Assembly (NCBI RefSeq): GCF_001886815.1
Contig: NZ_CP018099.1
Span: 3,904,501-3,968,500, forward strand
Length of the DNA stretch: 64,000 bases
Direction: 5' to 3'
From: Caldithrix abyssi DSM 13497
GTDB lineage: Bacteria > Calditrichota > Calditrichia > Calditrichales > Calditrichaceae
The first letter of the stretch is position 1. Each line of letters opens with the position of its first letter. Of the stretch, positions 1 to 64,000 are shown piece after piece. The position numbers and the translations under genes were made by a program. A model generated the notes under the pieces. It was not told the origin of the DNA. It did no database searches and saw only the letters and a list, made by a program, of their open reading frames with translations.

Positions 1-283
1 TGATTTTACCGGCGGGCAGGTGCCGGTTTTTAGTGCGCGGGTTGGCGGCGTCGTACTCGCGATCGACCAGGCGGTTAAACCCCATGGCCGCGCTACGGGC
101 GCTAACCATCGCCACAACAATCCACAGCAACTTTTCCATGGTCAAAGGAACCGCATCATTGGCCAGAACGGCCGACGACAGGGCAAACGGCAAAGCAAAT
201 ATGGAATGCGAAAACTTAATCATGTGGCCGTATTCTACAATGCGTTGCAAAATCTTCTTCAAAAGCATCTCAATCTTCTCCAT
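1..283 (-). CDS. mqnP: UbiA-family prenyltransferase, N-terminal part (MqnP-like, cut by window edge)
   Basis: The reverse strand from an ATG at 283 reads as an open frame to the window edge, giving about 94 residues. It contains [20 protein letters not shown], the first Asp-rich NxxxDxxxD motif of UbiA prenyltransferases, which binds the Mg-prenyl diphosphate. A hydrophobic segment ([13 protein letters not shown]) looks like the first membrane helix. The family attaches a polyprenyl chain to an aromatic acid in the inner membrane. Being the last visible gene of a futalosine cluster, overlapping the deaminase gene by 25 bp, it is probably MqnP, the prenyltransferase acting on 1,4-dihydroxy-6-naphthoate. 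The family call is firm; the substrate is inferred from context. The C-terminus lies outside the window. Confidence 0.85.
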
Positions 284-1452
284 TTTCGTGAAACCACAGC
301 AGATTCAGGCTCTTCTTTAATCGCTTCGTCAAATTCAAACACGTTAAAGGCCGCTTTTTTACCAACTTCCAGCGAACCAAACTCCCCTTCACGACCCAGC
401 GCTCTGGCGCCGTTCAAAGTCGCCATGCGCACCAGAGTCACAGGATGCAGCGCCTGGTTAAAGCGCTCCCATAGATAATAAATTTCGTCATTCAAATCAA
501 GGCTGACGTTGGAAGCCAGACTGTCGGTTCCGATACACAGCGGAATCCCTTTCTCAAGGTATTTTTGAATCGGCGGCAGCCCCACGTTCAGCCGGTCGTT
601 GCTGCGCGCGCAAATGCAAACCGCAGCGCCGCTGTTTTTCAAAATATCCAGATCTCTGTCCGTTACCTGCACGCCGTGCACCAGCAGTGTTTTACCGTGT
701 AGCAAACCAAGATCGTTTAAATAGCCCACCGGCGTTTTTCCGGGCGTCTTCCAGTTCTCCGGCCAGGCCTTGCGCGCTTTTAAAAAGGCGGTCAGCTCTG
801 CAGAACCTTCCGTTAAAAACGCATATTCGCTTTTGCTCTCGGCCAGGTGGATGGACATTCTGGCAGAAGCGCTGGCGATCTTTTTCAGCAAGTGCGGAGA
901 GGTTGAATAGGGCGCATGGGGCGTAAGAATGGCGTGTGGATTTCTGGCCTGTAATTCCTGTTGGGCCTTTTCAAAAATGACCTCAGCGCGCTCCGGTAAA
1001 AAGCCCAGAATCTCGTAAAAGATCGCCCGTTCAAGCGGTTCGTCGGGCAAAGGCTCCAGCAGCGGACCGTTGGTAATATCGCCCGCCAGCGCAGTCCCCG
1101 ATTGCCGCATCAGGCGCATCTGCTGCAGGGCAGCCGTTTTGACGCGCTGCGGATTTTCTTTTTGCGCGCGAACGGCCAGCAACCTTTCCACCCATTCAAA
1201 AAACTGCCCGGCCGGTATTGTTTCATCTTTAAAATAAGATAATTCCAGATGGGTGTGCGCATTGACCCAGGCCGGCAATATAACGCCATTGGGGAAGTTG
1301 TAAATTTTCAAATTTTTAGCATGCCGGGGCAATTCATGGCCGGGCACAATGGTAGAGATGACGCCATCTTCGACGATGAGCGCGGCCTCGCGCATGGGCG
1401 GGCTGACAACCGGTACAATCCAACTGGCGCAGTAGGCTTCTTTTTTTTTCAC
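259..1452 (-). CDS. mqnX: amidohydrolase, probable aminodeoxyfutalosine deaminase
   Basis: A 397-residue metal-dependent amidohydrolase of the TRZ/ATZ and cytosine-deaminase-like group. Visible metal-site motifs are NAHTHLEL near the N-terminus, TPHAPYSTS in the middle, [17 protein letters not shown] and [16 protein letters not shown] near the C-terminus. Deaminases of this family convert 6-amino-6-deoxyfutalosine to futalosine after MqnE. It starts one base after the mqnC stop codon and its end overlaps the prenyltransferase start, so it is translated within the menaquinone operon. The enzyme family is certain. The exact substrate is inferred from the neighbours, as related deaminases act on S-adenosylhomocysteine or guanine. 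A futalosine hydrolase (MqnB) would be needed downstream in the pathway and is not visible here. Confidence 0.8.
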
Positions 1453-1453
1453 A

Positions 1454-2521
1454 TTAATTCAACAGATTATATTCCATGTCGCGCAGGCGCGGCTCGAATC
1501 CCGCCTTAATAATAATGCGTTCGATTTCCTGGCGGTCCATCCGAAAAGTCGCTCCGGCCGCCGCCACCACATTTTCTTCGATCATCACGCTGCCAAAATC
1601 ATTGCCGCCAAAAAACAGGCCCATTTGCGCAATCTTAGCGCCCATGGTCACCCACGACACCTGAATATTGGGCAGGTTGTCCAGCATCAATCGAGAAATG
1701 GCCAGGGTTCGCAAATAGTCGTAGGCGCTGGTCTTTTGCACATGAACGCGCGTGTTTTCCGGCTGAAAGGTCCAGGGAATAAAAGCCGTAAACCCCAGGG
1801 TGTGATCCTGCAGCTCGCGGATTTTTATCATGTGCTGCAAACGGTGCTCGTAAGTTTCCACATGCCCAAACATCATGGTGGCCGTGCTCTTCATGCCCAT
1901 TTTGTGCGCAGTTTCCATCACCTTAAGCCACTGTTCGGCAGTGGTTTTATTGGCATTCAATTTTATGCGGACTTCATCTACCAGAATTTCAGCGCCGCCG
2001 CCGGGAATGGAATCCAGACCGGCCCCGCGCAAACGAATCAGCGTATCTTGCAGCGAAAGGTGGGAAATCTTTGCAATGTAGTGAATTTCCGGCGGGGAAA
2101 GCGAATGAATGCGCACCGCTGGAAATTTTTCCTTGATAAAACGAAAGAGATCCTCATAAAAATCAATTTTTAATTGCGGATTCAATCCGCCCTGCATTAA
2201 AATCTGGTAGCCGCCCCGATCAATCGTTTCCTGAATTTTGCGCGCGATTTCTTCTTTTTTGAGCACATAGCCGTGTGAGGAGCCTATTTTTTCGTAAAAC
2301 GCGCAAAAATCACAATTGGCCACACAGATATTGGTGTAATTGATATTGCGATCGATAATAAAGGTGACAACAGGCCTGGGATGGAAGCGGCGCTTAACCC
2401 GGTCGGCCAGTTTGCCCAGCCAGATTAGATCGGCTTCTTCAAACAAAAACAGCCCCTCTTCCAGGGTTAATCGTCCGTTCTCGGCCACCTTTTGCTCTAT
2501 GGTCTGTTTATTGATCTTCAT
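1454..2521 (-). CDS. mqnC: cyclic dehypoxanthinyl futalosine synthase (radical SAM)
   Basis: Radical SAM enzyme that cyclises dehypoxanthine futalosine in menaquinone biosynthesis. From the ATG at 2521 (MKINKQT) it has 355 residues. The iron-sulfur motif CxxxCxxC is C66, C70, C73 (NICVANCDFC). The run MQGGLNPQLKIDFYEDLF and the SLSPPEIHYIAK segment are characteristic of MqnC rather than MqnE. I prefer 2521 to an ATG at 2548 because the longer form would add nine residues lying wholly inside mqnA; the shorter form still overlaps the mqnA stop by 14 bp, suggesting coupled translation. Start choice is moderately sure; function is well supported by motif and operon. Confidence 0.93.
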   Translation of the reverse strand: MKINKQTIEQKVAENGRLTLEEGLFLFEEADLIWLGKLADRVKRRFHPRPVVTFIIDRNINYTNICVANCDFCAFYEKIGSSHGYVLKKEEIARKIQETIDRGGYQILMQGGLNPQLKIDFYEDLFRFIKEKFPAVRIHSLSPPEIHYIAKISHLSLQDTLIRLRGAGLDSIPGGGAEILVDEVRIKLNANKTTAEQWLKVMETAHKMGMKSTATMMFGHVETYEHRLQHMIKIRELQDHTLGFTAFIPWTFQPENTRVHVQKTSAYDYLRTLAISRLMLDNLPNIQVSWVTMGAKIAQMGLFFGGNDFGSVMIEENVVAAAGATFRMDRQEIERIIIKAGFEPRLRDMEYNLLN

Positions 2522-3377
2522 AAAAATGCAGCTCCGGAATATGTTCAATTAAGCCCAGATAAAACGCGTAATGGTAAAATTCCAGTAACCCGGCTTTTTC
2601 GTCCTCGTCCAGCTTGTAGAAAATATTCCTGGTCAAATACTCCTGGTAGAACTGCCAGCTCTGCGTTTTACCCACGGCATATTCACGGGAAATTTTTTCG
2701 ATATTTTGCGCGCCGATTTCATAGGATTTTTGCATGATGGTCACTTCGTCGTTGCTCAGGCTCAATTCATGACCGGCCCAGAAGGCGTAAACAAAAGGCA
2801 GGCCCGTCATGTCGGTCCATTCTTCGCCCAGGTCCAGATGGTTGGGAAAGGACGCCTGGTATTGCAGCGCCCGGTCGCCAATGACCAGGGCCGCATCGGC
2901 TTTTTGTAGCATCTCCTGCAGGTCGGGCGCCATGGGCACAAACTGCGGCTCGATTTCAAACTTTTCTAATAGCAAGATTTTTAACAGCGCCACGGAAGTT
3001 CGCGAGCTGGTATCCAGAGCAATGGTGTTGATGCGCCTGATATCCTGATTGAAAAAGAGCGCAACGCTCTTTACCGCACCTCTGGAAGCGATGCACAATT
3101 CCGGCACAATTTTCAAACCGCCCTTGCCGCGGGCATATTCAATGGAAGGAATCAGTCCGAGCTCCACCTCGCCCTGCAGCAAACGTTCCGCGCAAACAGA
3201 AGGCACATCTTTTTGCATGACGAAATCATGTTTCACCAGACCTTTTTCCAGGCCGTACACCAGCGGTTTGGTATTCAAATAACTAACATAGCTTACATTT
3301 TTTACTTTGTAAGAAATGGGGGCGTCGCCTTCCGGCTGCGTTTGCGATGCTCCGCCAAATAGATTATTAATTTCCAT
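2508..3377 (-). CDS. mqnA: chorismate dehydratase
   Basis: First dedicated enzyme of the futalosine route: it dehydrates chorismate to 3-[(1-carboxyvinyl)oxy]benzoate. The 289-residue protein has the family opening SYVSYLNTKPLVYGLEKG at about residues 29-46, then GLIPSIEYARG and VALDTSSRTSVALLKILL, typical of this periplasmic-binding-protein-like fold. There is an N-terminal extension of roughly 25 residues before the usual start; the ATG at 3377 has a clear GGAG eight bases upstream and no better internal start is visible, so the extension is probably real. It lies 13 bp after mqnE and overlaps mqnC. Cytoplasmic, no signal peptide. Confidence 0.93.
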   Translation of the reverse strand: MEINNLFGGASQTQPEGDAPISYKVKNVSYVSYLNTKPLVYGLEKGLVKHDFVMQKDVPSVCAERLLQGEVELGLIPSIEYARGKGGLKIVPELCIASRGAVKSVALFFNQDIRRINTIALDTSSRTSVALLKILLLEKFEIEPQFVPMAPDLQEMLQKADAALVIGDRALQYQASFPNHLDLGEEWTDMTGLPFVYAFWAGHELSLSNDEVTIMQKSYEIGAQNIEKISREYAVGKTQSWQFYQEYLTRNIFYKLDEDEKAGLLEFYHYAFYLGLIEHIPELHFYEDQ

Positions 3378-3390
3378 TGAATTCTCCGAA

Positions 3391-4512
3391 TTAAACCTGA
3401 TCGATGATTTCCGTTTCCGTATTTACACTCTGGTACAGCGCATTTCGTTCCACAGGGACAAAGCCGCATTCGCTGATCAATTTTTTCAGTTGACTGCGCG
3501 TCATCATTTGTGACGATCTGGCGCCGGCCATGTGGTAGATACGTTCTTCCACCACCGAGCCATCAATATCGTCCGCGCCAAAAGAGAGGGCAATTTGCGC
3601 CACGTCTTTACCCAGCATCACCCAATAGGCCTTGATATGATCAAAATTATCCAGCAACAGGCGGCTGATGGCAATGTGCTTTAGATCTTCCACACCGGTG
3701 GCCATGGGCAGGCGAGCCATGCGCGTATTTTCCGGATGGAAAAGCAGTGGTAAAAAAGTGAGAAATCCGCCCGATTCATCCTGCGCCTTACGCAAACGGA
3801 TTAAATGATCGACCTTTTCCTCGTCTTTTTCGATGTGGCCGTACAACATGGTGGCATTGGTGCGAATGCCCTTTTGGTGCGCGATTTTATGGATTTCGAT
3901 CCACTCATCGGCCGAAAGTTTGTCCATAAACAGCTTGCGCTTCACCCGTTCGCTGAACACCTCCGCGCCGCCGCCGGGCATGGTGTTTAAACCGGCCTCC
4001 AATAAATCATCCAGCACCGCTGCCCATGATTTGCCGGAGCGTTCGGCCAGGTAGGCGATTTCAACAGCCGTGTAGGCTTTTATGTTTACATTCGGCCGCA
4101 CCTCTTTTACCACGCGCAATACATCAATGTAGTATTCGTAAGGCAGGCCGTCGTCTAAACCGCCGACAATGTGGATTTCGGTGATCGGCTCTTCGATGCG
4201 TTCCAGTACCTTCTGACGCACCGTTTCCAGCGACATACGATAGGCGCCCTCCTGACCATCCTTACGGTAGAAGGCGCAAAACAGGCAATCGTTGCGGCAG
4301 ATATTGGTGGGGTTGATGTGTTGATTCAGGGTGTAAAAGGTTTTTAAGCCGTTTTTTTGAACGCGGATATGATGCGCCATTTCACCAATGGTCAACACAT
4401 CGTTAGAATTGAAAAGCGTCATCCCGTCTTCAAAAGACAGCCGTTCACCGGCCATCACTTTATCGTAAATTCGTTTTAAGTTCGAGTCTGTCAAGTCAGC
4501 GCTCCATTTCAT
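3391..4512 (-). CDS. mqnE: aminodeoxyfutalosine synthase (radical SAM)
   Basis: Radical SAM enzyme that joins the adenosyl radical of SAM to the MqnA product to give aminodeoxyfutalosine. It has 373 residues with CxxxCxxC at C72, C76, C79 (NICRNDCLFC). IVGGLDDGLPYEYYIDVLR and IKAYTAVEIAYLA follow the MqnE pattern and distinguish it from the paralogue MqnC two genes downstream; both share the TMPGGGAE/SIPGGGAE block. It is the promoter-proximal gene of the five-gene minus-strand cluster, with about 600 bp of non-coding DNA upstream. The start ATG has only a weak purine-rich stretch (GGTAA) in front of it. Confidence 0.93.
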   Translation of the reverse strand: MKWSADLTDSNLKRIYDKVMAGERLSFEDGMTLFNSNDVLTIGEMAHHIRVQKNGLKTFYTLNQHINPTNICRNDCLFCAFYRKDGQEGAYRMSLETVRQKVLERIEEPITEIHIVGGLDDGLPYEYYIDVLRVVKEVRPNVNIKAYTAVEIAYLAERSGKSWAAVLDDLLEAGLNTMPGGGAEVFSERVKRKLFMDKLSADEWIEIHKIAHQKGIRTNATMLYGHIEKDEEKVDHLIRLRKAQDESGGFLTFLPLLFHPENTRMARLPMATGVEDLKHIAISRLLLDNFDHIKAYWVMLGKDVAQIALSFGADDIDGSVVEERIYHMAGARSSQMMTRSQLKKLISECGFVPVERNALYQSVNTETEIIDQV

Positions 4513-4655
4513 TTTACCATGAAATCGAAAAATTTACAAGTCCTGTACGGTTAAAGCAAATTTATGTTACAAATCTGAACGATTCCCATGTTTTGATTAT
4601 CTGGATTAACGATTAAGGCAGGAGATTTATTTCATATCAGCAGCCCTGAAATGTG

Positions 4656-4679
4656 AATTAAACGAGATGTCGTTTAATT
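4656..4679. repeat. perfect 10-bp inverted repeat upstream of mqnE
   Basis: AATTAAACGA at 4656-4665 and TCGTTTAATT at 4670-4679 are perfect reverse complements around a GATG loop. It lies about 145 bp before the mqnE start. No T-run follows it on either strand, so an operator is as likely as a terminator for the gene upstream (5122-7353, same strand). Confidence 0.55.
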
Positions 4680-4694
4680 AATGAGTTTATTGCA

Positions 4695-5055
4695 AGGCAG
4701 CACAGCCGCAACCAAAAACAAACCACAATGTGCGTAAAGTAATTTTCTTGCAGATTACGCCAATCATCGCAGAAAAAGATTAAACAAACTATTTCAAGCG
4801 ACCACAGAGAGCTCAAAGGAGTCACAAAGAGTGCAAAGAGTGTTAAAAATTTAAAAAAGTTTCAATTGCCCACACCATCTTGATCTCCTTTTCCAAGAAT
4901 AAAAGTCTGGGAGAGGGGAACGCTGAACGTGGACAGTTGCCATTCAACCATTCAACTAATCAACTAATCAACTATTCAACCAATCCAGCAGCACAAAAAT
5001 TTTCAAATCCCGCCCGGGCGAGATTGATCTTCCAGAGGAAGTATCCTAAACAAGC
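4695..5055. repeat. dispersed intergenic repeat, copy A
   Basis: Full copy of a repeat family also found at 32829-33204, 46694-47001 and 60770-61115, with a partial copy at 40018-40110. Shared blocks in order: CAGCCGCAACCAAAAAC; TTGCAGATTACGCCAATCAT; CCACAGAGAGCTCA; a TTTCAATTGCC block; AAGAATAAAAGTCTGGGAG; a tract of ATTCAAC/TAATCAAC heptamers ending ATTCAACCAATCCAGC; CACAAAAATTTTCAAA; and GATCTTCCAGAGGAAGTATC. No coding signal is convincing. It fills most of the gap between mqnE and the lytic transglycosylase. Confidence 0.85.
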
Positions 5056-5121
5056 GGGACAGGAAATGAAACGCTTTGTCTTCACCGTCGCACTCGTGAC
5101 AGTGAAGAATATTGGTTTCCG

Positions 5122-7353
5122 TTAAAATCCGAAAGCCAGCGACCAATTTTCCAGATCGTCTTCCATGGAAAGCAGTGTCCGGCGATCGACCTGAAAATCA
5201 TTGTACAGTAATTTGTAGGCCCAGTAATTTTTCATGACGCGCTTTACGTAGTTTCTGGTTTCTTTGAACTCTATGTTTTCGATAAAGCCGTCTGTATGGT
5301 TGGAATAGTTTAATTTCAGCCAGCGTTTAACGCGGTGCGGACCGGCGTTGTAAGCCGCCAGTATTTTGGCTTTGTCTCCTTTAAACTGTCTGTGCAGCTG
5401 TTTTAAGTACAGCGTACCCAGATGGATATTGAACTCCGGATCGAATAACAGATCGATATTTTTCAATCGCTTTCCCGCCAAAAACGCCATATCGCGCGCC
5501 GTGGTCGGAATAAGCTGCATTAAACCATAAGCGTTGGCAAACGACTTTGCGCGATGGTCAAAGGCGCTTTCTTGCTTGATGAGTCCTAATACCAGCTCCT
5601 TTTCCAGGCCGTAGCGCCGGCAAAATTTATCCACAATCTGATCATAGTAATAGGGAAAGCGTTCGCGTAAAATAAACAGTTTTTCGCCATAGGCAAGCTT
5701 GCTGTAAAAGCGTTGATTGATCTGATCGTACAATCGGTAAGCGCGGCCGTACTCTTTAAGCCTTTTGTAGGTTTCGGCCAGGGCAATCCATTCCTGAATT
5801 TCCCGCCGATCGATTTTTAAGGTGGAAAGTTCGGCCACGGCATACGAGCGCCCCAACAAATCGTCAATCAAAAAAACTCTTTCAAAATGGTCGATGTGCT
5901 TCTGAAATCCTTTGCCGTAATAGTTCAGCGGATTGCGAATTCGTTTAAACGCTTTGATTAACGCATTGGTGGAGTCCATGTACTCTTTTTCCAGCAGGTA
6001 GCTTTTTAAAGTGTAGTAATCATCCCACATGTTGCGGGCCAGGTCTCTTCTGATTCTGCTGGCCGTTAAGGTGTCGCTTTTCATTTCGCGGCAAATGCTT
6101 ACCCAGTACGCCGCCCGATTCTTAAAAAAATCTTTTGTGCGGCTGAAACGGATTTTATTAAATACGCGTTCTGCCTGCTCAATCTTTCCCAGCCTGAACA
6201 ACGTGTAGCCGTACCTGAAGCGCGCTTCTGAGCCAAAGGAAGAATGCGGCCAGCGTCGATACAACTTTTGATAAAAAGATAAAGCATCCTGCAAACGGCC
6301 CATGCGCTCTTCTAAAAGGGCCACCTTCCAGATGACTTCCGCGGCCATTCGGCGCCGTGGATAGCGATCCGCATATTCCTTGTAAAGATCTATGCTTTTT
6401 TGCACATTGCCAACCGCCAGATAAGCGCGCGCCAGATATAACCGAATTTTAGGCTCCAGCGCTTTATTTTTAAGATTGGCCAGTAAATTTTTAAAGCCGA
6501 TCAGCGCGGTGGAATATCGTCCCTGGGCATAGTAGTTTCGCACCAGCAGGTAGCGGGCTTCTTCCTGTAGTTTTACGTCGCTGGTTTCACGAATAAATTT
6601 TTCTAATTTTACGCGCGCCTCGTCATATCTGCGGTGTTTGCTTAAAACCGGATAAATTTTCAGGAACTTTTTCCGGTACCATTCGGGCGCTTTTTGCTCT
6701 AATTCATCCACCAATTGTTCGCACACCTGGTGCGAAGGATGTTTTTTAATGATCTGATAGTACTCTTTCAGGGCGGCATCCTTACGCCCGCTTAACCACA
6801 AACAATCGGCCGCCTTTTTCTTGAACTCCACTCGTTGCGTTTTACGGATTTTTCGCTCGATGGCCAGTTGAAAATATTTGCGCGCTTCTAAAAATTTTTT
6901 CTGGCGGTAACAGGTTTCGGCCAGAGGGATTAAAAGCGAATCGGCCAGCGGGCTGTTTCGGTATTGTTTTAAATAATCGCGAGCCAGAGGCAACGCTCTG
7001 CTCGTGTCCATTCCCCAGATGCTCCTTATCTCAAAATAAGCGCTGTAAGACGGTAAAAAGCCCGATTCCTTCAGTTCACTAAAAAGCCTGGCCGCTTTCT
7101 TAAAATCTTTGTTCTGATAGGCGGCAAAGGCAAACTTAAACTTTGTGCCATCGGAAATTCGGGGATTGACTTTTAATAAAAAGTTTTGCAGTGAGTCGTA
7201 ATAAGCGTAAAAATTCTGCTGATGGTAGAGCTTATCCAGTTTATTGAAAATAATTTGCCGCTCGGATACATTATCCCAGTTGGAATTAAAAATAGCCTGA
7301 AAATCGAGTAAAACCACAAAAAGGACAATCGGCAAATATTTATTGATCTTCAT
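5122..7353 (-). CDS. TPR-containing lytic murein transglycosylase
   Basis: A 743-residue exported protein that cleaves peptidoglycan glycan strands to anhydromuramyl products. An N-terminal hydrophobic segment (LPIVLFVVLLDF) is a signal or anchor. Residues about 50-560 are a long series of helical TPR-like repeats, as in Slt70. The C-terminal SLT domain (about 580-715) carries GLIKQESAFDHRAKS with the catalytic Glu near residue 593, then AYGLMQLIPTTA and ILAAYNAGPHRVKRW, the standard goose-lysozyme-like motifs. It is longer than typical Slt70 because of extra TPR units. It stands alone, with non-coding DNA on both sides. Family assignment is firm; whether it serves division, recycling or secretion cannot be read from the sequence. 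Confidence 0.9.
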   Translation of the reverse strand: MKINKYLPIVLFVVLLDFQAIFNSNWDNVSERQIIFNKLDKLYHQQNFYAYYDSLQNFLLKVNPRISDGTKFKFAFAAYQNKDFKKAARLFSELKESGFLPSYSAYFEIRSIWGMDTSRALPLARDYLKQYRNSPLADSLLIPLAETCYRQKKFLEARKYFQLAIERKIRKTQRVEFKKKAADCLWLSGRKDAALKEYYQIIKKHPSHQVCEQLVDELEQKAPEWYRKKFLKIYPVLSKHRRYDEARVKLEKFIRETSDVKLQEEARYLLVRNYYAQGRYSTALIGFKNLLANLKNKALEPKIRLYLARAYLAVGNVQKSIDLYKEYADRYPRRRMAAEVIWKVALLEERMGRLQDALSFYQKLYRRWPHSSFGSEARFRYGYTLFRLGKIEQAERVFNKIRFSRTKDFFKNRAAYWVSICREMKSDTLTASRIRRDLARNMWDDYYTLKSYLLEKEYMDSTNALIKAFKRIRNPLNYYGKGFQKHIDHFERVFLIDDLLGRSYAVAELSTLKIDRREIQEWIALAETYKRLKEYGRAYRLYDQINQRFYSKLAYGEKLFILRERFPYYYDQIVDKFCRRYGLEKELVLGLIKQESAFDHRAKSFANAYGLMQLIPTTARDMAFLAGKRLKNIDLLFDPEFNIHLGTLYLKQLHRQFKGDKAKILAAYNAGPHRVKRWLKLNYSNHTDGFIENIEFKETRNYVKRVMKNYWAYKLLYNDFQVDRRTLLSMEDDLENWSLAFGF

Positions 7354-7605
7354 TTAATATGCATCCTGCAATGATCTTCCATGTTTATTAATCGTACAGC
7401 AATTGGGCTTTAGTTAGAATAATCGAATTTTATGTCCAGAACCGTGACAAATTCCACGTTTATTTATGATAATTAATTCTGAGCTAAAATCAAGTCTTTT
7501 TCCGGGGACTTCACTGGATTCATTGCTCTGTTTAAATTAAAATTTCCTTTTCAAACTCCTGAGCCACTCAACTCAAAAAACTCATAGAAACGGCAAAGGT
7601 TTCCT

Positions 7606-9012
7606 TTATTCAAAAGACCATTCCTTTTGACGTTTTAGTATTTCATCCAGGTTAAATTTTTTCAGCATTCTGGTAACGGCCTCTTTGTCCAATTTTTGAA
7701 AGGGTAGTTGCGGTCGATTGGCCAATTCAACCACCATGATCGAGATTACACCCGCCGCCTGAGAAAGATAGTCACTGCGCACTTTATCAAAGGTATCGCC
7801 AAAACTGTGGTAAAACCGTCCCTGATCCTTATCCAGATGCGCCGTTAACGTAAAGGTCGGAATTCCCTGCATCATAAAGGGCATGTGATCGCTGTTGGTC
7901 CAGGAGCGGCTGATCGCGCCGACTGTTAAATTATATCCCTGTAGGTTTTCGGCCAGAGTTTCAAAAAAGGGCAAAAAATCGTCAAAGCCCATGGCATTAA
8001 ATCCCGTTGGGCGACCGGTCATATCCATATTGACCATGGCCGCAATCGGTTCGTTGCCGTGTTTTTCCATGTACTTTTTCGATCCCCACAAACCGAGCTC
8101 TTCGCCGTTGAACCAGACGAACTCCAGCGTAAAATGGTTTTGCGGATGGATTTGATGGATGAGCCGCGCCACTTCCAGCAAGATGGCGCTGCCGTTACCG
8201 TTGTCAATGCCGCCCTGACCAAAATCCCAGCTATCGAAATGGGCGCCGAGCACAATTTTGTCTTTGACCTTTCCCGGGATAGTTGCCACGATATTGGCCG
8301 TGGTAATGGGCGTACAATAGGAACGGGTTGTGATTTTTAACCTGGGCATCTTCCCCGTTTCTAAAAGCCGTTTCAGCCACTGCCCTTCTTCATAGGTAAT
8401 GCTAAAACCCGGAATGGGCGCAGGCTCGCCCTGAAAGCTAAAAGTACCGGCACGCATCAACCCGCCGATTTTGTTGTTCACAAACAGCACCGCTTTTGCG
8501 CCATTGGCTGCCGCATAGCGAATCACTTCGGAGCGCAGAGGTTGCTTTCCTTTTTTGGGCTTTTCGGGCGGAATCAGAACAATTTTTCCATGAACATCAA
8601 TGGAATCCAAAATTTCTTTCTGGCCGGAATGTCCGTTCACCAAAGGAGCAGTAAAAGGTGGCGTTTGGTTAACATATCCCAGAGCCGCGCAGCGCAACGT
8701 TCTTTCAGTGGGCTCTAAAAGTTTAATCTCGTCATCGCCGCGCACCCAGCCGGGCATATTAAAACTTTCTCTTTTGGCATCTAAACCCAATTTTTTCAGC
8801 TCTTCAATCAATATGTCCATGGCCTTTTCATTTTGTTTGCTGCCTACCAGCCGACCGCCGGCTTCATCGCAGATGCGCTGTAAAACAGGATAGGACACAT
8901 TGTCCACAAAAGCCGATCCGCTTAGCTGCCGCCAGATTTGTTTATTGAAGTCGCCAGAAAACAGCCCTCCCATAAAAACAAGCGTAATTAAAATGGCGAT
9001 CGAACGTTTCAT
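7606..9012 (-). CDS. M28-family zinc aminopeptidase with PA domain, exported
   Basis: A 468-residue secreted metallopeptidase. Residues 1-20 are a signal peptide (SIAILITLVFMGGLFSG). A protease-associated insertion follows around residues 125-235 (GKIVLIPPEK, AAANGAKAVLFVNN). The M28 catalytic domain has the di-zinc ligands in HFDSWDFGQGGIDNGNGSA, EELGLWGSKKY, VNMDMTGRP and LTAHLDKD. The arrangement resembles carboxypeptidase Q and similar dipeptide-cleaving peptidases, so peptide scavenging in the periplasm is likely. It starts directly after the stop of the 198-residue gene upstream, implying co-transcription. Exact specificity is unknown. Confidence 0.88.
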   Translation of the reverse strand: MKRSIAILITLVFMGGLFSGDFNKQIWRQLSGSAFVDNVSYPVLQRICDEAGGRLVGSKQNEKAMDILIEELKKLGLDAKRESFNMPGWVRGDDEIKLLEPTERTLRCAALGYVNQTPPFTAPLVNGHSGQKEILDSIDVHGKIVLIPPEKPKKGKQPLRSEVIRYAAANGAKAVLFVNNKIGGLMRAGTFSFQGEPAPIPGFSITYEEGQWLKRLLETGKMPRLKITTRSYCTPITTANIVATIPGKVKDKIVLGAHFDSWDFGQGGIDNGNGSAILLEVARLIHQIHPQNHFTLEFVWFNGEELGLWGSKKYMEKHGNEPIAAMVNMDMTGRPTGFNAMGFDDFLPFFETLAENLQGYNLTVGAISRSWTNSDHMPFMMQGIPTFTLTAHLDKDQGRFYHSFGDTFDKVRSDYLSQAAGVISIMVVELANRPQLPFQKLDKEAVTRMLKKFNLDEILKRQKEWSFE

Positions 9013-9609
9013 CTATTCCCCCGTCTCTTCGTTTACCCACAAAGGTGTTTTTTCCCAGTCTCGGACCGTATCTTGAAAAGATTTAAGCAAGTTTCTGCCG
9101 TTTTCCGGATCGACACACTGGAAGATGGAATGGCGAAATACAACCACCTGCAACTCATCGTTTAACTGTAAAATAATTTCGTACACTGTAAAATCGCCGA
9201 TAATTCCCTGTAAAACTTCGCCCTCCAAAAGCGTCAGACGAATCGGTTTTTTGAGCATCATCATGGGATACAGGGTTTTATTTTTCACGTGGTAGCGGCG
9301 CGTTGGATTTAAAATCGGCTGCAACTGGCGCGCTTTAATCGCCTCATCGATTTGAATAAACGGCGCTATTTTTGATGAATGTTGGGCAGAGTAAAAAAAT
9401 TTAATATGAACCTTTGGAATCTGGCGCAGATTGCCTTGCATACCTTTAACGACCAGATCGTATTTGAGATTTTGCTTGATTTGGCCGCGGAGTGTTTTAT
9501 GACCGTGGATATGAAAATCCAGAACATCTCCCGCTTCCAGATGTTCTGATAAAATATCGCGCCGATAGTTCTCTTTGAGATAGTTCGAAAGGCCTCTTAA
9601 ATATCCCAT
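9013..9609 (-). CDS. possible tandem Sm/Hfq-like protein
   Basis: A 198-residue cytoplasmic protein with no family I can name with confidence. Two segments each read like an Sm fold of the Hfq type: residues about 8-76 (helix, then DFHIHGHKTLRGQIKQ, YDLVVKG, and a closing strand IPKVHIKFFYSA) and about 118-172 (PIRLTLLEGEVLQGIIGD, VYEIILQL, QVVVFRHSIFQCVDP). The second copies the Hfq layout of L-x-G-x-x-L-x-G-x-I, a Y-x-I-x-L strand and a K/R-H-S/A-I turn. If correct, this is a single-chain double Hfq, possibly RNA-binding. The start has an AGGAGAGG-like ribosome site just upstream of 9609. It shares a transcript with the M28 peptidase, which says little about function. Confidence 0.5.
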   Translation of the reverse strand: MGYLRGLSNYLKENYRRDILSEHLEAGDVLDFHIHGHKTLRGQIKQNLKYDLVVKGMQGNLRQIPKVHIKFFYSAQHSSKIAPFIQIDEAIKARQLQPILNPTRRYHVKNKTLYPMMMLKKPIRLTLLEGEVLQGIIGDFTVYEIILQLNDELQVVVFRHSIFQCVDPENGRNLLKSFQDTVRDWEKTPLWVNEETGE

Positions 9610-9787
9610 TTTCCTCTCCTTATTATTTTGTGGTAAAGTAATAAAAAGAGAGGAATAAAGCCAGAGAGCGTAAATAAAAAAGTTGATTTTAACAGCGGCT
9701 TACACATCAAAAGGACACACAGCCCGGTGCGATTAACGCCAACACCTTGCTTTGTCCGGTTTCAATGCCAACAACTCCGGGGCGGTT

Positions 9788-11569
9788 TTACGATTTTTCA
9801 TAGGGCAGGTAAATATAAAAGGTGCTTCCCTTGCCCACTTTACTTTCTACAGCCACGCGCCCGTTGTGCACATTAACAATATGCTTAACAATGGAGAGTC
9901 CCAATCCGGTTCCGCCCAGTTGACGACTGCGCGCTTTATCCACACGATAAAAGCGCTCAAAAATTCGATCGTGATAGTCGCTGGGGATGCCAATTCCCTG
10001 ATCAACGACTTTGATCTCCACTTCCCTTTCTCCGGGAGTGACTTCAATTTTAACCTCGGTATTTTCCGGGCTGTATTTGATGGCATTGGTAATTAAATTA
10101 ACCAGGGCCTGCTCCAGCAACGAAGGATTCATTTTAACCTTTAACTTTTCGGGGCAGGCGGACGTAATACGGATATTTTTGTCATCGGCCTGAGACTGGC
10201 ACACCAGGATGGCGTTTTGCACCACCGGCGCAAGATAATCTTCGCTAAATTGAAATTCGGAGCGCTCCTCTTTTTGTTCAAGCGAAGCCAGCACCATCAG
10301 GTCTTCAATGATCATATTCAAACGTCTGGTCTGATTGTGAATGATATTCAGAAAACGCTCGGCTGTTTCTTTATCGGCTAATGCGCCATCGAGTAAAGTT
10401 TCTACAAAGCCCTGGATAGAAGTGAGCGGCGTGCGGATTTCGTGAGAAACATTGGCCACAAAATCTTTGCGAATTTCTTCGAGGCGTTTAATCCGCGTAA
10501 CATCCGATAGCACCACCATGGCGCCGATGGTATTGCCCGCCTCATCTTTTAAGCAGGTGCCATGCACCTGAATGTAGCGCCGCGGTTCGCCACGGCACAC
10601 AATCTCGTCCTCAATAAGCTGATCCGTAGCAAGCGCCTTTTCAATTACCTTAATCAGTTCACTATTGCGGATTACTTCGTGCATGCTGCGATTTTTGGCA
10701 TCTGCGGAAATATTCAAAATTTCTGCGGCAGCGCGATTAATGGCGATGATGCGTTCCTCTTTATTAACGGCTAAAATGCCTTCGTTCATGCTCTGAAAAA
10801 TGGCCTGCTGTTGATTTTTCTGCTCATGGATTTTGTGCAGTTGGTCTTCCATTCTCTCGATAAGCTGATTAAACGCCGCTGAAATCCGATGCAGCTCGAT
10901 GGCCGAAAAATCGGGTAAACGTACTTTAAAATCGCCTGCGGCTACCTTTTCCATGCACTCGGCAACTTCCAGCAGGGGCTGGCTAAAACGCCGCGCCACC
11001 ACATAAAAGAGAACCAGAATCAATAAAAATCCCAGCAATAAGATCAAAATAATCTGATATTGCAAAGCGGAAAAGACCTGGTCGGCATGCTGATAGGGCA
11101 TGGACATCCGCACAACGGCAATGACTTTATTGTCCTCATTATTGAATATGGGGAGGGCCAGATACAACAATTCTTTATTTACCGAATAGCTGTAGCGAAT
11201 ATTTCTGCCCACATGTCCGAGCAGGGCTTCTTTAATTTCCGGTCGATCGGCATGGTTATCGAGCAAAGAGGGGTCTTTACGCGTATCGGCGATCACCTTT
11301 CCGTTGGGCAATATGACCGTTACGTACGATTTCAAATCGAAAAACAGCCGGTTCAGCTCGGCGTTCACATTGTCAAAATCATTATTTTTTATCTGCGGCT
11401 CAATTAATCGTGCGACAACATGTCCTTTAACCTGCAATTCTTCAAAATAGATATCTTTGATTAAATGCCTGGACTTATTTACCGTATAAAATACAATGAT
11501 GGCAATAAAAAAAACACTGATGGCTGAAAACGAAAAAAAAGTTTGCCACAACTGGCGTTTATGGGTCAT
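9788..11569 (-). CDS. phoR: PhoR-type sensor histidine kinase
   Basis: A 593-residue inner-membrane kinase. Order: first membrane helix near residues 12-32, periplasmic sensor region to about 170, second helix about 172-193 (IILILLLGFLLILVLFYVVA), HAMP linker to about 245, PAS domain about 255-350, dimerisation/phosphoacceptor domain with FVANVSHEIRTPLTSIQGF (His near 376), and a HATPase domain with NLITNAIKYSPENT, DQGIGIP and GGTGLGLSIVKHIV. The HAMP-PAS-HisKA order and the PhoB-like partner point to the phosphate-starvation kinase, though the large periplasmic domain could sense something else. Its start overlaps the regulator stop by four bases. No pst or phoU genes are in view. Confidence 0.85.
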   Translation of the reverse strand: MTHKRQLWQTFFSFSAISVFFIAIIVFYTVNKSRHLIKDIYFEELQVKGHVVARLIEPQIKNNDFDNVNAELNRLFFDLKSYVTVILPNGKVIADTRKDPSLLDNHADRPEIKEALLGHVGRNIRYSYSVNKELLYLALPIFNNEDNKVIAVVRMSMPYQHADQVFSALQYQIILILLLGFLLILVLFYVVARRFSQPLLEVAECMEKVAAGDFKVRLPDFSAIELHRISAAFNQLIERMEDQLHKIHEQKNQQQAIFQSMNEGILAVNKEERIIAINRAAAEILNISADAKNRSMHEVIRNSELIKVIEKALATDQLIEDEIVCRGEPRRYIQVHGTCLKDEAGNTIGAMVVLSDVTRIKRLEEIRKDFVANVSHEIRTPLTSIQGFVETLLDGALADKETAERFLNIIHNQTRRLNMIIEDLMVLASLEQKEERSEFQFSEDYLAPVVQNAILVCQSQADDKNIRITSACPEKLKVKMNPSLLEQALVNLITNAIKYSPENTEVKIEVTPGEREVEIKVVDQGIGIPSDYHDRIFERFYRVDKARSRQLGGTGLGLSIVKHIVNVHNGRVAVESKVGKGSTFYIYLPYEKS

Positions 11570-12258
11570 ATATGCTCCTTAAATCGATATCCGACGCCGC
11601 GAACGGTTTCGATGTATTTTCCGGCTTCTCCTAATTTTTTGCGCAGACCGACAATTTGCACATCCACGGAACGTTCGGTCACCGGGTAATCTTCGCCGCG
11701 CAGGGCGTCCACAATCTGGTAGCGCGTAAACACCCAGCCCGGACGCTGCGCCAGAAAATAAAGCAGACTGAACTCCGTGTAAGTTAAATGAACCGGCTTA
11801 TCCTTCACCAGCACCTCACGGCGCCCGGGGTGAATCATTAAATCGTGGATGCGAATCACATCCATCGATTCCGCCTGTTTCTGACTTTTGCGCCTTAAAA
11901 CGGCCTTTACGCGGGCTAACAAAATTTTTACCGAAAAAGGTTTGGGGATGTAATCGTCGGCGCCCAGCTCCAGTCCGGTAACAATATCCGCTTCTTCGCC
12001 TTTGGCGGTCAGCATGATGATCGGGATGCCGGCGGTATCCGGCGTATGTTTTAACACCTTGCACACATCCAGCCCGTCCACACCCGGTAACATTAAATCC
12101 AGCAGAATCAGATCGGGTACTTCACTTTTTACTTTTCTTAAGATCTCTTCTCCACTGGTAAAACATTCAACTTCGTAACCTTCTTTACTCAAATTGTAAT
12201 CAACCAAATCCAGAATATCTTTTTCATCATCAACGATGTAAATTTTAGCTTTTGCCAC
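11566..12258 (-). CDS. phoB: PhoB-type response regulator, OmpR family
   Basis: A 230-residue two-domain regulator. The receiver has the acidic pocket D10-D11, phosphoacceptor D54 (LILLDLMLPGVDG) and the Lys switch in YIPKPFS. The C-terminal winged helix (about 130-230) has LTYTEFSLLYFLAQRPGWVFTR and the recognition region RSVDVQIVGLRKKLG. It precedes and overlaps the kinase gene, so the pair is co-transcribed. The PhoB label rests on the sequence type and the PhoR-like partner; other OmpR-class roles are possible. Confidence 0.85.
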   Translation of the reverse strand: MAKAKIYIVDDEKDILDLVDYNLSKEGYEVECFTSGEEILRKVKSEVPDLILLDLMLPGVDGLDVCKVLKHTPDTAGIPIIMLTAKGEEADIVTGLELGADDYIPKPFSVKILLARVKAVLRRKSQKQAESMDVIRIHDLMIHPGRREVLVKDKPVHLTYTEFSLLYFLAQRPGWVFTRYQIVDALRGEDYPVTERSVDVQIVGLRKKLGEAGKYIETVRGVGYRFKEHI

Positions 12259-12340
12259 TTTTCATCCTCGGACTATTTTGAAACCGCTTCAATTTTCTAA
12301 TTTTCTATTTCCATATTATTAGAAAATTATTAGGATTTGG

Positions 12341-12853
12341 TTAAAGCGGCTCTTCTTCCGTTGATGGGTTAATGATCTGAACATCCGGCTCCTGGTTTAA
12401 CTTTTCCAATATTTTATGGATTAACTTTTTCATGGCTCTGCCAGGATCTGCCTCCTGCTCAAGCACTACAATCTCGGGAAGTTTATAGTCCAGATGCGAA
12501 ATTTGTGTAATGGTTTCTTTTAAATTTTCATCTTCTGGCAACACTAAAAATAAAGGCGTTTCAAACTGCGCCAGGTACGCTTCCATATCATTCTCTAAAC
12601 TTTCGTCAATTTCATCCACAAACATCATGCAAAACGGAACGTAGGGTACTATAATATCCAGCCGATCTTTTATTTTTTCATCGGTCATATCCAGCAAATA
12701 AATTAGCATTCCGGCCTTTTCGTTTATTTTCTCATGGATGTAACGCAATTGAAGCGGGAGAGGACTTTCTTTGATGTTGGCGTTGGGCCAGAGTTCCAAT
12801 ATTTTTTTCCAGTTTCTGGTAAAAACTGCCAGTTCCAGAATTAAATGGTTCAA
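12341..12853 (-). CDS. unrecognised protein, degenerate small-GTPase-like fold
   Basis: A 170-residue soluble protein I do not recognise by name. Alternating hydrophobic strands and helices (ILELAVF; AGMLIYLLDMTDE; PFCMMFVDEIDE; PLFLVLPEDENL; EIVVLE) follow the order of a Ras/MglA-like domain, with IYLLDMTD in the place of the strand after switch II and FLVLPED where the NKxD strand would be. There is no Walker A GxxxxGKS, so it should not bind nucleotide in the usual way. It is the third of three genes overlapping by four bases each (ATGA-type junctions), with two DUF4388 proteins upstream, so it probably acts with them. Fold assignment is by eye only. Confidence 0.5.
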   Translation of the reverse strand: MNHLILELAVFTRNWKKILELWPNANIKESPLPLQLRYIHEKINEKAGMLIYLLDMTDEKIKDRLDIIVPYVPFCMMFVDEIDESLENDMEAYLAQFETPLFLVLPEDENLKETITQISHLDYKLPEIVVLEQEADPGRAMKKLIHKILEKLNQEPDVQIINPSTEEEPL

Positions 12854-13965
12854 GCTTCCTCCAATAAAGATTTAAAGGTTTGCAAGGCCTTGAAATCGTG
12901 AAAATAACAGGGAAGAGCTTCCCGTTTAATTTCCACTGGTCTTACCTCTTCCATTTCTTCGATTTTGTTTTGGTCGGCGCCGAATAGTTTTTTAATCAAC
13001 CGCTTAACTCCTGAGGCGGCTTTCTCTTCATCTCTTTTAGCTTTGATGCGGTGATATTCGCTTTCCGGAAGGATATACTGTTTTTCCAACCACAATTTCA
13101 ATTTTTTCAGTAAAAAGTTAAAATCGCCTTCGTAGAGATCGTTGATTTCGCCAGGGGTTTTTCCCTGGTACATCTTGTATAGCCAGGCCCTTTCGTTTGG
13201 ACCAAAATCCTCAAAATTCAAATCCGGATGGGTAAATAATTTGACATCCGCGCCGGGAAAGGCGCGAAGCAATTGCGCGCGTTCCTCCAGATATTGTTCA
13301 CACTCGTTAAATATTTGTTCATTGGATAGCATAATGGAGCGTTTGCTAATATAAGTTTCTTCCTTAAAAGAAACCTCGCCATGGCGCCAGGAGGTTAACA
13401 CCAAAATGGAGGTCAGGGGATCTAACTGGCGATAGGCGGCATGAATAATTTGGCCATTGTTAAGTTCAATGCGGCCGTTTCGCTCGCCCCAGTTAAAATT
13501 CAAGATACCGCTGTTTTTTTCCTTACACAGAGCGCGCAGGAGCTCCACCCCGTCGATGTAATCCAGACTTCCACGAAACAAACAACGATCGTTCTCCGGG
13601 TTGGGGGCGTAAAAGTGACAATAGGCGTTTAAAATATGCTCTAACTCCTGCCGCGTCACCGGCCAGGGGACGATCTCTTTTACGCCTAACTGCCAGATCA
13701 ATTGCCGCTGCCCCTGGTCTAACTTGCCCGTTGAACAGATTATCGGCACGTTTAAGCCATTGCCGGTCAACTCTGCCAGGCCGCGCTCCAGAATTTCCGC
13801 ATCTTTTTCAACAATGTAAATGAGATGCCAGTCTTCAAATTCAATGCGTTTTAAGAAATCCCCGGTATTTTCAAACCACCTGAATGAAATGGGCAGGCGA
13901 GGAATGCGCGTTATTAACTGATCGAACCAGTTTTTCTCTCTGGCTACTACCGCTACATGGATCAT
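12850..13965 (-). CDS. receiver-like and DUF4388 domain protein
   Basis: A 371-residue cytoplasmic protein. Residues 1-115 resemble a response-regulator receiver (HVAVVAREKNWFDQLI; LIYIVEKDAEI; VPIICSTGK; VKEIVPWPVTRQEL), but the usual acidic pair and phosphoacceptor Asp are not obvious, so phosphorylation is doubtful. Residues about 125-215 match DUF4388, a domain common in PatA-like and social-motility-type regulators: FRGSLDYIDGVELLRAL, SGILNFNW, GRIELNNGQIIHAAY and GEVSFKEE. The C-terminal 150 residues are charged and helical with no recognised domain. It sits between a longer paralogue and a GTPase-like gene in one overlapping operon. Confidence 0.7.
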   Translation of the reverse strand: MIHVAVVAREKNWFDQLITRIPRLPISFRWFENTGDFLKRIEFEDWHLIYIVEKDAEILERGLAELTGNGLNVPIICSTGKLDQGQRQLIWQLGVKEIVPWPVTRQELEHILNAYCHFYAPNPENDRCLFRGSLDYIDGVELLRALCKEKNSGILNFNWGERNGRIELNNGQIIHAAYRQLDPLTSILVLTSWRHGEVSFKEETYISKRSIMLSNEQIFNECEQYLEERAQLLRAFPGADVKLFTHPDLNFEDFGPNERAWLYKMYQGKTPGEINDLYEGDFNFLLKKLKLWLEKQYILPESEYHRIKAKRDEEKAASGVKRLIKKLFGADQNKIEEMEEVRPVEIKREALPCYFHDFKALQTFKSLLEEA

Positions 13966-15530
13966 TCCTCTTCCCCCTCTTCTTCCTTTTCTTTTCCCTC
14001 AATAGGCTCTACGGGGCTTATGGAGCTTAATATCTGAACCATGGAATCGGCGTCGTTGGCTTCAAATTGGGTCCAGGCGACATTCCAGTTTAAGAAAAAA
14101 TGATTTTTTATTTTTTCCAACATCTGCCGTTCATTGAAAAAGGTGACCGCACAGGCGGCCGGTACGGGATGCTGAACCAGAGACTGGTTGATCAGATAGC
14201 TGTAGTAGCCCACGTTGGCCAGATTTTGCGCGTTGATCAGAAAGATAAAACCATTAATTTCTTCGGACATTACCGATAATAGCCTTAACAGTTGCGGATT
14301 TGCCATCATGCCAATCAGAATAATTTCGTAACCTTCTCCAAGAGAGAAGCGGATAAAATGCATGTTGTATTCAAAAATGACGCGATCGGCTCCGCCGGCC
14401 AGCGAGGCCAGATAGTGCTTCAGCAATTCTTCATCATCGCAGATGACCACCACTTTTGCCGGAGCTTCCGTATTGAGCGCCAGGGTTGTTTTGATTTGTT
14501 TAAGCGTTTCGGGGTCAAATCTAAACTCGTTTAATGTATTTACGCTTTCGTAAATGTGCTCAAAAGCCGGCGCCTCTTTTTCGATGATGGTTTCGATGGG
14601 CTCATTAACTCGTAAAAGGCCGGTCTTTTTTAACTGCTGCAAAATCATCATGGTCTGGTGATTGGGATAAAAAGGATTTTCCAACACATCGCCATACTCT
14701 CTGGGCTGAGAAAGATATTCCACAAATCCCGCGTCCAGATTAATTTTGTACAGGGGCAGGTCGCCGGCATTTACCAATTGCAAGACGCTCATTTCAGATT
14801 TGAATTGATCCTGAATGGAAAAGAGTTTAAGCTTTAAGTCGGAAATTAGAATGATCAGACCCAATAACGTATTGTGAATGGTTTGTTCGATGTCTTTTGT
14901 GTTGTGACGTTTTAAAGAAAATGTTCCATTTTGCCATAACGCCATGTGCAGCAGCCCATCCAGCCCCTGATGGGTCAAAACCTGAGCATGAATGATCTGC
15001 CCGTTTTTAAAATAGATCTCGCCATGATTGCGTTTCATGGTCAGTTCAAGAATGCCGCTAACTTTTCGCCGGGCAAGGCCCCATAAAAAATGGATAAATT
15101 CAATATTCTCCAGGCGCCCTTCCATTAGCACATCGGAGATATCGGGATGCGTGGTTATTTGCTCATACCACCACAGAGCGTTGGCGCACACTTCTTCGAT
15201 ATTCACCGTTCGATCAAAAACGCGGAAGGCGCCGAGCTCATAAAAGACAATTCGCTTATTGGCATCCGGGGTTACATTGTAAACGATCACCCGGTCTTCA
15301 TTCTTTAAGCCTTTAAATAATTTGATAACCGATTCCCTTTTTTCAAGGGTTAAGGTGTGGTAATCCACAAGGTACAATCGCCGCCGGTATTCGTCAGGTA
15401 AATCGAGGATTGGATCGAGCACAGCGTTGTAAATCACGGGGATTTCGTGTTCTTTAAAAGACTGAACCAGATATTCGCTTTGATGTGGACTTCGGTCAAG
15501 TACCACGATTGCGGTTTCGGCCATAAGCAT
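13962..15530 (-). CDS. receiver-like, DUF4388 and pseudo-GTPase fusion protein
   Basis: A 522-residue cytoplasmic protein and longer paralogue of the next gene. Residues 1-115 look like a receiver lacking clear phosphorylation residues (AIVVLDRSPHQSEYLV; LYLVDYHTLT; FRVFDRT). About 133-230 is DUF4388 (MEGRLENIEFIHFLWGLAR, SGILEL, GEIYFKNGQIIHAQV, GTFSLKRH). From about 355 to the end a small-GTPase-like core can be traced: KVVVICDDEELLKHYLASL in the G1 position without a GK[ST] loop, EIILIGMMANPQLLRLLS in the G3 position without the Asp-x-x-Gly, and GFIFLINAQN after it. This suggests a nucleotide-free pseudo-GTPase. The C-terminus is a Glu/Lys-rich tail. Confidence 0.65.
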   Translation of the reverse strand: MLMAETAIVVLDRSPHQSEYLVQSFKEHEIPVIYNAVLDPILDLPDEYRRRLYLVDYHTLTLEKRESVIKLFKGLKNEDRVIVYNVTPDANKRIVFYELGAFRVFDRTVNIEEVCANALWWYEQITTHPDISDVLMEGRLENIEFIHFLWGLARRKVSGILELTMKRNHGEIYFKNGQIIHAQVLTHQGLDGLLHMALWQNGTFSLKRHNTKDIEQTIHNTLLGLIILISDLKLKLFSIQDQFKSEMSVLQLVNAGDLPLYKINLDAGFVEYLSQPREYGDVLENPFYPNHQTMMILQQLKKTGLLRVNEPIETIIEKEAPAFEHIYESVNTLNEFRFDPETLKQIKTTLALNTEAPAKVVVICDDEELLKHYLASLAGGADRVIFEYNMHFIRFSLGEGYEIILIGMMANPQLLRLLSVMSEEINGFIFLINAQNLANVGYYSYLINQSLVQHPVPAACAVTFFNERQMLEKIKNHFFLNWNVAWTQFEANDADSMVQILSSISPVEPIEGKEKEEEGEEE

Positions 15531-15557
15531 TGCCTTTATTAAACAAACTTTTACAAT

Positions 15558-16142
15558 TTATCGGTCAATACGGTACATGTCAAGCTTAAATGAATGATTT
15601 TTTAGATAGTTACCCAATATATGATATAAAACGATCCCATAAGCCACGCTGACGTTTAAGGATTGTTTGATGCCCAGCATGGGAATTTCAATCGCCAGAT
15701 CGGCCTGTTCCACGATCTGCTGGCTGACGCCTTCTACTTCATTGCCCAGTACCAGACAGAGGGGAAAGGGATATTCAACCTCAAAATAATTCTGACTTTG
15801 CGAGGTATGTTCCAGCGTTACAATGGCTATATTTTTCTCTTTTAACTGCTGCACGACCTCCAGCGCATCTTTGTGATAAGACCAGGGAACGCTGTCTGTA
15901 GCTCCCAGAGCGGTCTTGTCAATTTCGATGCGCGGCGGACGGGCCGTAAAACCCGTAAGATACAGATGTTCGATTCGGGCGCCGTCGCTGGTGCGAAAAA
16001 TGCTGCCCACGTTGTGCATACTTCGAATATCCTCAACCAGCACAGAAATGGGCGTACGCGGAAGTTTTTTCAATTCTTCCAGCGTGGGCTGACGCCTGAA
16101 AATCTCATCAAAACTCAGCTTGCGGATGGTTTGCCTGTTCAT
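15558..16142 (-). CDS. TrmH/SpoU-family RNA 2'-O-methyltransferase
   Basis: A 194-residue SPOUT-class methyltransferase that would methylate a ribose 2'-OH in tRNA or rRNA using SAM. The three family motifs are present: LVEDIRSMHNVGSIFRTSDG (motif 1, with the Asn and catalytic Arg), CLVLGNEVEGVSQ (motif 2) and IPMLGIKQSLNVSVAYGIVLY (motif 3, forming the knot). No extra N-terminal RNA-binding domain is present, so it is a minimal member. It lies 10 bp after the uracil methyltransferase gene, a likely RNA-modification operon. Target RNA is unknown. Confidence 0.88.
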   Translation of the reverse strand: MNRQTIRKLSFDEIFRRQPTLEELKKLPRTPISVLVEDIRSMHNVGSIFRTSDGARIEHLYLTGFTARPPRIEIDKTALGATDSVPWSYHKDALEVVQQLKEKNIAIVTLEHTSQSQNYFEVEYPFPLCLVLGNEVEGVSQQIVEQADLAIEIPMLGIKQSLNVSVAYGIVLYHILGNYLKNHSFKLDMYRIDR

Positions 16143-16152
16143 GAAAATAATT

Positions 16153-17556
16153 TTATCTTCGCTTTAATTGAACGACCGTTTCAATGTGATAAGTTTGCGG
16201 GAACATGTCCACCGGCTGCACTTTTTCAATGCGGTAACGATCGCTTAAAATCTTCAGATCACGGGCCAGAGTGGTCGGATTGCATGAAATGTAGACAATA
16301 GTCTGCGGGGCAATGTCTTTTATCATACGCACCACTTTTTCGTGCATTCCGCTGCGCGGCGGATCGGTGACAACGACATCAGGCCTTTCGCCAACCGTGG
16401 GCATGGTTTTAAGCAAATCGCCCTCCACAAACTCCGCATTTTGGACTCCGTGTTCGCTGGCATTCTGCCGTGCATCCTGCACGGCGCTAACCGCCGTTTC
16501 AAAGCCAATCACTTTTTTGGAATGGCGCGCCAGAAACAGACTAATGGTGCCCGTTCCCGAATACAAATCCCATACAACAGAATTCGAATCCAGACCGGCA
16601 AACTCAATTGCCTTCTCGTACAGCTTCTCGGCCTGTCGCGTATTGGTTTGAAAAAATGAATTGGCCGAAATTTTAAAAATAAATGGCCCGATCCTGTCCT
16701 GAATGTAGGAGCGGCCGTAAAGCAGATGCTCTTTTTCGCCCTGAGCAATTTGCGCCAGCCGCGTATTCACATTGTTCACCACACTCACAACCTGAGGGAA
16801 TGTTTTAGATAGTGCGGATGCAAGCGGTTTCAGGCGTTCTGGTTCATCCAGACCGGTAACCAGATTCACCATCAACTCTCCGTTAAAGGCGCTTTCGCGA
16901 ATGACCAGAAACCTTAAATAACCCTGATGGCTGCGGATTCCGTAGGGCTGCAGATTATTTTTTCGAGCATAGTCGGAAATAAAATTCAAAATCTGATTGG
17001 CTGTTTCCGATTGCAGGAGACAGGTTTCAATATGTAATATTTTGTCAAAGGTTCCCGGCACGTGCAGACCAAGGGCAAACTCTTTGGAAATATGGGCCTG
17101 GTTCAATTCTTCGGGCAACAGCCATCTGCGATCGGAAAAGGAGAATTCCATTTTATTACGATAGGCAAAATATTCGGGCGAGGGCAGAACGGCATGAACT
17201 TCCACCTCATTAAATCCGCCAATTCTGGTCAGAGTGTCGCGGACGATTTCTCGTTTGAAATACAATTGATCTTCATATTTCATATTCTGCCAGGTACATC
17301 CGCCGCACCAGCTGAAATATTTACAGGGCGGATCAATACGATATGGAGAGGGCTGAAGAATTTCCGTAACAAACGCTTCGGCAAAGTCTTTTTTGCGTTT
17401 AACAATTCTGGCCTTTACGTGGTCGCCAGGTAAGGCGCGTTTAACAAAAATCACGTAATTATCAATGCGCGCCACGCCCTGCCCGCCAAAGGCCAGGCGT
17501 TCAATTTTCAACTCGTATTCATTACCCTTTTTTACCGGATACACATTTTGACTCAT
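16153..17556 (-). CDS. rlmD: 23S rRNA (uracil-5-)-methyltransferase, RumA/RlmD type
   Basis: A 467-residue SAM-dependent m5U methyltransferase. An N-terminal TRAM domain (about 10-65) is followed by the iron-sulfur cluster Cys residues in CKYFSWCGGCTWQNMKYEDQL. The Rossmann domain begins near residue 320 (VVWDLYSGTGTISLFLA); DPPRSGMHEKVV and VYISCNPTTLARDL carry the substrate motif and catalytic Cys. The closing LSDRYRIEKVQPVDMFPQT is typical. Family certain; RlmD versus RlmC/RlmCD or TrmA-like specificity cannot be separated by eye. It overlaps the upstream radical SAM gene by four bases. Confidence 0.87.
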   Translation of the reverse strand: MSQNVYPVKKGNEYELKIERLAFGGQGVARIDNYVIFVKRALPGDHVKARIVKRKKDFAEAFVTEILQPSPYRIDPPCKYFSWCGGCTWQNMKYEDQLYFKREIVRDTLTRIGGFNEVEVHAVLPSPEYFAYRNKMEFSFSDRRWLLPEELNQAHISKEFALGLHVPGTFDKILHIETCLLQSETANQILNFISDYARKNNLQPYGIRSHQGYLRFLVIRESAFNGELMVNLVTGLDEPERLKPLASALSKTFPQVVSVVNNVNTRLAQIAQGEKEHLLYGRSYIQDRIGPFIFKISANSFFQTNTRQAEKLYEKAIEFAGLDSNSVVWDLYSGTGTISLFLARHSKKVIGFETAVSAVQDARQNASEHGVQNAEFVEGDLLKTMPTVGERPDVVVTDPPRSGMHEKVVRMIKDIAPQTIVYISCNPTTLARDLKILSDRYRIEKVQPVDMFPQTYHIETVVQLKRR

Positions 17557-18965
17557 TGCATCTCTCTCACAACTTTTTTTACAGCCATCCCCAGCGCTTC
17601 ATCGCCGAATAACGGCAGTTCGTTTTTTGCCGCTTCGTTTAATATTTGGGACAATTTACGAATTTTCCGAAATGTTTCATAAGTAATTTTTTCATTGCGC
17701 AAAGGGAAAATGGCTTTATTGGTTAAAAGCGGGTCGATATCTCGGGTAATCAGCCCCATTTCCACTGCCCGCTCAAACTCGCGCGTGCCCGGGATGGGCG
17801 AAAAGGAGGCCAGGCGCACCTGTAGGCCCAGGTTGTTCACAAAAATGATGCTGGCCACAATCTCTTCCAGAGTTTGACCGGGCAATCCCATAATCACATA
17901 AGCTTCCAGGTCTTTGGGTCGAAAGCCCGCCTGCGTAAGATGCTGCACCGCTTCGATCATCGACTCGTCGCTGACCTTGGAATACATGTCTTTCCAGCGC
18001 TCGGCATTGGCCGTTTCAAAACTCAAACGAATGGTTTTAAAATTGGCGGCAAACATCAATTCGGCCAGCTGTCGATCCACATATTTAACAAAAAGTCCGT
18101 TGGGCGTGTGCAAACGCAGGGGCAGACGTTTTTCTAACAAGCGCTGTAAAATCACCTCAATATGTTTTTGTTTGGCAATAAACAGCGCGTCGTCGTAAAA
18201 AGCGAAATCTCTTAAACGAAACCGACGGTATTGCCGGACAAATTCTTCCACCACACGCTCGGGTTGACGCTGTGTAAAGCGCATGGCAATTCGCTTTTGG
18301 GCGCAAAAGGAACAACCGTACGGGCAACCGCGCGAGGTCATCACAATTAAATAATCGGGATGATTAATCAGGTCAAACGCAGGATAGGGATAATCATCAA
18401 GAGTGGCCGGCAGGTTAAAAGCATCGAAGGGCAACGAAAACAGGTCGGCCAGAAGGCGCAGGGTTTTTAACTCGCCGGGGCCGGTTACCAAAAAATCTGG
18501 TTTGATGACTTCTCTGGCATGATCGGGCAAAAGGGAAGCGTAAATTCCGCCCAGGATAATCGGCTTGTCCGGCAGGAACTTGCGAACCAACTCCACCACC
18601 CGTTTTACACCGGGATACCAATAAGTCATTATGGAAGTAATCAGAACGGCATGAACGTTGGCGTTTTGCTTTAATTTTTCGATGAACAGTTCTTCAGATA
18701 TCCCGTAACGGGCGTAGTGGCGAGGAATGTGTTTTAAAATTTCCGGTTTTTCGACAATACTTCTTGGTAGATGGCCGGTTCCGTATTTGCGGATTTTGAC
18801 CTTTTGCTCGCCGGCATATTTATCCAGACAGTCAATAAAAGAGATTTCAAATCCCTGATCACGCAAAAATGAAGCCAGATAAAGTAAGCCCAACGGCTTA
18901 CTCCATAAATCGTAGGCGGAAAAATCGTAAATCCAGGGATTTATCAGCAGCAAACGATACGGCAT
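17553..18965 (-). CDS. B12-binding-type radical SAM protein
   Basis: A 470-residue member of the cobalamin-binding radical SAM class. Residues about 1-170 form a Rossmann-like B12-binding region (LLINPWIYDFSAYDLWSKPLGLLYLASFL; ILGGIYASLLPDHA), although the base-off DxHxxG motif is not evident. The radical SAM barrel starts near residue 205 with CxxxCxxC in SRGCPYGCSFCAQKR and continues through YDDALF and AYVIMGLPGQTLEEI. Substrate unknown; such proteins methylate or rearrange unactivated carbons or modify lipids and tRNAs. It is read with the downstream rRNA methyltransferase (four-base overlap). Confidence 0.82.
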   Translation of the reverse strand: MPYRLLLINPWIYDFSAYDLWSKPLGLLYLASFLRDQGFEISFIDCLDKYAGEQKVKIRKYGTGHLPRSIVEKPEILKHIPRHYARYGISEELFIEKLKQNANVHAVLITSIMTYWYPGVKRVVELVRKFLPDKPIILGGIYASLLPDHAREVIKPDFLVTGPGELKTLRLLADLFSLPFDAFNLPATLDDYPYPAFDLINHPDYLIVMTSRGCPYGCSFCAQKRIAMRFTQRQPERVVEEFVRQYRRFRLRDFAFYDDALFIAKQKHIEVILQRLLEKRLPLRLHTPNGLFVKYVDRQLAELMFAANFKTIRLSFETANAERWKDMYSKVSDESMIEAVQHLTQAGFRPKDLEAYVIMGLPGQTLEEIVASIIFVNNLGLQVRLASFSPIPGTREFERAVEMGLITRDIDPLLTNKAIFPLRNEKITYETFRKIRKLSQILNEAAKNELPLFGDEALGMAVKKVVREMQ

Positions 18966-19007
18966 CTGTATATCGGACGTCGATTAAACGTTCAGCATTC
19001 CGTCGCC

Positions 19008-20210
19008 TCAGGCAACCTGTTCTTCCACCGCTTCGTTTTTCTGATCTTTTTTTGGCCGTCTGCCTCTTTTGCGCTGAGCTTTTTGCTTTTCTTGTTCGGT
19101 CAATAACTCCTCGTGCGTTTCATAATTTTGCGGTTCCAGCTTGTAGCGATTAACCAGTTCTACCCAGGCATCCAGTTCGGCCTTTACAAAACGAATGGTT
19201 CCTTTTTCCGAATCAAAATAAGAAGGAATCTCATTATTAAAGGCTTTGCGGGTTAAATCAAAGGGACGGTTAAAGCCCAGATAACGCGCGGCGGTGGCGG
19301 CATTCCATTTGGCTTCTTCGTCTTCTTCGTAGCCTGGCAGGTTGAAACTCCACTCTGTACGCAGGTGCTCGGCCAACCATTCCGGATTTATTTTGTAGAT
19401 TTTGTCCAGCTTTTGTTTAAACCCTTTTCCGCGCTTGTAATTGATCAGCGCCCGACCAAAGAGACCGTACAAAGAATCGGGAAATTCTTTCTCAATTTGC
19501 TTGTAGATTTCTTCGGCCCTGTCCAGATCTCCCAGTTTCATAAAAGCCAACCCCAGTTGGTGCAGCGCTACATCGCTCTTTTCGGCCTGGGTGTAAATTT
19601 CCAGGTGTTTAACCGCTTCTTCAAATCGCCCCAATTTCATCAATGCTTTGGCAATGTTCTTATTGGCCTGCGGATCTTCCGGTTTAAAGGCCAGAGCATT
19701 TTTTAGATCATCCACGGCGTTGGAATACAGATCGCCATTCATTTTATTCAGGCCGCGATTCAAATGTACATAAAACTTAATTTCGTCGCTCAACGGTTCG
19801 TATTCAAAATCGTTGTAATAAAAATCCAGGCTGCGCGTGGAAATGATTCTCGAACGTCCACGTGAACGTTTATTGTTATTAAACTCTTTTAATATTTTTG
19901 AAAAGAAAACGCTCAACTTACGCTTTACCTCAGGCTCATTTACCAGAATAATGTTCGAACCGTTGCTCTGCTGCAAATTGGGGTCTTGCGGATTGGCCTC
20001 TATTTGTTCGTTGATTTTTTCCTTGGCGCGATGAAAGACATTGTTTAAAAATTCATTGACCATATTGACCGGAGAGCCAAGCCGCATGTCCACATGGCTG
20101 CGATCATAGCCGATTTCACAGCAATAAGAATAATTAAACGTTACCTTGTTATCGTTGTACGACCACTTTTTAAGATAGGTCGATAATAAATGAAGATTAA
20201 AAAAGTCCAT
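19008..20210 (-). CDS. TPR-repeat protein of unknown function
   Basis: A 400-residue cytoplasmic protein without signal peptide. The N-terminal 150 residues are unfamiliar. Residues about 150-270 hold three to four TPR units (NGDLYSNAVDDLKNALAFKP; KNIAKALMKLGRFEEAVKHL; LHQLGLAFMKLGDLDRAEEI). A helical region follows, and the tail is very basic (QRKRGRRPKKDQK) and could contact nucleic acid. It begins the long minus-strand run toward the radical SAM and methyltransferase genes, 42 bp away from the next one, and a perfect inverted repeat lies 70 bp upstream. Function not known. Confidence 0.65.
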   Translation of the reverse strand: MDFFNLHLLSTYLKKWSYNDNKVTFNYSYCCEIGYDRSHVDMRLGSPVNMVNEFLNNVFHRAKEKINEQIEANPQDPNLQQSNGSNIILVNEPEVKRKLSVFFSKILKEFNNNKRSRGRSRIISTRSLDFYYNDFEYEPLSDEIKFYVHLNRGLNKMNGDLYSNAVDDLKNALAFKPEDPQANKNIAKALMKLGRFEEAVKHLEIYTQAEKSDVALHQLGLAFMKLGDLDRAEEIYKQIEKEFPDSLYGLFGRALINYKRGKGFKQKLDKIYKINPEWLAEHLRTEWSFNLPGYEEDEEAKWNAATAARYLGFNRPFDLTRKAFNNEIPSYFDSEKGTIRFVKAELDAWVELVNRYKLEPQNYETHEELLTEQEKQKAQRKRGRRPKKDQKNEAVEEQVA

Positions 20211-20861
20211 GCCTACTCCTTTTGAGCTCTTTTTTTATTCGAATCCACTACCATCATCTTCTTTGTAAAAATCGAAAATAAACTCGTAACCATTTTACGA
20301 GTTAGATTTCTTAATAAGAGTTATCCGCTTATTTTAAGAAAACGTATTGCAGGTTATGCAAAAATAAAATTCCATTGAATTTCAAATCGCAAACAGAATT
20401 TAGTAATTATATTTTTACTTGTCAATAAACCGCCAGACGATGAATGTCGGATTATCAGATTAGTCGAAAATAATTAACGAACTCTCTTCGTCTTTGTTCC
20501 CTTCATTATCGCTTCAATTTTTCAATTTATTATTAAACCGGTCAGAAAACATCCTTAATTTATAATTTTTTATTAACATATTCCAAACAAATTTTTAATC
20601 CACCGAACGTTTGAAGTTTTAAAAATGAGAAAATATCCCAATCAGCCTAAAAAAGTAATTTTATTTTACGCTTTTGGCGCCAACGATGTCCTTCATTTTG
20701 CAATGTTTTCCTGATTTTTACGAGAAAAGAACACCGGTCATTCACCTGATGATCAACGGCGCAAAAAATCTAAATTAAAAATGAACATAAGGATTTGCAT
20801 TCCATCGTTTTCCTTAACAAATTGCCTGACGGCTAATCATCATTCAATTTGAGGAAATAAC
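20211..20861. other. divergent intergenic region with a 9-bp inverted repeat
   Basis: AT-rich 650-bp gap between a minus-strand TPR gene and a plus-strand cupin gene, so it should hold promoters in both directions. The only clear structure is AACTCGTAA (20281-20289), loop CCATT, TTACGAGTT (20295-20303), a perfect inverted repeat placed 70-90 bp upstream of the TPR gene. A GAGGAAATAAC ribosome site precedes the cupin start. No RNA gene or ORF is convincing. Confidence 0.6.
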
Positions 20862-21380
20862 ATGAAATCCAAAACGTTCTGGATTAATCGTTTGAACCTC
20901 ATCCCTCATCCGGAAGGCGGTTTTTACAGTGAAGTTTACCGAAGCGACGAGTTCATTCCTCTTTCGGCCCTGAATAAACGTTACTCTAAAGCGCATCGCA
21001 TGGGAACCTCCATCTACTTCCTTTTGCCTGGCGATAGTTTTTCGGCATTCCACCGCCTTAAATCGGATGAACTGTGGCATTTTTACACAGGCCAGACCGT
21101 TGTCTTGTATCTACTGTATCCGGACGGGCAATTAGAAAAAAAACTTCTCGGGCCGGATATTGAAAAGGGAGAACAGTTTCAGCTATTAATCCCACACGGC
21201 GTTTGGTTCGCCGCACAGGTTCTTAACGGCGTGGCTTCCGACGCGTTTAGTTACGCGCTGGTTGGCTGCACGGTGGCCCCGGGATTTGAATTTGAAGATT
21301 TTGAACTGGCTCGACGAGATGATCTACTCAGCCAGTTTCCGGAACATGAGGACATCATTTTGCGGTTCACGCGCAAATGA
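20862..21380 (+). CDS. DUF985 cupin protein
   Basis: A 172-residue single-domain cupin of the DUF985 (cupin_5) family. The signature runs HPEGGFYSEVYRS at about 16-28, GTSIYFLLPGDSFSAFHRLKSDELWHF across the barrel, and a C-terminal AYALVGCTVAPGFEFEDFELA-like segment (here SYALVGCTVAPGFEFEDFEL). The enzyme role is unsettled; the barrel resembles sugar epimerases. The ribosome site GAGGAAATAAC supports the ATG at 20862. It overlaps the next gene by four bases, forming a two-gene operon. Confidence 0.85.
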   Translation: MKSKTFWINRLNLIPHPEGGFYSEVYRSDEFIPLSALNKRYSKAHRMGTSIYFLLPGDSFSAFHRLKSDELWHFYTGQTVVLYLLYPDGQLEKKLLGPDIEKGEQFQLLIPHGVWFAAQVLNGVASDAFSYALVGCTVAPGFEFEDFELARRDDLLSQFPEHEDIILRFTRK

Positions 21381-21739
21381 ATGTGCAGCGTTACATTACC
21401 TACCAGTTGACGCTGGAAATCAAAGAGCCCATCACTTTAACCATCGGTGTTCTGGGACGGTTTACCCTACCCGCCGGGCGCTACCTTTACACGGGCAGCG
21501 CCCGTAAAAACATCGATCAGCGCATCTGTCGCCATTTTAAAAAAGTTAAACCGCGACGCTGGCATATCGACTATCTGACAACTCACCCCGCTGTTACCAT
21601 TATCGCCGTGCAAAAATTCAGCGCAGACGAATGCCAGGTTAATCAACAAAGCGCGGGAGAAATTTTAATAACTGGTTTCGGCGCCAGCGACTGCCGAAAA
21701 AAATGCGGGGCACACTTGAAATACGTGAAAGATCACTGA
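21377..21739 (+). CDS. DUF123 / GIY-YIG-like nuclease-fold protein
   Basis: A 120-residue protein of the DUF123 branch of the GIY-YIG superfamily, sometimes seen fused to endonuclease III. Visible family features: GRFTLPAGRYLYTGSARKNIDQRICRHF at residues about 27-55 (the YxYxGS block replacing GIY-YIG, and the conserved Arg), KPRRWHIDYLTTH, and the C-terminal GFGASDCRKKCGAHL. It overlaps the DUF985 gene by four bases. Whether it cleaves DNA is unproven. Confidence 0.85.
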   Translation: MNVQRYITYQLTLEIKEPITLTIGVLGRFTLPAGRYLYTGSARKNIDQRICRHFKKVKPRRWHIDYLTTHPAVTIIAVQKFSADECQVNQQSAGEILITGFGASDCRKKCGAHLKYVKDH

Positions 21740-21784
21740 TTATATCATTTCGTAGAATATCAACCCCGATCGCATGAACAAAAT

Positions 21785-21813
21785 TTGACATTCGCTGATA
21801 AGACTGTTAAATT
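21785..21813 (+). promoter_or_regulatory. candidate promoter for the His-rich protein and TonB receptor
   Basis: A perfect TTGACA (21785-21790) is followed after 17 bases by TAAATT (21808-21813), a four-of-six -10 match, about 65 bp before the start at 21879. A second TATAAT at 21822-21827 has no good -35 box. Promoter choice is tentative. Confidence 0.4.
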
Positions 21814-21878
21814 TGGCTTGTTATAATTATTTAACATTTGTTGGTAATTATTAACATTGCGGATTTATCAAAAATAAA

Positions 21879-22265
21879 ATGATTTTTAAAGTGAATACTC
21901 GGAGCACGAAAAATCAAAAATTGAGAAACACAATTTCTGTTTTGCTTGCCGGTTGTTTAATGTTAACAACATTATTTTCCGTGCTCTTTTTACATGTTCA
22001 TTTTCTTCCTAATGGTCAAATTGCGGTACATAGCCACGCTTTACCTCATTCTTCTTCCGGTTCTTCTCATACTCATACAAAATTAGAATATCTGGTATAT
22101 TTTTTGACCACAGTAGTTAACTATTTTTTAATCATCATTTTCCTTTCTCGCTTCCGGTTAAAATTACTTCATATACTGCAAAAATTTAGAACCAACCCAT
22201 TTTTTTTTGATTTTGCTTTTGTACAAAATCCAGGAAGGGCGCCTCCAATTATTTTTTTCCTTTAA
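21879..22265 (+). CDS. small His-rich membrane protein preceding a TonB receptor
   Basis: A 128-residue protein without a family name known to me. A hydrophobic segment at about 18-38 is a signal or membrane anchor and a second runs at about 68-90. Between them is a His-rich loop with H39, H41, H51, H53, H57, H64 and H66 (LHVHFLPNGQIAVHSHALPH), a pattern suited to binding a transition metal. The C-terminus is aromatic and ends in FFL. It lies 46 bp upstream of a TonB receptor on the same strand, so metal uptake or sensing is a reasonable guess. No strong ribosome site precedes the ATG, so the start could be later. Confidence 0.6.
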   Translation: MIFKVNTRSTKNQKLRNTISVLLAGCLMLTTLFSVLFLHVHFLPNGQIAVHSHALPHSSSGSSHTHTKLEYLVYFLTTVVNYFLIIIFLSRFRLKLLHILQKFRTNPFFFDFAFVQNPGRAPPIIFFL

Positions 22266-22311
22266 AATCAATTCAGGAAAAAATTAATAACTTTAATGGA
22301 GGCAAATTAAG

Positions 22312-24531
22312 ATGTTAAACAAAATTGTGATATTTTTCTTTTTATTACTGGCCATAAATTTTGCAAACGCTACTTCACCAGATAATGGATCCATATCCGG
22401 ATATATTTTCGACGAACCAACCAACAAACCTCTACCAGGGGTTAACATCGTGATAGAAGGAACTTTACTCGGCGCGGTTTCCGATCAAAATGGCAATTTT
22501 AAAATTGAACACATCCCTGCCGGCCAATACCGAATTCTGGCTCAAATGATTGGTTATCGGAGTGTTAAAAAAGAGGTTCAGGTCAAAACCAATCAAAATA
22601 TTTACTTAGAATTTGGATTAAAACCTGAAATACTTAAAGGTGAGGCAATTGTTGTTACCGGCACAAGGATGCCCCGATATTTAAAAGATTCTCCTGTTAA
22701 AACAGATGTCATTACCATTGAAGAAATCAAACGCCGTAATCCTTCAAATTTTCTTGAAGCAACACAATCGATTATCGGAGTAGATCCATCGATTGAATGT
22801 TCTATTTGTAATGCATCCACCGTTTCCTTACAGGGCTTACCGGGCCGCTATACGCAGGTTTTGATCGATGGAATTCCGCTTTTTAGCAGCCTTGGACAAA
22901 CCTATGGCTATCTTCAACTACCGGCTAATTTAATCGATCAATTAGAAATCATCAAAGGTGCTAACTCTGTTCTGTATGGAAGCGATGCGATTGCTGGCAT
23001 CATCAATATTCGTACGATTGAACCTTCCTTTGTTCCTAAAATGAATTTCGAAACACAATTAGGCCAATACGGCGAAAAGAAAATTAACGGAAGTGCTTCT
23101 TTTAAACCAGGTAACGTTGGGATTTTGATTTCTGGAGAGTTCTACAACATTAAGCCCGTTGACCGGGATCAAGACGGCCTTACTGAATTTGCCGGTAATA
23201 CACGTTCTTTTTTAAATGGGAAAATGAGTTTTCAATTATCGGAAAAGACGCAATTAAAAATCAGAATTAATAGCTTAAACGAAGAGAGACAGGGCGGGGC
23301 TATAGCCGAAAGTCGTTCATTTATTGAAACAATTGATTCCTTAACTTTTAGAAACTTTACAGAATCAATCCTTTCCAAACGGTTTGATGTCGTTTCTGAA
23401 TTTAAGCACAACTTTTCTTCAAAAAATGAATTGATAGTTAAATCCGGTTACACCACTCATTTTCAAGACTCTGATTATGAAGGATTTGTTTATGTTGCTA
23501 CTCAGAATCTCACGTTCAATGAAATTCAATTTAACCGAAAATTCAATACAAAATTAAATTTAACAACCGGTCTGGCCTATCGAACAGAAGACCTGAATGA
23601 AAATACGGCCATCCACCCATACCACTACAAAACCACATCACTTTTTTCGCAATTGGATTATTCGCCTACTTTAAGTACAGAAATAGTTGGTGGTTTGCGG
23701 TTCGATCATCACAATATTTATGGAATGATTTTTACTCCTTCTTTCATTCTAAAAAGTTCAATAAATTCATCGTGGACCTTTCGTTTTTCTTACGGAGAAG
23801 GCTTTAGAGCGCCAACTACTTTTTACGAGTTGGATCATGGCACCGGCGCAAAATACAAATATCACACTAAATACCTGGCTAAGAAAGCTGAGAGATCAAA
23901 AAGTATTAATCTTTCACTGGACTTTACCAGACAAAATCAGAATTTGTCTTTCTCTCTGTTCTACCACCGCATAAACAACTATATCATTGCTTATAATGAT
24001 TATATTACCCAAAGCTTTGTTGTAAAAAACATCGAGGATCCATCCTCGATTTATGGTCTTGAGTTGAATTACAATAACGTATTTTTTAACAGGTTGTACT
24101 TGACACTCGGTTACATTTTTCAACGATATCAGCTTGCCGAAGGAGTTTTAGGGCATGCGCGTCCGGAGCAAAAGTTCAAATGGTCATTAAGTTTTGATGA
24201 TGTTTTTAGAAACACCTCCATAAATCTGGATGGTCAGCTCACAGGACCTATGAAATTAAGAGAAGTTTATGGGATCGCTTTAAACAAAGACGGATCAACA
24301 AAATTAGAAAATTCTCCGGCTTTTTTAGTGGTAAACGGCGAAATTGCATATTCACTGAATAATTCTGTTAGATTCGCCTTAGGAGCCAAAAACCTGTTTG
24401 ATTTTCAACAAAATGATATCGAATCTCCTCTCATTTATGATGAATCCGGTGCACTGACCGATGTTATTTACATCTGGGGGCCGCTATTGGGCAGAACTAT
24501 TTACGCAAGGTGTACAATTTCTATTGAATGA
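22312..24531 (+). CDS. TonB-dependent outer-membrane receptor
   Basis: A 739-residue receptor. Signal peptide at 1-20 (FFFLLLAINFANA); a carboxypeptidase-regulatory-like beta-sandwich at about 27-110 (GSISGYIFDEPTNKPLPGVN); plug domain about 120-235 (PVKTDVITIEEIKRRNPSN, QVLIDGIPLFSSLG, GANSVLYGSDAIAGIINI); and a 22-strand-type barrel to the end. The plug carries a CxxC at C163 and C166 (ECSICNAS), unusual for the family and a plausible metal site, in line with the His-rich protein upstream. GGAGG ten bases before the ATG supports the start. The transported ligand is unknown. The gene is followed by a strong terminator at 24825. Confidence 0.9.
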   Translation: MLNKIVIFFFLLLAINFANATSPDNGSISGYIFDEPTNKPLPGVNIVIEGTLLGAVSDQNGNFKIEHIPAGQYRILAQMIGYRSVKKEVQVKTNQNIYLEFGLKPEILKGEAIVVTGTRMPRYLKDSPVKTDVITIEEIKRRNPSNFLEATQSIIGVDPSIECSICNASTVSLQGLPGRYTQVLIDGIPLFSSLGQTYGYLQLPANLIDQLEIIKGANSVLYGSDAIAGIINIRTIEPSFVPKMNFETQLGQYGEKKINGSASFKPGNVGILISGEFYNIKPVDRDQDGLTEFAGNTRSFLNGKMSFQLSEKTQLKIRINSLNEERQGGAIAESRSFIETIDSLTFRNFTESILSKRFDVVSEFKHNFSSKNELIVKSGYTTHFQDSDYEGFVYVATQNLTFNEIQFNRKFNTKLNLTTGLAYRTEDLNENTAIHPYHYKTTSLFSQLDYSPTLSTEIVGGLRFDHHNIYGMIFTPSFILKSSINSSWTFRFSYGEGFRAPTTFYELDHGTGAKYKYHTKYLAKKAERSKSINLSLDFTRQNQNLSFSLFYHRINNYIIAYNDYITQSFVVKNIEDPSSIYGLELNYNNVFFNRLYLTLGYIFQRYQLAEGVLGHARPEQKFKWSLSFDDVFRNTSINLDGQLTGPMKLREVYGIALNKDGSTKLENSPAFLVVNGEIAYSLNNSVRFALGAKNLFDFQQNDIESPLIYDESGALTDVIYIWGPLLGRTIYARCTISIE

Positions 24532-24824
24532 ACCACAATATTTAATGGAAATTGGAAGAGAGCAATTACAAAAAGAAACCTTTGATTTAGTTAACCGCAA
24601 AGGACGCCCTTCGGCTCCGCTCAGGGCACATTTCGGCTACGCTCAGAGCTCGCTTGGTACAAAAGAACGCCCGTCTGGCCACCGGGCAGGCAAAGGTAAA
24701 TTAAATAAGTTTTTTTTTATTAAAATATTAATCATTTGTTTTATTTCGATTGAATAGCTGGTTAATGGCTATTCAAATGGAAAAAATTATTTTTTCAAAA
24801 GTTTCACAAAAAAACAAAACTTAC
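24532..24824. other. intergenic tail with short repeated blocks and a hairpin
   Basis: Downstream of the TonB receptor, TTCGGCTCCGCTCAGGGCA and TTCGGCTACGCTCAGAGCT occur side by side at 24610-24648, a tandem of a 13-base motif, followed by GCCCG/CGGGC pairing around 24670. TTGAATAGC at 24750 and GCTATTCAA near 24768 form another hairpin. No gene is visible. Confidence 0.5.
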
Positions 24825-24862
24825 AAAGCTCTCCCGCATCATTTGGGAGAGCTTTCTTTTTT
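24825..24862 (+). terminator. intrinsic terminator after the TonB receptor
   Basis: Perfect 11-bp stem AAAGCTCTCCC / GGGAGAGCTTT (24825-24835 and 24845-24855) with a 9-base loop, followed by a T-rich tail. It sits between convergent genes and could serve the minus-strand amidase gene less well. Confidence 0.85.
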
Positions 24863-24921
24863 ATGCACTTAAAAACAATGACAAAACTTATATGATTTAT
24901 CCTGACAAAAATCGTTTGAAG

Positions 24922-25731
24922 TTACTCATCTAAAGAAATTACTTTTTCTTCCACACCGGATAACTGAAATTTGTCGGCATCTTTCCAGGTCGGAAATTTA
25001 TTTCGAAACTGCTCTAATTGATTCTTTGATAATTTCCCGGTAACTACTTTTTCATCGTCTTTTAAATCTTCCAAAATATTTCCTACGGGATCAACCACCA
25101 GCGAATCTCCGCTGTATTTAATTCCCAATCCATCCACTCCAATTCGATTAACGCCAACCACATAAGCCTGATTTTCCGCGGCCCGGGCCTGTAAAAGCGT
25201 GCGCCAGGCGGTACGTCGGCGTTCCGGCCAGTTGGCAATATAAATAGCCACGTCGTAGGACAGGTCCACATTGCGCGACCAGACAGGAAAACGCAAATCA
25301 TAGCAAATGAACGGCCTGACCTTCCAGCCTTTGACTTTTATGGTTAACAGTCTATTGCCCGCGCTGTAAACCTCGTGTTCGCCGGCCATACGAAAAAGAT
25401 GTCTTTTGTCGTAGTGATAATATTCGCCTCTGTTCGTCATCCAGATCAATCTATTGTAATAGCGATTGTCCTCTTTTATGATAAGACTGCCAATAAGGTG
25501 GATGTTCATTTCTACGGCCCACTTACGCATCCAGCCGATGGTGGGACCGTCCATCTCCTCTGCCAGATGTGCGGCTTCCATGGAAAAGCCGGTGGTAAAC
25601 ATCTCCGGTAAAACCACCAGATCGCTTTGCGCCGATGCCTCTTTTAATTTCCCTTCCAGAGCGCTGCGGTTTTTGGACGGATTTTGCCAGTGCAGGTTGG
25701 TTTGCACCAGAGTGACTCTTAAATCTGACAT
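24922..25731 (-). CDS. omega-amidase, nitrilase superfamily
   Basis: A 269-residue carbon-nitrogen hydrolase with the complete Glu-Lys-Cys triad: VVLPEMFTTGFSM (Glu), YYHYDKRHLF (Lys) and VRPFICYDLRFPVW (Cys). This branch (YafV/Nit2-like) hydrolyses alpha-ketoglutaramate or alpha-ketosuccinamate, the products of glutamine or asparagine transaminases. The gene overlaps the end of an aminotransferase gene by 13 bp, which supports that role and suggests a glutamine-transaminase/omega-amidase salvage pair. Cytoplasmic. Family firm, substrate inferred. Confidence 0.87.
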   Translation of the reverse strand: MSDLRVTLVQTNLHWQNPSKNRSALEGKLKEASAQSDLVVLPEMFTTGFSMEAAHLAEEMDGPTIGWMRKWAVEMNIHLIGSLIIKEDNRYYNRLIWMTNRGEYYHYDKRHLFRMAGEHEVYSAGNRLLTIKVKGWKVRPFICYDLRFPVWSRNVDLSYDVAIYIANWPERRRTAWRTLLQARAAENQAYVVGVNRIGVDGLGIKYSGDSLVVDPVGNILEDLKDDEKVVTGKLSKNQLEQFRNKFPTWKDADKFQLSGVEEKVISLDE

Positions 25732-26870
25732 AATCGTTCTCCCGCTTTAATTAAGGTGGCGTCCTGTTTGGCAAAACAAAAGCGGATTAACTGTTGTTCC
25801 GGTTCCTCATCATAAAAGGGCGATAGCGGAATGGCCGCCACCCCGTGCTTTGTTGCAAGCTTTTTGACAAACTCCAGATCACTTTCCCTGGAAATTTTAT
25901 AATAATCGGCAACCTGAAAATACGTTCCCCGACAGGGCAACAGATCAAAATTTGAAGCCAGCATGGCCTTGCGAAACAGATCTCTTTTCTTCTGGTAGAA
26001 TTTTGGCAATTGCAGGTACAACTCTTTTTTATTCAGAATATCGGCATAGGCCCATTGAACCGGCGTGTTAACGGCAAAGGTAATGAACTGATGAATCTTG
26101 CGGAATTCGTGACTTAACAGCTCCGGCGCAGCGCAATACCCCACCTTCCAGCCGGTAGTGTGGTAGGTTTTGCCGAAAGAACTGATGACAAAGGTCCGCC
26201 TTTGCAGCGCGGGATGCATGGCCAGGCTGAGATGTTTTTTGTTGTCGAATACGATGTGCTCATAAACCTCGTCGCTCACAATAAAAATCGACGTTCCATC
26301 CACGATTTCCGCCAATTTTTCAAGGTCTTCTTTCTCCAGAATGGCGCCGGTTGGATTGTGCGGCGAATTGATAATAATCAGTTTTGTCTTTTTAGAGATG
26401 ATGTTTTTCACCTTCTGCCAGGGAATTCTAAAATCGGGCGGATTCAGTCGGATAAAGCGCGGCACGCCTCCGCTGTATTTTACGACCGGCGGGTAGGCGT
26501 CGTAAAACGGTTCAAAAATAATCACTTCATCGCCGCTTTGCACCACGGACGTAATCGCGGCGTACAGCGCCTCCGTCGCGCCGGCGGTAATGGTAATCTC
26601 ACTTTGCGGATCGTACAGCGCGCCATACAACCCGGCTATTTTCCTTGAGATAGCCTCTCTTAACGGCAAAATACCGGGCATCGGCGCGTATTGATTTCTA
26701 CCTGTTTTTATGTAATGAAACACAAGATCAATTAGCCGTGGATTGCAATTAAAATCCGGAAAGCCCTGCGAAAGATTGATTGCTTTTGTCTCCTCGGCCA
26801 GACGTGTCATTACGGCAAAAATGGATACCTGTAAGTTGGGTAATTTGGATTGAATGGGAATGCCTTTCAT
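25719..26870 (-). CDS. PLP-dependent methionine/glutamine aminotransferase, YbdL/KAT type
   Basis: A 383-residue fold-type I class I/II aminotransferase. Key features: LSQGFPDFNC near residue 33, ITAGATEALYAAI (cofactor phosphate region), INSPHNPTGAIL, the VSDEVYEHI Asp/Tyr, and the Schiff-base Lys in SSFGKTYHTTGWKVGY. The sequence style is that of YbdL and kynurenine-oxoglutarate/glutamine transaminase K, which transaminate methionine-derived keto acids with glutamine. Coupling to an omega-amidase directly downstream makes the reaction irreversible. Overlaps the upstream membrane-protein gene by four bases. Confidence 0.87.
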   Translation of the reverse strand: MKGIPIQSKLPNLQVSIFAVMTRLAEETKAINLSQGFPDFNCNPRLIDLVFHYIKTGRNQYAPMPGILPLREAISRKIAGLYGALYDPQSEITITAGATEALYAAITSVVQSGDEVIIFEPFYDAYPPVVKYSGGVPRFIRLNPPDFRIPWQKVKNIISKKTKLIIINSPHNPTGAILEKEDLEKLAEIVDGTSIFIVSDEVYEHIVFDNKKHLSLAMHPALQRRTFVISSFGKTYHTTGWKVGYCAAPELLSHEFRKIHQFITFAVNTPVQWAYADILNKKELYLQLPKFYQKKRDLFRKAMLASNFDLLPCRGTYFQVADYYKISRESDLEFVKKLATKHGVAAIPLSPFYDEEPEQQLIRFCFAKQDATLIKAGERLCQI

Positions 26871-27313
26871 TGGCCTGTGTCCTCAGCGTTAAGATGTTTT
26901 TTCTCAATACCTTTTTCCTGTCTGATTTTTGCCAGGCTTACTAAAACGCCCAGGGCAAAAAAGAACATCCAGAAGCCGGAAATACCACGCAAATTGCTGC
27001 CCGCCCAATTGGTGCGAATCATCATTCCCATATTGATGACCGCATAAAGACCGACAAAGGCGACAAAAAAAGGCAGCCAGAACGGCGTGTTCGAACGTAA
27101 AACTTGCAGCGGCGGTAAGGCGGGCTGGTTTTTGTGCAACTGCTTCAAAAAGCGACTGCTAAGCAGCCAGCTGACAACCATTCCGCCCGTTAAAAATAGG
27201 TCAAAAAGCCGGGGAAAAATTTCCGCTCCCAAAAAAATGGAAACGTGCGCCGCAAGGGAGATCATCAACAACAGTAATGAAAAAATTAAGTTCTGTTTGG
27301 GATTTAACTTCAT
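26867..27313 (-). CDS. small four-helix membrane protein, unknown
   Basis: A 148-residue protein with four hydrophobic helices (about 8-30, 33-51, 75-95 and 110-132) and a charged C-terminal tail (KIRQEKGIEKKH). I know no function. Its four-base overlap with the aminotransferase gene means the three genes form one operon. Confidence 0.65.
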   Translation of the reverse strand: MKLNPKQNLIFSLLLLMISLAAHVSIFLGAEIFPRLFDLFLTGGMVVSWLLSSRFLKQLHKNQPALPPLQVLRSNTPFWLPFFVAFVGLYAVINMGMMIRTNWAGSNLRGISGFWMFFFALGVLVSLAKIRQEKGIEKKHLNAEDTGQ

Positions 27314-27565
27314 CTCTCTCTCTTTTTTCTTTTTAAATTAAGGATTCCCTTTATTTAAGACAACTGGAAAATGCAGAAAGGATAAGCGTACACGTTTAAA
27401 AGCAAGCTTTAACCGTCATTTCGTCTCCGATTTAACTGTAATTGCCGCCTGAACTTTGTTGAAAAAAAGCTGCCTGTTTTTCTGTCTTCCACCAGTTTGG
27501 TAAATATTGAAATATTTCTTAAATTGTCGCCGTTTAAAAAACAAAAACAAACGGAGAAAACTACC

Positions 27566-28459
27566 TTGGCTAAAAAGATAGATCCTGCCAACAGTCAGGC
27601 CAACACCCGTCTCAGAAGACCGGATTGGTTAAAAATAAAATTGGGCGTGAACAACAACTTTAGCGACGTGCGCCACTTAATCAATCGCCAGAAATTGCAC
27701 ACCGTTTGCGAAAGCGCCCGTTGCCCGAACATTGGCGAATGCTGGAGCCGACGCACGGCCACTTTCATGATTCTGGGCAACGTTTGCACGCGTAGCTGCC
27801 GCTTTTGCAATATCACCGTCGGTAAGCCGACCGAATACGATCTGCAGGAGCCGCGGCGCGTGGCAGAAGCCGTCAAAGAATTAGATTTGCGCCATGCCGT
27901 AATTACTTCGGTGGCGCGGGACGACCTTTCCGATGGCGGGGCATTTATCTTTGCCGAAACCGTTCGCCTGATTCATGAACTCCACCCCAGATGCAGCGTG
28001 GAAGTGCTCATCCCCGATTTTAAAGGCGATCTAAACGATCTGGATACGGTGCTGGATGCCAGACCGCAAATTTTAAACCATAACCTGGAAACCGTCGAAC
28101 GCCTGCAAAGAGAAGTTCGCGTTCAGGCGCGCTACGATCGCTCGTTATCTATTCTGAAACACGCTAAAAAACGGGATTTTGTGACCAAATCCGGCATTAT
28201 GGTTGGGCTGGGCGAAACGTGGGACGAAATTATTCAACTTTTTAAAGATTTGCGCGCCATTCAGTGCGACATCTTAACCATCGGCCAGTATCTGCCGCCC
28301 ACCAAACAGCACTATCCGCTGGATCGCTATTACACCCCCCAAGAATTCGAGGAGCTGAGGCGCATTGCCATCGAGCTGGGCTTTAAACATGTGGAATCGG
28401 GGCCGCTGGTTCGCAGCTCTTACCATGCCGACGAACAGGCGCCCCTGCTAAATGACTAA
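27566..28459 (+). CDS. lipA: lipoyl synthase
   Basis: Radical SAM enzyme inserting two sulfurs into octanoyl groups of lipoyl domains. It has both clusters: auxiliary CxxxxCxxxxxC in CESARCPNIGEC and the radical SAM CxxxCxxC in CTRSCRFC, plus the C-terminal Ser ligand in RSSYHADEQ. I start it at a TTG (27566) because GGAG lies 6-12 bases upstream and the protein then begins with the usual polar LAKKIDPANS; an ATG at 27497 would add 23 residues with no ribosome site. Length from TTG is 297 residues, normal for LipA. The lipB partner is not nearby. The stop codon lies inside a 12-bp stem. Confidence 0.93.
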   Translation: MAKKIDPANSQANTRLRRPDWLKIKLGVNNNFSDVRHLINRQKLHTVCESARCPNIGECWSRRTATFMILGNVCTRSCRFCNITVGKPTEYDLQEPRRVAEAVKELDLRHAVITSVARDDLSDGGAFIFAETVRLIHELHPRCSVEVLIPDFKGDLNDLDTVLDARPQILNHNLETVERLQREVRVQARYDRSLSILKHAKKRDFVTKSGIMVGLGETWDEIIQLFKDLRAIQCDILTIGQYLPPTKQHYPLDRYYTPQEFEELRRIAIELGFKHVESGPLVRSSYHADEQAPLLND

Positions 28460-28492
28460 CCGCCTTTCTCCTGCTTTTCGGAAAGGCGGTTA
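28457..28492. terminator. inverted repeat at the end of lipA, convergent with the Mut7-C gene
   Basis: TAACCGCCTTTC (28457-28468) and GAAAGGCGGTTA (28481-28492) form a perfect 12-bp stem around a 12-base loop. The lipA stop codon is in the left arm. There is no T-run on either side, so termination may be weak or Rho-aided. Before the insertion it lay between convergent genes. Confidence 0.6.
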
Positions 28493-28516
28493 AGTATTGC
28501 CTTGCGGCTGAAACGA

Positions 28517-28566
28517 TCAAACGTTTCCTCCCGTAAATTCTTTGATTGTTTTCAGCATGCGTTCAT
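28517..28566 (-). pseudogene. detached 3' end of the Mut7-C gene
   Basis: Reading the minus strand in the frame of the Mut7-C gene, with the insertion and one copy of the GTTCAT duplication removed, gives ...GSHHERMLKTIKEFTGGNV and then TGA at 28517-28519. GSHxERM is a usual ending for this family, so this is the original gene end, separated from its gene by the 1.9-kb element. Confidence 0.8.
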
Positions 28567-30452
28567 CTTGAGTTTGACAGTTGTATGGAACATAATTCCT
28601 TTATTATTATTAAGTTAGTTTAATTTCATTTTCGTTAAGTTGTCACTACAAAGATAAAAGCGTTGGCTTGCTGCTGCCTATCTCCTGAAATATTTCCAAT
28701 TGTTCGCCATGCACTCTGGATAATCCTTTACGACGTCTCCCTTCATTTTCCCATTCTACAACCACGACTCGACGCAGGCTCTCCATAGCACGCTGCCAAC
28801 TTAATTTTATGCCACTCAAACGCTTCTCAAACAATACTGCCATCTGGAATGCAAGAAAACATACCATCACATGAGCCCTGATACGCTTCTCTGTCCAATG
28901 AAAATTGGGACGTAAATTCAAACTATGCTTTAATTCGTAAAAACCATGCTCCACATATTTTAAATCTTTATAGCGCGCTATGAGTTCTGATTTACTCAGG
29001 TCATGAGCATTGCTTATCACTATAAACCAACCGTCGCTCTTTTCTTCTTCTGATAATACCTCATCTTGCTTATGAATCTCTATCGTATCTTCTGTTAATT
29101 CAACATTAAAGAAACGACTTAAACGTTTTCTTGATAATACACTCTTTATTTGATGATATTTATCTTCTGTGTTTATTCCCTTTTTCTTAATCTCTTCTGA
29201 CAGCTCTAAAAATTCATTAATACGATTGATGCGATTTTTATAGCGCTTTAATGCCGTGGCGGCATTGTAACTGGCCACATAACGAAGTTTTATCTTTTCC
29301 TTTTTACCATCTTTTGACTTGATTTCACGCTCCGTTAGGCGCTCATAGATCGTCTCACCAGTCGCCTCTTTATGCGCATTGGCTTCTTTTATAACCGATT
29401 TGGCATCCTTGCTCTGACGAACACTCTCTCCAAGAATAAACTCATAACCTTGTTGGATTAAATGCCAGAGATTGTCATTGCTTAATAAACCTTTGTCTGC
29501 CACCAGCTGGATATCTTTTACCTTAAATCGCCTGCGAATATCATTGAGCATCTCTTGCAAGGTAGAGCGATCAGCCTTATTGCCAGGGAAGACGTAATGG
29601 GCTATAGGAATACCATCTCCGGTCATCACTACGCCAATTACGATCTGTTCTCTATCCCCGCGGTGGTCACGACTATAACCAAACTGACGAATATCGCCTT
29701 CTACCAATGAGTTTTCGGCTTCAAAGTAGCTTGATGTTAAATCATAAAAACAAACCTTTAGATCCTGATTAAACAGATCTAGTAAACGATTAGCAAGTTG
29801 GGTTTCAATCTTTTCCTTATGAGCTATTAGAAAATCCATCGCTCTTAAAAGATACTCATAACGAATGTCGTCTTTGTTGATACCCGGAATATAAACGGTT
29901 TCTAACCAGGTGAGTAGTTTTAGTTTGGAAGAAGGATCATCCAGGCGGTTAAATATCAGACTTTTTAAATGAGCTTCAAGATCAAACTTTATTCCGCTTT
30001 TTTCCTTTTGCCTGGCAATAATCTGGCTCATTTTAAGCTCTTTCCATAAATGGACAAGCGCCCAGATTTGACCGAAGGCCTTGACATTATCAATATTGCT
30101 ATCTAAGTCCTGTAAAGTTAACCCCTTAGCCCTTAAAAGTCCGTTGATAAGCGTGTCTACGTCTTTTTTGATGAATTTGTCGGTAGGGCCTAAATGCAGC
30201 AAGATTCGATGGCGTACTTTTCCATTTGAGTCTCTGTAGGACTCAGCGATTTGTAAAGTCTCATGGACTTTGTTATTTCTTTTGGATCGACTCACCTTAA
30301 CAAACATAGAATGAATATAATAATAAAACGATTTGATAGCAAATAAAAAAGCACTCCTGCATAGACTACAAAGAAATTGAAACAGAGAAACTTAATTATA
30401 TGTTTTTTTTGATTTGGCTTTGAAAAATTTGGCGTTAACTGTCAAACTGGGG
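28567..30452 (-). mobile_element. IS1634-family insertion sequence, intact, with target duplication
   Basis: An 1886-bp element. Ends: CTTGAGTTTGACAGTT on the left and, on the right, the reverse complement CCCCAGTTTGACAGTT, sharing the first C and the last 12 bases. It is flanked by a direct 6-bp duplication GTTCAT at 28561-28566 and 30453-30458. Both the TSD length and the transposase type suit IS1634. It carries one full-length transposase gene on the minus strand, so it may still move or have moved recently. Confidence 0.88.
28646..30307 (-). CDS. IS1634-type DDE transposase
   Basis: A 553-residue transposase of the IS4 superfamily. It opens with the typical MFVKVSRSKRNNKVHETLQIAESYR. The catalytic residues can be placed: first Asp in CFYDLTSSYFEAE, second Asp in QLVADKGLLSNDN, and the Glu in KYVEHGFYELKHSLNLRP (a YREK-like block). 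No frameshift or stop interrupts it. It occupies most of the element between the terminal repeats. Confidence 0.92.
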   Translation of the reverse strand: MFVKVSRSKRNNKVHETLQIAESYRDSNGKVRHRILLHLGPTDKFIKKDVDTLINGLLRAKGLTLQDLDSNIDNVKAFGQIWALVHLWKELKMSQIIARQKEKSGIKFDLEAHLKSLIFNRLDDPSSKLKLLTWLETVYIPGINKDDIRYEYLLRAMDFLIAHKEKIETQLANRLLDLFNQDLKVCFYDLTSSYFEAENSLVEGDIRQFGYSRDHRGDREQIVIGVVMTGDGIPIAHYVFPGNKADRSTLQEMLNDIRRRFKVKDIQLVADKGLLSNDNLWHLIQQGYEFILGESVRQSKDAKSVIKEANAHKEATGETIYERLTEREIKSKDGKKEKIKLRYVASYNAATALKRYKNRINRINEFLELSEEIKKKGINTEDKYHQIKSVLSRKRLSRFFNVELTEDTIEIHKQDEVLSEEEKSDGWFIVISNAHDLSKSELIARYKDLKYVEHGFYELKHSLNLRPNFHWTEKRIRAHVMVCFLAFQMAVLFEKRLSGIKLSWQRAMESLRRVVVVEWENEGRRRKGLSRVHGEQLEIFQEIGSSKPTLLSL

Positions 30453-31164
30453 GTTCATGATGCGAACCCTGCCAGTAAATTTTTTTACAACGCTTACATC
30501 GATAAAAGGTGTTAAATGTTTGGCGCACACGCTGCGGAAGCGCATCCTCAACGTCCCCCTTATCGACCGGTTCAATCACGCCGTTGCATTCCAGGCAACG
30601 GGAAAAGGGTTGAATGCGCCTAAATAGATCAAATTTTTGCAACACCTCTTTTACCTGTGCGGGCGGCCGGGTAGAACGCACCCAATAGCCGTGCGTTACC
30701 GCCCTATTCTTAAGAAGCCCCACATCTCTGGTTAAAATGATGCGTCGTTCTTTTAAAGCGATCTGCACAATCTCCTCATCCTGGTAATTGTTTTGGTACA
30801 GGCAGTCAAAGCCTAACATGCGTAATTTGCGCGCTAACTTACCAAGATTACAATCAAGGATAAATTTAACGCGTCGCAACGGTTCGGGACGAAGACGCGT
30901 GACCGTTTGAATATCCAGCAGCTCAAACACCGGATAAACCGCCACACGATCGCCATCTTGCAAACGGTAGGCAAAGTCAACCGACCTCTGATTTACCAGA
31001 ATTAAATCGACTTCTGGATGGGGCACGCCCAGCGCCTCGATCGCATCCTTAACGGCGGGATTACCCCAAAAATGGTAAACCTGATCTCTTTGCCTTAATG
31101 GGCCCGGTAAAAAATCGTTCAATTCCGCATAAAAACGAAAGACAGCCTGTTTTTGCTTAGCCAA
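30442..31164 (-). CDS. Mut7-C RNase-domain protein with ubiquitin-like N-terminus, 3' end replaced by IS
   Basis: A 240-residue protein in present form. Residues about 8-85 are a ubiquitin/MoaD-like fold (AVFRFYAELNDFLPG, VAVYPVFE), and about 97-235 the Mut7-C domain, a PIN-like RNase fold (RVKFILDCNLGKLARKLRMLGFD; RRIILTRDVGLLKNR) ending in a zinc ribbon with CLEC and CKRC. The last natural residues are GSHHE; the final PPV and stop codon are read from the right end of the insertion sequence. The lost tail was about 14 residues, beginning RMLKTIKEF. The Zn ribbon is intact, so the protein may still work. Confidence 0.85.
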   Translation of the reverse strand: MAKQKQAVFRFYAELNDFLPGPLRQRDQVYHFWGNPAVKDAIEALGVPHPEVDLILVNQRSVDFAYRLQDGDRVAVYPVFELLDIQTVTRLRPEPLRRVKFILDCNLGKLARKLRMLGFDCLYQNNYQDEEIVQIALKERRIILTRDVGLLKNRAVTHGYWVRSTRPPAQVKEVLQKFDLFRRIQPFSRCLECNGVIEPVDKGDVEDALPQRVRQTFNTFYRCKRCKKIYWQGSHHEPPV

Positions 31165-31409
31165 CGCCCATCTCCTTTACTGTCATTTTCAATCCCGTTT
31201 TAACGAAATCAGCAACCTACTACCTCAATTTAGACAGGAAACCGCTCCTCTCCCGCCTCAGGGAAAGCGCCGCAATCACACAAAAATTTGCCTTTTCTGA
31301 AGCTCTAAAAGGAATATGATATTTTTTACGTCCAAAATCTACTTTTTGTTGTCTTTTGCCTTTTTATTTTTTTAAATTCCATTGAAAATCCAATGTGAGG
31401 GGGTATGCC

Positions 31410-31973
31410 ATGTTGCGTTTTAGCATCATTATTTTCTTCATTTTTTCACTTTTACTAACCTTTTGTAAATCCCAGAATAAAACGCCAAAAGTAGAAGGTA
31501 AAAAGGGAGGGAACGTCACCATGAAATTAATCAGTTCTGCATTTGAAGAAGGCGGAATGATTCCGTCCAAATATACCTGCGACGGTCAGGATGTGTCGCC
31601 GCCGCTGAGCTGGTCAGACGTACCGCAAGAAACCCGTTCTTTTGCTTTAATTTGCGATGATCCCGATGCCCCCATGGGCACGTGGGTCCACTGGGTCATT
31701 TACAACATTTCCGACACGACCCGCAGCCTGCCGGAAGCTATTCCTCCCTCTGAACGTCTGGACAACGGCACATTGCAGGGAAAAAACGATTTTAAACGCT
31801 ATGGCTACGGCGGTCCCTGTCCGCCCGGAGGAACGCACCGTTACTTTTTTAAACTTTACGCTCTGGATGACAAACTGGATCTGCCGCCGGGCGTAACCAA
31901 GGCTCAATTACTGCAGGCCATGAACGGACACATTGTAGGTGAGGCACAGTTGATGGGCAAATACAGCAGGTAG
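31410..31973 (+). CDS. YbhB/YbcL-type PEBP-family lipoprotein
   Basis: A 187-residue phosphatidylethanolamine-binding (Raf kinase inhibitor-like) protein. I choose ATG 31410 over an in-frame GTG at 31395 because GAGGGGG lies eight bases before it. A signal peptide ends in the lipobox LLTFC, so it is probably lipid-anchored. Family motifs: YTCDGQDVSPPLSW, DDPDAPMGTWVHWVIYNI, YGGPCPPGGTHRYFFKLYALD. The bacterial role is unclear. Its stop codon TAG lies inside the first REP half-site. Confidence 0.88.
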   Translation: MLRFSIIIFFIFSLLLTFCKSQNKTPKVEGKKGGNVTMKLISSAFEEGGMIPSKYTCDGQDVSPPLSWSDVPQETRSFALICDDPDAPMGTWVHWVIYNISDTTRSLPEAIPPSERLDNGTLQGKNDFKRYGYGGPCPPGGTHRYFFKLYALDDKLDLPPGVTKAQLLQAMNGHIVGEAQLMGKYSR

Positions 31974-32010
31974 AGCGACTCTGTAGAGCGACTCTGGAGA
32001 GTCGCTCTAC
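31970..32010. repeat. REP palindrome, upstream of the RAYT gene
   Basis: A half-site GTAGAGCGACTCT at 31970-31982 is followed directly by a full palindrome at 31983-32010: the same 13 bases, centre GG, then AGAGTCGCTCTAC. The half-site includes the stop codon of the preceding gene. Confidence 0.9.
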
Positions 32011-32036
32011 GATAAACATTAAAAGTTAAAGATTCA

Positions 32037-32696
32037 ATGGCATTTTATCGACGAAATCTTCCACATCTAATTATCCCGGGCTTTCCTTTTTTTGTTACGA
32101 CGCGATTAGCAGGCAGCCTGCCGCAACAAAAATTGAATGCACTTCGAGAGGAATTCCAAAAGGAGACGCAAAAAATTCAAAAACTAAAAAATAAACAATC
32201 CAGAATTCTTCACAAAAAAGAACTGCATCGAACATTCTTTTTAAAATACGACGATTTTCTCCATGAACGTTCAACCGGGCCAACATGGCTTGCTAATGAA
32301 CAGGTGGCTCAGATTGTTCATGACTCATTGCACTGGGGTGATGGGCGGCTCTATCATCTCATTGCTTTTACTCTTATGCCCAATCATATTCATGTGGTGT
32401 TATTACCCAAATGGGAAAACCATAAAGAGAAAATATCCCAGGAACGGAAAGATGAAGATGCGTATTTCTTGGCCAGAATTATGGAAAGCTTTAAAAAATT
32501 TACGGCGAGGAAAGCGAATAAGATTTTAGGAAGGCAGGGCCAATTCTGGCAACACGAAAGTTACGACCATCTTATACGGAATGAGCGTGAGCTTAAGCGT
32601 GCCGTAAATTACACTCTACAGAATCCTGTGAAAGCGGGGTTAGCCGCCACCCCCGATGATTATCGCTGGAATTATGTGAATTGGGATTTTCTGTAA
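32037..32696 (+). CDS. REP-associated tyrosine transposase (RAYT)
   Basis: A 219-residue single-strand DNA transposase of the Y1/HUH class. The HUH motif is H117-I-H119 in MPNHIHVVLLP; the nucleophile is probably Y176 in HESYDHLIRNERELKRAV; the closing YTLQNPVKAGL and YRWNY are family hallmarks. It lies between REP palindromes on both sides, the arrangement expected for a RAYT acting on its own REPs. Start context lacks a strong ribosome site. Confidence 0.93.
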   Translation: MAFYRRNLPHLIIPGFPFFVTTRLAGSLPQQKLNALREEFQKETQKIQKLKNKQSRILHKKELHRTFFLKYDDFLHERSTGPTWLANEQVAQIVHDSLHWGDGRLYHLIAFTLMPNHIHVVLLPKWENHKEKISQERKDEDAYFLARIMESFKKFTARKANKILGRQGQFWQHESYDHLIRNERELKRAVNYTLQNPVKAGLAATPDDYRWNYVNWDFL

Positions 32697-32707
32697 AACA
32701 GATTGAA

Positions 32708-32735
32708 GTAGAGCGACTCTCCAGAGTCGCTCTAC
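32708..32735. repeat. REP palindrome, downstream of the RAYT gene, inverted
   Basis: GTAGAGCGACTCT, centre CC, AGAGTCGCTCTAC. With CC instead of GG in the centre it is exactly the reverse complement of the upstream full palindrome, so the two flank the gene in opposite orientation. Confidence 0.9.
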
Positions 32736-32828
32736 ATTTATTTTTTCACCTATGTAAATGCTTATGCTGTCTTGGGCTTTACTTTCTGTGTGCAATCATC
32801 AAGGGAAAAAGGCTTTTTTTCTAAAAAA

Positions 32829-33204
32829 CTAAGGAAGCACAGCCGCAACCAAAATCAACCGCAACGCGCGCATAGTAATTTTCTTGCAGATTACGCCAAT
32901 CATCGCAGAAAAAAATCAAACAAATTATTTTAAGAGACCACAGAGAGCTCAGATAAGTCACAAAGGCGCAAAAACTATTTTAAATTAAAAATAGTTTCAA
33001 TTGCCGTCCCCCCCTTTCCAAGAAAAAGAGTCTTAGAGAGTGGGAAGAACTGTTCGTTGGAAATTTTTCTCCAATGATGTTCAATATTTGCGCATTTGTA
33101 AATTTCTATTCAACCATTCAACTAATTAACTATTCAACCAATCCAATAGCACAAAAATTTTCAAACGCTTTTCCATTAGATCTTCCAGAGGAAGTATCCT
33201 AATC
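32829..33204. repeat. dispersed intergenic repeat, copy B
   Basis: Same block order as the copy at 4695: CACAGCCGCAACCAAAA, TTGCAGATTACGCCAATCAT, CCACAGAGAGCTCAG, heptamer tract ATTCAACCATTCAACTAATT, CACAAAAATTTTCAAA, and the end GATCTTCCAGAGGAAGTATC. The middle (about 33005-33100) is diverged from the other copies and the heptamer tract is shorter, about five units. It fills the gap between the REP and the threonine operon promoter. Confidence 0.85.
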
Positions 33205-33388
33205 CACCTCAAATGACGAAGGCAAACTTCATATCCTGACAGAATAATGCTCACTGCCCCGATCACATCTGTTACAATCTGATCTGGCCTGCCTCAATCC
33301 TGCTCCTCAAAAGCTTCAAGACTTGCGGCACCACGCACTAAATCCTTCAAATGAATGCCTTCAATAATGTAATTTTATGCAAAAAGAT

Positions 33389-33417
33389 TTGATTTTATTT
33401 ACAAACCATTGTATAAT
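33389..33417 (+). promoter_or_regulatory. promoter of the threonine operon
   Basis: TTGATT (33389-33394), 17-base spacer, perfect TATAAT (33412-33417). Transcription should start near 33424, only about 18 bases before the leader-peptide ATG and seven before its GGAGG. Confidence 0.75.
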
Positions 33418-33441
33418 GCGCAAAATATTTCGGAGGTAAAT

Positions 33442-33570
33442 ATGCGTTTCATTTTTAACAGTGGCGGAAATTTTATTCATTTGCTGATTTTTTTGGTTGA
33501 AAAAAAATCGCCGGGTGCTTCACTTACCTCCACCACCACAACCACCACCTTTTTATTAAATTCAGGCTGA
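33442..33570 (+). CDS. thrL: threonine-rich attenuation leader peptide
   Basis: A 42-residue ORF with a strong ribosome site (CGGAGG at 33431-33436). It ends ...GASLTSTTTTTTFLLNSG: seven Thr and one Ser among eight consecutive codons at 33526-33549, mostly ACC. It is followed by a terminator and then by aspartokinase-thrB-thrC, the same logic as the enterobacterial thr leader (though without the Ile codons in the run). The peptide is probably not functional itself; slow translation of its Thr codons would signal threonine shortage. Sequence is unrelated to the E. coli leader. Confidence 0.88.
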   Translation: MRFIFNSGGNFIHLLIFLVEKKSPGASLTSTTTTTTFLLNSG

Positions 33571-33629
33571 AGTTCGGCGCAAAATAACCTGTTTTAAAAA
33601 ACCGGCTTCAGTCTGAAGCCGGTTTTTTT
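33563..33629 (+). terminator. transcription attenuator: antiterminator and terminator
   Basis: Terminator: ACCGGCTTCA (33601-33610), loop GTC, TGAAGCCGGT (33614-33623), then seven T. Antiterminator: CAGGCTGAAG (33563-33572) can pair with CTTCAGTCTG (33606-33615) through nine Watson-Crick pairs and one G-U, which would break the terminator's left arm. The upstream antiterminator strand covers the leader stop codon, so a ribosome that finishes the leader blocks it, while one stalled on the Thr codons (ending 33549) leaves it free. Confidence 0.85.
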
Positions 33630-33653
33630 GTGTTCAAAATCGGAGATATTCAA

Positions 33654-35057
33654 ATGAAAATATTGAAATTTGGAGGCACTTCGCTGGAAAATGCCGGGCG
33701 AATAGATCGCGTAACAACCATCATCCGGAATCTTTTACAGTCAAAGGAGCAAATTGCCGTTGTTGTTTCGGCCTTTGGCGGCGTAACCGATCTATTAATT
33801 CAAGCCGCTAAAAAAGCTGCCATTGGCGACGGACGCTACAGCGAACTGGAACAGCAGATCGAAGACCGGCATGTACATTTAATCCGGGAGCTGATTACCG
33901 TTCAAAATCAGAGTCATGCGCTGGCGCACATCATCCGTCAATTAAATGATCTGCACGATGTATTGCATGGTGTTTTTCTGGTTCGGGAACTATCGGCGCG
34001 CGTTCTCGATTTTATCATGAGTTTTGGCGAACGCCTTTCCGCCTTTATTGTGGCAGAGGTTTTAAAAGAAAAAAACATTACGGCGCAATTTCTTGACGCG
34101 CGGCAGCTCATCAAAACCAATGATCGCTTTGGGCAGGCGCAGGTTTTATGGCCGGACACGCTGGCCAACATTCAACAATATTTTCAAAAGCAAAACGCCT
34201 TGCAGGTTATTACAGGTTTCATCGCCTCTACTCTTAAAAATGAAACAACCACGCTGGGACGCAGCGGTTCGGACTATACGGCTTCCATCATAGGCGCCGC
34301 GCTCAATGCGCAGGAGATACAGATATGGAGCGATGTGAACGGCGTGATGACCGCAGACCCACGCCAGGTGCCGGAAGCTTTTACCCTGCCCCGGCTCACA
34401 TACGAAGAGGCCATGGAGCTTTCGCACTTTGGCGCGCAGGTCATTCATCCGCGTACCATGCAGCCGGCGCTGGACAAAAAGATTCCCATCCGCATAAAAA
34501 ACACCTTAAACGCCAAACATCCGGGCACCGTGATCAGCGCACAAGCCAACGCCTGGCCCTATCCGATCAAAGCCATTTCTTCGCTGGATGCCATCGCCCT
34601 GGTCAGCGTTATCGGCAGCGGGATGATCGGCGTTACCGGTATTGCCGGCCGCATTTTCACCGCTCTGGCCCGCGAAGGCATCAATATCATCTTAATTTCT
34701 CAGGCCTCTTCCGAGCACTCCATCTGCTTTGGCGTTTTGCCCGCATCGGCCACGCCGGCCAGAAAAGCGCTGGAACGCGAATTAAAGTTAGAATTAATGG
34801 AAAAAACCGTCAACAAAATACAGGTCGAAAACGATTTGTCGGTAATCGCCGTGGTGGGCGAAAAAATGAGGCGCACCCGAGGCATTGCCGGTAGGGCCTT
34901 CAGCGCCCTGGGCCACAGCGGCATCAACATCGTGGCCATTGCTCAGGGATCTTCGGAATTGAACATTTCTTTGGTGGTGGAACAAAAGGATTTAACCGCA
35001 GCCCTACAGGCCATTCACAAAGAATTTTTTAATTTGCAGCAGGAGACGAGCCGATGA
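33654..35057 (+). CDS. thrA: aspartate kinase, threonine-operon type
   Basis: A 467-residue aspartokinase, first step from aspartate to threonine, lysine and methionine. Catalytic features: KFGGTSLENAGR at the start, RSGSDYTASIIGAAL and WSDVNGVMTADPR. Two ACT domains follow (about 315-385 and 395-460; VSVIGSGMIGVTGIAGRIF and VVGEKMRRTRGIAGRAF), which bind the feedback amino acid. The arrangement resembles the kinase half of ThrA, but no homoserine dehydrogenase domain is fused. The ATG at 33654 has GGAG nine bases upstream; an upstream in-frame start at 33630 would begin within the terminator T-run. Operon position under a Thr attenuator suggests Thr feedback. Confidence 0.9.
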   Translation: MKILKFGGTSLENAGRIDRVTTIIRNLLQSKEQIAVVVSAFGGVTDLLIQAAKKAAIGDGRYSELEQQIEDRHVHLIRELITVQNQSHALAHIIRQLNDLHDVLHGVFLVRELSARVLDFIMSFGERLSAFIVAEVLKEKNITAQFLDARQLIKTNDRFGQAQVLWPDTLANIQQYFQKQNALQVITGFIASTLKNETTTLGRSGSDYTASIIGAALNAQEIQIWSDVNGVMTADPRQVPEAFTLPRLTYEEAMELSHFGAQVIHPRTMQPALDKKIPIRIKNTLNAKHPGTVISAQANAWPYPIKAISSLDAIALVSVIGSGMIGVTGIAGRIFTALAREGINIILISQASSEHSICFGVLPASATPARKALERELKLELMEKTVNKIQVENDLSVIAVVGEKMRRTRGIAGRAFSALGHSGINIVAIAQGSSELNISLVVEQKDLTAALQAIHKEFFNLQQETSR

Positions 35058-36013
35058 CTCTGAAACAAAATTTACATGCCGTAAAAGTCTTTGCCCCGGC
35101 CACAGTCACCAATGTGAGCTGCGGCTTTGACATCATGGGCTTTGCCCTCCGTCAACCCGGGGATGTGGTTGTGCTAAGGCGGAGTGGGCAAGCCGGTCTT
35201 ACAATCAAAAAAATTCAGGGACACGCAAATTCCATCCCATTTGAAGCGTCCAAAAACACCGCCGGCAAAGCTGTACTGAGCATGATGAAAGCGCTAAATT
35301 TAAAGGCCGGCTTTGAAATGGAAATTTACAAACAAATGGCTGTTGGCACCGGTCTTGGTTCCAGCGCGGCCAGCGCGGTGGCGGCGGTGTGGGCATTAAA
35401 TCGATTTCTAACCAGGCCGTTAAGTCGGGAACAGTTGTTGCCTTTTGCCCTTGAAGGGGAAAAACTGACTAGCGGCAACCACGTCCATGCCGACAACGTG
35501 GCGGCCTGCCTTTACGGCGGTTTTGTGGTAATTCGCAGCGTCGCCCCTGTAGAAGCGCTGGCCATCGATTACCCACATGCCTTGCATTGCGCTATTCTTC
35601 ATCCCAAAATTGAAATCAAAACAGCGGATATGCGCAACATCTTGCGCCAGCATGTCCCTCTGAACGACGCCATCCAGCAATGGGGCAACATAGCCGGACT
35701 GGTAATCGGCCTGCAAAAAGGCGACTTTGAATTGATCAGCCGCAGCCTGAACGATGTGATCATCGAACCGATACGCGGTAAGATCATTCCGGGGTATCAG
35801 CAGGCACGCCAGGCCGCATTACAGGCCGGCGCCCTGGGCAGCGGTATTTCGGGCTCTGGGCCTTCGCTTTTTGCCTTAACCACTTCCCTTGAAAGCGCCC
35901 GCCAGTGCGGCCAGGCCATGGCTGAGGTTTACCAGAAATTGGGCCTGGATTTCGATCTTTACCTCTCGCCCGTTAATCCGCACGGGCCGCAAGTGATTCA
36001 AAGCGAGGAGTAA
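35054..36013 (+). CDS. thrB: homoserine kinase
   Basis: A 319-residue GHMP kinase that phosphorylates L-homoserine. Motifs: VFAPATVTNVSCGFDIMGFA near the start, the ATP loop VGTGLGSSAASAVAAVWALNRF around residue 95, and GSGISGSGPSLFALT near residue 275. Overlaps the aspartokinase gene by four bases and ends two bases before the thrC start, so the three are one transcript. Confidence 0.95.
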   Translation: MTLKQNLHAVKVFAPATVTNVSCGFDIMGFALRQPGDVVVLRRSGQAGLTIKKIQGHANSIPFEASKNTAGKAVLSMMKALNLKAGFEMEIYKQMAVGTGLGSSAASAVAAVWALNRFLTRPLSREQLLPFALEGEKLTSGNHVHADNVAACLYGGFVVIRSVAPVEALAIDYPHALHCAILHPKIEIKTADMRNILRQHVPLNDAIQQWGNIAGLVIGLQKGDFELISRSLNDVIIEPIRGKIIPGYQQARQAALQAGALGSGISGSGPSLFALTTSLESARQCGQAMAEVYQKLGLDFDLYLSPVNPHGPQVIQSEE

Positions 36014-36015
36014 AA

Positions 36016-37317
36016 ATGCGTTTTTATTCCACCAAAAACAGAAGCCAGACATTTTCGCTTAAAGAGGCCATTTTACAGGGCCTTGCCCCAGACGGTGGTT
36101 TATTTATGCCAGAGGCCATCCCCCGTCTGGCGGATCAGGTCATCAACAATTTGCCAGAGATGACCTTTCAGGAAATTGCCTTGCAAATGGCCCGGCCGTT
36201 TCTACAGCAAGATTTTACTGAAACAGAAATCGAACGCTTAATCACGCAGGCTTTTGATTTTGGCGTTCCGCTTGTTCCCCTGACGGGCGAGCTGTTTGTG
36301 CTGGAGCTCTTCCACGGGCCGACGCTGGCCTTTAAGGACTTTGGCGCTCGATTCATGGCCCGGTTGGTAGAACTGATCACGCAAAAAGAGAATAAAGAAC
36401 TCACCATTCTGGTTGCCACCTCCGGCGATACAGGCAGCGCCGTGGCCCATGCTTTTTACAACAAAAACAATGTGCGCGTCATCTTACTCTACCCTTCGGG
36501 GATGGTCAGCGAAATCCAGGAAAAACAACTCACCATTCTGGGCGCAAATGTTACGGCATTGGAAATCGAAGGAACGTTTGACGATTGCCAGCGACTGGTC
36601 AAACAGGCTTTTTCTGACAAAGATTTACGCCGTAAACGGAATTTGACTTCGGCCAACTCCATCAATATTGCCCGACTTTTACCGCAAGCGTTTTATTACG
36701 CCCATGCCGTGGGACGACTGCCATTTAAAGATCGCCCTGTTGCGATCTCCGTTCCCAGCGGCAATCTGGGAAATTTAACGGGCGGACTGATTGCCCGGCG
36801 AATGGGCGTTCCCATCCATCAATTTGTTGCAGGTATGAACGCCAATGATGTCTTTTTGCAGTATTTAACCAGCGGAAGATTCACGCCGCGCATCGTTCGA
36901 CCGACCATCTCTAATGCCATGGATGTGGGAAATCCCAGCAACTTCTTTCGTATTTTAGATTTCTTTGAACACGATCATCAACGGATTAAATCGGCCATTT
37001 ACGGCGCCAGTTTTAATGATGCCCGGACGCGGCTGGCAATTAAGCAAGCATTCGAAAAGTACGCGTATATTTTTGACCCACACGGAGCCGTCGGATTGTT
37101 GGCCATGGAAAAATTTGTTCAGGATTGCAAGGCAGAAAACTGGCAAAAAATTGTTCTGGAAACCGCTCATCCTGCAAAATTCAAGGATGTAGTGGAAGAG
37201 AGTTGTGGGCAGGAAGTACAAAATCCCCCACGCCTTGCAGAGACGTTACAAAAAGAGAAAAAAGCGATCTTGCTGGATAAGGATTATTCGATTTTTAAAG
37301 AATGGTTGCTGAGCTGA
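36016..37317 (+). CDS. thrC: threonine synthase
   Basis: A 433-residue PLP enzyme converting O-phosphohomoserine to threonine. The N-terminal YSTKNRSQTFSLKEAILQGLAPDGGLFMPE is typical; the PLP Lys is in GPTLAFKDFGARFMARL; the phosphate-binding region is ATSGDTGSAVAHAFY; SVPSGNLGNLTGG and VGNPSNFFRI follow. Length and order fit the bacterial class that resembles E. coli ThrC. It ends the operon. Confidence 0.95.
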   Translation: MRFYSTKNRSQTFSLKEAILQGLAPDGGLFMPEAIPRLADQVINNLPEMTFQEIALQMARPFLQQDFTETEIERLITQAFDFGVPLVPLTGELFVLELFHGPTLAFKDFGARFMARLVELITQKENKELTILVATSGDTGSAVAHAFYNKNNVRVILLYPSGMVSEIQEKQLTILGANVTALEIEGTFDDCQRLVKQAFSDKDLRRKRNLTSANSINIARLLPQAFYYAHAVGRLPFKDRPVAISVPSGNLGNLTGGLIARRMGVPIHQFVAGMNANDVFLQYLTSGRFTPRIVRPTISNAMDVGNPSNFFRILDFFEHDHQRIKSAIYGASFNDARTRLAIKQAFEKYAYIFDPHGAVGLLAMEKFVQDCKAENWQKIVLETAHPAKFKDVVEESCGQEVQNPPRLAETLQKEKKAILLDKDYSIFKEWLLS

Positions 37318-37603
37318 CGGGCTAATTGGCTTAATGATTGAATAGGTTCTCCGGGAGGGTCGCGCGGGTAAACTGTTTTTGCGGTTTGCGCCAGTGGAAC
37401 ACTGGACAAAAACCTCCACCAATGAACGCTTTTCTTCTCACGGGCAGAGGCCTGCCATTTTAACGATGACGTACGCTCGCTAACCAGCCCCCGGCCCGTC
37501 ATTCAGATTCCACCCTGTCGAGAGAAGGCCGGCGCGAGCAAGCCCTTCCCCATGAAAAAACTGCCCTCCCCGGCCGTCAATCATCAATCACCAATCACCA
37601 ATC
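37318..37603. other. convergent gap between thrC and ftsH
   Basis: A 286-bp gap. GTTTTTG at about 37375 and CAAAAAC near 37407 enclose CCAGTG-GAA-CACTGG (37391-37405), a possible shared hairpin without a clear T-run. Near 37578 there is a small tandem of CAATCAC. No gene seen. Confidence 0.4.
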
Positions 37604-39514
37604 TTATTCTTTCCTTTCTTCCCCCTTCATAATCTCTTCCACATCTTTGGCGTCAATATTTTCTTTTTCCAGCAGGCGCCGGGCCATTGCTTCCAGTTTT
37701 TCGCGATTCTGCTTTAATAATTCAAGGTCTTCTTTGTAACAGCGGTCAATAATTTCCAGCACTTCTTCGTCAATCATCTGCTCAATTTTTTCGGAATGGG
37801 GAGTGAGATCGGGCCCCTGGCCTAAAAATTGACCGGCCGTATTTTGAACCAGCGAAAAGTTCGGCAACCGTTCGCTCATTCCGTAAACCACAATCATACT
37901 GCGCGCTATCTTTGTTGCGCGCTCCAGATCATTGGATGCGCCGGTAGAGACTTCGCCAAACACCACCTCTTCGGCGGCCCGTCCGCCAAGCAGCCCCTTT
38001 ATTTTGCCCAACAATTCTTTTTTAGACATCAGAAAGCGATCTTCCGTGGGCGTTTGCAGGGTATAGCCCAGAGCGCCCAGACCACGCGGCACAATAGAAA
38101 CCTTTTGCACGCGTTCGGCGCCCGGCGTTAAATAGCCCACAATGGCATGGCCCGATTCATGATAGGCAACGATTTTGCGCTCCTGTTCGTTGATTACGCG
38201 ATTCTTCTTTTCCAGACCGGCGACCACGCGTTCAAAAGCATCATGAAAATCTTCCATGGTCACTTTGTCTTTGCCCTTACGTGAAGCCAGTAAAGCCGCT
38301 TCGTTACAAAGGTTGGCCAGATCGGCGCCAACAAAACCGGTGGTCATAGCTGCCACCTGCTCCAGATCCACATCGTCGCCCAGCACCAGATTACGCGTGT
38401 GCACTTTTAAAATATCCACGCGCCCTTTAAAATCCGGTCGATCCACCAGAATTTGCCGGTCAAAACGTCCGGGACGCAAAAGCGCCGGATCGAGAATCTC
38501 CGGTCGGTTGGTGGCAGCCATGATCACAATCCCGCTCTTGGGATCGAAGCCGTCCATCTCGATCAACAACTGGTTCAGTGTATTTTCGCGTTCATCGTAG
38601 CCGCCGCCAATGGCCACTTTGCCGGCGCGACTCTTTCCGATGGCATCCAGCTCGTCAATAAAGATAATACACGGCGCCTTGGCTTTGGCTTCATTAAACA
38701 GATCGCGTACGCGCGCGGCGCCAACGCCCACAAACATCTCCACAAAGTCCGATCCGCTCATACTGAAAAAGGGAACGCCGGCTTCACCGGCAACGGCGCG
38801 CGCCAACAGCGTTTTGCCCGTTCCGGGAGGCCCGACCAATAAAATTCCTTTGGGCAAACGAGCGCCGAGCCGCGTGTATTTTTCGGGCTCCTTAAGAAAA
38901 TTCACCACCTCTTTCACCTCTTCCACGGCTTCGTCAACGCCCGCCACATCTTTGAAGGTAACGCGCTTTTCCGGATCAAATTCGTAGATTTTCGCCTTAC
39001 TCTTGCCAATGTTCAATACGCCCGGGCCTTTTCCCATGCGACTGAATGCATAGCCCCATATCAAAAACAATATGCCAAAAGGAATAATCCAATTTAAAAG
39101 GAAATTGGTAAACCAGTCGCTGGAAAGCTTGCCCCTGTAATCGACGTTGGCCGCCTGCAGATCCTGAATCAGGTCTTTGTCTTCCAGACGAATGACAATG
39201 AATTGACGCTTTACCTGCTTTTCATATTCTTCCGCATATTTTTCCAGATTTAAATGCCAGGGCGTGTGTTTTAAAGCGGGCTTGAATTCTTCTTTCTTTT
39301 GCGTTTTAAGACTATCTTCGCTCTTTAACAAACCGTAAATCTTGTCCGTGGTCAGCACTACGCTTTCGATTTTTCCCTGCGAGAGATAATCGCGAAATTG
39401 TTTGTACGAGATCTCCTGAACTTTGGGCCCGGAAAAAAACAGAAAATCAAAGAGTAAAATCAAACCGATGATGAACAGATAATACCAGAGAGAAAATTTA
39501 ACGCGCTTCTCCAT
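37604..39514 (-). CDS. ftsH: ATP-dependent zinc metalloprotease FtsH
   Basis: A 636-residue membrane AAA protease that degrades misfolded membrane proteins and short-lived regulators. Two membrane helices flank a periplasmic domain (about 9-28 and 138-158). The AAA domain has [19 protein letters not shown] (Walker A), [11 protein letters not shown] (Walker B) and [21 protein letters not shown] (second region of homology). The M41 protease has HESGH (HExxH) with the third Zn ligand Asp in ASNDLERAT. The C-terminus is Glu/Lys-rich. Full length and intact. It stands alone. Confidence 0.97.
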
Positions 39515-40276
39515 GAGGTTCCTCCTGCATTGGGATCAGAATATTTATTTCATTTTAGAAATTTAAAATTAAAATTCAAATTTTTTTTCCTTTTATTTGG
39601 TGCTAAAACGCGTCTCGCGTTACAGAAAAAGTAGCGGTTGAATAGACAGGGGGAAGACCGTGTAATTTCTTACATCGTTGGGAATAACTTTTCACCCAGA
39701 TTCTTATTCTGATGGTGAGGGCCACTCCGGGCAATGCCTGCCACCGTTGGGCAGAAAAAGTGTCAGAGTATAAGAGTGTAAGAGTTTAAGGGGCTCGGTT
39801 CTGCCCTAACAAATTCAAAGTTATGAGTTAATGGACAGCCGGAAAATTTCTATCAACCCTGGAAATAATCTGCCATGCTAAGCTTCCCCTCCTCACAGAC
39901 TTTTATTCTGGATGAGGGGGTAATTGAGCGTTGAGAGTCATTTCCAACGGTGTAAGTGATTCCTGCGTTGGCCAGTTTTGTGCAAAGGCGAGAAAAAGAA
40001 TGAAAGGCCGGCGAATATTCAACCATTCAACCAATCAACCATTCAACTAATTAACCATTCAACCAATCCCACCCTGGCGCGATAGATGCTACGAAGGAAG
40101 TATTCCAATATGATTACTCACTTATTAAAAACGGTACGGCGGTTTTCAGGGAATTCCAACAAAGGGCCTGTCAATCCTCGCCCGCCAATCAGGCGAGGAT
40201 TAACGTTCCCCGTACGTTTCGAGCTTTTTCTTTACACTCTTACGCTTCGTTTTACCCATCTCCTAAAACTGGTAGT
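39515..40276. other. long intergenic region built of repeat fragments
   Basis: A 762-bp gap upstream of ftsH. It holds an imperfect hairpin (CCCCTCCTCACAGA near 39886 against TTCTGGATGAGGGG near 39904), a TAAGAGTGTAAGAGTTTAA block near 39770 also present at 57700 and 58124, and a repeat fragment at 40018-40110. CCTCGCCCGCC-AATC-AGGCGAGG near 40176 is another hairpin. No coding region is convincing. Confidence 0.6.
40018..40110. repeat. dispersed intergenic repeat, copy E (3' part only)
   Basis: Only the heptamer tract (about seven ATTCAAC/TAACC units, 40016-40067) and the end block, here degraded to TGCTACGAAGGAAGTATTCC, are present; the 5' half of the family is missing or unrecognisable. 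Confidence 0.65.
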
Positions 40277-41281
40277 TTACCAGCGGATCAGCGATGAGGC
40301 CCAGGTAAAGCCGCTTCCAAAAGCAGCCAGGCATATCAGATTACCCTCTTTAATCAATCCCTGCTCCAGCGCCTCGCTCATGGCAATGGGAATGGAAGCT
40401 GCGGTTGTATTGCCGTATTTATGAATGTTTGAGAATACTTTTTCTTTTGGTAAGCCAAGTCGCATCTGCACGGCTTCGGTAATTCTTTGATTGGCCTGAT
40501 GCGGAATGACCAGATCAACGTCTTCGATATTCACCTGCGCCGTTTTCAATGCTTCCATAATCACTTCCGGAAATCGCGTAACAGCATGCTTAAACACATA
40601 TCGCCCGTTCATGTACGGATAGACTTTACCGTTTTTTAACATCTCTTCCGTAATGTGCGGGCGAAAGGATGCTCCAGGAGCCTCCACCCACAGTTGTTTG
40701 GCAAATCGTCCGTCGGCATGTAAATGGCTGGTCAAAATCCCCCTGCCATCATTGCCTTCATAGGCCGAAACGACCACTGCGCCCGCGCCATCGCCAAACA
40801 AAACGGCCACATCTCTGCCTTCGGTGCTTAAATTCAAACCGCTGCTGTGCACTTCGGCGCCGACCACTAAAATATGGTTGTACATTCCGCTCTTAATAAA
40901 CTGATCGGCCGTTGCCAGGGCATAAACAAAGCCCGTACACTGGTTTCTGATATCCATGGCGCCAATCCCCGGAATATCCAGATGAACCTGCAGAGGACAT
41001 CCTGCGCCCGGGAAAAAGTAATCGGGGCTTAACGTAGCAAAAATAATAAAATCTATATCCGTTGCTTTCAGTCCGGCCATTTCCAGCGCTTTTTTTGCCG
41101 CCTGAGCTCCCATGTACGATGTGGTTTCGCCATTTTCAAGGTCCGCAAAGCGACGCTCGACAATGCCCGTTCGCTCACGAATCCATTGATCTGACGTGTC
41201 CATGATTTTTTCCAGATCAGAATTAGTTACGACGTTCTCAGGCAGGTAGCGTCCTACGCCGGTAATAATTGATTTTCTCAT
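40277..41281 (-). CDS. fabH: 3-oxoacyl-ACP synthase III (FabH)
   Basis: A 334-residue KAS III that condenses an acyl-CoA with malonyl-ACP to start fatty acid synthesis. Catalytic triad: Cys in MDIRNQCTGFVYAL, His in VIPHQANQRI, Asn in YGNTTAASIPIAM. The start ATG at 41281 has GGAGG six bases upstream and gives the normal MRKSIITGVGRYLPENVV opening; a farther start would add 16 residues. No other fab genes are adjacent, so this copy may serve a special primer or be the only one; context does not decide. Confidence 0.92.
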   Translation of the reverse strand: MRKSIITGVGRYLPENVVTNSDLEKIMDTSDQWIRERTGIVERRFADLENGETTSYMGAQAAKKALEMAGLKATDIDFIIFATLSPDYFFPGAGCPLQVHLDIPGIGAMDIRNQCTGFVYALATADQFIKSGMYNHILVVGAEVHSSGLNLSTEGRDVAVLFGDGAGAVVVSAYEGNDGRGILTSHLHADGRFAKQLWVEAPGASFRPHITEEMLKNGKVYPYMNGRYVFKHAVTRFPEVIMEALKTAQVNIEDVDLVIPHQANQRITEAVQMRLGLPKEKVFSNIHKYGNTTAASIPIAMSEALEQGLIKEGNLICLAAFGSGFTWASSLIRW

Positions 41282-41347
41282 ATAATCCTCCATGTTATTT
41301 TTCACTATCAGGATACAATAAAATACCATTCAAAGTCATGCTTAAAA

Positions 41348-42223
41348 TCACTTATTTAAGAATTGCTTTTTTATAAAGCTTTCGATGGCAATGGCTACAT
41401 TTTCGTCTTTTAGCAAAGAAGAATGGTTGTGTCCTTTGGCTACAAATTTTTCGGCTTGTTTCTTTTTCGCTTCTTTAAAGATTTTTTCCATCTCCATGTA
41501 ATCCACCACTTCATCCTTTGTACCGTGAATCAGCAGTACGGGAACATCAAGTTTATTAATAATCCAGGCGGGCGATACATGTTTCAGGGTGCGTCCTATT
41601 CTGAACTCGATGTACGTTAACAGGCCATTGATGAACCACTCCGGCAGACTACTTTTTACAAAACCCTGACGCAAAATTTTTTCCATATCGGAAAAGGTAC
41701 TAATGGAAACGACGCCGGCAACGCGTTTATCATCGCTGGCCGTTAGCAAGGCGGCCGCCCCTCCCAGAGAATGGCCAAGCAAAATAATTTTTATATTTTC
41801 CCCGAACTTTTTTTCAATGTAATCCATCGCGTGGCGAATATCGGTTTCGTATTTTAAAATGGTCATGGAGTTTTCGCGCGCGCTCTTTCCATGATTGCGT
41901 GTATTCAGCAAATATACCGATCCCATCTTAACCAGCCGTGCGGCAATTTCCAGAAAATTATCCACTGTATTTGCCCAGCCATGCACACAAAGGAACACGA
42001 CTTTTCCTTGATTTTGGGCAGGCACTTCAAACATCTGCAATTTTTTGTGATGTACCGTCTCAATAAATATTTCATTGTAGGCAAGCCCCACGTCGTCGGG
42101 CGTTCGTTTATTCTCCACCGGAGAATGATGAAAGATGCGATGCAGAATACTGTTAAGCAGAATAAAAAAAGCAATAATTCCCAGCACGCTTAATAACAGA
42201 ATGTACAGTATTATTTTAACCAT
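41348..42223 (-). CDS. membrane-anchored alpha/beta hydrolase
   Basis: A 291-residue protein starting at ATG 42223 with GGAGG upstream. One N-terminal membrane helix (IILYILLLSVLGIIAFFILL) anchors an alpha/beta hydrolase: VVFLCVHGWANTVDNF (oxyanion region), nucleophile Ser in LLGHSLGGAAALL, Asp in LIHGTKDEVVDY, His in AKGHNHSSLL. Substrate unknown; serine esterase or lipase-like. The fabH start is 66 bp downstream on the same strand. Confidence 0.85.
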   Translation of the reverse strand: MVKIILYILLLSVLGIIAFFILLNSILHRIFHHSPVENKRTPDDVGLAYNEIFIETVHHKKLQMFEVPAQNQGKVVFLCVHGWANTVDNFLEIAARLVKMGSVYLLNTRNHGKSARENSMTILKYETDIRHAMDYIEKKFGENIKIILLGHSLGGAAALLTASDDKRVAGVVSISTFSDMEKILRQGFVKSSLPEWFINGLLTYIEFRIGRTLKHVSPAWIINKLDVPVLLIHGTKDEVVDYMEMEKIFKEAKKKQAEKFVAKGHNHSSLLKDENVAIAIESFIKKQFLNK

Positions 42224-42430
42224 AGTCAACCTCCGCAAGTGAGCAAGTAATATATTGGAATCTGACATTTTATGCAATTTTTAAGAAATTTTAAAAAAGC
42301 CGACGAACTTCTCAAAAATAAGAACTTTTACTGCTATTTTAGTAAATCTGAAAATATTGGCCGACCAACATTTTTTTTCAACACACTCTAATTTTATTAT
42401 TTTTAGTTAATTAGAGAAATACTCAGATTT

Positions 42431-42447
42431 TGGCATATTAATTGTCT
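42431..42447 (+). promoter_or_regulatory. possible sigma-54 promoter of the ferredoxin gene
   Basis: TGGCATATTAATTGTCT resembles the -24/-12 consensus TGGCAC-N5-TTGCT: the GG is present and the expected GC ten bases later reads GT. It lies 53 bp before the ferredoxin start and near a gene for a sigma-54 activator. Tentative. Confidence 0.35.
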
Positions 42448-42499
42448 TACCACAGGCTCTTTACGGTAAACAGTAAATCAAACTTTAAAGGAGCTTTCA

Positions 42500-42670
42500 A
42501 TGTACGTGGTTCAAGAAGAAGAATGTATCAGTTGCGTGGCCTGCGAAGGCGAATGTCCGAGCGGCGCCATTGAAATGAAGAATGACGTTGCCTATATCAA
42601 TCAGGAATTGTGCGAAGATTGTGGGGACTGCGTGGAAGTCTGCCCGACAGGCGCCATTATAGAAAAATAA
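42500..42670 (+). CDS. small 2[4Fe-4S] ferredoxin
   Basis: A 56-residue clostridial-type ferredoxin. Two cluster motifs: C9-x2-C12-x2-C15-x3-C19-P and C38-x2-C41-x2-C44-x3-C48-P, each followed by the usual SGAIE or TGAII. It should carry low-potential electrons in the cytoplasm, e.g. for hydrogenases or oxidoreductases. AAAGGAG lies eight bases before the ATG. It is a single gene between two minus-strand neighbours and is followed by a terminator at 42741. Confidence 0.93.
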   Translation: MYVVQEEECISCVACEGECPSGAIEMKNDVAYINQELCEDCGDCVEVCPTGAIIEK

Positions 42671-42740
42671 ACCGTGCTTTTCTAAAAGGCATGAGATCGT
42701 TTCTGGGATTGAACCAGAAATCTTATTGATAAAATATGGA

Positions 42741-42766
42741 GGCCGCTTCTATGCTCTGAAGCGGCC
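42741..42766. terminator. bidirectional hairpin between ferredoxin and regulator genes
   Basis: GGCCGCTTC (42741-42749) and GAAGCGGCC (42758-42766), perfect 9-bp stem, 8-base loop, followed by TATTATTTT on the plus strand. It lies in the gap of convergent genes and can serve both. Confidence 0.75.
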
Positions 42767-42768
42767 TA

Positions 42769-44109
42769 TTATTTTAACAGATCAAACTTCTTCATCTTGT
42801 AAATTAAAACATGACGCGGAATTTCCAGCAGGCGCGCTGCCTGGGATTGGTTTCCGTCCGCCATTTGTAATGCACGTTCAATCGCCTGTTTTTCCAGTTG
42901 TCTGAGCGGTAATATTTCGCCGCTGTCCCATCTTTCCGCATCCGCGGAAGCGCTTTGCCGGAGCGATTCCGGTAAATCCTCTTCATCCAGTACGTCTTTG
43001 CCGCTTAACACAACCATCTGTTCAATGATGTTTTCCAGTTCACGCACATTACCCGGCCAGTGATAGGTCTGCAAACGGGACAGAGCGCGCGGCGTTATGC
43101 GAATTTTTCGATCCGGCGCCAATTTTTTTAACATCATGTCGATTAAAGCCGGAATCTCTTCCGTTCGTTCTCTTAACGGCGGGATAACGATGGGAACAAC
43201 AGAAAGTCTGTAGTACAAATCTTCCCTGAATCTGTTCTCTTCCACCAGTTTTTTCAAATCACGATTGGTGGCCGAAATAATCCGCACATCGACTTTAATG
43301 GGCTTATTTTCGCCGATACGCTCAAACTCCTTTTCCTGAATCACGCGTAGTAGCTTCGCCTGTAATTCCGGCTTCAGGTCGCCGATCTCATCCAGGAAAA
43401 TGGTGCCGCCATCCGCCAGCTCGAACTTGCCGCGACGATCGGAAATAGCCCCTGTGTAGGAGCCTTTAACATGACCGAACAATTCGCTTTCCAGCAATTG
43501 GTCCGGTATGGAGGGACAATTGACCGTGATCAGCGGTTTGTCCTTTCTGCGGCTGTTGTAGTGAATGGCTTTGGCGATTAAGTTCTTGCCCGTGCCGCTT
43601 TCTCCTAAAATCAGCACATTAGAATCGCTCTGCGCCAGCCGGGATGCCACCTGCACAACTTTTTCCATGGCCGGACTTTGCACAATCAAATTGTCAAAAT
43701 TAAAGTGCTGGCCCAGCTCCTGCTTTAGTAATAGATTTTCATTCTCCAGCCGGTGAATTTTTACCGCTTTTTCAATGGTGAAAATGAGCTGTTCACGACT
43801 GAACGGCTTGGTCAGATAGTCGTCGGCGCCCAGTTCGCAGGCCCGTACCGCCTGATCGATACTGCCAAAAGCGGTGATCAAAATAAAAATGGCGTCGCGA
43901 TCAATCTTTCTAATCTCTTCTAACAACTGGATGCCGTTTATATCTGGCATTTGAATATCGCTGATAACCAGAGGGAAAATTTGTTCTTTGAATAATTTCA
44001 GTCCTTCTTTGCCGGAATGGGCTACCGATACCGAATAACCCGACTGCTTCAACTGATAGGAAAGGACTTTCGTTAAATTAATGTCATCATCAACTAATAA
44101 AGCTTTCAA
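42769..44109 (-). CDS. NtrC-family sigma-54-dependent response regulator
   Basis: A 446-residue activator: receiver 1-120 with D7-D9 and phosphoacceptor D51 (VISDIQMPDINGIQLL); AAA domain about 140-310 with Walker A GESGTGKNLIAKAIH near residue 168, the sigma-54 contact loop near 215, Walker B GTIFLDEIGDL; and a Fis-type helix-turn-helix at the end (NQSQAARLLEIPRHVLIYKMKK). The contact loop reads GSYTGA instead of the usual GAFTGA; the Thr that touches sigma-54 is kept. No sensor kinase lies beside it. The convergent ferredoxin gene may be a target. Confidence 0.9.
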   Translation of the reverse strand: MKALLVDDDINLTKVLSYQLKQSGYSVSVAHSGKEGLKLFKEQIFPLVISDIQMPDINGIQLLEEIRKIDRDAIFILITAFGSIDQAVRACELGADDYLTKPFSREQLIFTIEKAVKIHRLENENLLLKQELGQHFNFDNLIVQSPAMEKVVQVASRLAQSDSNVLILGESGTGKNLIAKAIHYNSRRKDKPLITVNCPSIPDQLLESELFGHVKGSYTGAISDRRGKFELADGGTIFLDEIGDLKPELQAKLLRVIQEKEFERIGENKPIKVDVRIISATNRDLKKLVEENRFREDLYYRLSVVPIVIPPLRERTEEIPALIDMMLKKLAPDRKIRITPRALSRLQTYHWPGNVRELENIIEQMVVLSGKDVLDEEDLPESLRQSASADAERWDSGEILPLRQLEKQAIERALQMADGNQSQAARLLEIPRHVLIYKMKKFDLLK

Positions 44110-44501
44110 GCGCTTTTTCCTTCTTTTTTTAGCAATTTACCTCAGGGAAACACAAAAGTTCAAATATTTTTCAAAAAACCACAAAACAAAAGGCAGGCCG
44201 TCTCTCTGTTTTTCAAATGTAAAGTTCAGCAACCGCCCGTACATGCCGCTTCCCGCTGCATCTAATAGCCATCGATTTTGGCCGCAACGAAATGGCAAAA
44301 GGTTATCGCTCGTCCACAGCGGGAAGAATCAATTTTTGCAAGCTATTTTTCATAAAGCAGGCGGAAAGCATGTCGTTGCTGCGTTTGATGGATTTACCCC
44401 ATAACTCTTTAACTTTTTTTACAGCGCAAAATAGTGTAAAGAGTTTGCCGAGCCGACCCGTTCCAAACAGGGCGGAATCGGAACCGCAGACCAGCGGCTA
44501 T
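44110..44501. other. gene-free gap
   Basis: A 392-bp gap between two minus-strand genes. AACTCTTTA (44403-44411) and TAAAGAGTT (44437-44445) could pair as a loose hairpin after the downstream end of the creatininase-family gene. No other structure or gene seen; weak plus-strand frames here have no ribosome site. Confidence 0.4.
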
Positions 44502-45242
44502 TCAACTCTTCAGCCAGAAATGTTTTTCTACAATCATCTGTGCAATATCCAATAAAAAGTTGACCAGCTTTTGCCCAATTTGCGGGCTGGCTTCGGCAGG
44601 ATTGCCACGATATCCATTGCTATCGGCATCTTCAGAGATCGGTAAACCGTGATGTTTACCGTTAATTTGATCGGGATGCAGGTACATCATCACCGAGGTC
44701 TCCCACAAGCCGGCATGTCCGTCGTATTGCGGCAGATGGTTTCCCTCTTTAGCGACCATCTGCCCCATTTTCTTCAGACCGGCGTCCATAAACAGGTAGC
44801 TGGTAAGCGCTAAAAACTCAAAACCGAATTGTCTTTTTAACTTTCTTGAAGCGGCGCTCATAGCCTGTAGGTGCCCCCTGCCGGCATGGCCGCTGATGAT
44901 TATCCCCTGTTTGAAACCATGTTCATGTAGCCGCTGCCCATACTGAAAGATGACATTTTTAATCAGATTCTGTTCATGATTTAAGGTGCCCGGCCTTGAA
45001 ATACCGCCCACGCCCATCGGAACAGGAGGCAAAATTAAAAAGGCGCTGTCTTCATGTTTTTTTGAAAGTTTTTGCGCCAGCAGTTGTGAAAATTTTTCGG
45101 CTATCAAAATATCCGTGCCCAGGGGCAAATGCGGGCCATGCGCTTCTAAAAGAGAGATAGGCAAAAGCACCACAACCTTTTCTTTCTCCAGATGCGTTAT
45201 CTGTTCGTCTGTCAGGGCTTCGTAGAATAAAATATTGTTCAT
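44502..45242 (-). CDS. creatininase-family amidohydrolase
   Basis: A 246-residue metal-dependent amidohydrolase. The metal-site signature LLPISLLEAHGPHLPLGTDI gives Glu, His and Asp ligands; further ligands come from SGHAGRGH and the Glu in GLWETSVM. The family includes creatininase, MftE peptidase and FAPy deformylase, so substrate is open. It lies 23 bp after the U32 gene, so the two are co-transcribed. Confidence 0.85.
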   Translation of the reverse strand: MNNILFYEALTDEQITHLEKEKVVVLLPISLLEAHGPHLPLGTDILIAEKFSQLLAQKLSKKHEDSAFLILPPVPMGVGGISRPGTLNHEQNLIKNVIFQYGQRLHEHGFKQGIIISGHAGRGHLQAMSAASRKLKRQFGFEFLALTSYLFMDAGLKKMGQMVAKEGNHLPQYDGHAGLWETSVMMYLHPDQINGKHHGLPISEDADSNGYRGNPAEASPQIGQKLVNFLLDIAQMIVEKHFWLKS

Positions 45243-45265
45243 AAAATTCCTTTTCTGATTTTGAT

Positions 45266-46573
45266 TTAAAAAAGAACGGCTGTTTGTTGTTTAACTACCT
45301 TACGCAGCAGAGCAAAGGCATCTGGCTTTTCGGGCAGAACAAGGCGAACATCTTTTCCGCCTCCATGCGCCACGTTTACTATTTCATCGTCAGCATTGAT
45401 GATTTCCTTAACCGTAAAGCGGATGGTTTTTTGGGGGGTGATTAATTCCAGTTCATCATTGACTTCGAAGCGATTGCGAACGGCAATTGTGGCCAGCCCG
45501 CGTCTTTCATCCCAGCTTCTGATGATTCCGCAAAACAGACGACTTTGATTGGACGAATGCCCGCTTTCGTAGTTCTGTCCTTTGTCAAGCGGATTGCGTT
45601 CTAAAAAGCCGGTCACATAACCGCGATTGGCCACAGCGTAAACCTCCTGCAAAATGGCTTGCGGAACTGCCTGTCCTTTTAAAACAAAATCCAGCGCCTG
45701 CCTGTAGGCGCGCGTAATAACGCTAACGTAATAAACGGATTTGGTGCGTCCCTCGACCTTTAAACTGTCCAGGCCGGCCTTAACAATTTTGTCCAGGATG
45801 TGAATGGTGGACAGGTCTTTGGCGTTCATGATGTACGTGCCGTGTTCATCTTCATCGACAGGCATAAGCTGACCGGGCCGCTCGGCTTCTTCCAGGTAAA
45901 AATGCCGACCGGCAGCCGGTAAAAGAACATCGCGTTCTTCTTCCAGTTCCGCCGGTTCGGAGTAAACTTTGTATTCCCAGCGGCAGGCGTTGGTACAGGT
46001 GCCCTGGTTGGCATCGCGATGGTTGAAATAATTGGACAACAGGCAACGACCGGAATAAGCGATGCAAATGGCGCCGTGCACAAATGTTTCCAGCTCGATA
46101 TCGGGCACATGTTGACGTATTTCTTCGATTTCATCCAGGCGCAGCTCCCTGCTTAAGATGATGCGCTTGACGCCTAACTGTTTCCAGAACCGAACCGCCT
46201 GCCAGTTGATGGTATTGGCCTGGGTCGAAAGATGAATGGGCAGTTCCGGATGATTTTCTCTTGCGACCAGAATCATCCCCGGATCGGCCATGATTAAGCC
46301 GTCCGGTCGTAGTTCGGCCACATGCCTGAGCATGTCTGTAAATGAAGGAATTTTAGTGTTGTGCGGATAGATGTTCATCGTCAGGTACACGCGTTTGCCA
46401 CGGGCATGGGCGTACTCCAGCGCCTGGATGATCTTTTCCATGGTAAAGTCATTTTCTCTGGCCCGCAAGGAAAAGCGCGGAATGCCGGCGTAAACCGCGT
46501 CAGCGCCGTAGGCAAAGGCGTACTGCATTTTTTCGAATGTTCCGGCCGGAACCAGTAATTCAGGTCGTTTCAT
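45266..46573 (-). CDS. peptidase-U32-like protein, TrhP/YegQ type
   Basis: A 435-residue TIM-barrel protein of the U32 family. ELLVPAGTFEKMQYAFAYGADAVYAG is the usual opening, and ETFVHGAICIAYSGRCLLSNYF is the family signature with its Cys pair; GTCTNACRWEY and VEGRTKSVYYV add further conserved Cys and Arg. Relatives hydroxylate tRNA uridine 34 (TrhP) or quinone precursors (UbiU/V) and carry an Fe-S cluster. I start at ATG 46573 (CAGGAGACGC upstream), which removes 16 unlikely residues. With menaquinone here and no UbiV partner, tRNA hydroxylation is the better guess. Confidence 0.87.
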   Translation of the reverse strand: MKRPELLVPAGTFEKMQYAFAYGADAVYAGIPRFSLRARENDFTMEKIIQALEYAHARGKRVYLTMNIYPHNTKIPSFTDMLRHVAELRPDGLIMADPGMILVARENHPELPIHLSTQANTINWQAVRFWKQLGVKRIILSRELRLDEIEEIRQHVPDIELETFVHGAICIAYSGRCLLSNYFNHRDANQGTCTNACRWEYKVYSEPAELEEERDVLLPAAGRHFYLEEAERPGQLMPVDEDEHGTYIMNAKDLSTIHILDKIVKAGLDSLKVEGRTKSVYYVSVITRAYRQALDFVLKGQAVPQAILQEVYAVANRGYVTGFLERNPLDKGQNYESGHSSNQSRLFCGIIRSWDERRGLATIAVRNRFEVNDELELITPQKTIRFTVKEIINADDEIVNVAHGGGKDVRLVLPEKPDAFALLRKVVKQQTAVLF

Positions 46574-46693
46574 GCGTCTCCTGTTTAAATTGTCCTTAAT
46601 TGAATTTAATCGTTCTGGCATATTTCACCAAAAAAAATGCAATTTGGTTCCGGATTATTCCTGCTCGACCAAAGTTTTTAGGCATGGATTCCG

Positions 46694-47001
46694 CCAAGGC
46701 AGCAAAATCGCAACCAAAAACATTTTTGCAGGGATTTAAGCAACCACTGAGAGCATAGTGAAGTCACAACGAGCGCAAAGAATGTTTCAAATTAAAAATA
46801 GTTTCAATTCCCCTCACCCGCAATAAAAGCCCGGATGAGGGGAACGCTGAACGTGTACAGTTGCCATTCAACCATTCAACTAATTAACCATTCAACTAAT
46901 TAACTATTCAACTAATTAACTATTCAACCAATCCAGCAGCACAAACATTTTCAAATCCCGCCAGGGCGAGACTAGATCTTCCAGAGGAAGTATCCTAAAA
47001 A
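46694..47001. repeat. dispersed intergenic repeat, copy C (expanded heptamers)
   Basis: Same family as 4695-5055 but lacking the TTGCAGATTACGCC block. It keeps CAGCAAAATCGCAACCAAAAA, TTTCAATT, GGGGAACGCTGAACGTG, CACAAACATTTTCAAATCCC and the end block GATCTTCCAGAGGAAGTATC. The heptamer tract at about 46866-46933 has nine or ten units, the longest of all copies. Confidence 0.85.
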
Positions 47002-47071
47002 CATAAAATGGTTGATAGATTGTATGGCGAAAGCCACTTCGCCATACAATCATCAAAAATATCTTAAGAGT

Positions 47072-48394
47072 TTACTCCACTAATTCATCTACTTTGCCAA
47101 CCGCCTTCTGCCAGTCGAAATAGGCGTCCAGATAGTTGTAAACAGCCAGGTACCAGTTCAGCCTGGCCCCGTCGTATTGTAAGCGGGCGTCTTTAAGCTC
47201 CAGCTGTGTAATCAGGCCGTTTTGGGCGCTGGTCTGAGCAATTTGAAAGCCTTTTTCTGCGGTTTGCAAGGCAGATTCAGCCGCCTTAATACTTTTCTGC
47301 GCCTCATCCAGTCGTAAGTAAATGCTTTTTAATTCGGTGGCGATTTGTTTGCGCGCTTTTTGCAAACGCAGACGGCTTTTGTCCAGCTCTATTTTTGCTT
47401 TTTGCACCTGAGCGATATTATAACCGCCCAGAAAAATGGGGATGGATAATTTGAGCCCGAGAATAAAATTGTTGTTTTTATTTTCTAATTTCCACAGATC
47501 CGACTGCGCGGAAAAAGCGTAAGCAAAAGTTCCGTCAACGGTCGGCAAAAATTCTCCTTTGGCCGCGGCAACGGCCGTGCGTCGTAATTTTTGTTCCCAG
47601 AGCTGCGCTTTATAGTCCGGTCTGTTTTCAATGATTCTGTCGAATGAAAGAGGCTCGGGCATGGGCGGTACTTTTTCCAGATTACCTACAAAGTCCACCT
47701 GCGCTTCCAGAGCCAAGCCGGCCAGGGTTTTTAAATTGTAAAGTAGCAGTTCATAATTTTTACGCGCCTGTTGCGCTTCTGGAATGCTGTTTTTCCAGCG
47801 TACTTCGGCCTGGTACAATTGAAATTCAGAGGCCAGGCCAGCCTGGTACTGCTTTTTTACCATGTTGTAATTTTCTCTGGCATTTTTTACGGTTTCTTCT
47901 TTTAACTGCCAAACGCGTTTTAAGAGCAGGGCCTGGTAAAAACCTTTTTTAGCAAACGTCAAAATTTCCTGGTCGCTGGCCTGAAAAATAAACTGCGACA
48001 TGCGTTCGTATTGTTTTGCCGCCCTCAGAGCGGTGCCCACTTTAAAGCTGAAAATGGGCTGCAGAAGAGCGGCGGTAAAAGTGTATTCATTGTTTTTGGT
48101 GATTTTAAATTTTTGTCTGACCAGGCTGCCATCGGCAGTGGGAAAATCGACATAGAGATAGGTTTCCAGCAGATTACGCCTGTAATTTCCTTCTGCGGAA
48201 ATTTTAGGCAGGGCTGTGGCCCAGGCTTCCCGTTTTTGAGCGGCGGCCATTTCAAGCTCTTTAGCGGCTAATTTTAAATCATCGCTGTTTTTTTTAACCA
48301 ATTCAATAAAAGCCGCCAGGTCGTAGTTTTCAGCCTGAACCGAACCGGCCAGAAGAAGAAAGGTTAATAAAAGAGTCCATTTTATTGGCTTCAT
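47072..48394 (-). CDS. TolC-family outer-membrane efflux protein
   Basis: A 440-residue outer-membrane channel of the tripartite exporter. Signal peptide at 1-21 (LLLTFLLLAGSVQA). Two internally repeated OEP domains of long helices follow (for example RQIATELKSIYLRLDEAQKSI-like coiled stretches and QAQTSAQNGLITQLELKDA near the end, here IAQTSAQNGLITQLELKD). Its start overlaps the RND gene stop by four bases, making it the distal gene of the efflux operon. Confidence 0.92.
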   Translation of the reverse strand: MKPIKWTLLLTFLLLAGSVQAENYDLAAFIELVKKNSDDLKLAAKELEMAAAQKREAWATALPKISAEGNYRRNLLETYLYVDFPTADGSLVRQKFKITKNNEYTFTAALLQPIFSFKVGTALRAAKQYERMSQFIFQASDQEILTFAKKGFYQALLLKRVWQLKEETVKNARENYNMVKKQYQAGLASEFQLYQAEVRWKNSIPEAQQARKNYELLLYNLKTLAGLALEAQVDFVGNLEKVPPMPEPLSFDRIIENRPDYKAQLWEQKLRRTAVAAAKGEFLPTVDGTFAYAFSAQSDLWKLENKNNNFILGLKLSIPIFLGGYNIAQVQKAKIELDKSRLRLQKARKQIATELKSIYLRLDEAQKSIKAAESALQTAEKGFQIAQTSAQNGLITQLELKDARLQYDGARLNWYLAVYNYLDAYFDWQKAVGKVDELVE

Positions 48395-51300
48395 TTTTCT
48401 GTCTCCGTCTTTAAAGATTCACTCTTAGCGTCTTTATCGCTTTGCGTCGTTAAAAAGTACAGCGCCGGTATTACCAGCAAAGTTAAACCCGCCGAAACAA
48501 GCAAGCCGCCAATGCTGACAATACCCATGGGCTGCCTGATTTCCACGCCTGAGGAACCAATTCCCAGGGCAAGCGGCGCCATTCCCAACATGATGGCAAC
48601 CGTGGACATGATAATCGGTTTTAATTTAGTGGGACAGGCTTCTACCAACGCTTCTTTGACCTTTTTACCCTGTCTGCGCAAAATATTGGTGTAATCGAGC
48701 AAAAGAATGGCATTATTGACCACAATGCCCACTAACATCACAATGGCCATCATGGAAATGGTGTTCATGGTTTTGCCGGTAATAAACAAAGCCCAGAAAA
48801 CGCCGATCAGCCCGAGCGGAATGGTGCCCAGAATAATCAGCGGCTGCGTAAAACTTTCCATAATCGCCGCCAGTAGCATATAGGTTAAGGCAATGGCGAT
48901 CAAAAAGGTGCGCAACATGTCCGTCGTCGTTTCGGCCATCATTTGCGCGTCGCCGCCCCAGTCATATTTGTAACCGGGTTTAAAATCAATTTCCGCCATC
49001 TTTTGATTAATTTGCGCAACCACTTCACCCAACGGCACGCCCGGGGCATTGTAAGCCGTAAATTCGATGGCTTTGTATTTATCTTTATGCATGATTTTGC
49101 TGTAGCCCTGACTGACCTCAAATGTGGCAAGTTGCGCCAGACGGTAAATGCCCCGCGGCGAAACGACCGTTAAATTTTTAATCTCTTCCGGAGAATCGAC
49201 CGCCCGATCATCCAGCGTAACGCGAATGTCGTACTCATTGCCCGCTTCACGGTAGCGCGTGGTTACCAGCCCTTCCATTGCAGCGCGGATGGTAAACGCC
49301 AGATCGGTAACCGTTAAACCTGTTTCGGCCAGACGCTGGCGATAGGGTTTGATGGTGATCTCCGGTTTGCCCGATCGTGAGCTGGTATTGAGGTTTATTA
49401 AGCCGGGAATTTTGCGAATCTTTTCCATGATTTGTCGTTTGTACACTTCGAGCCGATCATTGTCCTGCCCCATCAGATAAAAGGTAATGGGCGCCTGATC
49501 GCCGCCCATCGACGAAATGGCAGCCACGCGAATTTTGGCGTTAGGAATATCCGCCAGTTCCTGAATAAATTGATTGGCAATTTGATCGCTGCGTAATTCT
49601 CGCATGCTTACATCAACCAGTTTTACCTGCATTTTGGCCAGATTGACGCCCACATCCAGATCGCTTAACATGCCAATGGTCGTTAAAATATGCTTGACCT
49701 CATTGTGTTTACGTAAACGCTCTTCCACGGTATTTACCAATCTGGCGGATTCTTCAAGCTGGTAACCCTGGGGCAATTCAAGTTCGATTAAAATATCGCC
49801 TTCGTCGGTCAGCGGGAAAAATTCAAAACCGACCCGCGCGGCCACAAACAAACTAACCACAAAAAGCAAAACCGTAAACGCAACCACGCTGAATGCGCTC
49901 TTTTTGCTTTTGACCATCCACACCAAAATCGACTGATACCACTGCTCCCAGCGATGAAACATGGCCTCAAGCCGCTGACCGAGCCGATGCTTTTTTGTCT
50001 CGACTTCCGGCAAAAGCAGCGAAGCCAGCATAGGCGTGATGGTAAAAGAAACAATCAAAGAAAATATGGTGGCATAGGTAACTGTTAAGGCGAATTCCTT
50101 AAAAAACTGTCCTACAATGCTGGTCATGCTGGCAATGGGCAAAAATACCACAATATTGGTCAGCGTAGAGGCGATCACAGCAACGGCAATTTCTGCGGTG
50201 CCCTTGCCAGCCGCATCGCGTCGGCGGTGCCCCATCTCTTTATGTCTGAAAATATTTTCCAGCACCACAACCGAGTTGGTGACCAGAATTCCAACCGCCG
50301 TGGAAAGCCCCATTAATGTCATTACATTTAAACTGAAGTCCGAAAGTTTAATGAGCAAAAGCGTGGAAAGTATGGAGGTGGGCATGGCCAGCGCTACAAT
50401 AATCGTTGAACGCAAATCGTGCAAAAAGAAGAGCAGCACCAGGCCGGTAAATAAAACGCCGAGAATGATGTTGTTTAACGTATCTTCAACAGAGCTTTTA
50501 ATAAAGTTGGAACGGTCGTGAATAATAGAGATGCTGGCAGCAGGAGGCAGCTCCGCTTTGATATTGGGCAGCTCTTTGCGAATTTCCTCTGCCATTTTCA
50601 CCGTATTGCCGTCGGCGCTTTTGATGATGCTCAGCAGAACCACATTGTCCTGTCGTATTTTATTTTTGTTATCAAAAAAGATGCTTCGCTGGCGAATTTC
50701 GGCGCCGGCATCGCTTACGGTTGCCAGCTTGCCTAATTGCTGCATGCCAAAAGCGGTGGGTATCTCCAGCTTTTTTAGAGCCTCCACCCGGTCAAACTCA
50801 CCGTCAACGCGCACGCTTAATTCCTGACTGCCCTGAATAAAATGCCCTCCGGGTAAATTCAGATTTTGCGCCGCCAGTATTTGACTTAACTGCGGCAAAG
50901 AAATGGCGTTTTCAAATACCACGCGATTATCCAGAGCAATGCGGATTTCCCTTTTCTGACCACCAATAACATTCACCTTTCCCACGCCTTCAATTTGCGC
51001 CAGCCGATCTTTCACTTTTTTATCAGCCAGCTCATACAACTCGGTTAACGGCATGTTTCCGGTAAGTAAAACATCCATAATCGGAAAAGCGCTCACGTCA
51101 AACTTTTCCACCACCGGCAACTGAATATCCCGGGGAAGCTGGTTGAGAATGCTGTTGATCCTGTCTTTAATTTCCTGATTGGCAATGTCAATATCTTTAC
51201 CTAATTTAAACTGGATGATAACAAATGACACCCCTTCCATAGAATACGATTGCATGAAGTCTAACTTACTGATGGTGCCTACCGCATCTTCTATTTTTTT

Positions 51301-51492
51301 AGAGACCTGATTCTCAATTTCTTTTGGCCCCGCCCCAGGATAAACGGTTTGAACGGTGATAACCGGAATATCCACCTGCGGCATTAAATCCAGAGTAAGG
51401 CCAAAATAAGCCAGCGCGCCAAACAAAATAAAAACCAGTAAGCCCATGGTGACCATAACAGGCCGTTTGATTGAAATATCAGCCAGAAACAT
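48391..51492 (-). CDS. RND efflux transporter, AcrB/HAE1 family
   Basis: A 1033-residue inner-membrane proton antiporter, normal AcrB length. It opens with the typical FLADISIKRPVMVTMGLLVF and has 12 membrane helices in two groups of six; two large periplasmic loops form porter and docking domains. Helix 4 LMGLSTAVGILVTNSVVVLENIF carries the region where AcrB has its Asp pair; here only part is acidic. HAE1-type loops (GYQLEESARLVNTVEERL) fit drug or organic-solute efflux. Lies between adaptor and TolC genes. Confidence 0.93.
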   Translation of the reverse strand: MFLADISIKRPVMVTMGLLVFILFGALAYFGLTLDLMPQVDIPVITVQTVYPGAGPKEIENQVSKKIEDAVGTISKLDFMQSYSMEGVSFVIIQFKLGKDIDIANQEIKDRINSILNQLPRDIQLPVVEKFDVSAFPIMDVLLTGNMPLTELYELADKKVKDRLAQIEGVGKVNVIGGQKREIRIALDNRVVFENAISLPQLSQILAAQNLNLPGGHFIQGSQELSVRVDGEFDRVEALKKLEIPTAFGMQQLGKLATVSDAGAEIRQRSIFFDNKNKIRQDNVVLLSIIKSADGNTVKMAEEIRKELPNIKAELPPAASISIIHDRSNFIKSSVEDTLNNIILGVLFTGLVLLFFLHDLRSTIIVALAMPTSILSTLLLIKLSDFSLNVMTLMGLSTAVGILVTNSVVVLENIFRHKEMGHRRRDAAGKGTAEIAVAVIASTLTNIVVFLPIASMTSIVGQFFKEFALTVTYATIFSLIVSFTITPMLASLLLPEVETKKHRLGQRLEAMFHRWEQWYQSILVWMVKSKKSAFSVVAFTVLLFVVSLFVAARVGFEFFPLTDEGDILIELELPQGYQLEESARLVNTVEERLRKHNEVKHILTTIGMLSDLDVGVNLAKMQVKLVDVSMRELRSDQIANQFIQELADIPNAKIRVAAISSMGGDQAPITFYLMGQDNDRLEVYKRQIMEKIRKIPGLINLNTSSRSGKPEITIKPYRQRLAETGLTVTDLAFTIRAAMEGLVTTRYREAGNEYDIRVTLDDRAVDSPEEIKNLTVVSPRGIYRLAQLATFEVSQGYSKIMHKDKYKAIEFTAYNAPGVPLGEVVAQINQKMAEIDFKPGYKYDWGGDAQMMAETTTDMLRTFLIAIALTYMLLAAIMESFTQPLIILGTIPLGLIGVFWALFITGKTMNTISMMAIVMLVGIVVNNAILLLDYTNILRRQGKKVKEALVEACPTKLKPIIMSTVAIMLGMAPLALGIGSSGVEIRQPMGIVSIGGLLVSAGLTLLVIPALYFLTTQSDKDAKSESLKTETEK

Positions 51493-51503
51493 AATGGAAC
51501 TCC

Positions 51504-52532
51504 TTAACCGATGATGTTAATTTTACTGCCGTCTTTAAGCAAAAATTGACCTTCAACAATGAGCTGATCGCCCGGTTTTAAGCCCTCTAAAAGCAAAACT
51601 TTTGCGCCGCTCTGGGGCCCAATTTTAACCGGCCGCTTTTCGGCCTTTCCGTTGTTATTCACAAAAACATAGTGCTGGCCGCCTTCTTTAAGCAGGCTTG
51701 TTTGATCAACGACAATGGCTTTTTCTCTGTCGAACGTTACGATCTCTATTTCTGCGGTAACGCCTGATTTAATCGTATTGTCCGGATTATCGAATTGCAG
51801 AATGGCTTTAAAGGCTCGCTGTTTTAAATCCATAGCCATGTTAACCTGAATCACTTTGCCTTTAATTTCAAAACCGTTCCAGCGGGCAAGGGCGGGCAGA
51901 CCGTCGTGAATTTCGTTGATCTCACTCTCCGCAATCCAGATTTCCGCCTTCATGCGATCGGTTTGCGTAATGGTAGCCAATTCGGCCTTCACGTCCACAT
52001 TGTCTGTTTCACGCACATTGATTTTGGTTACGTATCCGCTGATGGGCGCCTTCACCTTTACCGCCTGCTTCACGGCGTCCCAGTTGGCCCGGGCAACTTC
52101 AAACTGCGTTTGAGCGTTATCAAAATCCTGTTGTGAAATACCGCCGCTTTTCAAAAGCTTTTTCATCCGTTCGATGGTGCGCCGGGCGTTTTCGAATGCC
52201 ACCTTTGCCTGGTAGTATTGAGCGGCGGGATTATCGGTAGGAAAGCTAAGCAACACCTGGTCTTTTTGTACATAATCGCCAACCTTCACATAAATTTTAT
52301 CAATACGATCGCCCAGCGCCGCAAAAACGGAAGACTCTCTAAAGCCGCGCAAAATGGCGTTATAATAAGAAGCCTTTTGAAAAGGCGCCGGTTGTACCGT
52401 TTGAACTTTAACGGGGATGCCCTTCTCTGCATAAATCTGTTCAAGATTTTTTGCCTCATCTTTTTCTTTTGAACACCCATTTATAACAAGTGCAAAACTA
52501 AATAATAACAGCAAAATACCTGTAATACGCAT
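51504..52532 (-). CDS. RND periplasmic adaptor lipoprotein
   Basis: A 342-residue membrane-fusion protein. Signal peptide with lipobox at VINGC, so it is probably lipid-anchored in the periplasm. Barrel-sandwich halves flank a helical hairpin (QYYQAKVAFENARRTIERMKKLLKSGGISQQDFDNAQTQF), followed by a beta-barrel and a membrane-proximal domain ending in GLKPGDQLIVEGQFLLKDG. It bridges the pump and TolC. First structural gene after tetR, 24 bp downstream. Confidence 0.92.
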   Translation of the reverse strand: MRITGILLLLFSFALVINGCSKEKDEAKNLEQIYAEKGIPVKVQTVQPAPFQKASYYNAILRGFRESSVFAALGDRIDKIYVKVGDYVQKDQVLLSFPTDNPAAQYYQAKVAFENARRTIERMKKLLKSGGISQQDFDNAQTQFEVARANWDAVKQAVKVKAPISGYVTKINVRETDNVDVKAELATITQTDRMKAEIWIAESEINEIHDGLPALARWNGFEIKGKVIQVNMAMDLKQRAFKAILQFDNPDNTIKSGVTAEIEIVTFDREKAIVVDQTSLLKEGGQHYVFVNNNGKAEKRPVKIGPQSGAKVLLLEGLKPGDQLIVEGQFLLKDGSKINIIG

Positions 52533-52556
52533 AAGACGTCCTTTCTGTCTTTAGTT

Positions 52557-53195
52557 TTATTTTTTTAATATTCCATTAAGAATAAGATCGTACGCTTCTT
52601 CCAGCAATTCTTCCTGACTTAAACCGAAATCCTGCTTTAGACTGTCAGCCAGCAGCTGATAACGCTGGAGAAATCCGGTAAATTGAAGCCAGATCACAAC
52701 CATGGCGCGTAACGGATTTAGATCGGGACGAACCACGCCGTCCGCTTTACCCTTTTCAAAAAGATCGCTCCATAGTTTAATGCGTTCCTGCTCTTCTTTT
52801 AAGTGGCTGTCCATCAGCTTTTTGACTGACGTTTTTTGTCGATGCATGGAATGGAAAAATTCAATAACATCAAAATAGTGCTTATGTTTTTTTTGAAAGC
52901 GTACCAGCGCCTTCAAAGAACCGAGCAATTTTTCCTGAAAGGTATGCGATTTTTGCACCTCCCGCTCGATCATTTGCATCAAAAGACCCTCGCCGCGCTT
53001 AAAAATGTGGAAGTACAGTTCTTCTTTGCTTTTAAAATACATGTAAAGCGTGGCCTTACTCAGCTCGGCCTGCTCCGCAACCATATCCATGGAAGCCGTC
53101 TCGAAACCATGTTTAAAAAAAACGATCTCGGCAGCGTCAATAATTTGCTGACGACGCTGTTCTTTTTCCCTCTCTTTACGCTCCGCAATCCCCAT
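52557..53195 (-). CDS. TetR-family regulator of the efflux operon
   Basis: A 212-residue repressor. The N-terminal helix-turn-helix (about 14-60) reads RRQQIIDAAEIVFFKHGFETASMDMVAEQAELSKATLYMYFKSKEEL in overlapping pieces, a standard TetR motif. The C-terminal ligand domain is all helical. As first gene of tetR-adaptor-RND-TolC it should repress its own operon; TTTACTCA near 53252 and TGAGTAAA near 53379 in the upstream gap are candidate operator halves, unproven. Confidence 0.9.
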   Translation of the reverse strand: MGIAERKEREKEQRRQQIIDAAEIVFFKHGFETASMDMVAEQAELSKATLYMYFKSKEELYFHIFKRGEGLLMQMIEREVQKSHTFQEKLLGSLKALVRFQKKHKHYFDVIEFFHSMHRQKTSVKKLMDSHLKEEQERIKLWSDLFEKGKADGVVRPDLNPLRAMVVIWLQFTGFLQRYQLLADSLKQDFGLSQEELLEEAYDLILNGILKK

Positions 53196-53408
53196 TTTTA
53201 AACTCCTGATTAAACGAACTAAACTGAAAGTAAAAAAGTTAGACGTAGAGTTTACTCAAAAGTTTCAAAATTATTTTCTGGCTGCAATCACCGCCTGCCG
53301 CGCGCAGCATAACAGACGCTTAAGGGCAAAATAACCAACCAAAAATATATTAACTTTTTTAAATAATGGACGAATTAATGAGTAAATTCACTAAGGCAGC
53401 ATAGAACT

Positions 53409-56400
53409 ATGATTAAAAAACTATTTTTATTGCTGATGTTAGGCGCAACCTTATGGGCGCAGGAGTATCCCGTTCATTTTTACACCATTGAAGAAGGTTT
53501 GCCATCCAATGAAATTTATTCCATTGTTCAAGACTCGATCGGAGAAATGTGGATTGCCACCAGACGAGGCTTGTGTAAATATGACGGCTTTCACTGGCAA
53601 CTCGATACAACCATTAGCAAGATGGGGATGTACCTGCCCCATTTCCTGGAGTTAGACGACGCCGGCAGAGTTTGGGTCGGAGGAGTCCACATCGGGCAGG
53701 GCTTTTGCTATTTAAATAACAAGACCTGGCATACTATCTCCCTCCCCGATTCACTTGCATTGTTTTCGCCCTTGAAAACTTTTAAAGTAATTGGCTCGTC
53801 TGATGGGCATATTTTTATTCTGGCAGTAACGCACAAAGACCAGATCGCCTATTTTTTCCAAAATCAATGGAAGGTAATCGATCTTTCCAGAATCGATCCT
53901 GAAAGTTCTAAAATTCTTACGGTAAGTAAAAATAACAATCAATTTCTAATTCTTACCGATCGGAGACTTTTAACCTTTAATGGAACGGATTTTAAAGAGT
54001 ATGATTTCCCCCCGCTCTTTGAAAAGGAAAAGATCATTTCATTGCAGGTTTTAGAGACGCCCCATAGCCCGGCGAAAATGGGAAGATTATTGTTGTTAAC
54101 GCCAAACTACATCTATGAATATCAAGCACCGGAAATTATTAAAAAAATTCCGCTTAATAAACAGGTAAAACGCCTTTTAGCCGATCCGCCCTTTCAATTG
54201 ATTGAAGACGGTTTTGGCGGCGTCTTTTTAGGGAACAAGTTTCGCCTGTTTCATTTTAACAATTATTTAAACAAATGGGTGTTAATCAAACATCATCGTA
54301 TTCCAGAGCCCCTTGATGCCATAGATATCTATCTGGATCAGGAAAAAAATCTGTGGATCGCATCTTATATGGGGCTTTTTAAAATACCCACCTTGCGTTT
54401 TTTGAATTTTAATGAATACTCCGGCTTACTGGAAACCGAAGTTACCTCGATCAATCAATTTGGCCGGGGCACAATGATTTTTGGTCACGACAATGGCTTT
54501 ACTCTGTATGATGGCAAACAATTTAAAAAATTTGCGATAGGAGATGTGCAGGCGCCGTCGGATAGATCACGTAAAAGATTTATGGGGTTTTTGAAGCTAA
54601 CCGACGATACCATCATTGCCGCGGCGCAGCAGATGGGATTGGTTAAGATTCATCAATCCGGCAGATATGAAATCATCCCACCGCCTCCCGGAGAGAGGAT
54701 AAATACCGTTGCAAAACTGAATAAAAAAGAACTATTAGTCGGCACGTATCATGGTCTATTCAAGTTTTCGAACAATGCCTTCTATCCGTACTTGCACGAG
54801 CTGACAAAACATTTAATTATTCGGCGTATGTTGCTTCTTGCCGATCACACCCTACTTTTAGCCACATTAAATCGGGGCGTGGTGGTGATTCGAGGGGATC
54901 AAAAAATTTCTGAAGTGTGGAACCATCGTCATTTAAAATCGAAAAGCGTTTATGACATAAAGTATTCGCCGCAGGGTAAAATTTTAGTCGCTACGGGAGC
55001 CGGCCTGTTCGAATTTAGCCAGGATAGTCTGATACCGATTGATAAAGAACTGATCAATGAGGAAGCCTATGCCATTTTAGTGGATAATGAAAACAAAATA
55101 TGGATTGGTACCGGACGTGGCGTTCAAATTATTGATTCAATCGGGAACATTACCCATTACGACTATTTCAACGGGTTGGCCGGCCAGGAATGCAATCGCG
55201 ACGCCCTTTTTCAGGATTCCAGCGGACGAATCTGGATTGGTACGATTGGCGGTCTTTCGCTATACCAACCCCTGTACGATTTTAAAGTCAGGCCTCCGCT
55301 CATTAACTTTTTAGATTTCATCTCCGATATTGACTTTGATCTGCAACCGGAGAAAAAAGGCGATTTGATCATTAAATTTCTCTGTATCTCCTTTAAGGAT
55401 GAACGGCAGATCGCCCTGCGCTACAGACTAAAAGGATACCATGAATGGCAGTATATCCCGAGATTATTCACTCCTATTTTATCCTTCTTAGATGTGCCTC
55501 CGGGAGATTATCAACTGGAAGTTCAGGCGCGGAATGTAGAGGGCGCCTGGTCTGCTGTGGTTCAAAGCTCAACGTTTCATATTCCGGCGCCATTCTACCG
55601 CAGCTGGTATTTTATTGCTCTGGTGCTTTTTTTGATTTCCATAATCACCTATTTACTCGTATTTGCCCGCATTAAGGAACGCCTGGCTCAACAATTAGAA
55701 GCTGAAGTAAACGCGAGAACAAAAGCGTTAAAAGAATCTGAAGAAAAATTCCGCCGATTGTTTACAGATTCTCTGGATGGAATTTTTATTACCTCTATTG
55801 AAGGGAAAATCCTGGATATTAACGAAGCCGGAATTGAAATATTAGGCTATGATTCTAAAGATGAGCTTTTAAAATTGAATGTAAAAAAGGATTTATATGC
55901 CAATCCGGAAGACCGGGAAAAGATTTTAACATTAATAAAAACTCAGGGAGGCGTAAAAAATTATCCGTTAAAAGCAAAACGCAAAGACGGAAAAATTATC
56001 GATGTGGCCATTTCCGCCACGCCCATATTGGATGAACAGGGGAATGTTGTGGGCCTTAGTGGATATTTTCGCGACATGACCGAGTGGAACGCCATGAAGG
56101 AACAACTGGCCCATTCTCAACGCATGGAATCTCTGGGCATGCTGGCCGGAGGCGTGGCGCACGATTTTAACAATATTTTGGCCGGCATTCTGGGCTATGC
56201 CTCTTTGATGAAAATGAAAATGGATCCGGACGACAAAATGTTCCGTTATATCGATATTATTGAAAAAAGCGCGCAGCGCGCTGCAGATCTGACACAGCAG
56301 CTTTTGATCTTTTCCAGAAAGGGCCAGCCTAAATTGCAGCCGGTACAGGTAAACGAATGCGTCAACGAAACCATTAAATTGATCAGATCGACCTTTCCAA

Positions 56401-57245
56401 AAACCATAGAGATTGAAACGGAGCTGGATGAAAAGCTTCCTGAGATCATGGCCGATCCCACACAGCTCAGCCAGATGATTCTCAATTTATGCGTCAACGC
56501 CCGCGACGCCATGCCCGACGGCGAGGGGAAAATTTCGTTCCGCACCAGAGAAGTGATTGTTGAACATGCGGAAGCGTACAAAAATCCCGATGCCCGGGAA
56601 GGCCACTTTGTTCAATTAACCATTGCCGACACCGGAAGCGGCATCCCCGATGAAATCAAAAATAAAATTTTTGAGCCCTTTTTTACCACCAAACCGCGCG
56701 GCAAAGGCACGGGCATGGGGCTGGCCATGGTTTACGGCTTTGTCCGAAATCTGGGCGGTTTTATTCAGTTTCATTCCAAACTGAACGAGGGCACAACCTT
56801 TCAAATCCATTTTCCGGTTAAACCCATTCATCTTGAAGAAAAACATCTTTCGCATAAATCCGAATTAAAAACGGGGCATGGCCACATTCTGGTAGTGGAT
56901 GATGAAGAAATGGTGCGCAACTTTTGTAAAATGGCGCTGGAAAGATACGGTTACACAGCAGAAACGGCCTCAAACGGTCAGGAAGCCCTTGACTGCTTCA
57001 CTAAAAATCAGAACAACTTCGATTTGATTATTTTAGACATGATTATGCCGGTAATGGATGGCATGAAAACCTATCAAAAGATTCGCGAAATTAATAAGGA
57101 AATTAAAATCCTGATTTCCAGCGGATATAGCGATTCAGGAAAATTGGAGCAGTTAAAAAAAGATCCTGCCGTCAGTATCATTTTTAAGCCTTACAAGGTG
57201 GATGAATTAGTGGCAAAAGTTCAGGCCTTAACAGGACAAAAATAA
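53409..57245 (+). CDS. propeller-type hybrid sensor histidine kinase
   Basis: A 1278-residue one-protein two-component system. Signal peptide 1-17; about 20-640 a two-part seven-bladed propeller of repeats ([42 protein letters not shown]); a Y_Y_Y domain about 650-725; a membrane helix about 731-753; coiled linker; PAS domain about 777-895; kinase core with the phosphoacceptor His near 917 in [17 protein letters not shown]; HATPase ([21 protein letters not shown]); and a receiver from about 1158 with Asp near 1210 ([13 protein letters not shown]). No DNA-binding domain, so output goes through phosphotransfer. It is divergent from the tetR operon across a 213-bp gap; ligand unknown, though propeller sensors often follow glycans. 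Confidence 0.92.
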
Positions 57246-57324
57246 GATGGGCGAAGGTGGGTTTTTATTTTAACCTCTTCTGTCTCGACCTGTCATTCGG
57301 AATGGAGTGCCGTCAGGGCTGGCT

Positions 57325-57719
57325 GAGGAATCTTTAGCTTTTGGTGTCGGAAAAAGAACGCCGTATTTGATTGACTAATTGCTTAATTTAAAAATCCCGA
57401 AGGGATGAAATGATTATAGCCCGCCGTTTCAACGGCAGGTTTACCGTTCGGGCAGGTTTGCATGGAAACCGTTTCAACGGTTTACGCCAATGAACAACGG
57501 GATAACATCCTTCTTAATTTGGCTCTTTCCTTTCATTCGGAATGCCTATCCCCGTGCCAAAAATCCTGAACACTAATGGGAAAAATTGCCCAGCGGTAAC
57601 GTCCCCCTCTCCCAGACCTTATTGTGGGAGAGGGAGAATGAGGGGGGTGAGGGCTAATACATCAAATGCCTGCCATCGTCAGCGGAAAAAGGTTAAGAGT
57701 ATAAGAGTGTAAGAGTTAA
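57325..57719. repeat. tandem hairpin repeat, unit 1
   Basis: Starts GAGGAATCTTTAGCTTTTG and ends TAAGAGTGTAAGAGTTAAA. Contains GATTATAGCCCGCCGTTTCA; hairpin AAACCGT-TTCA-ACGGTTT (57466-57483); and a perfect 10-bp stem CCCTCTCCCA / TGGGAGAGGG (57605-57614, 57625-57634). The same blocks recur 443 bp further on. Confidence 0.85.
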
Positions 57720-57767
57720 ACAGTTGGCCGCTCACTGCCTGCCATTCCGAATCCCGATTTATCGGAT

Positions 57768-58137
57768 GAGGAATCTTTAGCTTTTGATGTCGGGAAAAGA
57801 ACGCCGTATTTGATTGACTAATTGCTTATTTTAAAAATCCCGAAGGGATGAAATGATTATAGCCCGCCGTTTCAACGGCGGGTTAACCGTTCGGGCAGGT
57901 TTGCAGGGGAAACCGTTTCAACGGTTTACGCCAATGAACAACGGGATAACATTCTTTTTAGTTTGGCTCTTTCCTTCCACTCGGAACGACTATCCCCGTG
58001 CCAAAAACCCTGAACACAGCTGGCAAAAAATTGCCACCGGCAAACTTTCTCTCTCGCAGACTTTATTCTGAGAGCGGAGAATGAGGGCTACTTCTAAAAA
58101 TGCCTGATACCGTTGAAAGAAAAAAGTGTAAGAGTTA
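57768..58137. repeat. tandem hairpin repeat, unit 2
   Basis: Second copy of the preceding unit in the same orientation. Here the first hairpin is perfect (CCCGCCGT-TTCA-ACGGCGGG, 57863-57882), the second is AAACCGT-TTCA-ACGGTTT (57910-57927), and the third stem has decayed. Most of the unit is near-identical to unit 1 until the third stem. Confidence 0.85.
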
Positions 58138-58357
58138 GATGAATGGTCATCGTCCTTTCATTCTGAACAGAGCGACAGCGGAGTAAAGACTCCCTTTGTT
58201 GTTTCTGGGGGATTCTGATCTGTTCCAAAATTTGAGATTTATGCAACTTTATTTCATTATTGTTTAATTTTGTCGACTCCCTATTCAGCGTCCTTCCCGT
58301 TTAAAAAAAGTAAAGGGCGTTTTAATCTTTGCTTTGTAAAATTTAATCTCTAAATAT

Positions 58358-58489
58358 GAGTTCACTCTAAAAAGGTATTTTTTTACTATTCCAGTAAGAG
58401 AATCCTTAAAGAGATAGATTATTTTAATTTCAGTTATAAGATTTCTCTCTTCGTTCGAAATGACAAATTACGCTTTTTAGAGCGAACTC
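58358..58489. mobile_element. 132-bp MITE-like element with terminal repeats and target duplication
   Basis: Ends GAGTTCACTCTAAAAAG (58358-58374) and CTTTTTAGAGCGAACTC (58473-58489) are inverted repeats with one mismatch in 17. Direct AAATAT copies flank it (58352-58357 and 58490-58495). It has no ORF, so it would need a transposase from elsewhere. Confidence 0.8.
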
Positions 58490-58531
58490 AAATATTCATC
58501 TACTCCAACATTTTGTGACAGCCCCGTAAGC

Positions 58532-59737
58532 TTACAGAGTTTCCAGAGCTTTTTTCAGTCGATCAAATGCCCAGTCAATCTCTTCCTTTGTGATAACCAG
58601 CGGAGGAGCAAGGCGAATGACATGCTCGTGCGTTTCTTTGGCCAACAGGCCCTCTTCTTGTAAAAATTCACAAAAACGTCTCGCGCCGCCCGCTTCCGGC
58701 TTCAATTCAATCCCGATAAAAAGACCTTTTCCACGGATCTCTTTAATATGCTTGCTGTCAATGGTTTTTAACCGCCCCAGCAAATAGTCGCCCAACTCTG
58801 CGGAACGTTCGGCCAATTTCTCATCGATCAGCACGTCCAGAGCCTCAATGCCAATGGCAGCGGCCAGCGGATTACCCCCAAAGGTGCTGCCGTGATCGCC
58901 CGGCTTAAAAACGCTCAAAATTTCTCTGGAACTGGCCACGGCCGACACCGGATAAAATCCGCCGGAAAGCGCCTTACCCATGATGATCATGTCCGGTTTT
59001 ACGCCCGCTTCGTGCTGGTAAGCAAACAATTTACCAGTGCGTCCCAGACCGGTTTGAATTTCGTCTAAGATGAACAGCACATTGTTTTGCCGGCAGAGCT
59101 GCTGCACTTCTTTCAAATAGCCTTCGGGAGGAATGATGATGCCCCCTTCTCCCTGAATGGGCTCGATGAGCACTGCTGCCGTGTTGGGCGTTATGGCCTG
59201 CGCAATGGCCTGGCTGTCGCCGTAAGGCACCAGGTTAAAGCCAGGGGTGAACGGTCCAAAATGCTCTTTGTACTGCTTTTCCGAAGAAAAACTGATAATG
59301 GTAGTGGTACGCCCGTGAAAGTTGTTATTACAAACAACAATTTCCGCCTTATTTTCCGGAATTCCTTTTTTGGTGTAACCCCATTTGCGCGCCGCCTTAA
59401 TAGCTGTTTCCACCGCTTCGGCGCCGGAATTCATGGGTAACACCATCTCCATTTCGCTCAGCTCGGCCACTTTTTTGCAGAAAATCCCCAGTTTGTCGTT
59501 GCGAAAAGCGCGCGAGGTTAACGTAACTTTTTTCGCCTGTTCGACCAGTGCCTTGTAAATACGGGGATGGCAGTGCCCCTGATTGACCGCCGAGTAGGCG
59601 CTTAAAAAGTCCATGTATTTTTTGCCTTCCACGTCGTAAACATAAACGCGTTCCGCTCGTTCTATAACTACATCCAGCGGATGATAATTGTGCGCGCCGT
59701 ATGTTTCTTCCATTTCGATAAATGTTTTCGACTTCAT
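58532..59737 (-). CDS. rocD: ornithine aminotransferase
   Basis: A 401-residue class III PLP aminotransferase converting ornithine to glutamate semialdehyde. It opens with the OAT-specific [28 protein letters not shown] region; other marks are [42 protein letters not shown], and the Schiff-base Lys in [15 protein letters not shown], plus [12 protein letters not shown]. Close to full family length. It lies 30 bp after an SDR gene on the same strand. Confidence 0.92.
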
Positions 59738-59767
59738 TTACTCTCCTTTCTAATTTCCTTTTTCGAT

Positions 59768-60484
59768 TTAAGGATTTGCGGGACGGATATCCAGCTCGCT
59801 AACCATGGCTCGCGCCGGTAATTTAAGAGATTCTACAACCGCCTGTGCCACATCTTGCGGCTCAAGAATCTCTTTTGCCAGAACCGTTTTGGCAGACTGG
59901 TGGTGTTGAAAAAAATCGGTCCGCACCGATCCGGGACACACGGTTAATACATTAATACCGTTTTTGCGCTCTTCGAGCATTAAACAACGGCTGAATCCGA
60001 TTAATGCATGCTTGGTGGCCGCGTATCCGCTCCCACCCACAAACGCGTTTTTTCCCGCCAGCGAAGCGATATTAACCACAAAGGCCTCGCCAACCTGACG
60101 CAAATAGGGCAACGCCTTTTGCGTGATTAAAAAAACGGCCCGGATATTCAGGTTAAACATGGCGTCCCAGTGGGCAATGGATAGTTCGCTCAGGGGCGCA
60201 AAATATCCCACGCCCGCATTGTTTATCAGAATATCGAGACGGCCAAATTTTTCGATGACCTGCTGGACAAAACGGTCGATGACGTCTTTTTCACGCAGAT
60301 CTCCCTGAACGGCCAGCGCCTGGACCCCAAGCTTTTTTATTTCGGAGGCTGCGGCATCCAGCGCCGCAACGTCTCTTCCGACCATAGCAACATGCACGCC
60401 GTGCTGCGCCAGCTTAACGCTCAGCGCTTTGCCAATGCCTTTATGACCGCCGGTAACGATGGCTACCTTGTCTTTGAGTTCCAT
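59768..60484 (-). CDS. short-chain dehydrogenase/reductase
   Basis: A 238-residue classical SDR. Cofactor motif VTGGHKGIGKALS, NNAGVG, catalytic Ser in NIASLAGKN and YxxxK in GYAATKHALIGF. FabG-like reductases share this build, but substrate cannot be read. An acidic residue at the end of the second strand is absent (GRDVAALD), suggesting NADPH use. Co-transcribed with rocD, which does not suggest an obvious joint pathway. Confidence 0.88.
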   Translation of the reverse strand: MELKDKVAIVTGGHKGIGKALSVKLAQHGVHVAMVGRDVAALDAAASEIKKLGVQALAVQGDLREKDVIDRFVQQVIEKFGRLDILINNAGVGYFAPLSELSIAHWDAMFNLNIRAVFLITQKALPYLRQVGEAFVVNIASLAGKNAFVGGSGYAATKHALIGFSRCLMLEERKNGINVLTVCPGSVRTDFFQHHQSAKTVLAKEILEPQDVAQAVVESLKLPARAMVSELDIRPANP

Positions 60485-60769
60485 TCCATGCTCGCTTATA
60501 TGTTTTACCAGAAATTAACTTAAAAAATTACGCCCCATTTTTCAAAAAACATTTTTTCTGCGCAATGGCAGCAGGATCAAATTTACGAATTTAAAAATGA
60601 AAGGCAATAGAAAATTACTTTTAAGTTATTATTTTTTTTAATGTTGAATAAACTTAAAGCGAATGGCATAAAAATTCAATCTGCAAGCAATAATCATCAT
60701 AAAAGACAGGATAAAATTTAAAATAGGTTAGTGGTGCCAACCATGTTGTTTTTTTAACCGGAAAAGACT

Positions 60770-61115
60770 CCAAGGCCGCGCCGCCGCAACCAAAAACAAC
60801 CGCAACGCGCGCAAAGTAATTCTCTCGAAGATTACGTCAATCATCGCAGAAAATGATTAAACAAATTATTTTAAGCGACCACAGAGAGCTCAGAGAAGTC
60901 ACAAAGGCGCAAAAACTATTTTAAATAAAAATAGTTTCAATTGCCCTCATCCTCTTGATCTCCTTTTCCAAGAATAAAAGTCTGGGAGAAGGGAACGCTG
61001 AAAGTGGACAGTTGCCATTCAACCATTCAACTAATCAACTATTCAACTATTCAACCAACCCAGCGGCACAAAAATTTTCAAATCCCGCCAGGACGTGAAA
61101 ATCCTACGCCGGAAG
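60770..61115. repeat. dispersed intergenic repeat, copy D
   Basis: Full-length copy: CCGCAACCAAAAACAACCGC, AAGATTACGTCAATCAT, CCACAGAGAGCTCAGA, TTTCAATTGCC, AAGAATAAAAGTCTGGGAG, about six heptamer units, CACAAAAATTTTCAAATCCC. The end block has drifted to CCTACGCCGGAAGCATTC. About 330 bp separate it from the SDR start. Confidence 0.85.
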
Positions 61116-61125
61116 CATTCTAAAG

Positions 61126-61168
61126 AAAAAAGCGGCCTGCCAATTCGTCCACCTGCAAACCGCTTTTT
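61126..61168 (-). terminator. intrinsic terminator of the DUF4097 operon
   Basis: On the minus strand AAAAAGCGGTTTGC pairs with GCAGGCCGCTTTTT: about 14 bp with two G-U pairs, a 14-base loop, ending in six T. It lies 20-63 bp after the stop codon at 61189. Confidence 0.75.
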
Positions 61169-61188
61169 AAAAACTGTCAAATGGCGTT

Positions 61189-61962
61189 CTATCTGCTGTA
61201 AATGTTAATATTGCCGTTCGTGGTTTTCAGGAAAAGAGTGGGCAAATGAGCGCCGTTTTCGATTTTTAGGTGCGTGTCGGTTCTGGAAACGGCGTTGGCG
61301 GTAGAAAGGCGGCAGTCGATCTCGCCATTATTGGTAAAGGCTTTAATATTGCACGTGTCGTGTTCAGGTACAAGAACATCTATCTCACCGTTGGTGGTGC
61401 TAATTTCAATTTCGTCTGTATCCGGTAATTTGGCAAACTCAACTTTAACCCTGCCGTTGGTCGAATGGATTTCCCGGATATGCTGGACGTCGAGCGCCTT
61501 GATATCTCCGTTGGTGGTGGCCAGCTCCAGCGCGCCATTGATATTGAACACTTCAATTTCGCCATTGGTCGAGTGGGCCTTAACCTGCAGGTGTGCCGGA
61601 ATTTTTAGATGAATATTTACGGAATAATCGCCGCTTCCAAAATCCAGAAAGCGGCTGAGGAAAAAGCCTCTTGTTTTTTTACGTTTAACTTTGATCTTTA
61701 GAACACCGTTTTCCTGGATGGCCTCAATTTGAATCGAATTCAACAGACGGTCTTTTTCGTTTTTAGAGCCTTTAATTCTTTTGACGGCTTTTAACTGGAT
61801 CAGATTAGAATCGCCTGGCTTTATGGAGATATCTCCGTTGGTGGTAGAAATGATGATTTTGGTCAGATTGGACGCATCAAAAGGTTTTTCCACGGTTTCG
61901 GTAAAATTGTCTGCCAGTGAACAACTTACCAGCAGCAAAATACTTAATAGTGTACGCAACAT
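61189..61962 (-). CDS. DUF4097-family secreted beta-repeat protein
   Basis: A 257-residue exported protein. Signal peptide with SCS at its end (LLLVSCSLADNF), a possible lipobox. The rest is a beta-solenoid of DUF4097 type with a recurring TTNGDI/STNGEI step about every 20 residues (ISTTNGDISI, HSTNGEIEVF, ATTNGDIKAL, HSTNGRVKVE, STTNGEIDVL, FTNNGEIDC, KTTNGNINIY). Function of the family is unclear; cell-envelope adhesion or anti-sigma-linked sensing are usual guesses. It is 18 bp after the four-repeat protein gene. Confidence 0.82.
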   Translation of the reverse strand: MLRTLLSILLLVSCSLADNFTETVEKPFDASNLTKIIISTTNGDISIKPGDSNLIQLKAVKRIKGSKNEKDRLLNSIQIEAIQENGVLKIKVKRKKTRGFFLSRFLDFGSGDYSVNIHLKIPAHLQVKAHSTNGEIEVFNINGALELATTNGDIKALDVQHIREIHSTNGRVKVEFAKLPDTDEIEISTTNGEIDVLVPEHDTCNIKAFTNNGEIDCRLSTANAVSRTDTHLKIENGAHLPTLFLKTTNGNINIYSR

Positions 61963-61979
61963 CTTTTCCTCCCGGATTA

Positions 61980-63722
61980 TTATTCAACCAGATAAACGGA
62001 AATGCCCCAGTTACGTTCGTCGTAAGGCGGCGAGGCATTCCACCGCCGGTACGAATGGCTGCCGTCGGAGCGGTAGTAAACGCGGTAGTGCCCGGCGGGC
62101 AGAGAAATAATGGTGTTGACCATTCGGTTTTTATTGGCGCCGCCAGCGTGGACGGTGTTTTTGAAACGCATTTTCCATACAACCTGGCCGGTGGAAACGT
62201 CTTTGATCCAGCCATAGTCGTACATTTCATCCCATTCTCCTTCACCCAGGCAGTAAATGCGTATGGATGAAGTCTTGCTCAAATAAAAATCTTTGCGCAG
62301 ATACTCGTCGTCGCCCACCTGCACCAGCTGCGCCAGAACTTTTTTGGGTTTTAATTCCTGTTGATCGATTTTGCGCACGGCCTCTTTGTCGCCAAGATTG
62401 TAGAGGGTGATGCCCCACATTTCTGGCTGCTGCGGAGGGCGGGCGTTCCACTCTTCGTAGGAGTGGGAATCATCAGTCTGGTAATGGATGATGTAGGCGC
62501 CCGGCTGCAAGGTGATAACGCCGTCGAACAGTCGATTTTTTGACGAACCGCCGGCATGTCTGGTTTCGTCGTAGTTCATTTTCCAGACGACCTTGCCATC
62601 GGAAACGCGACTGATCCAGCCGTAATCGTACATATCGCCGTTTCTTCCCTCGCCCAGGGCAAAGATGCGGATAGGCGTGGGCTTTAGCACTTTAATAAAC
62701 GCCTCTGTGTAGGCATAGTCGCCCACGCGATTGATAGAAATCAGGGCGTTTTGACTTTCATCCACATATTTTTCGACGTTTTTCCAGTCAAAGTCTCTGG
62801 AAACCGGTTTGACGACAATCCCCCAGAAAACGGGGTCATAAGGCGGATTGGCATTCCATTTTTCGTAAGAGTGCGAATCGTCGGTTTTGTAATAGACCAG
62901 ATAATCGCCCGCTTTAAAATTGAGCGTGGTTTTAAAAAATCTGTTTTTGTTGGCGCCGCCGGCGTATTCGGTTTCGTTTTCTTCCATCATCCAGATGCGT
63001 TCGTGAGTGCGGGCGTTAATAATCCAGCCGTAATCGTACATCTTTCCGTAAGCGCCTTCGCCCACCGCGTAAATTAATAATTTTGCCGGTTGCTTAAGAG
63101 AAAAGCCTGTATGCTCAAGGCGGTTGTCCTTTTGCCTGATCAAGTGCGCCACAGTGCGGTCAATCCAGGAATCCTGTATTTTTTTTACATCAAATTTATC
63201 CAGCGTTTCATTCACACCCGTAATGCGCACCATCCATTTTTCCGCATCTTTATCCCAGCCCTTTGGGTCTTCAAAAAGGACCTTTAAAAGTAGTTTTAAG
63301 GAGATAAAGCCGCCGTCAATATTAAAAAAAGAAGGCACAAATGCCGAAAAATAAACCTCGTACGTTCCAGCCGGCAGGGTTACGTCGCCGTCGAACTTCC
63401 GATTAAATTTTGATCCTGGAATCTTTTGCGTATTATCGATGGTCATTCGCCAGACCATTTCTCTGGTTTCGCTGTTTAATATCCAGGCATAGGCAAACAT
63501 GTTGTTGGGATCCACCTGAAATGATTTGTTTTTGGTGATCTTTTTCTTGCCACCGGCTCCAACGGCCTCGATGTGAATTGGGCGCTCCTCATTTAAAATA
63601 AAACCGGCGTAAGAAATTTCGTCCACCAAAAAATCGCGCAGCTCCAGCGTCTCGTGCTGGGCCAGCGCCGGCTTGCCGATTAAAACCGCTAAGGTGATGA
63701 ATATCAAAAGTCTCCCTGACAT
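61980..63722 (-). CDS. unrecognised exported protein of four tandem domains
   Basis: A 580-residue secreted protein with a signal peptide (FITLAVLIGKPALA). I do not know its family. Four repeats of about 135 residues start near residues 36, 205, 338 and 475. Repeats 2-4 share GEGxxxxMYDYGWI, VWKM, AGGxxKNR, Gx-Y-x-x-YY and TDDSHSYExWNAxPPxxPxxWGI, with the last of the set close to the C-terminus; repeat 1 is degenerate. Alternating strands suggest beta-sandwiches; the many conserved Trp, Asp and Ser look like a binding site repeated three times. It is co-transcribed with a DUF4097 protein and a barrel protein, which suggests an envelope role. Confidence 0.6.
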   Translation of the reverse strand: MSGRLLIFITLAVLIGKPALAQHETLELRDFLVDEISYAGFILNEERPIHIEAVGAGGKKKITKNKSFQVDPNNMFAYAWILNSETREMVWRMTIDNTQKIPGSKFNRKFDGDVTLPAGTYEVYFSAFVPSFFNIDGGFISLKLLLKVLFEDPKGWDKDAEKWMVRITGVNETLDKFDVKKIQDSWIDRTVAHLIRQKDNRLEHTGFSLKQPAKLLIYAVGEGAYGKMYDYGWIINARTHERIWMMEENETEYAGGANKNRFFKTTLNFKAGDYLVYYKTDDSHSYEKWNANPPYDPVFWGIVVKPVSRDFDWKNVEKYVDESQNALISINRVGDYAYTEAFIKVLKPTPIRIFALGEGRNGDMYDYGWISRVSDGKVVWKMNYDETRHAGGSSKNRLFDGVITLQPGAYIIHYQTDDSHSYEEWNARPPQQPEMWGITLYNLGDKEAVRKIDQQELKPKKVLAQLVQVGDDEYLRKDFYLSKTSSIRIYCLGEGEWDEMYDYGWIKDVSTGQVVWKMRFKNTVHAGGANKNRMVNTIISLPAGHYRVYYRSDGSHSYRRWNASPPYDERNWGISVYLVE

Positions 63723-63733
63723 CTTTTATCCTT

Positions 63734-64000
63734 CTAAAAAGGTTTATTGATTCTAAACGACACTTTCCAGGCTTTGTGCGAGGTATCCAGTCGTTTGGCG
63801 ATGTTTAATCTGAATCTCCCGGAAGCATTGGTTAAAGCGATTCCCAAATCGCTTTTGAAATCTTTTAACTGCAGGTGTTCAAATCCTTCGCTCCAGCCGT
63901 CCTTTTGCGCTACGTCTGCCCGATTCCAGACATGGCCCATATCGAAAAATACCACGTAATGGAAGTCGTCTCCAAATACCACCGGAAAGTGAAATAGGCG
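63734..64000 (-). CDS. C-terminal part of an outer-membrane beta-barrel protein (Omp85-like), cut by window edge
   Basis: The minus strand is open from the window edge to 63734, giving the last 88 residues. Alternating strands such as YVVFFDMGHVW, KSDLGIALTNASG and KAWKVSFRINKPF, with a terminal aromatic Phe, are the ending of a surface-antigen/Omp85-type barrel; FFDMGHVW is close to a common motif of that family. It lies 11 bp before the four-repeat protein gene on the same strand, so it leads that operon as seen here. The N-terminal part is missing, so the exact class (BamA, TamA, patatin-linked, other) is open. Confidence 0.65.
   Translation of the reverse strand, partial: RLFHFPVVFGDDFHYVVFFDMGHVWNRADVAQKDGWSEGFEHLQLKDFKSDLGIALTNASGRFRLNIAKRLDTSHKAWKVSFRINKPF

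Follow-up and report, generated by a model that had tools for sequence, protein, structure and literature searches.

A probable leader-peptide attenuator upstream of the threonine operon of Caldithrix and similar leaders in related bacteria

The threonine operon and the parts of its leader

The window analyzed here is a 64,000-nt stretch (G000:C1:3904501-3968500) of a single-contig, 4.98-Mb Caldithrix genome (Calditrichota), and all features of the locus described below lie on its plus strand. The genes that follow the leader make the amino acid that the leader would sense. The first structural gene encodes a monofunctional aspartokinase of 467 aa (33654-35057, ATG at 33654), and it is followed by thrB, encoding homoserine kinase (35054-36013), and thrC, encoding threonine synthase (36016-37317), both of which score above their NCBIfam cut-offs. 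The aspartokinase and thrB frames share an ATGA overlap, with thrB beginning at 35054.

Upstream of these genes, a putative sigma-70-type promoter (33389-33417), placed purely by consensus match, consists of TTGATT (33389-33394), a 17-nt spacer, and TATAAT (33412-33417), agreeing with the consensus at 10 of 12 positions. By eye, a similar -10 region occurs in the same place at the corresponding loci of two other genomes of the genus (G002 and G003). Direct reading then gives a Shine-Dalgarno sequence, GGAGG (33432-33436), and a candidate leader peptide ORF of 42 codons, MRFIFNSGGNFIHLLIFLVEKKSPGASLTSTTTTTTFLLNSG* (33442-33570), which starts with ATG at 33442 and stops with TGA at 33568-33570. 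The ORF contains the codons ACC TCC ACC ACC ACA ACC ACC ACC (33526-33549), seven of the eight being Thr codons. No Ile codon falls within this run, and the three Ile codons of the leader are located far upstream of it.

A predicted intrinsic terminator lies between the leader ORF and the first gene (33596-33629). Its 15-bp stem is perfect, with arms at 33596-33610 and 33614-33628 enclosing a 3-nt loop, the T-run extends to 33629, and the structure is predicted to be stable at 60 C (-12.1 kcal/mol). A mutually exclusive antiterminator makes use of one terminator arm: its 5' strand (33563-33577) overlaps the leader stop codon and is predicted to pair with 33602-33615, a 3' strand held in common with the 5' arm and loop of the terminator. 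The core of this helix joins CAGGCTGAAG (33563-33572) to CTTCAGTCTG (33606-33615) by nine Watson-Crick pairs and one G-U pair, and beyond a one-base bulge (33573/33574) it is extended by CGG (33575-33577) pairing with CCG (33602-33604). The first-pass annotation of this DNA had listed the promoter, the GGAGG-led 42-codon ORF with seven Thr codons in eight, the antiterminator, and the terminator, followed by aspartokinase-thrB-thrC; each element was found in its place by direct reading, and the gene order is borne out by reading and by family models.

Non-randomness and conservation of the leader

The Thr run is not a product of chance. The leader ORF is the only short ORF in the 64-kb window with at least five Thr codons in eight, and a run of at least six Thr codons appeared in none of 20 shuffles of the window and in none of 2000 shuffles of the upstream region. 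The leader as a whole folds better than its shuffles (z -2.7). More specifically, the duplex between the stop-codon region and the terminator arm reaches -16.7 kcal/mol, compared with -7.3 +/- 2.1 kcal/mol for shuffled sequences, none of which (0 of 1000) was as good.

The element is present in all four genus genomes, namely the window genome, G001, G002, and G003. The aspartokinases of G001 and G002 are 72% and 67% identical to that of the window, respectively, while the G003 leader, MDFSSTNFGKTGHFLSLTGTTTTRKGKGTG, was found by a covariance model on a separate contig, where it adjoins an aspartokinase start. The four leaders end in TTTTTTFLLNSG, TTTTTTFLNTG, TSTTTTLQGAG, and GTTTTRKGKGTG. Their N-termini are unlike by eye, and the Thr run, the stop-codon box GGCTGAAG, the terminator, and the alternative stems are kept, which is the pattern expected if the codons, rather than the peptide, are selected. 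The alignment of relatives proposed in the first-pass annotation, which anticipated a conserved Thr run and compensatory changes in both stems, thus gave a favorable outcome in four of four genus genomes, coupled changes included.

Thr leaders with an almost identical stem were also identified in Ignavibacteria and related records, and the layout recurs, with very different stem sequences, in two records from candidate phyla, one of Gracilibacteria and the other of Peregrinibacteria. In one of the Ignavibacteria and related loci (L036), the stop box GGATGAAG is complementary to the terminator CTTCATCC. No clear Thr leader was seen at 14 other Calditrichota loci outside the genus that have a related aspartokinase, and the weak covariance-model matches inspected in the phylum (E > 1e-4) were not thr-attenuator-like, his leaders excepted.

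Covariation was examined in the shared-stem group of 11 sequences (alignment A1). Pairing is seen in 95.9% of cells for the terminator and in 90.9% for the antiterminator core, and in each helix two pairs have both bases changed; slid controls give no more than 53.7% and 50.0%, respectively. Because the sequences are related, the shuffle counts for this covariation are not probabilities. Both helices draw on alignment column 60. A G in this column faces C in the terminator and mostly C in the antiterminator, and an A, found in G001 and G002, faces T in both.

A terminator/antiterminator pair is, as is generally known, also a property of T-boxes, and the terminator could in principle be controlled by a directly sensing RNA, either a T-box or a threonine riboswitch, with the ORF being incidental. 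Against this stands the finding that the Thr codons, stop box, and terminator are conserved while the remaining leader differs among the genus members. In addition, no Rfam family, T-box and riboswitch families included, reaches its gathering score in the window leader or in the leaders of its relatives. The best family in the window leader was Thr_leader (RF00506) at 26.5 bits, below its gathering score of 55. We therefore give direct sensing almost no chance of being correct.

Two further kinds of sequence were observed upstream of related genes. Thr-run ORFs precede thrA-type genes in Bacteroidales (L093, L094, L098, and L099) and Balneolaceae (L085), where a CCCC-TAA-GGGG-like hairpin contains the stop codon and a clear T-run terminator is lacking; this layout is unlike that of the window. 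Upstream of aspartokinase at five other loci (L117, L118, L128, L129, and L141), ORF ends are rich in ACG Thr codons, for example TATSTHTQTMTR, and the stop codon lies at GCGTTAA...CGC-like hairpins with no T-run.

Ribosome position and the proposed switch

The RNA 3' of the ribosome was folded for each leader codon, with the transcript ending where the antiterminator had emerged and the 3' arm of the terminator was absent. In this model, which assumes a 13-nt leading edge and coupled transcription and translation and does not extend to rates, 12-14 antiterminator pairs form whichever Thr codon occupies the A site, compared with 0-0.1 for a ribosome at the stop codon, and the drop occurs after the last Thr codon and before the stop. 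A stalled ribosome accordingly spares the antiterminator in the model and a ribosome at the stop codon covers it. Seven relatives and the positive control, E. coli K-12 thrL, gave the same kind of curve, and the folding logic of the window leader also holds at 60 C. The earlier claim that full translation blocks the antiterminator and that stalling frees it was thus reproduced by position-dependent folding.

With the 3' arm of the terminator present, the equilibrium always favors the terminator, and the switch must therefore be kinetic, as in known cases. The far greater stability of the terminator over the antiterminator at equilibrium could also be expected if the hairpin simply acted as a constitutive terminator or a dampener ahead of the operon, with no regulatory part for the Thr-rich ORF. 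This explanation leaves unaccounted for a Thr run beyond chance, a complementarity between stop box and terminator arm far beyond that of shuffles, the conservation of both helices with coupled changes, and the occurrence of the same layout before other amino-acid operons (see below). We consider it very improbable.

Given the parts of the leader, its non-randomness, its conservation, the coupled base changes, and its folding logic, the Caldithrix leader upstream of aspartokinase-thrB-thrC is very probably a real transcription attenuator of the classical ribosome-mediated type, controlling the threonine operon. We infer that it would work as follows. RNA polymerase would start about 7 nt past the -10 box, with a ribosome trailing on the leader ORF. 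When charged tRNA-Thr is ample, the ribosome would reach the stop codon and cover the 5' strand of the antiterminator, allowing the terminator to form and transcription to stop near 33629. A shortage of charged tRNA-Thr would instead stall the ribosome on the Thr run. Its leading edge would then reach no further than about 33560 and would not quite touch the antiterminator, whose free 5' strand would pair with the emerging 5' arm of the terminator, so that aspartokinase-thrB-thrC would be transcribed.

The first-pass annotation had further concluded from the run of Thr codons that the leader should respond to threonine alone. The absence of Ile from the run stands, but the specificity itself is deduced from codons, and the model reads through at any earlier stall or without translation. 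A variant of attenuation, which does not exclude the explanation above, is that the leader responds to Ile or Met in addition to threonine, or mainly to the general state of translation. Ile codons do occur earlier in the leader, Met is mixed with the Thr codons of Ignavibacteria leaders, and the model predicts readthrough wherever the ribosome stalls ahead of the final Leu codons. However, the window codons at the right spacing from the antiterminator are Thr and one Ser, with neither Ile nor Met among them, and we regard broader sensing as unlikely.

If left untranslated, the leader is predicted by the folding model to form the antiterminator and hence to permit readthrough, and folding of the window leader revealed no 5' protector hairpin for this situation. 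The Shine-Dalgarno region of the leader, GGAGGTAA (33432-33439), is complementary to TTACCTCC (33525-33532), where the Thr run begins, and the two pair in the untranslated fold. This pairing was set aside as a protector helix, as it leaves the antiterminator untouched and shows no evident conservation in relatives.

Known systems and other amino-acid leaders

The window leader resembles E. coli thrL-thrABC (RF00506 Thr_leader) in having a short Thr-rich ORF, with a Gly codon and TGA inside the antiterminator strand, a terminator arm shared with the antiterminator, and the same folding curve. The T-run follows the stop codon by 49 nt in E. coli and by 55 nt in the window. Unlike in E. coli, the run consists of Thr codons without Ile, the leader has 42 codons rather than 21, the stem sequence is dissimilar, and the first gene of the operon encodes a monofunctional aspartokinase. 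The Ignavibacteria and related leaders (L035, L036, L037, L039, L041, L043, L055, and L089) share the layout of the window, and their loci have a near-identical terminator arm, CCGGCTTCAG, and stop box, GGCTGAAG. They differ from the window in that their Thr codons are interspersed with Met, His, and Pro, and, at loci for which a frame length is available, a long fused frame of 814-829 aa comes first in the operon.

Leader-peptide attenuation is classical in Proteobacteria, as the first-pass annotation had stated, but it is not confined to them. Attenuators in Bacteroidetes/Chlorobi are said to have been predicted by Vitreschak et al. in 2004, and a survey across more groups was reportedly made by Lopatovskaya et al. 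in 2010. The Bacteroid-trp RNA has a role upstream of trp genes. This RNA (RF01692), listed as a Bacteroidetes candidate cis-regulatory RNA (PMC2864571), differs from the window leader in amino acid and phylum and has no match in the window. Descriptions of leader-peptide attenuation also exist for Actinobacteria (PMC1262725) and Firmicutes (PMC2965389); the former paper also cites the 2004 study, and the 2010 survey is cited in PMC4833913. Riboswitches are reported in the C. abyssi genome paper (PMC5317091), the main text of which uses neither 'attenuat' nor 'leader'. The annotation knew of no described case in the group, and our literature search for a thr attenuator in Calditrichota, which did not cover the 2004 comparative survey, likewise found no description, an absence that is not proof of novelty.

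Leaders of other amino-acid operons were identified in the same genome. A His leader, MPVRKKLNHTHCGHIHHSFIKGAQ, lies upstream of hisG (L147, reverse complement; G000:C1 ~2846160-2846400) with a terminator and a stop-codon antiterminator formed by CGCAATGA and TCATTGCG, and has counterparts in G002 and G003. A Trp leader, MGKMDYSRPKKLWWNWFKIK, lies upstream of trpE (L150; G000:C1 ~2255000-2255200), also with a terminator and an antiterminator, and has a counterpart in G001, in which the trp antiterminator pairs A-U at the positions of G-U pairs in G000. Both G000 leaders behave like the thr leader in the ribosome folding model. A Leu/Ile-rich leader (...LDNLLLLGIIIISLILILIIG) precedes ilvD in G000 (L163, reverse complement) and is also found at L164 and L166; its long-range structure is strongly conserved without a T-run terminator, and it may act by a route other than intrinsic termination.

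Two additional leaders come from G031, a genome of the same class as that of the window. The first, MILNTTTTSTTTTTVTTLSG, has 12 Thr codons, a terminator, and an antiterminator, and is located upstream of thrS, the gene for threonyl-tRNA synthetase (L181; G031:C66 ~69900-70100). The second is a Cys-rich leader (...CMCTMNCTCC...) with a terminator (L190; G031:C52 ~1420-1640), and the gene 3' of it reads like a putative cysteine synthase gene.

These leaders extend a textbook mechanism to a phylum for which we found no described case, several of them occurring in a single genome from the genus of a cultured thermophile, and the thr layout recurs in Calditrichota, Ignavibacteria, and candidate-phylum bacteria. 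It is conceivable, although we put this forward only tentatively and hold it to be somewhat doubtful, that leader-peptide attenuation is a general and old control of amino-acid operons (thr, his, trp, ilv-leu, cysteine synthase, and thrS) in Calditrichota and their relatives, and that the thr attenuator, whose stem is nearly identical in Calditrichota and Ignavibacteria, was inherited by both from their common ancestor or passed from one to the other together with the operon. Since the mechanism needs coupled transcription and translation, such coupling would operate in these lineages. The leaders can also aid annotation by pointing to missed small ORFs and operon starts, the thrS and cysteine-synthase cases included. 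Elsewhere in the window, the Rfam Acido-Lenti-1 RNA has two matches above its gathering score on the minus strand, at 57836-57882 and 57393-57439.
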